34,557 bases of DNA from a virus. The notes beneath the pieces are model-generated. The model had not been told where the DNA came from. It saw nothing but the letters and a program-made list of their open reading frames with translations, and made no database searches. Location: positions 1 through 34,557 of IMG/VR virus record IMGVR_UViG_3300047548_000357; one strand, written 5' to 3'. Below, one piece after another: positions 1 to 34,557 of this stretch (the stretch's first letter is position 1; each line of letters opens with the position of its first letter). The position numbers and the translations under genes were made by a program.

Positions 1-206
1 ACTGTTTGGCCGTTACACATGTAAAACCCGTCATCAGCCAAAAAGTACGTCTTGTCAGCAAGTTGGGCAATCGACCCGTTAGAAATGCAGCCAATCGCTC
101 TAGAAATAGCGTCAAACTGGAAAAAGAACGGCGAACCAGAGTACGTCATCCGATAAATCGCGCGTTCAAGGAAAATCAATCCATATTCACCACCAGAAAC
201 ACCAGT
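1..206. repeat. Terminal overlap, left copy (circular-assembly redundancy)
   Basis: These 206 bases recur at 34352-34557 with a single difference: T at 79 against C at 34430. The gene crossing this point stays in frame when the copies are merged, so the repeat is most simply the overlap left by assembling a circular or circularly permuted genome. It is not a physical terminal repeat inserted in a gene. The unit genome is then about 34,351 bp. Confidence 0.93.
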
Positions 207-782
207 AATGTCCCCGCCATCAGGCAGAACTTGAGAATCAGCCTGACTAGATGCCGATGCAGTCCAATTGGTTTCGTTATTAATGTCGCACCAATAAACA
301 GTGGACTCAGCGCCAGCAACATTTCCTGCAACAACGAAGTCTCGAACAACAGTTACGTATTTTGCTGTCGGCGCATCAGCAGAAAGGTCTCCAAACGTAG
401 TGCCACCAGCTAGGTTATATGCCTGAAGCTTGTTGATCCCGTTTGCGAGAATCATTTTTGGGCCGAATTGCGTAATGTCCCACGCAAGCGCAGAATAACC
501 TCCAGCCTTGCTAATATCGTCGTATTCGTTATTGCCAGAATCAAACCGATAAAGCTTTGTAGCAGATGCGGCAAAAAGCGTATTTTGGCTTGCAAATTTG
601 CCAGAAAACGCATTAAGCAACGTCTCGCCAGCAACAATATCCGCGTTAGGATACGGCTGTACTTTATTAAGAGAAGCGTAGCCGTTAGCAACAGGATAGC
701 AATTCAAAGCATCCGTAACAGATCCGGTAACTCCAGGTTGGTCTGGAGTCCACTCACCAAAAACTAGCCTTGTTTTAGCCAT
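1..782 (-). CDS. P22 gp10-like tail hub/DNA-stabilization protein, 5' part
   Basis: This is the N-terminal 260 codons of a gene that continues at 34351-33472 after circularisation, 553 aa in total. I translated the frame from ATG at 782 to base 1 and found no stop; 782 plus 880 bases make 554 codons exactly. The sequence begins MAKTRLVFGEW and contains repeated short beta segments and the motif YWCDINNETNW (about residues 160-170), a style seen in beta-propeller tail hub proteins related to P22 gp10. The start overlaps the upstream gene by 19 nt. The gp10 relationship is inferred from size, position and propeller-like style; another tail structural protein is possible. Confidence 0.75.
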   Translation of the reverse strand, partial: MAKTRLVFGEWTPDQPGVTGSVTDALNCYPVANGYASLNKVQPYPNADIVAGETLLNAFSGKFASQNTLFAASATKLYRFDSGNNEYDDISKAGGYSALAWDITQFGPKMILANGINKLQAYNLAGGTTFGDLSADAPTAKYVTVVRDFVVAGNVAGAESTVYWCDINNETNWTASASSQADSQVLPDGGDITGVSGGEYGLIFLERAIYRMTYSGSPFFFQFDAISRAIGCISNGSIAQLADKTYFLADDGFYMCNGQT

Positions 783-1234
783 ATATCCGATTCCGCTTGC
801 GTTCTAATCCACTCTTCCCCAACAATGTAACCAATTGCTGCTACTGTTGTGCTTCCAGCAAATGAGCCAGAAGCATATTGATTTACCTTAGCATCACAAC
901 TCACGATTGCTTGTGATGTTATTGAAATTGGCTGTTCTTGCTGAACAAACGCATCAACCGACAATGAGCCAGCAGAAGCAATTGATGCCGCACCAATTCT
1001 TGTATATCCGCCAATTGCCGAAACTGTAGCCGAACTATTAATTGATGCAACACCAACTTTAAGAAGGTTAGCGTTGGCTGCAACTGTCGCCCTTCCGACA
1101 ACTGATGCAGAACCTTCAATAAATCCAGCAGAGCATGTAACAATTGCTTTACCAGTTATTGCAGCAGATGCCAGTACCGCCTTTTCACCAGCAGACGATA
1201 GTGACGCTGAAGATAGCGGTATGAAGCCAAGCAT
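764..1234 (-). CDS. Ala/Ser-rich 20-residue repeat protein (tail region, unknown)
   Basis: 156 aa, function not recognised. The protein is made of degenerate tandem units of about 20 residues with the pattern T/I-V-x-A-(x)n-G-x-A-S-I-x-S-x-A. The repeat also shows in DNA: the string attgatgc or a one-base variant occurs at 981, 1041 and 1101. Short alternating hydrophobic strands with small residues suggest a beta-solenoid or fibrous structural protein. It lies between a tail-assembly-like gene and the gp10-like gene and overlaps the latter by 19 nt. A virion surface or fiber-associated role is inferred from context only. Confidence 0.7.
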   Translation of the reverse strand: MLGFIPLSSASLSSAGEKAVLASAAITGKAIVTCSAGFIEGSASVVGRATVAANANLLKVGVASINSSATVSAIGGYTRIGAASIASAGSLSVDAFVQQEQPISITSQAIVSCDAKVNQYASGSFAGSTTVAAIGYIVGEEWIRTQAESDIWLKQG

Positions 1235-1246
1235 CTCTTATCCCAA

Positions 1247-1774
1247 TTAAAGAGTAGCAGCCAAAACAAACAGATCATCAATCTGTCGCTCGGTTAGGCC
1301 AAGCTGCGCCGTCAATTGTTGCACAAGCGGGAAATCGCGGCGAATCTCTTGCGCGTATTCCCAATCAATTCTTGCTGCTCGTTTTTGCGCTGGGTCAACG
1401 ATGCTATCAAGCATAGACTCAATCACATCAAGCAAATTGCCGTCAGAGTACGGAGTATTTAGCATAGCAAGCCGACCTTGACGCATTGTTACATAAGAAG
1501 GAATTGAGGATTTGCGCTCAGCTTCAATTTCTTCAACAGTTTTATCAACAATAGGCCAACTACGAATTAGTTCTTCATTTTCAAAAACAAAAACTGCTTC
1601 TGCGTATTTTTGAAAAGGAGCAATGTCTTGTTTTGGCAAATTTTTTATTTTATAAACGCCAAATTGAGCGCGCTGCTCGTCTGTCAAACTTTCTGCTGTT
1701 TGGTATACAGAGTCAGAAAACACAATGTTTCCATTTAGCTCTGTCCAGATTCCATTGATTTTTTGTGCGTACAT
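1247..1774 (-). CDS. Tail fiber assembly-like protein
   Basis: 175 aa. The C-terminal half follows a pattern common in phage tail-fiber assembly or chaperone-like proteins: a segment like RQGRLAML, then RAARIDWEYAQEIRRDFP, then a final helix LGLTERQIDDLFVLAA. The N-terminal half (MYAQKINGIWTEL) resembles the substrate-handling part of such small proteins. It lies directly downstream of three fiber-like genes, the usual place for a fiber chaperone. It could instead be a minor structural protein; the C-terminal motif is the main evidence. Confidence 0.65.
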   Translation of the reverse strand: MYAQKINGIWTELNGNIVFSDSVYQTAESLTDEQRAQFGVYKIKNLPKQDIAPFQKYAEAVFVFENEELIRSWPIVDKTVEEIEAERKSSIPSYVTMRQGRLAMLNTPYSDGNLLDVIESMLDSIVDPAQKRAARIDWEYAQEIRRDFPLVQQLTAQLGLTERQIDDLFVLAATL

Positions 1775-1783
1775 TTTTACCCC

Positions 1784-2518
1784 TTAAGCTGGCCGCAAGG
1801 AAATGGTTGCAGCACACCAAGCATAATCAACACTATCAGTTCCACCGCCAGTCCACGCTGGTGGGTTATATGCACCAGATGCCCATGCAGAATAAGATGC
1901 AATTGATGTTTTACATGATGTATTGCTTCCAGAGGCATTAATATTAATTGCGTTTTCCATTCCTGATGGAGTGGTAAGCGCTGTTGTGTTACTGGCAGCA
2001 GAAGAGCCAAGTCCACATGCCAAAATAACAGATCCAGCTGTTGTCGGAGTAATTGCAGGAGAATTTGGTATTAAGCTATCAAGGCCGGTAGCCGTAGTTG
2101 GCGTTACATCCATTGGGGTTGTTGTGTTTACATTTCTCCAAACATGAGCAACAGAAGCTGCGCCACGGTTACTACTTCCAGACCCAAGAACAGTTACGCT
2201 AGTTTCTGTTCCATCAGACACTTTATAAGCAACAACCATTGTTGCTTCATAAGGATCATTAGAAAAAAGGTCTGTAAATGCTTGCGTATAACCCGCTGTA
2301 GTTACGCCCACATCTCTTTGTGCAATTCCAGTAGTTGAGATGCCAGTGACAACAACAATTAAATCACCGGACTGTGGGGCACTTCCAACCCCTCCAGACA
2401 AACTATTTAATGTAATGCTGTAATCAACTCCAGCCGCATTTGTAGCAGAAGCGCCACCAACATATGTTGGTGAAGCTTGGCCACGAACAGCAAACAAAGC
2501 CTGAATGATTCCGCTCAT
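1784..2518 (-). CDS. Putative tail fiber/receptor-binding structural protein
   Basis: 244 aa starting MSGIIQALFAVRG. I chose ATG at 2518 rather than an upstream in-frame ATG because it overlaps the TGA of the preceding fiber gene (ATGA). The protein is rich in Gly, Ser, Thr and Ala, has no charged coiled coil, and ends in beta-strand-like segments (DYAWCAATISLRPA). It has one Cys in a CKTS segment and one near the C-terminus. Composition and the neighbouring fiber genes suggest a distal tail or adhesin component. No specific receptor or enzyme motif is visible. Confidence 0.65.
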   Translation of the reverse strand: MSGIIQALFAVRGQASPTYVGGASATNAAGVDYSITLNSLSGGVGSAPQSGDLIVVVTGISTTGIAQRDVGVTTAGYTQAFTDLFSNDPYEATMVVAYKVSDGTETSVTVLGSGSSNRGAASVAHVWRNVNTTTPMDVTPTTATGLDSLIPNSPAITPTTAGSVILACGLGSSAASNTTALTTPSGMENAININASGSNTSCKTSIASYSAWASGAYNPPAWTGGGTDSVDYAWCAATISLRPA

Positions 2519-3570
2519 GTCAGACCCGTTCCAGAAATAATCCACTCAGTAGAAGTGATTTTAATTGCAGTGGCAACACCGTTTGCAGCCAGCGTTCTGC
2601 TTCCGGTAGTCCCAGCTCCAGCAAGCCGCATGGTATCCGTTGTGATTGCAATAGTAATTGTTCCGGCACTATTCTGATTAACAAACGTGACAGCTGTGCC
2701 AATTGGGAAGGCAACAGACGAGTTCGCAGGAATCGTAAATATACGCGCCGTCGTATCTGCAGACGGATGGAGAATATGCTTCCCTGCATCTCCCAAAACA
2801 AGCGTATACGCTGCTGATTGGCTATTTTGAGGGATGTTTTTATACCCAACCTCGTTAGTGCCGTCAACAGTAAGTGTGTTGCTTGCGCCGCTAATAGTCT
2901 TGTTCGTCAACGTATCAGTAGTGGCTCGACCAACAAGCGTATCTGTAGACGTTGGGAGCGTTAGCGTTCCGGTATTGCTAATAGTGCTAATTACCGGAGT
3001 AGTGAGTGTTTTATTGGTAAGCGTCTCACTTCCGGCCAGCGTAGCAAAATCAGCATCGGTAACAGCTGTATTAAACTGAGCAATCGTGCCAGATATTGTG
3101 TTAGAGCCTAGCGCAATCGTCTTATTTGTTAGCGTTTGAGAGTCGCTCGTCCCAACAACCGTTCCCGCTGGAGCGGTTTTTCCTGCCCATGTCGTCAGAT
3201 CTGCGTCATACGCTTGAATATCCGTCCCGATAGTCAGCCCAGGAACGTTCCCGCTTGCGTCTTTGTATACAGATTTGCCGGCAGGGTATGTAACAAAAAC
3301 ATCTTTTGTACCAGCGCCAAAGTTAACAGCAGAATTTGCGTTAGATGACGCAAGGATCGTATCTCGCGACAGAGTTGCTCCTGCCGACGTATACGTACCA
3401 AGACCAACTTCCCAATCAGAATCTAGCGTAATAGCGTAATAACATGTATTGCCATTGCCGATGCCGCTAGAAAACGTCTGATAACCAGCAACAGCGCCGC
3501 CCAAAGTAAGAGTGCCAGTGCCGGTAGTGGTGGACGTTTCCCTTACACGGTCAGCAATAACAAGCGCCAT
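2515..3570 (-). CDS. Tail fiber protein with LTNKT repeats
   Basis: 351 aa. The N-terminus (ALVIADRVRETSTTTGTGTL) is a common phage-fiber beginning, probably the virion attachment domain. The central part carries the recurrent TLTNKT motif at least four times (LTNKTIALG, LTNKTLTTP, LTNKTISGA and related), typical of trimeric beta-fiber shafts. The C-terminal about 100 residues have a compact beta-domain style (VLGDAGKHILHPSADTTAR), likely an exposed tip. It is coupled to the following gene by ATGA overlap. Host receptor specificity cannot be read from the sequence. Confidence 0.85.
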   Translation of the reverse strand: MALVIADRVRETSTTTGTGTLTLGGAVAGYQTFSSGIGNGNTCYYAITLDSDWEVGLGTYTSAGATLSRDTILASSNANSAVNFGAGTKDVFVTYPAGKSVYKDASGNVPGLTIGTDIQAYDADLTTWAGKTAPAGTVVGTSDSQTLTNKTIALGSNTISGTIAQFNTAVTDADFATLAGSETLTNKTLTTPVISTISNTGTLTLPTSTDTLVGRATTDTLTNKTISGASNTLTVDGTNEVGYKNIPQNSQSAAYTLVLGDAGKHILHPSADTTARIFTIPANSSVAFPIGTAVTFVNQNSAGTITIAITTDTMRLAGAGTTGSRTLAANGVATAIKITSTEWIISGTGLT

Positions 3571-3572
3571 AA

Positions 3573-3959
3573 TTACTCCAGAGTAACGGAAAGGTTGCCG
3601 GTAGAAATGGTGAAAATGTCACCAGAGGAAACGGATTTCGACGTATCTAGAGCGGTATGGAACAGCAGATTACCCGTGGTTTGAGCGTCCATGATGCCAA
3701 TGTGAGTAATCGTGCCCCAAGAGCCAGTGGCAGTAGGAAATGTTACAGATGCGCTGTTAGTTGAAACGCCGTTAGACGGAGCACCAAACGTCACTGCCGT
3801 TCGCTGATACGATCCGCCAGAAACTTCAGTGCCGGTGTTTGCGTCGGTCGGATCGGTAGTAAACAGGGCAACATAAACGTTAGCCGGGCTTGTGTAGGTA
3901 GTTGCTCGAAGAGTCGCATTAATAAGCGCGTTTTCGAGATAATTCGACATTTCTGCCAT
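3573..3959 (-). CDS. Conserved phage minor structural (tail fiber-like) protein
   Basis: 128 aa beginning MAEMSNYLENALINATLRATTYTSP and continuing NVYVALFTTDPTD. Small phage proteins of this length with a YLEN..LN..LR.T.Y..P..VY.ALFT start are widespread in head-tail or tail gene clusters. They are usually annotated only as tail or fiber-like. The C-terminal half is beta-rich (THIGIMDAQTTGNLLFH). It is placed between the head-tail adaptor and the main fiber gene. The role is inferred as a virion component; the exact function is unknown. The start could be the first or fourth codon. Confidence 0.7.
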   Translation of the reverse strand: MAEMSNYLENALINATLRATTYTSPANVYVALFTTDPTDANTGTEVSGGSYQRTAVTFGAPSNGVSTNSASVTFPTATGSWGTITHIGIMDAQTTGNLLFHTALDTSKSVSSGDIFTISTGNLSVTLE

Positions 3960-3967
3960 GATTCACC

Positions 3968-4582
3968 TCAGTTAAAAGTCATAGACATGGGTTGACCGCT
4001 ATATTCGCTTCCCTGGTCAGCGTTGTTGATCGCCGTAATTGCGCGCTCATACAATGCACCCCAAGTCTGCAACCTTGCATCATTCATCAGATAAGGCTCT
4101 GCTTCTGCCAAAGACCCATAAAGCAAAGCGTCAGCACAATAAGCAAGCCATGTATTGCTTTGATTATTAACCCCAAGAGGCGATGGCTTTGCGTAATAAA
4201 GCATTTGCAAAGTATAAGCCGCGTCTGGAATAGGGGCAAGTTGCATTTCTGCTGCCAAAACTGTGTAATTAAACGGCTTGCCAGCCTCTTTTACTCGCGC
4301 TTTGCGATAAAAGTTATTTGGAGCCATATATGTCAGGCCGCTAATCGGATTAGTATCAAGATGAATATCACGCATCTCAATAAAATCAGTTGGCAATCCA
4401 ACCGTATTATCATCTGCCGTAGTAATAGCAGTAGAAACTGACAGCATTTGCCGAATTCGCAGGTCTCGGCTTAGTCGTTCTTCCGCAAGGCGAATAAAGT
4501 CCGGAATAACGCTATCAAGATCATTTCGAGCAAGATACGCTGCAATCGTTGTTTGTAGCTCTGAATATGTGCTTAGTGCCAT
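3968..4582 (-). CDS. Head-tail adaptor/connector protein
   Basis: 204 aa, MALSTYSELQTTIAAYLARNDL followed by FIRLAEERLSRDLRIRQM. This helical start, with a tyrosine-containing strand region and a segment like LYYAKPSPLG after it, is typical of phage adaptor proteins of the SU10/tail-tubular-A type. Those form the ring below the portal in short-tailed phages. Its position after portal, scaffold and capsid fits. The family call is from pattern memory; a structure-based search would settle it. Confidence 0.75.
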   Translation of the reverse strand: MALSTYSELQTTIAAYLARNDLDSVIPDFIRLAEERLSRDLRIRQMLSVSTAITTADDNTVGLPTDFIEMRDIHLDTNPISGLTYMAPNNFYRKARVKEAGKPFNYTVLAAEMQLAPIPDAAYTLQMLYYAKPSPLGVNNQSNTWLAYCADALLYGSLAEAEPYLMNDARLQTWGALYERAITAINNADQGSEYSGQPMSMTFN

Positions 4583-4583
4583 A

Positions 4584-5237
4584 TCAATCCTCTACTTGCT
4601 CAAAATCTTTCCAGCCGTACTCATAAGTACCAATGTGACGGATGTGCATGGATAGCTCATGGTCAACATAGGTTGCGAATCCATTATCGCCAGCCTTGAC
4701 GCAGAAATGCACGTCCTCACCGCAAACGCCAGTCGGCCCCCATCCAGTATCAAACCAAGGGCGCGGGACGTTATCAAACACTTCACGACGGATCAGCACA
4801 GCGCCAAAACCAACAGCGGTAATTTCCTCAACGCCTTCTTTGCCGCGAGAATCCACGTTCTCCCATTTGAAGATCGTTTTCTCGCCATCCTGACGCTTCG
4901 TGAGCAGCTTTGCCGTTGGCATCACAGGCTTTCTACGGGTCGTGGCGTTAACACCAATAATAGGAACTTCACGACTCAGCAGAATATCAATAATGTCAGG
5001 AGGGAAACGCATATCTGAATCGATGAACAGAACAGCGTCGCAGCCTTCTTTTAGCGCAACCTCAACCAACTTTTCGCGTTGATCGAAAATCAGCGTTCCC
5101 GGCATAGTATAAAGATTCAGCCCACCATCCCCTTCTTTGCACCTGGTAGACGCATCATGTGCAGTCATCCGAGCAAAATCAAAGGCAAATCCAGTATGAA
5201 CTTCATCCCTACACGGCACACATACGCCGATTCTCAT
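4584..5237 (-). CDS. Glycosyltransferase-like (GT-A) protein in the head-tail cluster
   Basis: 217 aa. I chose ATG at 5237 because AGAGGA lies at SD distance and the start overlaps the upstream stop as ATGA. A GT-A fold is indicated by MRIGVCVPCRDEV at the start, then VLFIDSDMRFPPDI with a DSD metal/nucleotide-sugar motif (residues 73-75), and a later GEDVHFCVKAGDNG segment matching the second acidic motif of such enzymes. It probably transfers a sugar from a nucleotide-sugar donor; substrate unknown. An enzyme between capsid-associated and adaptor genes is unusual and suggests modification of a virion protein or host glycan (inference). Confidence 0.8.
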   Translation of the reverse strand: MRIGVCVPCRDEVHTGFAFDFARMTAHDASTRCKEGDGGLNLYTMPGTLIFDQREKLVEVALKEGCDAVLFIDSDMRFPPDIIDILLSREVPIIGVNATTRRKPVMPTAKLLTKRQDGEKTIFKWENVDSRGKEGVEEITAVGFGAVLIRREVFDNVPRPWFDTGWGPTGVCGEDVHFCVKAGDNGFATYVDHELSMHIRHIGTYEYGWKDFEQVED

Positions 5238-5524
5238 ATTGTTCCTCTGTAAGTCTTCCAAACAGCATTTTCAGGGTCGTTAAGCCATCGAGCAAAACCA
5301 ACATCATCAACAACAGCAAAACCACGCATAATACCTCGTTGGTTCAATGCATCAATAACCGTAAACGGAATTCGCGCCACATGATGAAGATCATTAAGAT
5401 GGCCGGTTCGCTCTTTATCAAAAGCTAGTTGTGCTTTATTGGCTTCAATAATGTCGCCAACATCCTGAGTAGTTTCGATGACAATCCCGCCGTCATCGTC
5501 TGCATGTACTGTTTGTTTTCGCAT
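5234..5524 (-). CDS. Conserved small protein encoded next to the major capsid
   Basis: 96 aa beginning MRKQTVHADDDGGIVIETTQDV. ATG at 5524 was preferred because GGAGGGG precedes it by about 9 nt; upstream residues in the frame would lie in a terminator hairpin. Proteins of this pattern (early TTQDV, middle HHVARIPFTVID, ending ARWLNDPENAVWKTYRG) commonly follow capsid genes in short-tailed phages and lack a defined role. A head completion or virion role is plausible. Its RBS sits in the 3' arm of the hairpin behind the capsid gene, so expression may be coupled to readthrough or ribosome passage. Confidence 0.75.
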   Translation of the reverse strand: MRKQTVHADDDGGIVIETTQDVGDIIEANKAQLAFDKERTGHLNDLHHVARIPFTVIDALNQRGIMRGFAVVDDVGFARWLNDPENAVWKTYRGTI

Positions 5525-5527
5525 GTT

Positions 5528-5558
5528 AAAAAGCCCCTCCACCGTTAAGCAGAGGGGC
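5528..5558 (-). terminator. Intrinsic terminator behind the capsid gene
   Basis: On the leftward strand a perfect 7-bp stem (GCCCCTC/GAGGGGC, 5558-5552 with 5539-5533) encloses a 12-nt loop and is followed directly by five U residues (5532-5528). It begins about 8 nt after the capsid stop codon. Its 3' arm doubles as the ribosome-binding site of the next gene. It probably terminates part of the transcripts, giving high capsid mRNA relative to downstream genes. Confidence 0.8.
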
Positions 5559-5565
5559 AATCACA

Positions 5566-6510
5566 TTACAGGCTAAAGTCCAGGTCGGCAACGATACCGT
5601 GAGCGGCTTCGTTCTTCACTTCCAGCGTCACTTCCGCAAGAATCTGGGTCTTCTCGCTATCGCCAGCTTTTGCCAGTTCGTTGGTCTGGAACGGGCGCAG
5701 GTAAGCCAGAGCAGCGTATTCAGGATCCAGAATCAGCGCATCACGGGTACGCATGAATCGGTTCGGAACAACGCTCATCGTGCCAAAGTCCGACATATAC
5801 ACATCAGCAGCGCCGATGATGGTGGTCGGCTTGTTCGACGGAGCTTGGAATCGCTGTGCTGCGATACCTGCAAACGTCGAAACCTTCTGCTTACCAGCCG
5901 CGCCAACCATCAGAATCTTCGGCGAGCCGCCCGAAGTAAACACCTCAGCAACAACGGTCTTCAGCAGAGTTTCCGTGAAGGTGCGCTGAGTGCCATCGGT
6001 GCGGGTCGAAACGCCAATGGTCGCCGGATCTGCGCCACCCGAACCAACGTCCGAGTTGGTCTTAATCCACGACAGCAGCGAACCCATTTGACGAGCCGTA
6101 GTCGAGCTACCAGCCGAACGGCCTTGATTCGACAGCAGAATCGTTTCCAGATCGCGCTTCAGTTCTGCCGAAGCTTTGGCCAGTTGGTAAGCCTTTTCCG
6201 ACTTACGGCCAGCTTTGTTCACTGCATCCAGAGTGCCCGACACTTGAATCGTCTTTTGAACGATTTGGGTGTAGTTACCAAGACGAACGGTCGGCGACAG
6301 GGTTGCCGAAGTAGCGTCAGCGCCTTCAACAGCAGCATTAGCAGTCGTTGCGGCAGCAAGCGAGTCAGTCTGCCACTCATGGTAAACAGCGGTCGCCTTG
6401 GTCTTGCCAATCGACGACATGAACGGGGTTTCGGTCGGGGAGATGTTGTAGATAACATCCGTCAGGTCTTCGCGCTGGCCAATGGCCGAATGTGCGGTAT
6501 AAGTAGGCAT
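5566..6510 (-). CDS. Major capsid protein (SU10/DUF5309-type, HK97 fold)
   Basis: 314 aa. The start MPTYTAHSAIGQREDLTDVIYNISPTETPFMSS is characteristic of the SU10-type major capsid family: a Q-R-E-D-L segment, then I-x-N-I-S-P-x-x-T-P-F. The centre has ELKRDLETILLSNQG and later SDFGTMSVVPNRFM and DPEYAALAYLRPF, also family-like. Codon choice is visibly more GC-ending than in neighbours, as expected for a very highly expressed gene. A strong GGAAAG RBS precedes ATG. It is preceded by the scaffold and followed by an intrinsic terminator. It self-assembles into the icosahedral head. Confidence 0.92.
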   Translation of the reverse strand: MPTYTAHSAIGQREDLTDVIYNISPTETPFMSSIGKTKATAVYHEWQTDSLAAATTANAAVEGADATSATLSPTVRLGNYTQIVQKTIQVSGTLDAVNKAGRKSEKAYQLAKASAELKRDLETILLSNQGRSAGSSTTARQMGSLLSWIKTNSDVGSGGADPATIGVSTRTDGTQRTFTETLLKTVVAEVFTSGGSPKILMVGAAGKQKVSTFAGIAAQRFQAPSNKPTTIIGAADVYMSDFGTMSVVPNRFMRTRDALILDPEYAALAYLRPFQTNELAKAGDSEKTQILAEVTLEVKNEAAHGIVADLDFSL

Positions 6511-6522
6511 AATCTTTCCTTT

Positions 6523-7497
6523 TTACAAGAATCGTTCAAATACAGCAGCTGCGTCTGCTACTCGTCCTGAGTTTTTCGCTCGCTGCTTCAGTTTTTTCAC
6601 TTCCTCGCTTTGGATTTCGTTAGGGCGAGCAACGCCGGATTTAATAACCTTAGGCGCTTCTGCTACCCGCTTCGTAATTCCAGGCTTTGCAGATTGCAGC
6701 TTGTCATACTGCATAGCCTTCCAAAGCGTTAGTACATGGCGAGAGTCATAAATACTCCCAAGTTCTTCTTCGGAAAATCCGACTTTCATCCCAAACTCAC
6801 GCAGATCACGCCTGATTGCATCACCCTTTTTAGGATCTACAAATTCAGGAATTATTTCTGCAAGCTTTTGCGACTCTTGCTGAACTCGATAAGCAAGGCT
6901 TTGCTGCTGTTCTTGCATTTGTTGCGCCATGATCCGTTGGCGCTCTGCATTAACGGCTGCAAGTTGTTTCTCTCGCTGCGACATTTCAGCAACCTTAACG
7001 GCATAACCAATTGGGTCATTTTCCTTAAGGTAAGCCAAATCTTCCTCTTGCTGCGGCTGGTTAAGCATCTGCTCAATCAGTTGCAGCCGTTGCGCGTACT
7101 GGTCACGCAACATCTTCGCTTCTTCGATACGCTGGCGCTCTGCTTCTACCGCCTTGCGCTCTTCAGCGACTGCTTGCGATTTCTTTGTGTAATCTGTGCC
7201 AAGCTGATAAGACTTGATAAGCTCTTCAAGCGTTACCTCGCGTTCTTCACCTGCGGCTTTAACGCGGTATCGAGGCTGCTCTTGCTCTTCTTGCTCATCT
7301 TCTTGTTCTACCTCTGACTCATCCGATTCATCGTAATCATCAGATTCGGCCTCGCTATCGTTGGACTCTGCTTGAATCTCTGGTTGTTCCTGTTCGGAGC
7401 CAGAATCATCACCCATTAGTCCCAAAATAGCGCTGGCTGCACCACCCACATCCAACTCCGCACTCCCTTCCGGGGCCATGCCTTGAGTATCGCTCAT
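6523..7497 (-). CDS. Scaffolding protein
   Basis: 324 aa. The N-terminal about 75 residues are very acidic (runs of D, E, S, Q). The middle is a long charged coiled coil (EERKAVEAERQRIEEAK and similar heptads, about residues 105-215) and the C-terminus is basic and helical (EEVKKLKQRAKNSGR), the usual architecture of scaffolds whose basic tail binds the capsid. It lies directly upstream of the capsid. Two adjacent ATGs exist (7500 and 7497); AAGGA has better spacing to 7497. The protein would be absent from mature virions. Confidence 0.85.
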   Translation of the reverse strand: MSDTQGMAPEGSAELDVGGAASAILGLMGDDSGSEQEQPEIQAESNDSEAESDDYDESDESEVEQEDEQEEQEQPRYRVKAAGEEREVTLEELIKSYQLGTDYTKKSQAVAEERKAVEAERQRIEEAKMLRDQYAQRLQLIEQMLNQPQQEEDLAYLKENDPIGYAVKVAEMSQREKQLAAVNAERQRIMAQQMQEQQQSLAYRVQQESQKLAEIIPEFVDPKKGDAIRRDLREFGMKVGFSEEELGSIYDSRHVLTLWKAMQYDKLQSAKPGITKRVAEAPKVIKSGVARPNEIQSEEVKKLKQRAKNSGRVADAAAVFERFL

Positions 7498-7536
7498 CAT
7501 TATTTCCTTAATTATATCGGGAACTGCCCGACTCAG

Positions 7537-7767
7537 TTAAAAAACCTTAATACGCTTTTCGTCAATAGTTTTTTGAGAGGCCATGCCTTCAATATGCTCT
7601 TCAATACTATCCAATACTCTAAGACGCATATAAGCCACCTCTCTAACGTCAATGTCTTGATAATCGCTCATGATTATCTTGCTTAACTCAATTCCGCGTA
7701 GATTTTCCATCATTTCTTTAAAATAATCGTCACGGAGAAGATTAATAGCCCATTGCGATTTATCCAT
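7537..7767 (-). CDS. Small helical protein between portal and scaffold (unknown)
   Basis: 76 aa, MDKSQWAINLLRDDYFKEMMENLR. It is mostly helical and charged, with no recognisable catalytic motif. It begins on the last base of the portal stop codon (TAATG), so translation is coupled. Small proteins at this position in short-tailed phages are common and may act in head assembly or portal ring formation; no function is established from sequence. The high helix content is the only structural statement I can support. Confidence 0.65.
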   Translation of the reverse strand: MDKSQWAINLLRDDYFKEMMENLRGIELSKIIMSDYQDIDVREVAYMRLRVLDSIEEHIEGMASQKTIDEKRIKVF

Positions 7768-9866
7768 TATGCGCCTTTAGTAATATTGCCAAGCTCTTTA
7801 ATAGCCTTCAGCACAATATCTGCCTGACGGTTACGGCTTTCCTCATCAGCAATATCCATCGCCAAGATGGCCTGAAGTTGCTTAACGGCCAGTTCAGCCT
7901 CTTTAATCCGCATCTCTGACTGATCGCGCTGATTGCGCATCTGAAGCTCGATACCTTTGCGAGTAAACTCAGCCTCCAGGTTTTGGCGCTCAAGATCAAG
8001 TTTTGCAGACTCAATTTGACTCTTTGCCTCAGTCTTTTCACGCTCAACCTGCGCCAGCATCTTAGCCATCTCTGCCTGCATATCCGGCGGCGGCTCTTTC
8101 GGCTGAGCAATTTGCGCCTCAACTTCTGGCGTAATCTCACTCATGAATACGCTAGCATCTTTAAACCCGGCGGCTTCAATCAAACGCGCCATAGAATCGC
8201 GGTACTGCCGGACAGAGACAAGCGGATTGGACGGGCCGTATGATTGGAGAATCTGCTCTTGCTTTGCGATAATCATCTGCAACATTGCCAATTTTTGCTC
8301 ACGGTCACCGGAGCCAAGGCCAACGTTAATTGAAACATCGTATTGGTTAGACCACATGCGCGGATCAAACTGAACAAACTTGCCACGCATGCGAACCAGC
8401 TTAGGTTTGTCCTGATATTTGCCCAGCAGATGCAGAATCCCTTTAAACAGGGACTTAACGCCAGTTTCAGCAAAGATTCGCGCAATCAACTCCAGCTTGC
8501 CCGAGTTAGACTTCATCATCGCAGCAACAGCGGTCGCGCTGACATTATTCAAAACGTCAGGGTCAAGACCTTGTTGCGCGTCACTAACACCAGTTCGCTT
8601 AGCTTGCACAGCGTCCAGATACTCAAGCATCGGGAATGCCTGAGCGGTCATAGACGGGACTTGAATCGGAACCATTGCGTTCGGGTTCTTCATGCGGATA
8701 ACGCCACCCGGAGTAGCGTTAAGCATGTCATCAATGTTTACCTGCCCATCAACAATTCCAACACGAGCATTGTTCGTTAGATACAGGTTATCCAGCATCT
8801 GACGCGTTACCGTAGACTTGATAAGCTGAATATCCATCGTCCGATCAGCAAGCGACTGCCCAAAGAACTTATGCGGAATAGGAATTGGGCAAACTGCATG
8901 GAACGGGACGTAATCACACTCGTCATCATCTAGAATTTCTGAGCCAGCGTAGACAATGCGGCGAAGCTCTGCCATGCCATCTTCATCCTCATCAATGCGG
9001 ATATAGCACTCAAATACCTCGATTGTCTGCATTGCAGGGTCAAGGCTAGTGTCTTCGTCAGGCTGCTCACCCTGAGAGAATCGAGCAACGCGCTCAGGCG
9101 TAAATTGCAGGTCATCGTAAGACGGCAATCCGTCCACAACCTTTTTATCGTAGCCAAGCGCAATAAGCTCGGATCGCGTCATCAAACGACGATGCGCGAC
9201 AAACGGCGACTCCTTAATAGTCCGAGCGGATTTAGAGATAATGAATTCTTCCGGCGGTACGTTCTCAATCTTTACGCAGCCGTACTTCTTTACAGAGCGA
9301 ACCTTAACTTCATAAACGGGAACTTGAATCGGCATGCCCATAGGGTCAATACCACCCTCAATAAACTCCACTTCCTGTTCAACAACCTCAAGCGCCCCGT
9401 CAGACAAGAGCATTGCAAGCTCATCTTCTGACAGGTTCTTGTATTTCTCTACATTAACGTCCTCTTTCTTCTCCCAATAGGCTTTCACCACGCCCACCTT
9501 TTGCAGTAGCGCGTCTTTGAACCAGTTGTGGAGAATCAGCAGACCGTCGTTTTCACGGTAGAAAACCCAGTTGCAATAATCAGTGGCTTGTTTTGCTGTT
9601 TCTTCATCGCCAGGGGATTGCGGCTCAAAGTAAACAATATCTTCCGTAGTCGTAAATACTCGGATTAGTTGCGGCAATGCGCCATCAATTGCTTCAGCAA
9701 CTTCTCCTGTAACAATCTGGCTCCGGCCTTCAATTTCATTGCCGTATGGATTGCGCAGGTAAAAATCAAGGGCTTTTCGACGCGCCTCAGTCGTTTCTGT
9801 CTCGATAAAACCAATAGCATTATCGATTTCATTATCGAGAATGCCTTTAATTTGTCCTGAATCCAT
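7767..9866 (-). CDS. Portal protein (SU10-type)
   Basis: 699 aa. The N-terminus ILDNEIDNAIGFIETETTEARRKALDFYLRNPYGNE followed by GRSQIVTGEVAEAIDGALPQLIRVF is diagnostic for the SU10/podovirus portal family, and the length fits. The middle has FHAVCPIPIPHKFFGQSLADRTMDIQ. The C-terminal about 120 residues form a long charged helix (MAKMLAQVEREKTEAKSQIESAK), probably the barrel. It forms the dodecameric ring through which DNA enters and leaves the head. It lies just downstream of terL. Confidence 0.92.
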   Translation of the reverse strand: MDSGQIKGILDNEIDNAIGFIETETTEARRKALDFYLRNPYGNEIEGRSQIVTGEVAEAIDGALPQLIRVFTTTEDIVYFEPQSPGDEETAKQATDYCNWVFYRENDGLLILHNWFKDALLQKVGVVKAYWEKKEDVNVEKYKNLSEDELAMLLSDGALEVVEQEVEFIEGGIDPMGMPIQVPVYEVKVRSVKKYGCVKIENVPPEEFIISKSARTIKESPFVAHRRLMTRSELIALGYDKKVVDGLPSYDDLQFTPERVARFSQGEQPDEDTSLDPAMQTIEVFECYIRIDEDEDGMAELRRIVYAGSEILDDDECDYVPFHAVCPIPIPHKFFGQSLADRTMDIQLIKSTVTRQMLDNLYLTNNARVGIVDGQVNIDDMLNATPGGVIRMKNPNAMVPIQVPSMTAQAFPMLEYLDAVQAKRTGVSDAQQGLDPDVLNNVSATAVAAMMKSNSGKLELIARIFAETGVKSLFKGILHLLGKYQDKPKLVRMRGKFVQFDPRMWSNQYDVSINVGLGSGDREQKLAMLQMIIAKQEQILQSYGPSNPLVSVRQYRDSMARLIEAAGFKDASVFMSEITPEVEAQIAQPKEPPPDMQAEMAKMLAQVEREKTEAKSQIESAKLDLERQNLEAEFTRKGIELQMRNQRDQSEMRIKEAELAVKQLQAILAMDIADEESRNRQADIVLKAIKELGNITKGA

Positions 9867-9895
9867 AGCTTGCCCTTAATGGCGAATTTTTGCCA

Positions 9896-11155
9896 TTATA
9901 CAATCCAATTTGTCTTAATAGGCAAAGTTGATTGCCACGAACTATCTGTTTCGTCAAGACCTATAGCCAAATACCTGAAAGCATCTGAATAATGGCTCGA
10001 CCAGTCGTGTAATGGCCGGTCATAGTAAACATTCCGCTTCTCGTCATATTCCCTACGATAATTTCTCAAAGCATTTAGTCCGTTCTTTGTGCGCGGATGA
10101 AACCAGCAGCGAGGAATCAACCTGCGAACCGCCTGAATACCATCAGGAACATTAAGCCTCGGGCATACTTGGACATTAAGCCCAGACTCCATTAGAACTT
10201 CTTTACGGCTCTTCCCCGTGCCTAGCTCCCTCACCTCTACGTCATGCGGCAAAATCTGCTCAAACGCTTGATAATGGTTCTCTCTGAGCCAGTTAACGTA
10301 CCAGTCTAGGCCAACGCCGTGATTCTCTACACAGTCTAGGATCCTGACTTCCTTACCAGTAACTTGTGCAACCCATAGTGCAGTCGAATCCCCCATACCA
10401 AGATCCCACGCAACAAAGCTGCGGCACAAATCGTCAGTAGGAAACTCAGTAATGCGACCAAGCCCTTCAATATCGTTAATGAGTTTCCCGTAGTAGCTCC
10501 CCTCAACTGCCGCGTTAAACGAGCATTCGAATTCCTGGTTGTACTTGTCATCGCCCATTTCCTGCTGCGCGGCCTTTAGCTCTGATACTGGCAGTACACC
10601 AGTTTGAGAGGCTTTAAACTCTAACAGCGCCCAATCTGGCGATTCTTCAGCCCTGTCTCGCAGATCTTTGAAGTGGTTATTCCCTTTAGGCGTACCAATA
10701 AACAGCGCCCATCCAGCACGGTCAGCTAGCGCAGGACGGATAATCTCGTTCCAAATCTTGGGGTTTTGATCGCCAACCTCATCGATAACAACGCCGTCAA
10801 AATACTGTCCGCGAAGGCTGTCAGGATTATCCGAACCGTAAAGAGAGATGCGCCGCCCCCAAAAGTCCACGCGCAATTCGGCGATGTTTGCCACGGCTTT
10901 TAATGGCCGAGTGAACTCTAGGACGTAATCCCACGCTACTCGCTTGGCCTGGCTGTACGTTGGAGCAATGTAAGCAAACCGTGGATTAGGCTTATCGCAC
11001 TGGACCGCCGCCTTAATGAGATGATTGATTGCGCTGACAGTTTTCCCCATACGCCGATGGGCAACTACCACTGTAAAGCGATGATTGTCGATAGCCTTAT
11101 GAATCTGCATTTGCTGCTCACGAGGCGTGTAGTCAATAGTAATCACATTTGGCAT
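9896..11155 (-). CDS. terL: Terminase large subunit (ATPase-nuclease)
   Basis: 419 aa, the packaging motor. Walker A-like AHRRMGKT lies at residues 32-39, Walker B VVIDE at 122-126, and a coupling motif GTPKG at about 154-158. The RNase H-like nuclease begins at VAWDLGMGDST (acidic residues D251 and D256), with a distal acid in SSHYSDAFRY near 390. The start (ATG at 11155) lies inside the last codons of the HNH gene, a 13-nt overlap. The protein is slightly compact for a terminase but has all motifs. It works with the small subunit upstream and the portal downstream; headful packaging is likely given the permuted-looking genome (inference). Confidence 0.95.
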   Translation of the reverse strand: MPNVITIDYTPREQQMQIHKAIDNHRFTVVVAHRRMGKTVSAINHLIKAAVQCDKPNPRFAYIAPTYSQAKRVAWDYVLEFTRPLKAVANIAELRVDFWGRRISLYGSDNPDSLRGQYFDGVVIDEVGDQNPKIWNEIIRPALADRAGWALFIGTPKGNNHFKDLRDRAEESPDWALLEFKASQTGVLPVSELKAAQQEMGDDKYNQEFECSFNAAVEGSYYGKLINDIEGLGRITEFPTDDLCRSFVAWDLGMGDSTALWVAQVTGKEVRILDCVENHGVGLDWYVNWLRENHYQAFEQILPHDVEVRELGTGKSRKEVLMESGLNVQVCPRLNVPDGIQAVRRLIPRCWFHPRTKNGLNALRNYRREYDEKRNVYYDRPLHDWSSHYSDAFRYLAIGLDETDSSWQSTLPIKTNWIV

Positions 11156-11559
11156 CGACCACCGCCTTTAGTGAATTGACCAGCTTTTTTACACAAAACA
11201 TGGGTTCTATGCAATTGATTCTCAGAAGCAGTAACAAATTCCAAATTTAAAAAATTATTATTTTTCTTGTTTCCGTCTATGTGATTTATTTCTAGAGAAA
11301 AATTCCCAGAACAAAAATGCTCGGCAACTAATCTATGGACATAATGATTTTTGCCACGGAATTTGAATCTAACCATTTCATATCCTTGGCCACCATTAAA
11401 TAACTTTAGATCTTTACCCTTCAAGCGTCTAATTGATTTTCCTCCCCATGGAGTTTTTACAATGAATTCCCTATCTTTTGACCTTACCTTTCCAGTATTG
11501 CTAATTTGGTAATTTTTATCAAAAGAAATATCAACCCAATGCTCTGTTATTTTTTCCAT
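11143..11559 (-). CDS. Free-standing HNH homing endonuclease (NUMOD4-HNH)
   Basis: 138 aa. A NUMOD4-like start (HWVDISFDKNYQISNTGKVRS, about residues 7-27) is followed by an HNH nuclease core: HRLVAEHFC, then EINHIDGNKKNN, then LEFVTASENQLHR. It lies between terS and terL with 13-nt overlaps at both ends. Its DNA is clearly AT-richer than the flanking packaging genes, a sign of independent acquisition. It would cut DNA at a specific site in genomes lacking it and spread by recombination. Packaging roles for HNH proteins encoded near terminases are also known, but the NUMOD4 module favours homing. Confidence 0.9.
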   Translation of the reverse strand: MEKITEHWVDISFDKNYQISNTGKVRSKDREFIVKTPWGGKSIRRLKGKDLKLFNGGQGYEMVRFKFRGKNHYVHRLVAEHFCSGNFSLEINHIDGNKKNNNFLNLEFVTASENQLHRTHVLCKKAGQFTKGGGRCQM

Positions 11560-11879
11560 GTCACCACATGCTCTTGAGGGCCACCATCAGCGCCAGTTAC
11601 CTCAGTGCGCGCCAGCTTAGGAATATGGTATTCGCTAAGCTTGTTCATCAGGTCTAGCGCCTTATATGGATCTTCTGCGGCTACCTCATTCAGCCACTTG
11701 TCCATATTCGGAGCATTACGCTCCAGCAGATTAGCAATAGCCTCTCTAACGATAGCTGTTGACTTGTTTACTGCACCCTTTGGACGACCTGGGCCAGCAG
11801 TGCCATCGCCGACTTTCCAGTTTTTTTTAGTTTCTTTATCTTCGTTTGTTTCCATTTTTGCACTACCTTTAGGTGTCAT
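11547..11879 (-). CDS. terS: Terminase small subunit-like protein
   Basis: 110 aa. The segment GPGRPKGAVNKSTAIVREAIANLLE is typical of the DNA-recognition start of small terminase-like proteins, followed by helices (DPYKALDLMNKLSEYHIPKLAR). It would recognise the packaging site and regulate TerL. ATG at 11879 is used; an alternative METNED start at 11855 has AAGGT about 10 nt upstream. The 3' end overlaps the HNH gene by 13 nt. Position just upstream of terL supports the call. Confidence 0.8.
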   Translation of the reverse strand: MTPKGSAKMETNEDKETKKNWKVGDGTAGPGRPKGAVNKSTAIVREAIANLLERNAPNMDKWLNEVAAEDPYKALDLMNKLSEYHIPKLARTEVTGADGGPQEHVVTWKK

Positions 11880-11903
11880 GCGTAAGTCAATTGGCCTTAC
11901 TAA

Positions 11904-12353
11904 TTAAAAACGAATTCCCCAATTAGGCATCGGCAGAACCATTTGACTATTGCCTGTAGGCATTACGCCAGTGGCTGCCTGACGTTGTGCTGCAAATTGT
12001 GGGAGCGTTTGCCCTAGTTGCTGGCGCATCATCAATACTTGCTGAAGAGTTTGAGGGGACAAGCCGGGCGGCATACCTTGTGATGATAGTGCCGCAGGGT
12101 TCATTGGTTGATTCATTGTTGGAATCGGCATATCTGGGCGCATTGGGATGCTTTGTATATTTGGCATCATCGGCTTACCTTGGTAAGGCATTCCCATAGG
12201 GCGACCAGGCATTGGCTGCTGAATCCTGCTGCTAATATTCATTGGCGCACTAGCTGGCATCATTCGTCCGCTAATACCCATAACTCCAGATTGTGGCGGT
12301 GCTTGCACTCCCGATTGACCTGCGCCTTGCGGCATTCCTGTAGGACCACCCAT
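11904..12353 (-). CDS. Met/Pro-rich low-complexity protein (unknown)
   Basis: 149 aa of strongly biased composition: I count 21 Met and 25 Pro, with Gln, Gly and Ser making up much of the rest and few acidic residues. Motifs such as RPMGMPYQGKPMMP recur loosely. A more ordered helix lies at SPQTLQQVLMMRQQLGQ. No signal peptide or membrane segment is visible. It follows the glycosyltransferase by one base after its stop, with GGGGAA as RBS. It is probably disordered; it may be a virion-associated or packaging-related linker protein, but this is only positional inference. Confidence 0.7.
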   Translation of the reverse strand: MGGPTGMPQGAGQSGVQAPPQSGVMGISGRMMPASAPMNISSRIQQPMPGRPMGMPYQGKPMMPNIQSIPMRPDMPIPTMNQPMNPAALSSQGMPPGLSPQTLQQVLMMRQQLGQTLPQFAAQRQAATGVMPTGNSQMVLPMPNWGIRF

Positions 12354-12354
12354 G

Positions 12355-13053
12355 CTATTCCCCTTCGTAAATATACTTGTACATATCAGGCCGGTTAGCC
12401 TTTATCCACTCTCTCGGTTCTTCGTGACATTTCTTAAAGTCAACTCCAACCGTCTGACTGCCAGCATGATGTACATACGCTCTGCTTACAAAATGCTGAA
12501 ATCCCGCTTTTTGCAGGTCATGACAGATTATATTATCTGAATACCAGTTTGTACTAGGAAACTTTGCCGTATCCCATGCCTCTCGGCTTATTGACGCGAA
12601 TATCGGGGCGATTACATCTGTAAGCTTAATTTGATCTTCTGACCTACGCTTTAGGCCGACAAAATCATCATTATCTACAGGGAATCGAATGTTTTGATCT
12701 TGCAACACATAATCTGACCTAGCACCTAAGAAGCCTGCTCTGAATCCCCTGCTACTCAGCAACTCACTATCCTCTTTCATTAGAGAAATAGTCGTTGGCG
12801 TAAGCACTACATCATCGTTAGCAAGGATTACGCTATCAAAACCATCTCGGAATGCTACGTCTGTCGCTGCGTTATAGGCATCGCCAAAGTTACTTTGTAA
12901 GTTTGGGAACAATACGGCGTTTACAGAATGTCGGTACTTATGCGGATTTACATGCGATATGTAAAGCGGCAAACCTGGCGCATAGCATTTGATTGATGCA
13001 AGCAGCACATCAAGGCCAGGATTGCCAATCGAGCATATGACTATGGCTTGCAT
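12355..13053 (-). CDS. Glycosyltransferase family 2-like protein
   Basis: 232 aa from ATG at 13053 (an upstream in-frame TTG was rejected). GT-A features: MQAIVICSIGNPGLDVLLASI at the start, NFGDAYNAATDVA (nucleotide-sugar handling), and DSVILANDDVVLTP with the NDD acidic motif at residues 79-81. A late YVHHAGSQT segment resembles the C-terminal HxAG-like motif of rhamnosyl/GT2 enzymes. The start overlaps the methyltransferase by 13 nt, so both are probably co-translated. The acceptor is unknown: host surface glycan, virion protein or modified DNA base. Confidence 0.85.
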   Translation of the reverse strand: MQAIVICSIGNPGLDVLLASIKCYAPGLPLYISHVNPHKYRHSVNAVLFPNLQSNFGDAYNAATDVAFRDGFDSVILANDDVVLTPTTISLMKEDSELLSSRGFRAGFLGARSDYVLQDQNIRFPVDNDDFVGLKRRSEDQIKLTDVIAPIFASISREAWDTAKFPSTNWYSDNIICHDLQKAGFQHFVSRAYVHHAGSQTVGVDFKKCHEEPREWIKANRPDMYKYIYEGE

Positions 13054-13559
13054 ATTCCCCAAAAATATAAGTCAGCAGGGCATTTGTTTGTCATAAATCC
13101 GTATGACTCAAACTCATCAAAGCTGAATTTTTCCCTGAAATCCTGCTCCGTCAAATTCCTATAATAGTCATTGCAAAACGGCGCATCTGACGGACTTGTT
13201 CGCTTAGTGCCATGCTCTGGCCTGCCTTCTGTTGCACAAGAGAAAAACACTAGACCGCGACACATACGAATCATGTTGCGAAATGTCGCCTCCCATTGCT
13301 CGTTATGCTCAAAACATTCACACGATGCAACAACAGCAAACGATTTATCAGGAAAGTCTAATTCTTCGCCTTTTGCAACTAAGTCAACACCCTGCCCGTT
13401 GCCAAGATCAACGCCAATATAATCACATCCATCAAAAAACTGACGTATTGAACCATTAATATCTAGGCTTCCAATTTCCAATACTTTCTGTCCTGCAAAA
13501 AATATAGGAAATCGCAGCCTCAACGACCGAACAAAATCTAGCTGGCTTTGATGGCTCAT
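13041..13559 (-). CDS. SAM-dependent class I methyltransferase
   Basis: 172 aa. Motif I is VLEIGSLDINGSIRQFF (about 26-42), motif II is CDYIGVDLGNGQGVDLV with the ribose-binding acid in IGVDLG, and motif IV-like DKSFAVVASCECFEHNEQWEATF follows. This small-molecule-type methyltransferase pattern is common beside sugar-modifying enzymes. It overlaps the glycosyltransferase, and its start shares ATGA with the upstream 52-aa gene. No target-recognition domain is visible, so DNA methylation is less likely than methylation of a sugar or small metabolite (inference). Confidence 0.88.
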   Translation of the reverse strand: MSHQSQLDFVRSLRLRFPIFFAGQKVLEIGSLDINGSIRQFFDGCDYIGVDLGNGQGVDLVAKGEELDFPDKSFAVVASCECFEHNEQWEATFRNMIRMCRGLVFFSCATEGRPEHGTKRTSPSDAPFCNDYYRNLTEQDFREKFSFDEFESYGFMTNKCPADLYFWGICKP

Positions 13560-13714
13560 TTTTTCTTTTTTGCTTTACCAGCTTCAGAAAGTGCAATAGC
13601 TACAGCCTGTTTTTGCGGTTTAACTACAGGGCCACCCTTACCAGAATGCAGCGTACCGCCTTTGTATTCACGCATTACAGAACTAATCTTTTTCTCTGCT
13701 TTAGTCTTTTTCAT
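13556..13714 (-). CDS. DUF6496-like small basic protein
   Basis: 52 aa, beginning MKKTKAEKKISSVMREYKGG and continuing LHSGKGGPVVKPQKQAVAIALSEAG, ending in a lysine run. The pattern VMRE(Y/F)K.G.L.SG...VK..KQAIAIALSEA is a recurrent phage and plasmid microprotein (DUF6496) of unknown function. It starts 14 nt inside the nuclease gene and ends with ATGA into the methyltransferase gene. Being short and highly basic it may bind nucleic acid; this is inference. Confidence 0.85.
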   Translation of the reverse strand: MKKTKAEKKISSVMREYKGGTLHSGKGGPVVKPQKQAVAIALSEAGKAKKKK

Positions 13715-13991
13715 TTAGCATTTCCTTTACTTGATCAAGTAATTCTTGCTCAGTAATTTCATATTTACTCTCAAATGCTTTACGTCCCATGCCGTGATAA
13801 CCAGTATTCCCTCGATGATGCTCTGGACATAACGGCAAAACATTGTAATTCGAGTTTCTTACTCCAAAACCTAAACCAATTCCACGAATATGATGAATTT
13901 CAGCAAATGAACCTGGATAGCCTAGCCTGTAGCAAATTATACATCCCAAGTCAGAAACTTTTGACAAGTAAATTTTCTCGTCTTTTTTCAT
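13701..13991 (-). CDS. Ref-like HNH nuclease (RecA-dependent nuclease family)
   Basis: 96 aa. Zinc/HNH pattern: CIIC at 17-20, EIHHIRG (about 32-38), then LPLCPEHHRGN (about 53-62) and HGMGRKAFESKY. This is the hallmark arrangement of the P1 Ref-type nuclease domain (C..C, HH, CP.HH, HG.GR.A(F/W)E.KY), which cuts DNA at RecA-held D-loops. Length matches the isolated nuclease domain. It may help recombination with the ERF annealing protein encoded elsewhere, or process concatemers. The functional assignment is by motif only. Confidence 0.85.
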   Translation of the reverse strand: MKKDEKIYLSKVSDLGCIICYRLGYPGSFAEIHHIRGIGLGFGVRNSNYNVLPLCPEHHRGNTGYHGMGRKAFESKYEITEQELLDQVKEMLNEKD

Positions 13992-13994
13992 AAA

Positions 13995-14210
13995 TTAGGA
14001 GTTCTTCTCCTTTAGCTTGGCTTCGATGGCAAGCAAACTTTCCTTAAAAGTCATCTTATCTAAACAAGAAAATCTTTCCTCATCAGTTAAGCTATGCCAT
14101 TCACGCTTTTGTGTTGCGTCATTAATTTTATACTCATCACAAAAAATACATCGCCAAACATCCTGACGTTTACTTCCTATATAAATCCATTGATGAACGC
14201 AATTATTCAT
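13995..14210 (-). CDS. Small zinc-ribbon-like protein (unknown)
   Basis: 71 aa. MNNCVHQWIYIGSKRQDVWRCIFCDEYKI has C4, H6 and a CIFC pair (C21, C24), suggesting a small metal-binding knuckle. The C-terminal half is a charged helix (TFKESLLAIEAKLKEKNS). Its start overlaps the preceding stop (ATGA). Similar short C-H...C-C phage proteins are common and uncharacterised. Nucleic-acid or protein binding is possible. Confidence 0.65.
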   Translation of the reverse strand: MNNCVHQWIYIGSKRQDVWRCIFCDEYKINDATQKREWHSLTDEERFSCLDKMTFKESLLAIEAKLKEKNS

Positions 14211-14557
14211 TTATTTTTCTCCACTATCTTTGATTCAATAGCCTTTGCAAACTCATAGATAGGCAAGTAAGTCATTCCTTTCGTATCTACCATTACCTTT
14301 ATCCATATTTCTTTGCAATCATCTTCTGATAATTTTTTAAACTTTTGCAGTTTTTCAATAATCCCCAAAATAGATGTATTTAACGCAGCACGAATTAAAA
14401 CTAGCGTTTCGTCAATCATATCATCGTAAACACCAGGGTCAGTTTTTTTAATGACCTCTAAAGTCATTTTGGCTTCTTCTAACGCTTCTGTGTCTTTCAT
14501 GACTGCCGAATATATTTTGTCAATGTCCGACCTTACTTCTGTATTGTTTTCAATCAT
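14207..14557 (-). CDS. Hypothetical helical protein
   Basis: 116 aa, MIENNTEVRSDIDKIYSAVMKDTEAL. It is almost wholly helical with alternating charged and hydrophobic residues, and no catalytic, membrane or metal motif is seen. A good GGGGAAG RBS precedes ATG, and both ends overlap neighbours by 4-8 nt. DNA here is AT-richer than the gene upstream. I do not recognise the family. Confidence 0.6.
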   Translation of the reverse strand: MIENNTEVRSDIDKIYSAVMKDTEALEEAKMTLEVIKKTDPGVYDDMIDETLVLIRAALNTSILGIIEKLQKFKKLSEDDCKEIWIKVMVDTKGMTYLPIYEFAKAIESKIVEKNK

Positions 14558-14903
14558 AGTTCTTCCCCATCATTTTTCCACGCGCCCATATTGCACCGCT
14601 AAAAAATGATTCATCGAACACATGGTTTTTAGCTTCGTTGCGTATTTCCTCATCCGTCAGCCCCTGCCACGGGCGCTTCGGTGGGGCGGTGTAGAGTGGT
14701 TGCAGTTCATTAACTGGGTTGACTTCGTCTTTTGCGTCTAACGGGTAAACAACGCCGTGTTTACTTATCCACGCCACCGGCTCCTGTTCTTTCTCAGCAA
14801 GACGGGCGCGGAGGGTTTCGATCAGGCGCAGCCTCCCTCTTGCATCCCAATTTACAAACGCAGCCAGCACCTGCTGCGCTTCCTCGCGTGTTAGGGTAAT
14901 CAT
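14550..14903 (-). CDS. Conserved phage accessory protein (EPVAW/PLYTAPP family)
   Basis: 117 aa from ATG at 14903, which overlaps the upstream TGA as ATGA. It carries the phrase QEPVAWISKHGVVYPL, then LQPLYTAPPKRPWQGLTDEEI, a modular text found in many proteobacterial phage and prophage proteins of unknown role. The N-terminal part is a helix (LTREEAQQVLAAFVNW). No enzyme motif is visible. It is typical cargo of early/middle regions. Confidence 0.75.
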   Translation of the reverse strand: MITLTREEAQQVLAAFVNWDARGRLRLIETLRARLAEKEQEPVAWISKHGVVYPLDAKDEVNPVNELQPLYTAPPKRPWQGLTDEEIRNEAKNHVFDESFFSGAIWARGKMMGKNYD

Positions 14904-15115
14904 TTCATCACCCCGCGCCAAGGTAGGTTTTGTACTTTTGAGCGAAAATTTTTCCACGACAAACTAGACGCCACGTCTGGCATTGGTGAGTACAGCCCCC
15001 AAAATTTTCCGTTCCAGTACGAGTAACTTGCTATACCCTTACCAAAAATATTTCGCCGGTAAACCCCAACCCGCACCGGCTTCTGGTCGCCGGAAAACCA
15101 CGGTGTCAGTTTCAT
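14900..15115 (-). CDS. Small conserved phage protein (unknown)
   Basis: 71 aa: MKLTPWFSGDQKPVRVGVYRRN, YSYWNGKFWG and a final QNLPWRGV. Short W/Y-rich proteins with a PWFSG..KPVR.GVY start and ending ...PWRG are widespread in phages of Gram-negative bacteria, uncharacterised. ATGA overlaps occur at both ends. The aromatic-rich small beta fold suggests a binding protein rather than an enzyme. Confidence 0.7.
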   Translation of the reverse strand: MKLTPWFSGDQKPVRVGVYRRNIFGKGIASYSYWNGKFWGLYSPMPDVASSLSWKNFRSKVQNLPWRGVMK

Positions 15116-15423
15116 TCCAACACCTCCGCTTTCTTCAGCTTGCCTGTCTCGCCGCAGTAATAGATTCGCAAATTTGGCTGACCTACAGCTTCAGCATTTA
15201 CAAAAGCATTTGTTATGTACGCTGCGATGTTTCCATTTCGTGGTGCATGTACTCTGGCATACATCACAACATCCGGCTTCGGCTCGGGCTTGATGCGGTA
15301 AACAATAGCCTCGTTCCAATACGGGCTTTCACGCGGCAACCAAGATTCACCATCCCACATCTCAACCTCCGCGCCATCGGCCCATGCTTTGATTAGCTCT
15401 GCGTGCTTGTGTGGTGTTTTCAT
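15112..15423 (-). CDS. Conserved phage protein (KHAELIKAWADGAEVE family)
   Basis: 103 aa. The start MKTPHKHAELIKAWADGAEVE with a following W-rich segment and YRIKPEPKPDVV is a well-known recurring phage protein pattern with no assigned function. The C-terminal half contains RIYYCGETGKLKKAEV. It overlaps both neighbours by 4 nt. I see no basis for a functional call. Confidence 0.75.
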   Translation of the reverse strand: MKTPHKHAELIKAWADGAEVEMWDGESWLPRESPYWNEAIVYRIKPEPKPDVVMYARVHAPRNGNIAAYITNAFVNAEAVGQPNLRIYYCGETGKLKKAEVLE

Positions 15424-15752
15424 TGCGTATTCCTATCTATATTCCTATTAGACGCTTCCTGTGAGCGCCAGACGTCGATCCTGGCTTGTGCCGCTACCAG
15501 CATCCACCTTAGTCTTTCGGCTTCTTCTACAGCCTGTTTAAGACCATCCAAAACTTCAAGGTACTCAGGATGACTATAGGCGAATGATTCCTTGTCCGCA
15601 ATTGTATTTCCCAATGCGTTCTGGAAAATGATAGCTTTCTTTGATTTCCTGTATTCTGATAAAAATGTGACATTAGCCTTGGCTTTAGCGTAGGCTTCAG
15701 CGTTTTTAATCATGTAAAGGATTGCTTCGTTAGGGTCTATTTGTTTTGTCAT
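15420..15752 (-). CDS. Conserved phage coiled-coil protein (unknown)
   Basis: 110 aa. NAEAYAKAKANVTFLSEYRKSKKAIIF, then SYAYSHPEYLEVL-like and RLRWMLVAAQARIDVWRSQEASNR match a small protein often found near replication/recombination genes of phages. It is strongly helical. The start at 15752 lacks a clear SD. It follows the 15753-16144 RNA-rich interval and is the first gene of the block running to the methyltransferase. Confidence 0.75.
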   Translation of the reverse strand: MTKQIDPNEAILYMIKNAEAYAKAKANVTFLSEYRKSKKAIIFQNALGNTIADKESFAYSHPEYLEVLDGLKQAVEEAERLRWMLVAAQARIDVWRSQEASNRNIDRNTQ

Positions 15753-15819
15753 TGCAATAATATTTCATTGGACAATAGGACAGGACGAGAGGTTGATCTA
15801 TACCTACTTCTCGCACTAG

Positions 15820-15948
15820 CTAATCACTCTCGTGGTTACATTCAATTTCCAGGGCGACCGTATCGTGGCCCATCCGTATATCAACCTTGCTGCCCTGTTC
15901 CTGAGATACCTGTAACGAGTTCTCGCGCCGTCCTGTCACATAGCGCAT
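15820..15948 (-). CDS. Small ORF (42 aa) in the RNA-rich interval
   Basis: ATG at 15948 to TAG at 15820 encodes 42 residues starting MRYVTGRRENSLQ and containing KVDIRMGHDTVALEIECN. The residue mix and codon use look protein-like, unlike the other frames, and it fills the only long gap in the leftward operon. SD support is weak (AAGAAAA 6-12 nt upstream). Two nested inverted repeats overlap it (15779-15787 with 15929-15937, and 15790-15804 with 15876-15887). Function unknown. Confidence 0.5.
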   Translation of the reverse strand: MRYVTGRRENSLQVSQEQGSKVDIRMGHDTVALEIECNHESD

Positions 15949-16023
15949 TCGGTTTTCTTGATGGCAGTCCCGAACTTGGACTCACTGCTAACGCGATCAG
16001 TACGGTCTATATGTACAGGCAAT

Positions 16024-16129
16024 AAAAAAGCCCTCTAGGTTTGGCTCTCTCCTGTGTGGGCAGGTTTTCTGGTGTGCGCCAGAATTGAGAACCAAAGCTA
16101 AAGGGCTTGCATCTATACCCACATATAGA
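16024..16129 (-). terminator. Branched RNA element 1: three-way junction with U-run and kissing loop
   Basis: Leftward RNA. P1 pairs 16108-16087 with 16049-16028 over 22 positions (19 Watson-Crick, 2 G-U, 1 C-C mismatch) and ends in six U (16029-16024). Inside, P2 is TTCTGG/CCAGAA with loop CGCACA (16084-16067) and P3 is CCTG/CAGG with loop CCCACA (16064-16051). Just upstream a 6-bp hairpin (16129-16112) has loop TGTGGG, exactly complementary to the P3 loop and 5 of 6 to the P2 loop. It lies between the replication block and the next gene block. Intrinsic terminator or antitermination switch is inferred. Confidence 0.75.
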
Positions 16130-16144
16130 CAGAAAAATTATAGA

Positions 16145-16564
16145 TCACATAGCTGCATTTGCAAAGACATATTCGATTGATTTTGCAAATTGCTTTCTCG
16201 TTAGTGATAGTTGTAAGTTATCAGTCTCAGTTAAAGCCTCGCCAATGTCTCGATAGTCATCGCCAGTCAACGCCCAACGTCCAGACTTTTTATGGCGCTC
16301 TCTGACGTTAATAACAGCATCTAGCCCACGGCGGAATACATCCATCTCAAGATCGTTCTGCCAAGCTGCCGTTAGTCCTACGTTCAATCTGGCCGTTATC
16401 GTGTGCCAGGATTGGTCGTCTGCGATGCCTTCACGAAACTTCATTAGCTCCATGTGTGGAGTCAGCTGAAGCGCAGTTTCTTCATCAGCGCCATGCCGGA
16501 TAGTCAGAGGGATACCGGCCCTGACTTTTGTTTGCTTCTTTCTCGGCTTTTTACTTGATGGCAT
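16145..16564 (-). CDS. Basic phage protein at the Q-like position (unknown)
   Basis: 139 aa from ATG at 16564 (an upstream TTG gives three more residues). The N-terminus is highly basic (MPSSKKPRKKQTKVRAG); the rest is helical, with ALTGDDYRDIGEALTETDNLQLSLTRKQFAKSIEY resembling a recurring phage protein. It is the last gene of the replication block and its stop lies about 16 nt before branched RNA element 1, where lambdoid phages keep the Q antiterminator. No Q family motif is recognised; an RNA- or DNA-binding regulatory role is inferred from charge and place. Confidence 0.7.
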   Translation of the reverse strand: MPSSKKPRKKQTKVRAGIPLTIRHGADEETALQLTPHMELMKFREGIADDQSWHTITARLNVGLTAAWQNDLEMDVFRRGLDAVINVRERHKKSGRWALTGDDYRDIGEALTETDNLQLSLTRKQFAKSIEYVFANAAM

Positions 16565-16835
16565 TTTTAACAACCTCTAAAGCCTCTTTTAAATTACGAA
16601 CGACAGCTACTTGCCCTAACCAGTCCGCATGCCAGACGATTTGCTGCGATGTAAGCTTTCCGTCGCCTTCTTTAATCTCCAGTAGCAGGTTGTAACGACG
16701 AAGCTGATTCTTTGCGCCGACCAAAATATCCGGGCAACCTTGACCTACTTTGTGTAAATGCTGGACTGTGTATCCGGCATTACGAAGGCCATGTACGATT
16801 TCCCGCTGGTTTGTGTCTACTCTGTACGCTCTCAT
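16551..16835 (-). CDS. VRR-NUC domain nuclease
   Basis: 94 aa from ATG at 16835, overlapping the upstream stop as ATGA. A PD-(D/E)XK VRR-NUC core is visible: GQGCPDILVGAKN (catalytic D), then LLLEIKEGDGKLTSQQIVWH with the E-x-K pair, then W...GQVAVVRN. Stand-alone VRR-NUC proteins of about 90-110 aa in phages are predicted structure-specific nucleases, possibly Holliday-junction or flap processing in replication and recombination. It lies in the replication cluster. Confidence 0.88.
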   Translation of the reverse strand: MRAYRVDTNQREIVHGLRNAGYTVQHLHKVGQGCPDILVGAKNQLRRYNLLLEIKEGDGKLTSQQIVWHADWLGQVAVVRNLKEALEVVKNAIK

Positions 16836-17239
16836 TTCACGATTTTCCATTGATTTGATGCTCTATTCTTGTCGTTACGAATTGCTTCAGCCAGCAACTT
16901 TGTTTTGCGCCTAGCTAAATTTGAATCTCTTTTCAAAGCGGCTCGCTCTGTGTCCCATTTTCTATTTGCTTTGCCAAACTCAATATTTGCCATCCAATCA
17001 AGCGTTTCAACGTCTTTTGATGAATCTGTGTCCCATAGCCTGTCAGCTAAAATTTTCATATGCCGCCCGACCATTTCTTGAACTCTGCCAGGCCAAAAAA
17101 TACATTCAGGCACTCTTTTCAGTTCATTGCAGTCAAGCATTATTCCGTAAGGTTTTAGCCATCGCTCTAAATCAGTCATCCTTACGTCTTTGCGAAAAGC
17201 TTTGATAAGCATTGCGTCATATATTCGCTGTTTATTCAC
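16832..17239 (-). CDS. Basic helical replication-cluster protein (unknown)
   Basis: 135 aa with GTG start at 17239, preceded by GGGAG at 6 nt. The protein is rich in Lys and Arg, especially in the last 45 residues (ERAALKRDSNLARRKTKLLAEAIRNDKNRA). The middle has LKPYGIMLDCNELKRVPECIFWPGRVQEM. No enzyme motif is recognised. It may bind nucleic acid, given charge and position between helicase-side genes and the nuclease. Confidence 0.65.
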   Translation of the reverse strand: MNKQRIYDAMLIKAFRKDVRMTDLERWLKPYGIMLDCNELKRVPECIFWPGRVQEMVGRHMKILADRLWDTDSSKDVETLDWMANIEFGKANRKWDTERAALKRDSNLARRKTKLLAEAIRNDKNRASNQWKIVK

Positions 17240-17441
17240 GCCAATCTCCCTTTGCGCCTCTGTTTCCCTTAGACCACTGATCCTTGCAATCTTCTTCTAA
17301 CCTGTCGGCAGATTCATCTCCGCGCTTTCGTCTTACGTCAGATATATAGTTGATTGCTACGTTCCTATCTGCTGTGCGCCATTGCAAAACATAGCGCACT
17401 TCACATTGGTGGCGATATTCTTCGCTATTTGTATCAATCAC
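17232..17441 (-). CDS. DUF7696-like small protein
   Basis: 69 aa with GTG start (GTGA overlaps the helicase stop). MIDTNSEEYRHQCEVRYVLQW, then RRKRGDESADRLEEDCKDQW and NRGAKGDWRE, follows the compact pattern of a small phage protein family (S-E-E-(F/Y)-R-H-x-C-E-V-R ... K-R-G ... A-x-R-L ... Q-W) near replication genes. Function unknown; it is not an enzyme by sequence. Confidence 0.75.
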   Translation of the reverse strand: MIDTNSEEYRHQCEVRYVLQWRTADRNVAINYISDVRRKRGDESADRLEEDCKDQWSKGNRGAKGDWRE

Positions 17442-18433
17442 AACCGGCCAACGTTATCAAAGTCTTGCGGCAAAGAACCAAGTTTCTCGACAAACTGCTG
17501 GCTGCTGGCGTGATACCAAAGTGAATACCACTCCTGGGATTCTCCGTTCCTCTGCTTCTCGCACATCAGGTAAGCATCCGGCATGGATTCATCTACCTGC
17601 TCACCCATATTCCGCAGGTTTTCCTTCTTCTTGTTGCGCCACATCAAAAACACGTTATCAACCTGATCTGAGATAGATCCTGAACCTTTCAGATCGTTCT
17701 TATTAGGCTGCTGTTCCTCGTTCACCAGCTTGCGGATGTGGTGAACCAGATGGATGTGAACGTTATGGTCACGCGCTAATGCGGTCAGTTCGTCAATAAA
17801 GTTCTTCTGACCGTTGAAATCATCCTCACCCTTAACGCACTTCATCAGCGAGTCGATAAAAATATGCTGTACACCTAACTCAACGGCACAGTACCTAGCC
17901 ATCGCTATGACTTTATCCGCTGAAGTTGTCCCCTGTTGGTCGTAAATGTACATCTTGTCTGACAGAAACTTATCCATCCTGCCAACAAGTTTTTCAATGT
18001 AAGACTTCCTGTCATGCGTCATTGGTGAATCAACAAACTCACCTGCAAACTGGCGCATCATCCTCTCTAACGTACGCTCCGGCTTCATCTCAAAAGAAGC
18101 AATGCAAACGGTCTGCCCCTGCTTCACCAGGTTTAGCGCAATCTGACCAGTAATCAGCGATTTGCCGCCACCATTACCGCCAGCATAGACCGTTACTTCT
18201 CCTGCCCGATACGCAAAACCACCGTGAGTTTTCGGCCACGGCAAAGTGATTTGATGATTAGCTGCCTCAGAAAGATAGTTTTCCTTAATCGTTTCCAGCC
18301 AATCAATAGCTTTCTTTACTCTAATCGTTACGTCATTGGCATGAAGGTATTTCTCTACGTCAATAGAGTCTGACTTAATAATCCGCGCTTTTCTGGCGGC
18401 ATCTAGGTCTAATGCCCTTTCGTAAACACTCAT
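17438..18433 (-). CDS. DnaB-like replicative helicase (RecA-fold)
   Basis: 331 aa. RecA-like ATPase: Walker A GGNGGGKS at 85-92, Walker B HIFIDSL at 190-196, H-motif HLVHHIRK near 228-235 and a conserved GSGSISDQVDNVF segment that in this family carries subunit-contact residues. It lacks the N-terminal DnaB domain, so it is a short phage helicase like those of small podoviruses. It probably unwinds the fork 5' to 3' as a hexamer. The CHC2 protein is encoded just upstream with ATGA overlap, and the loader-like gene before that. Confidence 0.92.
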   Translation of the reverse strand: MSVYERALDLDAARKARIIKSDSIDVEKYLHANDVTIRVKKAIDWLETIKENYLSEAANHQITLPWPKTHGGFAYRAGEVTVYAGGNGGGKSLITGQIALNLVKQGQTVCIASFEMKPERTLERMMRQFAGEFVDSPMTHDRKSYIEKLVGRMDKFLSDKMYIYDQQGTTSADKVIAMARYCAVELGVQHIFIDSLMKCVKGEDDFNGQKNFIDELTALARDHNVHIHLVHHIRKLVNEEQQPNKNDLKGSGSISDQVDNVFLMWRNKKKENLRNMGEQVDESMPDAYLMCEKQRNGESQEWYSLWYHASSQQFVEKLGSLPQDFDNVGRL

Positions 18434-18852
18434 TGCATATACCCCGCCGCTTCGTTGATACGTTCAAAAGCCGTTTTAAGGCGTTTTCTATCAGCATCTG
18501 ATACTTGCCTACCTTCTGCTATATCAAACGCCACCAGCGACGTTACAATAGCCTCAAAATGGATAATTTTCAGCAAGTCAGCAGCATAGAACGGCTTACG
18601 CTCTGATTTCAGCCCGTGGATACCTGGTTTTAAAAGATCGTCTTTAGGAAACAGATCAGTCATGTCCATGCCTACGGCTGAAACAACTTCGTAGGCAGAA
18701 CATCCAGCAAAACACTTAAGCAGGATTCGACCATCATCAAGTTGCGTGATAGCCAGGCTAGGGCTTTTGTCGCCGTGAGCAGGACAGCAAGCAGTCCAAC
18801 GGCCTTTTGCGCCTTTGACTTTCTCTAGGCGGTTTAGAAGATTTCCGATCAT
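18430..18852 (-). CDS. CHC2 zinc-finger primase-like protein
   Basis: 140 aa. RWTACCPAHGDKSPSLAITQLDDGRILLKCFAGCS shows the primase zinc-binding motif C-P-x-H ... C-x3-C (C23, H26, C47, C51). No TOPRIM catalytic domain follows, only about 80 helical residues, so it is either a template-recognition subunit that works with a host primase or an accessory of the helicase. Start and stop overlap neighbours by 4 nt. It is part of the replication operon. Confidence 0.9.
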   Translation of the reverse strand: MIGNLLNRLEKVKGAKGRWTACCPAHGDKSPSLAITQLDDGRILLKCFAGCSAYEVVSAVGMDMTDLFPKDDLLKPGIHGLKSERKPFYAADLLKIIHFEAIVTSLVAFDIAEGRQVSDADRKRLKTAFERINEAAGYMQ

Positions 18853-19472
18853 ATGACGCGCCTTCCTAGTGAGTTTATGTTAGTGACAGTCTCATTCTTT
18901 GGCTCGTAAACATCCTGCCAAGAATGCAATATGCTGTTTTGCAAAGGTATCGAAGGATTGATGCCTTTCAACTTCATCTTTTCCAACTTAGAAATTACGA
19001 TCTTTGCTGCACGATCAGTCATAGGTTTGCCTATCTTCTTCCTCATCGCAACAAAATCTTTCCAATCAGTTTTGTCTAACCAATCAGGTATTTCTATTAA
19101 CGTAAGTTTCTTCTCTTTCTCTGTCTCTCTCTCTCCCTCTCTCTCTGTCTCTGGGATAGCAACTTGATAGCAAGGTGCTAGCATAGTGCTAGCATCAATA
19201 AAAAAGCCATTATCAATCAATGGCTTAAGTCCAGCATCTATGTCTTTGCTAGCAATATGCAAGCGGAATGCTAGCTCGTCGCTAGCAGCATCAAAACTGC
19301 CGTCTTTTGACTCACTTGCAAGCAACCAAAGTAACGGAGCAATTGCTTTACTTGCAATAGGCAAACTAGCAAAAATACGGTCATTTAGCAGGTCACGATG
19401 CAGCTTTATCCACGGTGGGCAACGGTCTTTATAGTGCTGGAACTTGTCCCAATTCTTAGGCTTCAGGATCAT
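18849..19472 (-). CDS. Replication initiator/helicase-loader-like protein
   Basis: 207 aa. The beginning WIKLHRDLLNDRIFASLPIASKAIAPLLWLLASE resembles the winged-helix start of phage O-type initiators. The middle holds a charged linker (ETEREGERETEKEKK) and the C-terminal part has a helical DKTDWKDFVAMRKKIGKPMTDRAAK domain typical of loaders. Two four-unit 11-bp repeat arrays lie inside this gene (19155-19291), as lambda's origin lies in O, and a pyrimidine tract encodes the linker. The ATG overlaps the previous gene by 17 nt, with GGGGG as SD. Confidence 0.82.
   Translation of the reverse strand: MILKPKNWDKFQHYKDRCPPWIKLHRDLLNDRIFASLPIASKAIAPLLWLLASESKDGSFDAASDELAFRLHIASKDIDAGLKPLIDNGFFIDASTMLAPCYQVAIPETEREGERETEKEKKLTLIEIPDWLDKTDWKDFVAMRKKIGKPMTDRAAKIVISKLEKMKLKGINPSIPLQNSILHSWQDVYEPKNETVTNINSLGRRVI
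19107..19291. other. Putative replication origin: pyrimidine tract, iterons, hairpin, iterons
   Basis: Plus-strand order: 46-nt pyrimidine tract with only two G (19107-19152); four 11-bp repeats at 19155, 19166, 19177 and 19188 (GATAGCAACTT, GATAGCAAGGT, GCTAGCATAGT, GCTAGCATCAA); perfect 8-bp hairpin at 19204-19226; four more 11-bp repeats at 19248, 19259, 19270 and 19281 (GCTAGCAATAT, GCAAGCGGAAT, GCTAGCTCGTC, GCTAGCAGCAT). A degenerate pair follows at 19354 and 19365. Eleven is out of codon phase and equals about one helical turn, as for protein-bound iterons. Location in an initiator-like gene supports an origin; not demonstrated. Confidence 0.7.
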
Positions 19473-19665
19473 TTTCAGCCCCCATGTTCCACGCAGAATC
19501 TATCTCATCTTGATTCCTAAAAAACCAATCTTCAATTGCTCTAAATTGCTCTGGTGTTAAAAAAATAGTAACAATGTCTTTTTTTGATTGATCGTATTGG
19601 TCAATAAAAATTCTTCCAGTTTTTTGATAGCCAATTGAAACTTCTTGAGAACCTTTAATTTTCAT
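19456..19665 (-). CDS. Small phage protein, first gene after branched RNA element 2
   Basis: 69 aa: MKIKGSQEVSIGYQKTGRIFIDQYDQ, then IVTIFLTPEQFRAIEDWFFRNQDEIDSAWN. Proteins with this I.Y...GRI.I.Q.D....D.V...LTPEQF..I..W pattern recur in phage replication regions; function unknown. The RBS GGAA lies just downstream of the U-run of RNA element 2, so that RNA could control this gene and everything behind it. Confidence 0.75.
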   Translation of the reverse strand: MKIKGSQEVSIGYQKTGRIFIDQYDQSKKDIVTIFLTPEQFRAIEDWFFRNQDEIDSAWNMGAENDPEA

Positions 19666-19678
19666 AGCTTTTCCAAAT

Positions 19679-19786
19679 AAAAAAAGCCCTAGGAGAGACT
19701 CTCACCGCAAGCGGCGTTGGCAGACCAGTGGGTAACTGGCAGAGTCCCTTCTAGGGCTTACCCATAAACGTGCTGCCAAGCACGTT
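19679..19786 (-). terminator. Branched RNA element 2: three-way junction with U-run and pseudoknot
   Basis: Leftward RNA. P1 pairs 19759-19741 with 19702-19684 over 19 positions (17 Watson-Crick, 1 G-U, 1 A-C mismatch), followed by seven U (19685-19679). P2 is CCAG(T)/(A)CTGG with loop TTACCCA (19739-19725) and P3 is CCG-CTTG-CGG, a stable CUUG-type tetraloop (19714-19705). The seven bases TGGGTAA (19764-19758) directly before P1 are fully complementary to the P2 loop. An 8-bp hairpin (19786-19767) lies upstream. It sits in the leader of the replication operon. Architecture matches element 1 at 16024-16129. Confidence 0.75.
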
Positions 19787-19790
19787 ACTA

Positions 19791-19961
19791 CTATATCGTA
19801 ACGCCTCGCTGCTGGCAAATCCTGCATACTGTACTGTTTACAAACTGACTGCCAGATCTGGACCGCTTGCAGCCCTGACAATATTGCAGCTTAAAGTTAT
19901 AGCTGGTCGCTCCAGACGATTGGGACGTTGCTGGCAAGGACTTTGAAGTGTTTTTTTTCAA
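19791..19961 (-). CDS. Small zinc-ribbon protein with TTG start
   Basis: 56 aa with a C-x2-C-x14-C-x2-C knuckle (C28, C31, C46, C49; segments YCQGCKRS and VCRICQQRG). No ATG exists in the frame; TTG at 19961 has AGAGG at 8 nt upstream. The N-terminal 20 residues overlap the 57-aa gene in another frame for 65 nt, but the zinc core lies after that gene's stop. The Cys spacing makes chance unlikely. Small zinc proteins in early leaders often bind DNA or RNA polymerase; no specific role can be stated. Confidence 0.55.
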   Translation of the reverse strand: MKKNTSKSLPATSQSSGATSYNFKLQYCQGCKRSRSGSQFVNSTVCRICQQRGVTI

Positions 19962-20070
19962 TTGGCTGACCTCTTGGTGATTCGGTTGGATAAGTAAGTT
20001 TCAGCGGCTTGAACCAGTCTTGCTCTTGCGTTTCCTTTTGTAGCCGCTTTAGCGTTTCTTCGTATTTCAT
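19897..20070 (-). CDS. Small leader-operon protein (unknown, 57 aa)
   Basis: Starts MKYEETLKRLQKETQEQDWF at 20070, with GGAG 6-7 nt upstream and ATGA overlap with the preceding 29-aa peptide. The longer open frame reaching 20313 runs through the operator region and is not credible as a start. The protein has a charged N-terminal helix, then a KLTYPTESPRGQPIEKKHF linker and a C-terminal VLASNVPIVWSD. Family not recognised. Confidence 0.6.
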   Translation of the reverse strand: MKYEETLKRLQKETQEQDWFKPLKLTYPTESPRGQPIEKKHFKVLASNVPIVWSDQL

Positions 20071-20156
20071 GAGTGTCTCCATAGAATCGCAGCAACCAGG
20101 ATGAACCCAATAGCCGCATATAGTTCGAATACATCTATAAATGTCCAAATGTCCAT
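20067..20156 (-). CDS. 29-aa single-span membrane peptide
   Basis: MDIWTFIDVFELYAAIGFI followed by LVAAILWRHS: one transmembrane helix with a short basic tail. ATG at 20156 is preferred over 20162 because GAAGGTG lies exactly 6 nt upstream. It ends with ATGA into the next gene. It is the first ORF of the leftward leader. A role in superinfection exclusion or membrane signalling is conceivable but not supported beyond topology. Confidence 0.55.
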   Translation of the reverse strand: MDIWTFIDVFELYAAIGFILVAAILWRHS

Positions 20157-20335
20157 TGTCATCACCTTCAAAAGCCGCGTCAACTGGCGCAAGGAAACAG
20201 TAGGCCAACGACAAGAAACTTGCAAATAGAAAATTTCTATAGAAATTGCTTTTGTTATAGAAATATTTTCGTTTGCAAAGTTTTTCAGCTGGACTATGAT
20301 TCTTCCATCGCATCAGCGATTACTAGGAGATGAAT
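20157..20335. promoter_or_regulatory. Divergent control region with palindromic operator
   Basis: A perfect 16-bp palindrome AATTTCTATAGAAATT lies at 20232-20247. A related imperfect site in opposite orientation lies at 20255-20270. These are flanked by TTTGCAA-containing repeats at 20219-20225 and 20272-20279, each followed by GTTT or AGTTT reading outward. The arrangement suggests a regulator, perhaps the Cro-like protein encoded at 22297, controlling both outward transcripts. A leftward promoter is likely here, but its -10 box (TACTGT, 17 bp from TTGCAA) is weak. Confidence 0.6.
20273..20300 (+). promoter_or_regulatory. Rightward early promoter
   Basis: A sigma70-like pair: TTGCAA at 20273-20278 and TATGAT at 20295-20300 with a 16-bp spacer. 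Transcription would begin near 20307, just before the RBS AGGAG at 20325 of the first rightward gene. The palindromic operator lies immediately upstream. Confidence 0.6.
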
Positions 20336-20659
20336 ATGAACCGCAAGATGGAAATTGAAGATGAACTGTTCACCAGCCTGCTTAATGGCGATGTATATGA
20401 CTTTACGGATCGCATCCCTAAGCAACTTGTATCAGACGAACTAGCAGAACTGCTTTATACCTGGAGTGTGTTCAAAGACTCGCCAAGCTTTAACGGATCT
20501 TTTACCCGTCACGTTCAATCAATGTGCGCTCGTATTGCAGAGCATGTCGTTAAGATTGAGGGCTTAGGTAGTGATTACGTTGATGAGGAGGGCAACTGGC
20601 TGGAGGAATGCGACCGTTACTATGACGAGAAAAAAGATCGTCAAGCGGAGGGCATGTAA
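20336..20659 (+). CDS. First rightward early gene (unknown)
   Basis: 107 aa from ATG at 20336, chosen because AGGAG ends 6 nt before it while the upstream ATG at 20330 touches the SD. Acidic and helical: MNRKMEIEDELFTSLLNGD, SDELAELLYTWSVFKDS, ending in charged YDEKKDRQAEGM. Acidic early proteins of this kind often counter host proteins, but no family is recognised. The stop overlaps the next start (TAATG). Confidence 0.7.
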   Translation: MNRKMEIEDELFTSLLNGDVYDFTDRIPKQLVSDELAELLYTWSVFKDSPSFNGSFTRHVQSMCARIAEHVVKIEGLGSDYVDEEGNWLEECDRYYDEKKDRQAEGM

Positions 20660-20760
20660 TGTTTAACGCTAACGACAAATTGGCTCAATTTTTAGCCAAA
20701 CACCCTAACGCTGCATTGATTGTTTTGTTTGCTTTGATTGTTTTGTCATCCTATGAATAA
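20659..20760 (+). CDS. 33-aa single-span membrane peptide
   Basis: MFNANDKLAQFLAKHPNAAL followed by IVLFALIVLSSYE: a short soluble N-terminus then one hydrophobic helix. It begins on the previous stop (TAATG) and overlaps the next ORF by 8 nt. The tight packing supports real translation. Membrane localisation is predicted; role unknown. Confidence 0.6.
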   Translation: MFNANDKLAQFLAKHPNAALIVLFALIVLSSYE

Positions 20761-20917
20761 ATCTATCTTAGATCCTACCTTTAACTATGTGCCAGCTGAA
20801 CACACAGATATTCGCAAGACTTTCGAGCGTATACGTCAAGAAATGGCAACGATTCAAAGCGTATCGAAAGTCAGGAAACTCACTAATATGCAGTCTCAAA
20901 AACGCAATAAAGGCTAA
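20753..20917 (+). CDS. 54-aa conserved small phage protein
   Basis: MNKSILDPTFNYVPAEHTDI continuing RKTFERIRQEMATIQ and a basic tail. The LDPTF.Y.P...TDIRKTFERIR pattern recurs as a tiny ORF near phage recombination genes, function unknown. It lies 3 nt upstream of the ERF gene's ATG and overlaps the membrane peptide. The basic C-terminus suggests nucleic-acid contact. Confidence 0.65.
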   Translation: MNKSILDPTFNYVPAEHTDIRKTFERIRQEMATIQSVSKVRKLTNMQSQKRNKG

Positions 20918-20920
20918 ATA

Positions 20921-21580
20921 ATGGAAAACTATCGCCAACAGCAAGAGCAAGAAGAGCGTCAACAGTGGATTGTGTATGACAAGCTTCAGGCTGCTCGTAT
21001 CGCCCTCCAGAGCCAGGATCTTAAAAAGTCAGGCCATAACAAGTTTGCAGGGTATAAATACTTTGAACTTGCAGACTTCCTGCCGACAGTAAACAAGATT
21101 TTCATGGATCTAAAACTGTGCCATACGCTTGAGTTCTATCCTGAAGTGGCTATTCTTCGCGTCATTGATACAGAAAACGGTGGAGATGCTAAGTTCTCAT
21201 GCCCAATGGCCGAAGCCGAACTTAAAGGATGCCATCCGGTACAGAATCTTGGCGCATCGATTACTTACATCACACGATACCTTCTCGTTATGGCACTGGC
21301 TATCGTAGAGCATGATGCGATTGACTCATCGGAGCCTATCGTAGAACGTAAGTCTGCAAAGCCTGTAAGCAAAGACGTATTTGACTTGATGGCTGAGGAT
21401 GAAAAAGAAATGATTCTGTCGTTTGCAATGAACGTCACGAATCTAACGAATGATGGCGATATTGAAGGTGCGCTAGAGTACATCAATTCGTTGGAACTGG
21501 ATGCAGACTGGAAAACTGCACTATGGAGTCAGCTTGATTCTAAGCAACGCTCTGCTATTAAAAAACTGACTGTTAAATAA
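20921..21580 (+). CDS. ERF-family single-strand annealing protein
   Basis: 219 aa. DKLQAARIALQSQDLKKSGHNKFAGYKYFELADFLP, then GCHPVQNLGASITYITRYLLVMALAIVEHDAID is the ERF superfamily signature (G-x-x-VQ-x-x-GA-x-x-TY-x-x-RYLL). ERF proteins anneal complementary single strands in phage recombination and genome circularisation. The C-terminal 70 residues are a helical acidic tail. AAGG at 7 nt serves as SD. Its neighbour downstream is an SSB-like protein. Confidence 0.92.
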   Translation: MENYRQQQEQEERQQWIVYDKLQAARIALQSQDLKKSGHNKFAGYKYFELADFLPTVNKIFMDLKLCHTLEFYPEVAILRVIDTENGGDAKFSCPMAEAELKGCHPVQNLGASITYITRYLLVMALAIVEHDAIDSSEPIVERKSAKPVSKDVFDLMAEDEKEMILSFAMNVTNLTNDGDIEGALEYINSLELDADWKTALWSQLDSKQRSAIKKLTVK

Positions 21581-21591
21581 GGAACTATTGA

Positions 21592-21849
21592 ATGTCTAAT
21601 CAACAATATAGCAATGAAAATCGCGGAATGCTTATGAAGAATCCCAATAAGACCGCAGATAATCACCCAGACCTATCAGGTTCAATTAATGTTGATGGAC
21701 AAGAGTTTTGGCTGTCAGCATGGACTAAAGAAAGCAAGGCAGGAAATAAGTTTCTTAGTCTATCTATTAAGCCAAAAGAAGCTAAAGCAAAGCCAGTAAA
21801 AAAACAAAGCAACGATTTTATTAATGACGATCTAGACGCTCCATTCTGA
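21592..21849 (+). CDS. SSB-like protein with acidic PF tail
   Basis: 85 aa: NRGMLMKNPNKTADNHPDLSGSINVDGQEFWLSAW, then KFLSLSIKPKE and a tail ending NDDLDAPF. The strand pattern resembles a small OB-like fold (DUF736-type), and the C-terminal acidic D-D-x-D-x-P-F is the hallmark tail by which single-strand-binding proteins recruit partners. It directly follows the ERF gene. I infer a phage single-stranded DNA-binding protein. Confidence 0.75.
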   Translation: MSNQQYSNENRGMLMKNPNKTADNHPDLSGSINVDGQEFWLSAWTKESKAGNKFLSLSIKPKEAKAKPVKKQSNDFINDDLDAPF

Positions 21850-21862
21850 TTAGGAGATTAAT

Positions 21863-22018
21863 ATGCTTAAATTGTTGATTGGATCAATGTTGGCCGGAGT
21901 CGCTACGCTGGCATGGGCGCAACAATGCTCCACGCATACATATATGTATAACGGCAAAATGGTTGTTTGCACTACCTGTTGTTATTCCGGAGGTAATTGC
22001 AACACAACCTGTTTTTGA
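21863..22018 (+). CDS. Secreted Cys-rich peptide (51 aa)
   Basis: A signal peptide (MLKLLIGSMLAGVATLAWA with AWA cleavage before QQC) is followed by a 32-residue mature part holding six cysteines (C22, C36, C39, C40, C46, C50), e.g. CTTCCYSGGNC. GGAG 9 nt upstream is the SD. Periplasmic export with up to three disulfides is predicted. Small exported C-rich phage proteins of this style recur but have no known function. The ORF ends TGT TTT TGA, and the +1 frame continues open to 22124. Confidence 0.75.
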   Translation: MLKLLIGSMLAGVATLAWAQQCSTHTYMYNGKMVVCTTCCYSGGNCNTTCF

Positions 22019-22124
22019 TCAGCGCCGCCTAGCCGATAGTGGCGGTAATAACATCGGCATTAGCTGGCAAATCTCCCATGCTGAAGCTAATGACACCCTG
22101 GAAAGACAGGGAAAATACAAATGA
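22019..22124 (+). other. Open +1 frame behind the Cys-rich peptide (possible frameshift extension)
   Basis: Directly after the TGA, the +1 frame encodes a protein-like stretch (DQRRLADSGGNNIGISWQIS, then HAEANDTLERQGKYK) ending at 22124. That frame has no ATG; its only upstream start is TTG at 21879. The junction TTT TGA allows tRNA-Phe to re-pair in +1 (UUUUUGA), as in the RF2 gene. Alternatives: an indel in the T5 run, or a separate overlapping gene with a non-ATG start. Confidence 0.35.
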
Positions 22125-22193
22125 TCTAGCCAAGAGCGACAGGTACATTTTGTAACCGGCTATGTGTGGACTGCAACTAGATCATTTTTATTT
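22119..22193 (+). terminator. Terminator-like long hairpin with internal structure
   Basis: A perfect 11-bp stem AAATGATCTAG/CTAGATCATTT (22119-22129 with 22177-22187) closes a 47-nt loop that can fold further (TAGCC with GGCTA, and a GGTAC/GTAACC hairpin), followed by a U-rich tract TTTTTATTT. It lies just before the tRNA gene and could stop early rightward transcription or release the tRNA transcript. Confidence 0.6.
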
Positions 22194-22205
22194 GTAGTAA
22201 ACAAA

Positions 22206-22281
22206 GCTCTTTAAGCATTGCTGGCGATGCGCCTGACTTGTAATCAGGAGACAGTCGGTTCGATTCCGGCAAAGAGCGCCA
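22206..22281 (+). tRNA. tRNA-Thr (anticodon UGU)
   Basis: Acceptor stem GCTCTTT/AAAGAGC, discriminator G and encoded CCA (22279-22281). Anticodon arm CCTGA-CTTGTAA-TCAGG with anticodon TGT. T arm GTCGG-TTCGATT-CCGGC. D stem GCAT/ATGC and 5-nt variable loop AGACA. All parts of a canonical cloverleaf are present. It reads ACA (and by wobble ACG) threonine codons, which may be common in the Thr-rich fibers. Confidence 0.92.
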
Positions 22282-22296
22282 CAAACAGGAGTAACA

Positions 22297-22512
22297 ATGA
22301 AGCTTCTTGATTTTATTATTGGTAATTATGATCTAAAAAACGATAGACATCTGGCAGATAAACTTGATATATCTACGCCAGTTATCAGCCGTATTCGGAA
22401 CGGACATACAAAAGTCAGCGCAGAAATGATGATCCGTATTCACGAAGTTTTCGGAATTCCTATCGCTGAGATTAAATCGCTATGCAATATGCCATCGCAA
22501 TCTGCTCAATAG
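22297..22512 (+). CDS. Cro/CI-like XRE helix-turn-helix regulator
   Basis: 71 aa. Helix-turn-helix: DRHLADKLDISTPVISRIRNGHTKVSAEMMIRIHEVFG, with the recognition helix around STPVISRIRNG. Small size with one domain is Cro-like. AGGAG SD is clear. It is the only recognisable transcription regulator in the genome and a candidate to bind the palindromes at 20232-20270. Without an integrase, a lysogeny role is doubtful; it may switch early to later expression. Confidence 0.88.
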   Translation: MKLLDFIIGNYDLKNDRHLADKLDISTPVISRIRNGHTKVSAEMMIRIHEVFGIPIAEIKSLCNMPSQSAQ

Positions 22513-22685
22513 CATTTTCAATGCTCGTTATCTATCAGCAAAACAGCTTAGTAGAAAACGCTTATAGATCAGGTTTTGATGCTGGCGTTCAGTCTATTGT
22601 TCCTGAAGATAAAGACAAAATGTGCCTTAAGTGGATGTTTGAATCAAATATGAAAACAGTTAAGAAAAGGATATGTGGGAAATGA
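22482..22685 (+). CDS. Small membrane-anchored phage protein (unknown)
   Basis: 67 aa: hydrophobic MQYAIAICSIAFSMLVIYQQ anchor, then SLVENAYRSGFDAGVQS, then KMCLKWMFESNMKTVKKRICG. The YRSGFDAG...CLKW.FE..MK.VK.R.CGK wording recurs in phage small proteins of unknown role. The start overlaps the regulator gene by 31 nt. One N-terminal membrane helix with a cytoplasmic or periplasmic basic domain is predicted. Confidence 0.65.
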   Translation: MQYAIAICSIAFSMLVIYQQNSLVENAYRSGFDAGVQSIVPEDKDKMCLKWMFESNMKTVKKRICGK

Positions 22686-22990
22686 CTAGCTACGAAATTA
22701 CAGAAATGCATGTTGTGCGATGGGGTGAGGCAAAAGGCATTATTCAAGACTCGGATTCAAAAACACAATTGCTAAAAGCCTTGTCTGAAATGGGAGAACT
22801 AGCAGATGCGATTATCAAACGAGACAGAGCAGGAATTATTGATGGAATTGGCGACGTTCTTGTATGCCTTACTATGGTTGCTGCTATTGAAGACTTGGAT
22901 GTAAAAAAATGTTTTGCTGAAGCTTATGAACAAATCAAAAACAGAACAGGAAAAACAAACGAAAACGGAGTATTTATCAAGACGGCTTGA
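22682..22990 (+). CDS. MazG-like nucleotide pyrophosphohydrolase
   Basis: 102 aa from ATG at 22682, overlapping the upstream TGA as ATGA. The four-helix all-alpha NTP-PPase pattern is visible: KTQLLKALSEMGELADAIIKRD (E-x-x-E/D motif in SEMGELADA), then IIDGIGDVLVCLTMVA (D-x-x-G-D-x-x) and a final helix with NRTGKTNENGVFIK. Such phage MazG homologues hydrolyse (d)NTPs or alarmones, shaping host nucleotide pools. Catalytic acids are present. Confidence 0.85.
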   Translation: MTSYEITEMHVVRWGEAKGIIQDSDSKTQLLKALSEMGELADAIIKRDRAGIIDGIGDVLVCLTMVAAIEDLDVKKCFAEAYEQIKNRTGKTNENGVFIKTA

Positions 22991-23411
22991 TAGATATTCG
23001 TTTACCTCAGCCGCATCAAAGGCCAGGATTGATAAATTGCTTGCAATGCTGTCTGAAAAAGAAATGTGCGCTATGGATATTAGAGAAAAAGCGTGCATTG
23101 CATACAGCCATTCAGTAAATTACTTGAGTTATTTGCTTGGAAAAAATCTTATCTACATTAGTTCGTGGAAGCTTGAAAAGCACGGTAAACGGACTATGCA
23201 CTGGCCTTATTACAAGGCTGGAAGCAAAAAATCTAAGCAAAAACCACAAAACTTGTCTAATGCAGAAAAAAGCAAAAGATATAGGGAAAAATTAAAAAAA
23301 GACGCACATAAAGTTTATATACAAAACGCAAAACGTAGAAACAAGCGAATGAAAGTTAAACCTGATTGGACAGCAGCATGGATTATGCAGAGTTCTTCGA
23401 GTGGGCAATGA
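22926..23411 (+). CDS. Winged-helix-like DNA-binding protein (phage, uncharacterised)
   Basis: 161 aa from ATG at 22926, an uncertain start because it overlaps the MazG gene by 65 nt. DKLLAMLSEKEMCAMDIREKACIAYSHSVNYLSYLLGKNLIYISSWKLEKHGKRTMHWPYYKAG is a helix-helix-wing pattern (replicating-control style) followed by a very basic tail with AEKSKRYREKLKKDAHKVY. A DNA-binding regulatory role is inferred. An internal start near TTG 23036 or ATG 23047 is possible. Confidence 0.7.
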   Translation: MNKSKTEQEKQTKTEYLSRRLDRYSFTSAASKARIDKLLAMLSEKEMCAMDIREKACIAYSHSVNYLSYLLGKNLIYISSWKLEKHGKRTMHWPYYKAGSKKSKQKPQNLSNAEKSKRYREKLKKDAHKVYIQNAKRRNKRMKVKPDWTAAWIMQSSSSGQ

Positions 23412-23560
23412 AAGCAGATATACGCCCAACAATGGATTCCTATATGGCATATCAAGCCGGCAAAGAACTATCTGAGACAAAGCTAAACGCTATGCGAATG
23501 GAAATTAAACGCCTCCATGAAATTATCCAGGAGCGCAATCACGAAATGGGGTTAGGATAA
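23378..23560 (+). CDS. Small early protein (60 aa, unknown)
   Basis: MDYAEFFEWAMKADIRPTMD, then SYMAYQAGKELSETKLNAMRMEIKRLHEI. It is helical, with a C-terminal coiled coil of Leu/Met/Ile heptads. It overlaps the winged-helix gene by 34 nt, and its stop overlaps the next ATG (TAATG). No motif is recognised; dimerisation through the coiled coil is plausible. Confidence 0.6.
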   Translation: MDYAEFFEWAMKADIRPTMDSYMAYQAGKELSETKLNAMRMEIKRLHEIIQERNHEMGLG

Positions 23561-23754
23561 TGGGCCGACCGCGCAAAATCAAAACAGATGACCCTATTGA
23601 ATTTGTACAAGATAATAAACGGTCAGATGAGTGGAAGTTTTACTTTGCGGCCGCAATGTCTGGGCTAATTGCGAGGGGAGGGCTTTCTGAAGATTTGCTA
23701 ATTAAAACTTGCAAACAATATGCAGACGCAGCAGAAAGGGAAATAAATGGATAG
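23560..23754 (+). CDS. Small early protein (64 aa, unknown)
   Basis: MGRPRKIKTDDPIEFVQDNK, then KFYFAAAMSGLIARGGLSEDLLIKTCKQYADAAE. The GRPRK start is an AT-hook-like basic motif, and the rest forms helices. It lies in tight overlap with both neighbours. DNA contact through the basic N-terminus is inferred only from composition. Confidence 0.6.
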   Translation: MGRPRKIKTDDPIEFVQDNKRSDEWKFYFAAAMSGLIARGGLSEDLLIKTCKQYADAAEREING

Positions 23755-23980
23755 CGTTAATAGCCCATCTCATTACACGGCTGGCGGCATTGAAACGATT
23801 GATTTCATTGAGGCAAAGAGCCTTAACTTTAATCTTGGAAATGCAGTTAAATACATCTCAAGATGCCAGCATAAAGGCAAGCAACTTGAAGACCTTCAAA
23901 AGGCTGCTTGGTACATTAATCGAGAGATTGAAAAGCTAATTAATGAACGATGGGATAAAGCTCAAACCTTTAATACCTGA
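23747..23980 (+). CDS. DUF3310 protein (T7 gp1.7-type domain)
   Basis: 77 aa. SPSHYTAGGIETIDFIEAKSLNFNLGNAVKYISRC, then KQLEDLQKAAWYINREIEKL matches DUF3310, the domain found in the T7 gp1.7 nucleotide kinase region. It is probably involved in nucleotide metabolism beside the MazG-like protein. It is the last rightward gene; its 3' end overlaps the convergent phosphoesterase gene by 19 nt. Confidence 0.88.
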   Translation: MDSVNSPSHYTAGGIETIDFIEAKSLNFNLGNAVKYISRCQHKGKQLEDLQKAAWYINREIEKLINERWDKAQTFNT

Positions 23981-24921
23981 CCTCTAAAGTAGACTAAGCC
24001 GTCATCTTCGCTAACCACTTCGCAAAGCTCTGGCGGCATTAGTTTTCCATCGTAAAACGTCAATACAGCAAAGCCTGCTCTGTGATTCCTTGTTGAATCT
24101 TCAGTGTAGGCAAACTGATCGCCCCACACATCAGCCAACGATCCAGTATCAACCCCGTACCGAGTTCCGGTCATATCTGTCCACGGCGTCACTTTAAGGC
24201 TGTGCAAATGGCCGTTTACAGTTGATATACCTGATTTCATCGTTGCGTTGTACGACGCATGTACGCCGTTGTAAAGCCTGTGTTTTATTTGAGTATGGTT
24301 GTTAACCATAATTGACGTTGAAAATTTCCACCTTGGGAAATGATCCGTAAGACAAAATCCGGTAACGCCTTCGTACTCTGGAACCATTGTAGCTATGCGG
24401 GCATTAAATCGCATGTCATGGTTGCCCCATGTCCAATGCAATTTAGCGTTTCCAGATACTGCCTCAATTTCCGCAAGCCTGTCTGTAACAGCCTCTAGTT
24501 CTTGTTTGACGTTCGGCCTAGACTCAAACCCGCTTACAGGATGACGGCTTATCTTTGCACCGTCAAACGCATCACCATTAATAACGACCATCTGAGGCTT
24601 TAGTTCTTTGATGATCTTTACAAATGCGCGATGCGCTGTGCTAACAATGTTAGGCCAGTAATGAGCATCTGAACCTACTACGATAGAGCCATTATCCACC
24701 TCAACGCTGACCCTTACTCCATTATTAGGTATCGTCACGTTAAATGTAGGGCTTCTTTTGTCTGGCGAAGACAAAATTATTCCTCGCTTTTTTTCAATGT
24801 TTCTGCGCCTTAGTTGGATATTTCTATTTGAAATTCCGAGATGTTTTGCCATTAGTGACGCAGATTGAAGTTCATTCCACAATCGGATGAATTCATCTTC
24901 AGAACATATTGGTTTTACCAT
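23962..24921 (-). CDS. Calcineurin-like phosphoesterase with N-terminal HTH
   Basis: 319 aa. Metallophosphoesterase motifs: GSDAHYW (D85, H87), NGDAFDG (D117), GNHD (166-169), then NGVHASY (H221) and NGHLHS (237-240), all in order. The first about 45 residues (IRLWNELQSASLMAKHLGISNRNIQLRRRNIEK) look like a helix-turn-helix, so the protein may act on nucleic acid. It could process DNA ends or nucleotides. It is last of the leftward transcript, convergent with DUF3310. Confidence 0.88.
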   Translation of the reverse strand: MVKPICSEDEFIRLWNELQSASLMAKHLGISNRNIQLRRRNIEKKRGIILSSPDKRSPTFNVTIPNNGVRVSVEVDNGSIVVGSDAHYWPNIVSTAHRAFVKIIKELKPQMVVINGDAFDGAKISRHPVSGFESRPNVKQELEAVTDRLAEIEAVSGNAKLHWTWGNHDMRFNARIATMVPEYEGVTGFCLTDHFPRWKFSTSIMVNNHTQIKHRLYNGVHASYNATMKSGISTVNGHLHSLKVTPWTDMTGTRYGVDTGSLADVWGDQFAYTEDSTRNHRAGFAVLTFYDGKLMPPELCEVVSEDDGLVYFRGQVLKV

Positions 24922-24922
24922 A

Positions 24923-25126
24923 TTAAGAGGAAAGTTTGCGTTGGAATTGTCCGCACCATTCGTCGGGCGGAACGATAGGGAAGCAATAGCCTATTTGGTC
25001 ATCTTCAGCAAATGCTTGCGGAGGGTTTTTGCGGCATTCACCAACTTCTTCGTTTTTCTCTATTTGGAAGAATGCGCAATGCTCACACTTAGGAAGTAAA
25101 TCTGGATCTATCTTCTTTTTTACCAT
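24923..25126 (-). CDS. Small zinc-binding phage protein
   Basis: 67 aa: CEHCAFFQIEKNEEVGECRKNPPQA, then GYCFPIVPPDEWCGQF. Five Cys in a C-x2-C...C...C...C layout with the CRxxPP and (F/W)P.V..DEWCGQF phrases, a recurrent phage and prophage mini-protein likely coordinating zinc. Function unknown. It overlaps the exported protein gene by 7 nt and ends one base before the phosphoesterase start. Confidence 0.75.
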   Translation of the reverse strand: MVKKKIDPDLLPKCEHCAFFQIEKNEEVGECRKNPPQAFAEDDQIGYCFPIVPPDEWCGQFQRKLSS

Positions 25127-25338
25127 TTGGCGCAGTGAGATTGTTTAATTGCTTTATTCTCGCCTTCTAGCTCTTTAATATACATTTGCTGCAAAGCTAT
25201 TTTTTCAGTCATATCATTAAACACTCTAACAATATATTGCGCTTCATTAGCTTCTAGAAAAACGCTTCCATCTTCATTTTGAACTGCTGCTATAGCTACA
25301 GAACTAACAAAAGCTAGAGATATTGCTAGACGCTTCAT
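25120..25338 (-). CDS. Exported small protein behind the lysis genes
   Basis: 72 aa with a signal peptide (MKRLAISLAFVSSVAIA, cleavage likely before AVQNEDG), then a helical domain with a short coiled coil (ALQQMYIKELEGENKAIKQ). It is located just after the spanins. Possible periplasmic factor in lysis timing or superinfection; no family recognised. Confidence 0.65.
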   Translation of the reverse strand: MKRLAISLAFVSSVAIAAVQNEDGSVFLEANEAQYIVRVFNDMTEKIALQQMYIKELEGENKAIKQSHCAKW

Positions 25339-25346
25339 GATTTCAC

Positions 25347-25799
25347 CTATTTGGTTAATGAATCATATTGGGAATAACATTGCTTTAGCGCGATTCTTAA
25401 TTGGTCGGCTTCTCCAGCGATCCTTGCAAGAAATTCTGCATCTTCTCTGTATAGCTTGTTTCCGGTACATGAATCTTGTCTAGCGTCGGGATCGTCGGGC
25501 ATTTGACGACCTGGCCTGTCGCGCAAGCTGTCAACAAGAGAGGCGTTAAGAGAATTAATTTTGCGAATTTCACGGTCTTTTTCCTCTCGAATCTTGTTTG
25601 CAGATTGTTGAAGCTTTTGCTCTTTCTCCCTGGCTTGTAGTACAGCATCAGCGTGCGCCTTTGATTGCGACTCTTTGTATTGCGCAAATTCAACAGCAAT
25701 AACTGATTTGCCGTCAGATCGGCCTTTAAAATATCCGCCAATAGTCAGAGCAATTAATGCTGCAATAACATAAGGAAGGATATTTATTGACCCAAACAT
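25347..25799 (-). CDS. Rz: i-spanin (Rz-like)
   Basis: 150 aa. An N-terminal transmembrane helix (INILPYVIAALIALTIGGYF) is followed by a long periplasmic coiled coil (EFAQYKESQSKAHADAVLQAREKEQKLQQ) and a C-terminal domain. Position after the lysozyme and a lipoprotein gene fully nested in another frame identify it as the inner-membrane spanin that fuses inner and outer membranes at lysis. The start overlaps the lysozyme gene by 16 nt. Confidence 0.92.
   Translation of the reverse strand: MFGSINILPYVIAALIALTIGGYFKGRSDGKSVIAVEFAQYKESQSKAHADAVLQAREKEQKLQQSANKIREEKDREIRKINSLNASLVDSLRDRPGRQMPDDPDARQDSCTGNKLYREDAEFLARIAGEADQLRIALKQCYSQYDSLTK
25397..25573 (-). CDS. Rz1: o-spanin lipoprotein (Rz1-like), embedded in Rz
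   Basis: 58 aa with GTG start at 25573; AGAGG lies 9 nt upstream. MKFAKLILLTPLLLTACATG has a lipobox L-T-A-C, cysteine 17 being the lipidated residue after cleavage. The mature part is short and proline-containing (KCPTIPTLDKIHVPET). The whole gene lies inside Rz in another frame, the classical nested spanin arrangement. It partners with Rz in outer-membrane disruption. Confidence 0.88.
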   Translation of the reverse strand: MKFAKLILLTPLLLTACATGQVVKCPTIPTLDKIHVPETSYTEKMQNFLQGSLEKPTN

Positions 25800-26239
25800 T
25801 TTTTGTATTCCTGCTGACGGCGTTTAGTTAGTCCTGCCAATGTCTTACCTTTAAACCGATCCCATCGCAATATCTGCTCACAAGCGCCAACATAATCGCC
25901 AGAATTTAGTTTTTTTGCAAGCGTAGACGAACAAAATGCGCCAGAACCTATGTTATACGAAAGCGATACATAAGCATCAAATTCGTACTGATACATTGGA
26001 ACTGGCGCACATCGCTTAACTGCTTGTTCAAACTCTGATGCATCGTCAAGCAATCGAACTAAAGCTCGCTCTACGCTAATTTTGTCACCTAACTTTACGT
26101 TTTCTGTAGTGCCAAAACCAATTGTAGGAACATCACCAGCAACAGGAGTATATGCGTCAGATCTATAACCCTCATGCATAGCTATCCCAACTAATGTAGC
26201 TGCGGATAATGTTAACGATGCAATCTGGACGCGATTCAT
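25784..26239 (-). CDS. Endolysin, GH24 lysozyme with SAR-like N-terminus
   Basis: 151 aa. HEGYRSDAYTPVAGDVPTIGFGTTE carries the catalytic glutamate E23 and the D36/T39 positions of the E-D-T triad style, then VERALVRLL and AYVSLSYNIGSGAFCSST. The first about 20 residues form a weakly hydrophobic segment with small residues and no cleavage site, typical of signal-anchor-release endolysins. It cleaves peptidoglycan. It is coupled to the holin by ATGA. Confidence 0.93.
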   Translation of the reverse strand: MNRVQIASLTLSAATLVGIAMHEGYRSDAYTPVAGDVPTIGFGTTENVKLGDKISVERALVRLLDDASEFEQAVKRCAPVPMYQYEFDAYVSLSYNIGSGAFCSSTLAKKLNSGDYVGACEQILRWDRFKGKTLAGLTKRRQQEYKKCLGQ

Positions 26240-26448
26240 TCTGCCATGCGCTTTTTATGCTCACGCTCTTCACGGCGATCTTGTTTTGCCTTGTAATACC
26301 AGTTGATTAAAAGACCGGCCACACCGATCAAAATACCAACGAGTACACCAAATTGGCTAGAAAGAATCCAGCCAACAACGCTAGTAGACGCGCCGGTATA
26401 TGTGACCTTGCTTCCAAGAGCGGCCATTGCTTGATCGTGTGCTGTCAT
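26236..26448 (-). CDS. Holin (LydA/class II-like)
   Basis: 70 aa from MTAHDQAMAALG at 26448, with AAGGT 7 nt upstream. GVLVGILIGVAGLLINWYY is a clear transmembrane helix, preceded by a weaker one (TSVVGWILSSQF), and the tail is highly charged (KAKQDRREEREHKKRMAE). The pattern matches LydA-type phage holins. An in-frame ATG at 26463 adds MKVDT, which could give a dual-start holin/antiholin pair. It sits directly before the endolysin. Confidence 0.88.
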   Translation of the reverse strand: MTAHDQAMAALGSKVTYTGASTSVVGWILSSQFGVLVGILIGVAGLLINWYYKAKQDRREEREHKKRMAE

Positions 26449-26465
26449 AGTATCAACCTTCATTT

Positions 26466-27518
26466 TTAATACGTGCCTATAGCAAACCAATAAATTTTAT
26501 TACCGTTAGCAGAAGAAACGGATACGCCAGAAGTAGACAATGTTCCCGTCAAAACAGTATCGTTTCCGACACCAGCAGTACTACCAGACCGATATGCAGT
26601 TAGTTGCACACTATAAACAGCAGTAAATCCAGACAAGAAGCTAATTGATGCTAATCCACCGCTAACAACATCCACGTTACCCCATTGCAACATGATTCCG
26701 CCGGGAAGTTTTTGCATTCCATTGGCAGATTTAGTGTTTTCAAAGGATACAAGGTTAGTCAAAATAATATCGCCAGTTTGGGCGCTATCACTTGCTTGAC
26801 CTTTTAGAGATGTTACAGGAAATGTAACGGCATGTGTATGAGTAGAACCGCTTACAGAGTTTGATGTACTAGCAGTCAACGTACCCGGCGTACCCATAGA
26901 AATAGTGCCGGTTGTTGTAATAGTTCCACCGCTAAGACCGTTACCAGCAGTTACAGATGTAACAGTTCCGCTACTTCCAGCCGCAACAGTTGCCCACGAA
27001 ACGTTAGTTCCATCCGTTTGCAAAAGTTTATTAGCATTGCCAGTCTGTGACGGCAATAAAGCATTGATAGCACCAGTTTGAGTAGTTGCTCCAGTTCCAC
27101 CATTAGCAATAGGCAAAGTGCCGGTTACATGGGTAGAAAGAGGAACTTTCCCCCATGATGGAGCTGCAACACCGGAAAGAAGGACACTGCCAGTCGTTCC
27201 AGCACCAGAAAGACGGGCATAAGTATTTGTACCGCTACCATAAAGAATATCGCCAGCAGCAGCAGCAGATAGGCCAGTGCCGCCGTTAGCCACAGTAAGA
27301 ACAGACGTTAGGTTAACAGCGCCAGTAACGGATAAAGTGCCGCCAACAGTCAGGCTATCGCCAGCAGCGCCCGTCTGAAAGTCTTTAAGCTGCGCCATAA
27401 GCTCACGAATGGCGTTGTTAATGCCAGATGGAGCGCAACCTTCAGCAATGTTAATGCCGTCAATTTCGGTATTGTTTGCCGGAATGCTGCTGTATTCGCT
27501 GATCTTTGTATTAGCCAT
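26466..27518 (-). CDS. Tail fiber with gp53-like C-terminal tip
   Basis: 350 aa. The N-terminus MANTKISEYSSIPANNTEIDG, then GINNAIRELMAQLKDF, is a common fiber attachment start. The shaft carries ANGGTG repeats (LTVANGGTGLS, LPIANGGTGAT). The C-terminal about 70 residues, LPGGIMLQWGNVDV...FAIGTY, match the receptor-binding tip seen in many phage fibers. It lies between an ejection protein and the holin. It is probably a second adhesin beside that of 2515-3570. Confidence 0.88.
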   Translation of the reverse strand: MANTKISEYSSIPANNTEIDGINIAEGCAPSGINNAIRELMAQLKDFQTGAAGDSLTVGGTLSVTGAVNLTSVLTVANGGTGLSAAAAGDILYGSGTNTYARLSGAGTTGSVLLSGVAAPSWGKVPLSTHVTGTLPIANGGTGATTQTGAINALLPSQTGNANKLLQTDGTNVSWATVAAGSSGTVTSVTAGNGLSGGTITTTGTISMGTPGTLTASTSNSVSGSTHTHAVTFPVTSLKGQASDSAQTGDIILTNLVSFENTKSANGMQKLPGGIMLQWGNVDVVSGGLASISFLSGFTAVYSVQLTAYRSGSTAGVGNDTVLTGTLSTSGVSVSSANGNKIYWFAIGTY

Positions 27519-27520
27519 AA

Positions 27521-29110
27521 TTACCTACCGTAAATTTGTTGCAATTGTTCTTCGGTAACATCAAGCTGCTGATTTGGCGAAGAAAGAAGCCCGCGCATAA
27601 TAATTGGGGAAACTCCAGAAACAGGAGTCCTAGGCTCTCGCCCAAGCTTCAGCATATCTTCAAGACGCTTGAAGTTGCCAATCCCCATCTTCGTTGCAAT
27701 TGTTTTTGCACCAGCGCCTACAACGGCAGGAATTGCGCCCGCAAGCGTACCAGTCGGGCCGAACATTTGAGAGCCAAGATACGCACCACCAACAGCAGGG
27801 ATAACGCTAGTTGGAGCAAGTTTACCTACATAGCGCATAAAGTTCTGCAACTTTCCGCCTTTTGCTGCTTCTCGAATCGCTGCTTGTTCAGTCTTATTAA
27901 AAGACCTCATTAGCTTTTCATTAGCGGCAAGGTTTACAAGGCGGCTGCGAAGGGCTTGCTCCATGCCGGATTGTGTATAGTTTGCCTCTGCACGAAGTTC
28001 TGCTACATCAAAAATTGTTTCAAGAACTTGTGCTTTTTTACCTTGTTTCCAAAGACTACGGGCTTCTTTAAGCGCCTCAATTGCTTTGGGATCACTAACG
28101 GCAAACTGACTAGGGCCGGAGTTTTCAACAAATGAATCAATCCGCTCAATTAGCTTTCCGCCAAATGTACGGTCAGCAGGATCGTTGCTTGTTGCTGCAA
28201 TCAATGCAATCTTTCGCAAACGATCAACATTACTAAGAGTCATTGGTTCATTTACGGAATCTTGAATTCTTTGAAGAGCAGCGTTAGCCTTTGGCGTAAG
28301 CGTTGGATCTACCCCCTCTTTTCGCAGTTCATTAATTGTTTTGGCCGCAAAGGTAGAAAACTCGTTAGTCTTAAAGCGCACACCAGATTTATCCGCAATG
28401 TCATACAAACGGCCAGCGGTTTGTTTTAGATCTTGAGTGCTTGGCACATAGTCTTGCTGCGTTGGTTTCGCGCCAATAGCAAATGGAGCAGATGCAGCCA
28501 TTCCAGCAAACATGCCAGGAATCGTGCCAAATCTTTCCCCAACAACTTGAGAGGCAACAGCAGACGGAGCCGCAGCAGCAATTTGTCTAACAGGCTGCGA
28601 ACCAATAGATTCTGCAATGCCTTTTCCAAGACCAGTAATTGCCCTTTGTGCCATTGCGGGAGCAGTTGCAACTTGTGTTCCAGTTGCGCCAACAGCCTCT
28701 GCTGCTGCTTGCATTGCACGTTCGCTAGTTGTTTCAGGAACTGGAAGGCCAGCTTGAGTGAGGAAGTTTTGAATTGTTCCTGACGGAGATGGGATCTGCA
28801 TTGATTCAGGAAGAATTACATTAGCAGCCCTTGATGCAATTTCAGCAGCAGGAACCGTAAACGATCCCACCAACGCTCCAGGTGGGCCGCCAAGCAATGC
28901 ACCAGCACCTGCACCTAGAGCAACAGGAGCTAGACCCCTAGCAGTAATGCCAGCGCCACGTACAATATCTTGCACGGCTGTACGTTGCTCAGGAGCATTT
29001 CCTGACTGCATAACAGCCTGATACGCTTGAGCATCTGACATCTCTTTGTCAGAATCAATAACAAATGTACCTTTGTCTGGAATAGTTATTTCATAGCTGT
29101 ATTTAGCCAT
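27521..29110 (-). CDS. Internal virion/DNA ejection protein
   Basis: 529 aa. MAKYSYEITIPDKGTFVIDS with a short DAQAYQAVMQSG is a start seen in podovirus ejection proteins. Gly/Ala-rich hydrophobic stretches (ARGLAPVALGAGAGALLGGPPG about 58-80; VGGAYLGSQMFGPTGTLAGAI about 440-460) suit membrane insertion. A helical centre lies between them. It starts inside the previous stop (TAATG). It would be released into the cell envelope at infection; I infer the role from position and composition. Confidence 0.75.
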   Translation of the reverse strand: MAKYSYEITIPDKGTFVIDSDKEMSDAQAYQAVMQSGNAPEQRTAVQDIVRGAGITARGLAPVALGAGAGALLGGPPGALVGSFTVPAAEIASRAANVILPESMQIPSPSGTIQNFLTQAGLPVPETTSERAMQAAAEAVGATGTQVATAPAMAQRAITGLGKGIAESIGSQPVRQIAAAAPSAVASQVVGERFGTIPGMFAGMAASAPFAIGAKPTQQDYVPSTQDLKQTAGRLYDIADKSGVRFKTNEFSTFAAKTINELRKEGVDPTLTPKANAALQRIQDSVNEPMTLSNVDRLRKIALIAATSNDPADRTFGGKLIERIDSFVENSGPSQFAVSDPKAIEALKEARSLWKQGKKAQVLETIFDVAELRAEANYTQSGMEQALRSRLVNLAANEKLMRSFNKTEQAAIREAAKGGKLQNFMRYVGKLAPTSVIPAVGGAYLGSQMFGPTGTLAGAIPAVVGAGAKTIATKMGIGNFKRLEDMLKLGREPRTPVSGVSPIIMRGLLSSPNQQLDVTEEQLQQIYGR

Positions 29111-30771
29111 TATTTAACCCTCCGAACAGTAACGCCCGGCGCAATAGACGGATTGGCCTTTGAAGAAGATTCACCTCGAAGAATCTTTAGCTCCTCAGGC
29201 GTAAACACTTGCATCAAACCTTGTTTTTTAAGTTCTTCTTGGAATCGTCGTACACTGAAATCGCCTTCAGAAACCATTCGCGCACGAATATCTGCCGCTG
29301 CCGCCGCTCTATTTGCAAGTTTTTCAGCATACGTCGCCATCAACTCACGGCCTTCTGCTGTATTCATGAGATTTGGGATGGCATTAAGATAGCTGCGCGC
29401 CTCAAAATCAGACGTTGCGCCAGAACCCTCAACTCGAATAGTTGGGGCAATTCGCTGTCGAATAGACTCGGCAACTTGTGATGCGCTTGCGAGTTTTTCG
29501 GCAGCAGTCCCAGGAAAATATGCGCCAATTTGAGCTTGAAACGACTGAATTGGGCCGCCGCGATATGGCTTAAGAATATCAACAATAGCGCGCACATCCC
29601 CAGCAGCAGACATTGCAGAGAATGCTGCATCTTCGGCTTTAACAGCGCCTTCTGCACGTTTCTCAGCCATCTTCTTTTCGCCAGTAACGGCGACATTAAC
29701 ACTTGCAGCGCCCGCTTTTCTCGCAGCAACATCTTTTGCTTGAAGCTTCTCATCCAATTGCGCCAATTCAACCGGCGTGAGTTGATTCAACTGCTTATTC
29801 GGGAACATTGATGCTGCAACGCGCCGCACTTCGTTAGTGTAGTCGGCCTGTTTTTGCTGGAACTCATAGGCTGATTTACTAATGTCAGCAATTTCTTTAT
29901 TCAAATCTTTTGGATTAATTGCCCCAGAATAAGCAAGCGACTCAAGATTGTCTGCCATTGGTCTGAACTGCTCGGGAAGCATTCCTTTGAATGTTTGGAA
30001 ATCAAAGGATTGCGTAGTGTATGCGCCAAGTTGCTTATCAATTGCCTCAAGGCTTTTATTGTTTTCTTCAATATATTTATTCCCGCCGCGAACGCCTCGA
30101 AGCTGAGAATTGATTGCAATTAGTCTGTCTCGCTCACGCATAAGATCTGCCACTTGAGGAACAGATGCTTTTGCCTCAACAGGCACTTGCGGAAGAACTT
30201 TGTCTGTAGTTGGCGCGCTAACTTCTGGAGGCATTACTGGGGCAGAAGTTGCCGCTCCTTGCATTTCAAGCGGTTGCGCTGGAATAGGCATTGCAGGAGC
30301 AGTAGTTGGCACAGTTGCTTTTGCTTGACCGCCAGAAAAAATTTCTTGAATTGGCTTGAACGACTCAATTTCACCAGCAATTTTTGCGGCCTCTGTTGGG
30401 TTGATAGCTGCAATAGGCGCAAGATTTGGGTACATCTCAGCAAACTTTTTGCGGCCTTCAATTTCAAGCTTAGCTTTTTCACGCTCAAGCATAGATTCAG
30501 CAATCTTTTGCTGCATCAGAAGGTTTTGTGTTGCACCCTGATAAGCACCCTGACCGGCAGTTAATCCACCAGCAAGTGCGCCAATAATGTTTTGTGCTGC
30601 GCTAGTACGAGGCGTATTCATACCTTGAGCAAGCGTAAGCGCAGCGCCTAGCAGCCCCTGAACTTTAGCTCGACTTTGTAGCGCAGCAGCCTCGTTTTCT
30701 CCAAGCAATCCGGGCAAATATTGCGGCATACTGCCAGCAAAAAAATCGGGGATGTAGTCTTCAATAGCCAT
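29110..30771 (-). CDS. Internal virion/ejection protein
   Basis: 553 aa. MAIEDYIPDFFAGSMPQYLPGLLG, then a helical N-terminal part, a Pro/Ala-rich linker (about 150-205), and a long charged helical C-terminal region (EKKMAEKRAEGAVKAEDAAF). Position between two other ejection-like genes and lack of enzyme motifs suggest an internal core protein delivered with DNA. Alternative: a minor tail protein. The long coiled-coil content fits a tunnel-forming role. Confidence 0.7.
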   Translation of the reverse strand: MAIEDYIPDFFAGSMPQYLPGLLGENEAAALQSRAKVQGLLGAALTLAQGMNTPRTSAAQNIIGALAGGLTAGQGAYQGATQNLLMQQKIAESMLEREKAKLEIEGRKKFAEMYPNLAPIAAINPTEAAKIAGEIESFKPIQEIFSGGQAKATVPTTAPAMPIPAQPLEMQGAATSAPVMPPEVSAPTTDKVLPQVPVEAKASVPQVADLMRERDRLIAINSQLRGVRGGNKYIEENNKSLEAIDKQLGAYTTQSFDFQTFKGMLPEQFRPMADNLESLAYSGAINPKDLNKEIADISKSAYEFQQKQADYTNEVRRVAASMFPNKQLNQLTPVELAQLDEKLQAKDVAARKAGAASVNVAVTGEKKMAEKRAEGAVKAEDAAFSAMSAAGDVRAIVDILKPYRGGPIQSFQAQIGAYFPGTAAEKLASASQVAESIRQRIAPTIRVEGSGATSDFEARSYLNAIPNLMNTAEGRELMATYAEKLANRAAAAADIRARMVSEGDFSVRRFQEELKKQGLMQVFTPEELKILRGESSSKANPSIAPGVTVRRVK

Positions 30772-30778
30772 AATTCAC

Positions 30779-31264
30779 CTAAATAAGCGAACGACGAGGG
30801 GCCATAAACGGCTGTGTTGGCATTCCTGCCCCTAGCTGCGGAAATGGCAAATTACCGGGACGCAAACCACCAGATTGCGGCGGCGGCGGCGGTTGAGTTG
30901 CATTTAATGCAGATTGAAGAGCCATATTTGCCAAAATAGGGTTTTCACCAGCATATTGATTAATTGCAGAAATATCTTTTGTCATGCCGCCAAGAGTATT
31001 GGCAAAAATACTAGGCGTTGTTTGCGCTGCCGTTAAAGCGGTTGTTTGACCAGCTAATGCTCCCATCCCACCCTGAACACCGGGAATCATTGCATTAGCA
31101 CTTACTGGCGCTGCGGCGGCAGAACTTCCAAGCAAACCCGGAATAGATGACAAACCTTGAGAGCCAAGCAGCAATGCCGCATTAATCATCAAGCCTTTTT
31201 TTGGATCACCACCAGCCAAAAAGTTAGTACCAAGACCATTCATTAAAGCGCCAAGAAAGTTCAT
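30779..31264 (-). CDS. Small internal virion-like protein, Gly/Ala-rich
   Basis: 161 aa: MNFLGALMNGLGTNFLAGGDPKKGLMINAALLLGSQGL with hydrophobic Gly-rich helices, then a Pro-rich segment (QPPPPPQSGG) and a basic end PRRSLI. The membrane-active N-terminus resembles ejection proteins. The gene is coupled by TAATG to the upstream 340-aa gene. The role is inferred from context only. Confidence 0.65.
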   Translation of the reverse strand: MNFLGALMNGLGTNFLAGGDPKKGLMINAALLLGSQGLSSIPGLLGSSAAAAPVSANAMIPGVQGGMGALAGQTTALTAAQTTPSIFANTLGGMTKDISAINQYAGENPILANMALQSALNATQPPPPPQSGGLRPGNLPFPQLGAGMPTQPFMAPRRSLI

Positions 31265-32286
31265 TATTTTCCTCCGCTAGTGCTTGTTGTTGACCCCATC
31301 GGCGATCCACCAATGGAGGAAATATAGCGATTTAACAAATCCCATTCTGCATTTTGACCAAAGTTCCAACGTGCCATTGCATCTTGCAGCGCAGCAGCGT
31401 CATATCCCTCGCGCATTTGACCAACATTAAGCAGCTTCTGAATATCAGCATAATCAGCTTCAGCAAGCGCAGGAGCCATTTGAGCCGCCTGAAGCTGACG
31501 ATTAGCGTCTGCAGCCGTCATCTGGCCAGCATTAACCATAGCGTTGAGACGAGTAGACAGAGCCTGTTGTTGGCCAGAAGTAAGAGCGCCAGCACCAGCC
31601 ATACGGTTAGCAAGACCTTGTTGCTCAAGAGTGCCAAGCCGTCCAATAGCATTTTCCTGCGCTTGACGCTCGTTCATATAATTCTGCAAATAGGCTTGTT
31701 GGTTTTGCTCAGTCAACGCACGAGCAAATACGTCTTGACCCTTTTGTACTTGTTGACCCATCGCACCAGAGCCATAACGACCAGAAGCAGAAGCCTGAGA
31801 CTGAAGCCCACGCAGACCTTCTTGATATGATTCAGTTGCTAGACGATTAGCGCGAGATAAAGCGCCTTCAAGATACGGGTTATTTTGTAGATATTCGCCA
31901 GAGGCTGTGCGTCGAGCCATATCCATTGCTTCAGACTGTCCGCCTAGCTGACCTTCCATCAAGGATCGATAGAAAGCCTCTGCAGGGTCATTAGCGGTAG
32001 CGCCAAGAGCCGATACTTGAGCAGCATACGGATTCGTATAGCTCATTAGATTGCCAAGAGAACCTTGAGCTTGCTTAACTAGCGGAGAACCAGCCATAGC
32101 TCGTTGCTCTGCCATTTGGAGGGCGCTAGTAGTAGCTTCAGATGGGCTTACATAGGTTTGTCCCGGAAAGAACTCCATCGGGCCTTGGTTGTATAGCTTT
32201 TGAGCCTCTTGATAGCCTTGGAGAATATACGGCTGCGCTTCTTTCCACGGCTTTGTCGTTGTACTGCCTCCGGATGGGCCACCCAT
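31264..32286 (-). CDS. Internal virion/ejection-like protein (340 aa)
   Basis: MGGPSGGSTTTKPWKEAQPYILQGYQEAQKLYNQGPMEFFPGQTYV is a start shared by many podovirus structural proteins, followed by Gln/Ala-rich helices (NQQAYLQNYMNERQAQENAIG, QMAPALAEADYADIQKLL). There is no signal peptide. It probably forms part of the ejection core with the next three gene products; alternatively it is a tail-tip protein. The polyglutamine-rich helices are the distinctive feature. Confidence 0.7.
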   Translation of the reverse strand: MGGPSGGSTTTKPWKEAQPYILQGYQEAQKLYNQGPMEFFPGQTYVSPSEATTSALQMAEQRAMAGSPLVKQAQGSLGNLMSYTNPYAAQVSALGATANDPAEAFYRSLMEGQLGGQSEAMDMARRTASGEYLQNNPYLEGALSRANRLATESYQEGLRGLQSQASASGRYGSGAMGQQVQKGQDVFARALTEQNQQAYLQNYMNERQAQENAIGRLGTLEQQGLANRMAGAGALTSGQQQALSTRLNAMVNAGQMTAADANRQLQAAQMAPALAEADYADIQKLLNVGQMREGYDAAALQDAMARWNFGQNAEWDLLNRYISSIGGSPMGSTTSTSGGK

Positions 32287-32288
32287 AA

Positions 32289-32690
32289 TTACACCTCACA
32301 TATATACTGTTTTGGACGGAATCCATACTTTGCCGCCCGTTTTTGCCATCCTTTGCGATGACTCGAAAAAGCTAAATATTTAGCGCCCACTTGACTTGCC
32401 AAAGATTTTACGTATTTTAATCCAGCGTCAACTATTTGATAATCATTTTCTACAGTCCAAGCAGCCCACACATGAACGGTATTTTCAGCAGGCTGCAGCA
32501 CAAAAAAACCAGCAAAATGACCGTCACGTATAACCACAAATAGATCACTAGCTTTATTAAAGCAGTCGGTGTAAATATCCTCTGGAATCCAATTTTCAGG
32601 ACTGTAAGATTTAATTTCATCAAGGCCATTCCTAATGGTAGGCCACCATTTTCTAAGTTCATTTTGCGGTATGTGTTTAAATTCAATCAT
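32289..32690 (-). CDS. GNAT-fold acetyltransferase-like protein (T7 gp13-like position)
   Basis: 133 aa. LFVVIRDGHFAGFFVLQPAENTVHVWAAWTVENDY forms the beta-strand pair of a GNAT fold, followed by the helix VDAGLKYVKSLASQVGAKYLAFSSHRKGWQKRAAKYGFRP, where the last W..RA.KYGF phrase is typical. Podoviruses often encode such proteins (T7 gp13) near ejection proteins; they may modify or help place internal proteins. The acetyl-CoA loop is not clearly conserved, so activity is uncertain. Confidence 0.78.
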   Translation of the reverse strand: MIEFKHIPQNELRKWWPTIRNGLDEIKSYSPENWIPEDIYTDCFNKASDLFVVIRDGHFAGFFVLQPAENTVHVWAAWTVENDYQIVDAGLKYVKSLASQVGAKYLAFSSHRKGWQKRAAKYGFRPKQYICEV

Positions 32691-33475
32691 CCGACGATTA
32701 TATATCCATAAGTTTTGTCAGCAGTATCGTTAGCCCAATGTGAAATTGTGGCTTGCCCTTGTTGCTGCGCTGAAACATAAAGATTGGAAGTTGCCGATGG
32801 CGCTATATACTGCATTGTCGCAATTACTGACGGAGTTGCTGGCCTTGTTGGGCTACTTTGTGCAGAAAGAGCCTCAACCGTTACGCTTGTGCTGGTTGTG
32901 CTCCAGTATATTTCAACATAATCGCCCGCTTGCAATTCAAGAAATATATTTAGTGCTGCAATAAGGTAAGACGGATCGCCTGTGCTTTTTCTGGCTGGAA
33001 TGTGAAATTTGCTGTTTGAATCGACAATGTTCGCTCCGTTAACAGCAAACCAAATGTCTACATCTTGTCCGTCATTCGTCGTATTTTTATATTGCGCAGA
33101 GAATTGGACGTTATAAATACCGTAGTTTCTGACATTTAGCCGAGAACTGTTTGATATGTATACGCCGTTGCTTTGCTCTGTCGTGTTGTAAGTAAATGCG
33201 TATCCCGTTGTTGTGTTTGCCGCAGACTGAGATGCAGAACTAGCAAACGCGCCATAGGGAGCATTATCATCGTAAGCAGCGTTAGATACTGGGACAAAGT
33301 AAATAAGGCTCTCATAGCCTATACGCTCGTCATACAGCGTAGTTGTTGCTGCGTTGCCGGTAGCAAGCGTGATTGTTCCTGTGTTGTTAGTTTTGCCATC
33401 CATGATGCCGCGCACAACTTCCGCCACGTTACGCGGATCGTTGCCAAACATCGGAAGAGTACGAAACTTAGTCAT
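32687..33475 (-). CDS. Virion protein with jelly-roll-like C-terminal domain
   Basis: 262 aa. The N-terminus MTKFRTLPMFGNDPRNVAEVVRGIMDGK, then TGTITLATG, is a recurrent start of phage head or tail decoration proteins. The C-terminal half is all beta with C1q-like phrases (YNVQFSAQYKNT, DIWFAVNGANI, LELQAGDYVEIYW). It is coupled by ATGA to the gp10-like gene. It may decorate the virion or form a tail spike; no enzymatic residues seen. Confidence 0.72.
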   Translation of the reverse strand: MTKFRTLPMFGNDPRNVAEVVRGIMDGKTNNTGTITLATGNAATTTLYDERIGYESLIYFVPVSNAAYDDNAPYGAFASSASQSAANTTTGYAFTYNTTEQSNGVYISNSSRLNVRNYGIYNVQFSAQYKNTTNDGQDVDIWFAVNGANIVDSNSKFHIPARKSTGDPSYLIAALNIFLELQAGDYVEIYWSTTSTSVTVEALSAQSSPTRPATPSVIATMQYIAPSATSNLYVSAQQQGQATISHWANDTADKTYGYIIVG

Positions 33476-34557
33476 CGAGTACCTTGCGTAGCATATTCAA
33501 TATCAACACCAACAATTGTTTTCCATCCCGTTCCTGTTGGTTGAACCCTAATGCGATGATAATTGCCATTAGACCTCAAAGAAGCGCGATTTTCTGCGTC
33601 TGCGGCAACTTGATTCCCATAATTAACAGTGTCGCCAAGCAAAACTCTAGACGCAACTGAAACATTGGCCGATCCACCATCAACAATAGGCTTTGCCAAA
33701 GTAATCAACGACCGTCCAATATCAATATCATTAGAAGATATTGACGCGTCTTGCAGCCCACCAGTAAACCCGTAAATCTGATTTGTTTTTACCCCGCCGA
33801 GGAACCAAGTACCACCAGCATATGTGCGGTCATCAAGGCTTGCCGTCAGATTATCAATGGATGGCAAAGAAATTACGCAATTTGACGTTGTAATTGTCGC
33901 CGAAATCGTTTCAGTAAACGTAAATGTGTTTGCGTCAGTTACTGTGATTTGATAAAAACCATCAGTAGCGCCGCCAGAAGTCGCATTAAAGTAAATGTAT
34001 GCGCCAGTTTGCAGCTTATGCGCTGTCAAAGTAACTGTTACGGTAGTGGTTGACTGTGTATACGTACCACTTTGCGTATTCTGGCCAGGAGTAATCGAAA
34101 TCTTGTCCAAACTCTCCAGCGTTGCGCTAGAAGTTAGCAAATAATTCAGCGACTCCAGCGATTCGTTAGAGTATGACCACTTATTTACTTGAGCGTTGTA
34201 AATAAGAAGCTTATTGCCAGAGTTTGTCGGCACAATCCAAATAATAAGCGAACGAATTGGATCAATAGTTGCGCTCATTTGAGTTGTAAGCAAATCTGGC
34301 GCAGCATTCTCAAAGAACCATCGGTTAACCTTCTCGGCTCCAATCGGGGTTACTGTTTGGCCGTTACACATGTAAAACCCGTCATCAGCCAAAAAGTACG
34401 TCTTGTCAGCAAGTTGGGCAATCGACCCGCTAGAAATGCAGCCAATCGCTCTAGAAATAGCGTCAAACTGGAAAAAGAACGGCGAACCAGAGTACGTCAT
34501 CCGATAAATCGCGCGTTCAAGGAAAATCAATCCATATTCACCACCAGAAACACCAGT
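33472..34557 (-). CDS. P22 gp10-like tail hub/DNA-stabilization protein, 3' part
   Basis: This is the continuation of the gene that starts at 782 and crosses the circular junction. The frame is open to base 34557. It contains KTYFLADDGFYMCNGQTVTPIG and IDPIRSLIIWIVPTNSGNKLLIYNAQVNKWS, blade-like segments of a beta-propeller, then a C-terminal IRVQPTGTGWKTIVGVDIEYA, similar in style to the end of P22 gp10. The full protein is 553 aa. It probably seals the portal channel and links adaptor to tail needle or fiber. The AGC/AAC difference to the left copy lies at 34430. Confidence 0.75.
   Translation of the reverse strand, partial: TGVSGGEYGLIFLERAIYRMTYSGSPFFFQFDAISRAIGCISSGSIAQLADKTYFLADDGFYMCNGQTVTPIGAEKVNRWFFENAAPDLLTTQMSATIDPIRSLIIWIVPTNSGNKLLIYNAQVNKWSYSNESLESLNYLLTSSATLESLDKISITPGQNTQSGTYTQSTTTVTVTLTAHKLQTGAYIYFNATSGGATDGFYQITVTDANTFTFTETISATITTSNCVISLPSIDNLTASLDDRTYAGGTWFLGGVKTNQIYGFTGGLQDASISSNDIDIGRSLITLAKPIVDGGSANVSVASRVLLGDTVNYGNQVAADAENRASLRSNGNYHRIRVQPTGTGWKTIVGVDIEYATQGTR
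34352..34557. repeat. Terminal overlap, right copy
   Basis: This is the second copy of the 206-base overlap found at 1-206. The only mismatch (C here, T at 79) changes an AGC serine codon to AAC asparagine in the leftward gene that crosses the junction. It may reflect population variation or an assembly or sequencing error. Confidence 0.93.

Follow-up and report, generated by a model that had tools for sequence, protein, structure and literature searches.

A candidate early-operon junction in uncultured phages: overlapping small genes, a promoter-like sequence at a stop codon and a pseudoknotted RNA

Introduction

The control of polymerase by RNA and by proteins is a classic theme of phage early operons, and to our knowledge few natural systems beyond N/nut, Q and put have been worked out closely. 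Two of these are close enough to the present locus to be compared with it. HK022 put is a leader RNA near the early promoter which needs no dedicated protein factor to act on polymerase; putL is situated immediately behind its promoter, and put is about 70 nt long with two stem-loops (PMC9378689). In lambda and phage 21, a promoter, PR', is followed by the terminator tR', where readthrough is controlled by Q through a site between -35 and -10 (PMC6606751). Structured RNAs of the int-alpA family (Rfam RF02996) are also relevant here; no stated function was found for this family.

The locus analyzed in this work carries a structured RNA, named R1, behind the gene of a small zinc-ribbon-like protein. 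Like put, R1 is a structured RNA close behind an early phage promoter, here a predicted one. However, with about 107 nt R1 is longer, it combines a three-way junction with two pseudoknots and ends in a U-tract, and in most cases it lies behind a zinc gene, so that the size and the two stem-loops given for put are not found in it. The resemblance to the Q system of lambda and 21 would be that of a protein acting at a phage promoter with a close terminator, but Q serves late rather than early genes and binds DNA with an HTH. Neither put nor Q is a family match to this junction. With int-alpA the relation is one of position: an int-alpA-like copy can fill the slot of R1 behind the zinc stop codon, whereas R1 of the window has no Rfam match at the site and has different pseudoknots, and the phage int-alpA-like copies are mostly below the gathering cut-off of the Rfam family and carry no U-tract. 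No published description of the zinc gene, promoter and RNA arrangement was recognized among open-licence papers.

Results

The region is read on the minus strand of a 34.6-kb IMG/VR virus record, the whole of which is called the window. Three small ORFs had been predicted here as a chain packed by overlaps, and all of them were found in place. The first is a 29-aa membrane microprotein with an ATG start (MDIWTF...WRHS, 20067..20156), the second a 57-aa ORF with a PRG motif (MKYEETL...WSDQL, including SPRGQPIE, 19897..20070), and the third a TTG-initiated, basic, zinc-ribbon-like protein of 56 aa (CQGCKRSRS..QF..CRIC, 19791..19961). The packing was also confirmed: the stop codon of the 29-aa ORF overlaps the 57-aa ORF in an ATGA, and the 57-aa and zinc ORFs share 65 nt in different frames. 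Behind the RNA, the first ORF encodes 69 aa without an assignment (19456..19665, minus strand), and a replication protein (O/DnaD-like, 18849-19472) and a primase-like protein (18430-18852) follow leftward.

The rightward side of the window carries an Erf-like annealing protein. A 33-aa hydrophobic peptide on the plus strand (20659-20760) lies directly 3' of the first rightward gene and may mirror the membrane peptide on the leftward side. Read by eye, a short Cys-rich, secreted-looking ORF (21863-22018, plus strand) is located upstream of a rightward stem, and a small HTH-like ORF (22298-22511, plus strand) could be the regulator of this phage. A tRNA-Thr (22206-22281) lies beside the stem region (22105-22200, plus strand). 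This stem, a long but weakly structured outer stem followed by a U-rich stretch, was rejected as a member of the R1 family (z -1.4, 6.5 bits).

When an annotated phage collection was searched with the R1 RNA (blastn) and the 57-aa ORF (tblastn), there was no match or only matches with E of at least 2; tblastn with the zinc protein of the window gave no relative there, and with that of locus L051 only hits with E of at least 2. No host or function could therefore be borrowed for the locus. In genome contigs, the exact R1 RNA pattern gave 0 matches and the zinc alignment 0 confirmed matches among 84 candidates, and the bacterial host was thus not found.

The 29-aa peptide is hydrophobic, with a Kyte-Doolittle maximum of 2.41 over 17 residues. 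It does not belong to the conserved chain: a membrane ORF upstream was detected in only 18 of 100 distinct loci, and one of the 18 looks like a chance ORF. Among these 100 loci, peptides like that of the window were present only in L050 (on a contig shared with L002) and L120, and the L003/L014 group has a different membrane ORF of 60 aa. This distribution points to a local, lineage-restricted accessory.

Of 110 distinct loci, 106 have the PRG-motif ORF overlapping the zinc ORF at an identical frame offset, and in the remaining four the fetched DNA stops too early. For the part of this ORF preceding the overlap, the ratio of nonsynonymous to synonymous changes was 0.051 (57 distinct sequences); for the part inside it, the ratio was 0.139 (49 distinct sequences). 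Inside the overlap, constraint was seen on the PRG frame only and the first dozen zinc codons were free (ratio 2.07), indicating that the constrained zinc domain comprises roughly the last 40 residues. Three PRG ORFs gave no PHROG match. In many relatives (e.g., L015, L037, L054 and L085) the protein with the PRG motif at its tail is longer, about 90-110 aa, and its N-terminus looks winged-helix-like by eye. A 138-aa ATG frame, in which the 57-aa frame is extended upstream (19897-20313), was dropped; in the closest relative, L050, the first ATG corresponds to the inner one.

The zinc frame of the window offers two TTGs as its only ATG, GTG or TTG codons before the first Cys, and the first TTG has AGAGG 8 nt upstream. 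An in-frame TTG was present at the identical codon in 85 of 106 loci, a group that is defined by having this TTG and is to be read against a background of 87 of 230 Ile, Val and Leu codons (ATN/GTN/CTN) ending in T. GAGG was located exactly 8 nt before the TTG in 72 of these 85 loci, within the Arg-Gly codons of the PRG motif, which would therefore hold the Shine-Dalgarno sequence of the zinc ORF. For the 21 loci without TTG at that codon, the zinc start would be elsewhere.

Relatives of the zinc protein were confirmed by successive scans in 8, then 10, then 136 stretches of viral contigs. Because some zinc sets, among them that counted upstream of R1, were chosen by a cysteine regular expression, which builds in Cys invariance, a nine-member set found by tblastn and not selected on cysteines was used alone for residue conservation. 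C28, C31, C46 and C49 were invariant in 9/9 members, as were G30, K32-S36, Q39, F40 and R52, so a loss of cysteine conservation, which would have counted against the predicted gene, is contradicted. The nonsynonymous to synonymous ratio of a 27-codon zinc core was 0.081 in its own frame versus 2.36 and 1.32 in the other frames, although in some loci part of this core reaches into the upstream ORF or the -35. When the comparison was restricted to 12 codons that avoid both, the ratio was 0.127 in its own frame versus 1.35 and 2.37 (89 distinct sequences). These ratios support the TTG frame as a real gene with a conserved coding sequence, and the pattern of constraint implies that it is translated.

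The net charge of the zinc protein is +9 in the window and ranges from +6 to +10 over 37 representatives. The profile of phrog_38162 (PHROGs, no recorded function) matched 32 of these 37 family members at E<=0.1, with a best E of 2.4e-7; the window protein itself was a weak match (E 0.0024, 19.2 bits). Searches of Pfam, NCBIfam and PHROGs returned no significant family of known function. At E<=0.1 the 37 members together matched 19 Pfam families, none of them an HTH family, and no Q-family name appeared among the Pfam and NCBIfam matches. Matches to anti-TRAP, S14 and IleRS/FPG zinc fingers were at noise level and were discarded. In the structure model, which is of moderate confidence (pLDDT 72.9), one helix and two short strands surround the four cysteines, and the search for fold relatives gave none that was convincing (best E 0.61 in Foldseek, best Z 2.6 in VIA-align). 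Two conserved CxxC pairs, the trait of small zinc ribbons and treble clefs, are present. Compared with type Z ribosomal protein S14 and small zinc ribbons, the protein is likewise small and basic with paired CxxC motifs and has a weak profile similarity, but the values (E 0.0067 in NCBIfam and 0.38 against PDB sequences) were not significant and no fold match reached E<=0.001.

A predicted promoter, TTGCCA-17-TATAGT, is located in the 3' end of the zinc gene (19790..19818, minus strand); it agrees with the consensus at 10/12 positions and is conserved in relatives. The TTG of the -35 is supplied by the last Cys codon of the zinc gene, and the stop codon TAG lies within the -10. The register with the zinc stop is fixed: the -10 was TATAGT (94), TATGAT (16) or TATAAT (3) in 113 of 117 distinct zinc loci, and TTG stood at the -35 place with a 17-nt spacer in 112 of the 117. 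Among 92 loci with Val as the last zinc residue, 91 use GTA, versus 39 GTA among 195 Val codons in the 30 codons before. TATAGT was still present just downstream where the zinc stop is shifted (L040, L128 and L131). In 44 of 47 loci of the int-alpA type, the hexamer is followed by the GG of the RNA at a distance of 5-6 nt. A scan of positions 15600-20400 of the window placed this site and the one before a second RNA cassette at the top (both 10/12), but the number of sites overall was not in excess over shuffles (9 vs 7.7), so it is the GTA bias and the constant, conserved register, rather than the score, that carry the promoter claim. With a promoter-like sequence at the end of the zinc gene, the R1 RNA would start at or near the first base of the transcript, and the zinc gene appears to contain a promoter that belongs to the branched RNA. 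The idea that the zinc protein is made just before polymerase meets the RNA is thus an incomplete picture.

R1, the predicted RNA element 2, proved to be a real, covarying structured RNA (19679..19785, minus strand; z -4.55). It begins with a 5' hairpin (19768..19785), the loop of which (UUGGCA) pairs with UGCCAA of the junction at 19717-19722 (PK2). PK1 joins GGGU at 19760..19763 to ACCC of the hairpin-1 loop. An outer stem of 18 pairs, enclosing the three-way junction with hairpins 1 and 2 (19684..19759), is intrinsic-terminator-like and is followed by the U-tract. The covariance model matched the window R1 with 117.6 bits, the window copy being in the model. The 3' arm was found in 107 stretches of viral contigs; these 107 elements represent 57 distinct cores, and 69 distinct copies were aligned. 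PK1 was perfect in 69/69, with seven pairings (GGGU, GAGU, AGGC, AGGU, ACGU, UAGU and GGAU with the hairpin-1 loop). PK2 was perfect in 67/69, one of the others being saved by a wobble and one having a mismatch, so that 99.8% of its cells are paired; its 5' loop occurs as UUGGCG, UUGGCA, UUGACG or UUGGAG. Over the whole structure, 98.9% of cells are paired, and 18 pairs showed changes on both sides. The covariation score was 0.269, compared with 0.128 for shuffled alignments, none of which reached 0.269, and with 0.026-0.076 for slid versions. As counterpoints, 15 of the 18 pairs in the outer stem are invariant, and 30 of 500 shuffles attained the observed total of 38 further pair types. R1 had no Rfam match: at the gathering cut-off the window gave the tRNA only, and L002, L003 and L008 gave none for R1 at E<=2. 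A terminator scan (loops 3-8) did not list the outer stem and overall found fewer sites than shuffles (3 vs 4.6).

The neighborhood of R1 was then compared across loci. A zinc gene was located upstream of R1 in 89 of 105 loci and a small Cro/YdaS-like HTH gene in 14, counts that overstate independence because the contigs share ancestry and some are redundant. Five of the 14 HTH genes were classed by Pfam, the five representatives all matching P22_Cro or YdaS_toxin above the cut-off, and the others by likeness. The HTH gene takes the position of the zinc gene before the same promoter and RNA; P22 Cro and YdaS are HTH proteins and the zinc protein is a cysteine-pair protein, so the position is shared and the family is not. 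L021 has the PRG ORF without a zinc gene before R1, and L105 has the PRG ORF together with a decayed zinc frame. No zinc homologue was detected at E<=0.01 in the 16 contigs with R1 and no zinc gene, five of which are 55-59 kb long, which is a weak negative.

Downstream of the zinc gene, counted on the best 80 of the 136 stretches, R1 was present in 34 loci and an int-alpA-like RNA in 46, each of these 80 having one of the two structured RNAs directly behind. L009 too has an int-alpA-like RNA after its zinc gene. The int-alpA-like RNAs are sited directly after the zinc stop and have a loop-to-3'-tail pairing in several forms. Their leaders have no U-tract and run into the next gene; attenuation at a U-tract therefore cannot be a shared mechanism. 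When 14 such loci were scanned with the Rfam int-alpA model, L128 alone was above the cut-off (37.2 vs 35.8), five were below it and eight were not listed at E<=1. Further scans listed four of five loci, none above the cut-off, and placed 0 of 6 records above it, four with E<=0.01. Among eight first ORFs after either RNA, Pfam gave two DUF1376, one HNH, one sub-threshold ParB and four without a match, so replication genes behind the RNA are established for the window only. Taken by position, the zinc protein appears to occupy the slot of Cro at a swappable promoter-plus-RNA junction.

The same phage has a second, diverged R1-like cassette (16026-16135, minus strand; 27.7 bits, z -6.2) with a 5' hairpin, a three-way junction and a U-tract, and with TTGCAA-16-TATAAT as its promoter-like sequence. 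Viral contigs contained its 3' arm in 21 stretches, and several of these contigs carry zinc or R1 loci as well. In copies other than that of the window, a 10-nt pairing between the 5' loop and the junction covaries; in the window, a UGUGGG/CCCACA pair was read by eye. A different ORF (16145-16573) lies directly before this cassette.

Discussion

Sequence comparison gives the coding, the overlap, the conservation of the promoter-like sequence, the RNA pairing, the linkage and the swapping. On this basis we favor, with somewhat more confidence than doubt, a conserved early-operon junction of tailed phages in which the zinc protein would be a regulator and the RNA a cis-acting leader. A PRG-tailed small protein would be translated into the overlapping, TTG-started microprotein from a ribosome-binding site inside the PRG codons. 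The last Cys codon and the stop codon of the zinc gene would then provide the -35 and -10 of a second promoter, which, if active, would produce a transcript with the pseudoknotted RNA at its very 5' end. Directly behind this RNA come further genes, in the window a small ORF and then replication genes. Related phages keep the junction and swap the zinc gene for a Cro/YdaS-like regulator, or R1 for an int-alpA-like RNA.

The zinc microprotein is most likely a small nucleic-acid-binding early regulator; this best guess follows from its Cro/YdaS position, its charge and its cysteine pairs, through which it presumably binds zinc. We infer, along with the direction of regulation, that it acts at the junction and that the RNA sets the amount of transcription reaching the genes behind.

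A less probable reading, which nevertheless has real weight, is that the RNA is self-contained, as a trans-acting small RNA or a put-like leader that uses no protein, and that the zinc gene merely precedes it and acts, for example, on the host. The promoter-like sequence, the stable fold and the U-tract are consistent with this, as is the same RNA behind Cro/YdaS genes, and HK022 put, whose putL lies just behind its promoter, works without a dedicated protein factor (PMC9378689). It fits poorly, however, with a structured RNA of differing type at the same place in each of the best 80 of 136 zinc loci.

The original prediction saw in the zinc protein a cofactor binding RNA or polymerase. In its strict form, the microprotein would be dedicated to the nascent R1 RNA or to the polymerase transcribing it and would switch termination at the U-tract; we consider this unlikely, slightly more so than a self-contained RNA. 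A basic protein with paired CxxC motifs, tightly linked to a structured RNA (89/105 R1 loci) that ends in a terminator-like stem and a U-tract directly before the next gene, would suit such a role, and to this extent the cofactor idea stands. Its dedication to R1 does not: R1 lacks the zinc gene in 16 of 105 loci, the zinc gene precedes an int-alpA-like RNA without a U-tract in 46 of 80, and the second R1-like cassette in the same phage is preceded by a different ORF (16145-16573). Since R1 occurs with or without the zinc protein, a cofactor dedicated to it is less likely.

It is extremely improbable that the ORFs are chance open frames whose conservation stems only from the promoter, the RNA and the gene that overlaps them. 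Both ends of the zinc frame are indeed under constraint from the overlap and the promoter, but the clear 12-codon stretch gives 0.127 in this frame and more than 1 in the others, and no cysteine varies in the set assembled without regard to them.

The favored reading, a regulator gene and a cis leader joined at one junction, is notable for its density. In one short stretch, four signals appear to share their bases: a pair of proteins encoded in overlapping frames, a ribosome-binding site that lies within codons, and a promoter-like sequence with a stop codon in its -10. This stretch ends in an RNA with two covarying pseudoknots and without an Rfam match. The arrangement is conserved in a group of uncultured phages, and the exchange of the protein or the RNA among related phages at a constant junction makes each part separately testable. 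The int-alpA RNA family is likewise placed at a predicted phage promoter, where it may be tested. Quite tentatively, the junction might even represent an undescribed phage transcription-control system, in which a zinc microprotein and a pseudoknotted leader RNA, joined by a promoter nested in a stop codon, would decide polymerase entry into early genes, and in which the protein would serve two or more dissimilar RNA folds and would also act in trans on other cassettes of the genome such as that at 16026-16135.
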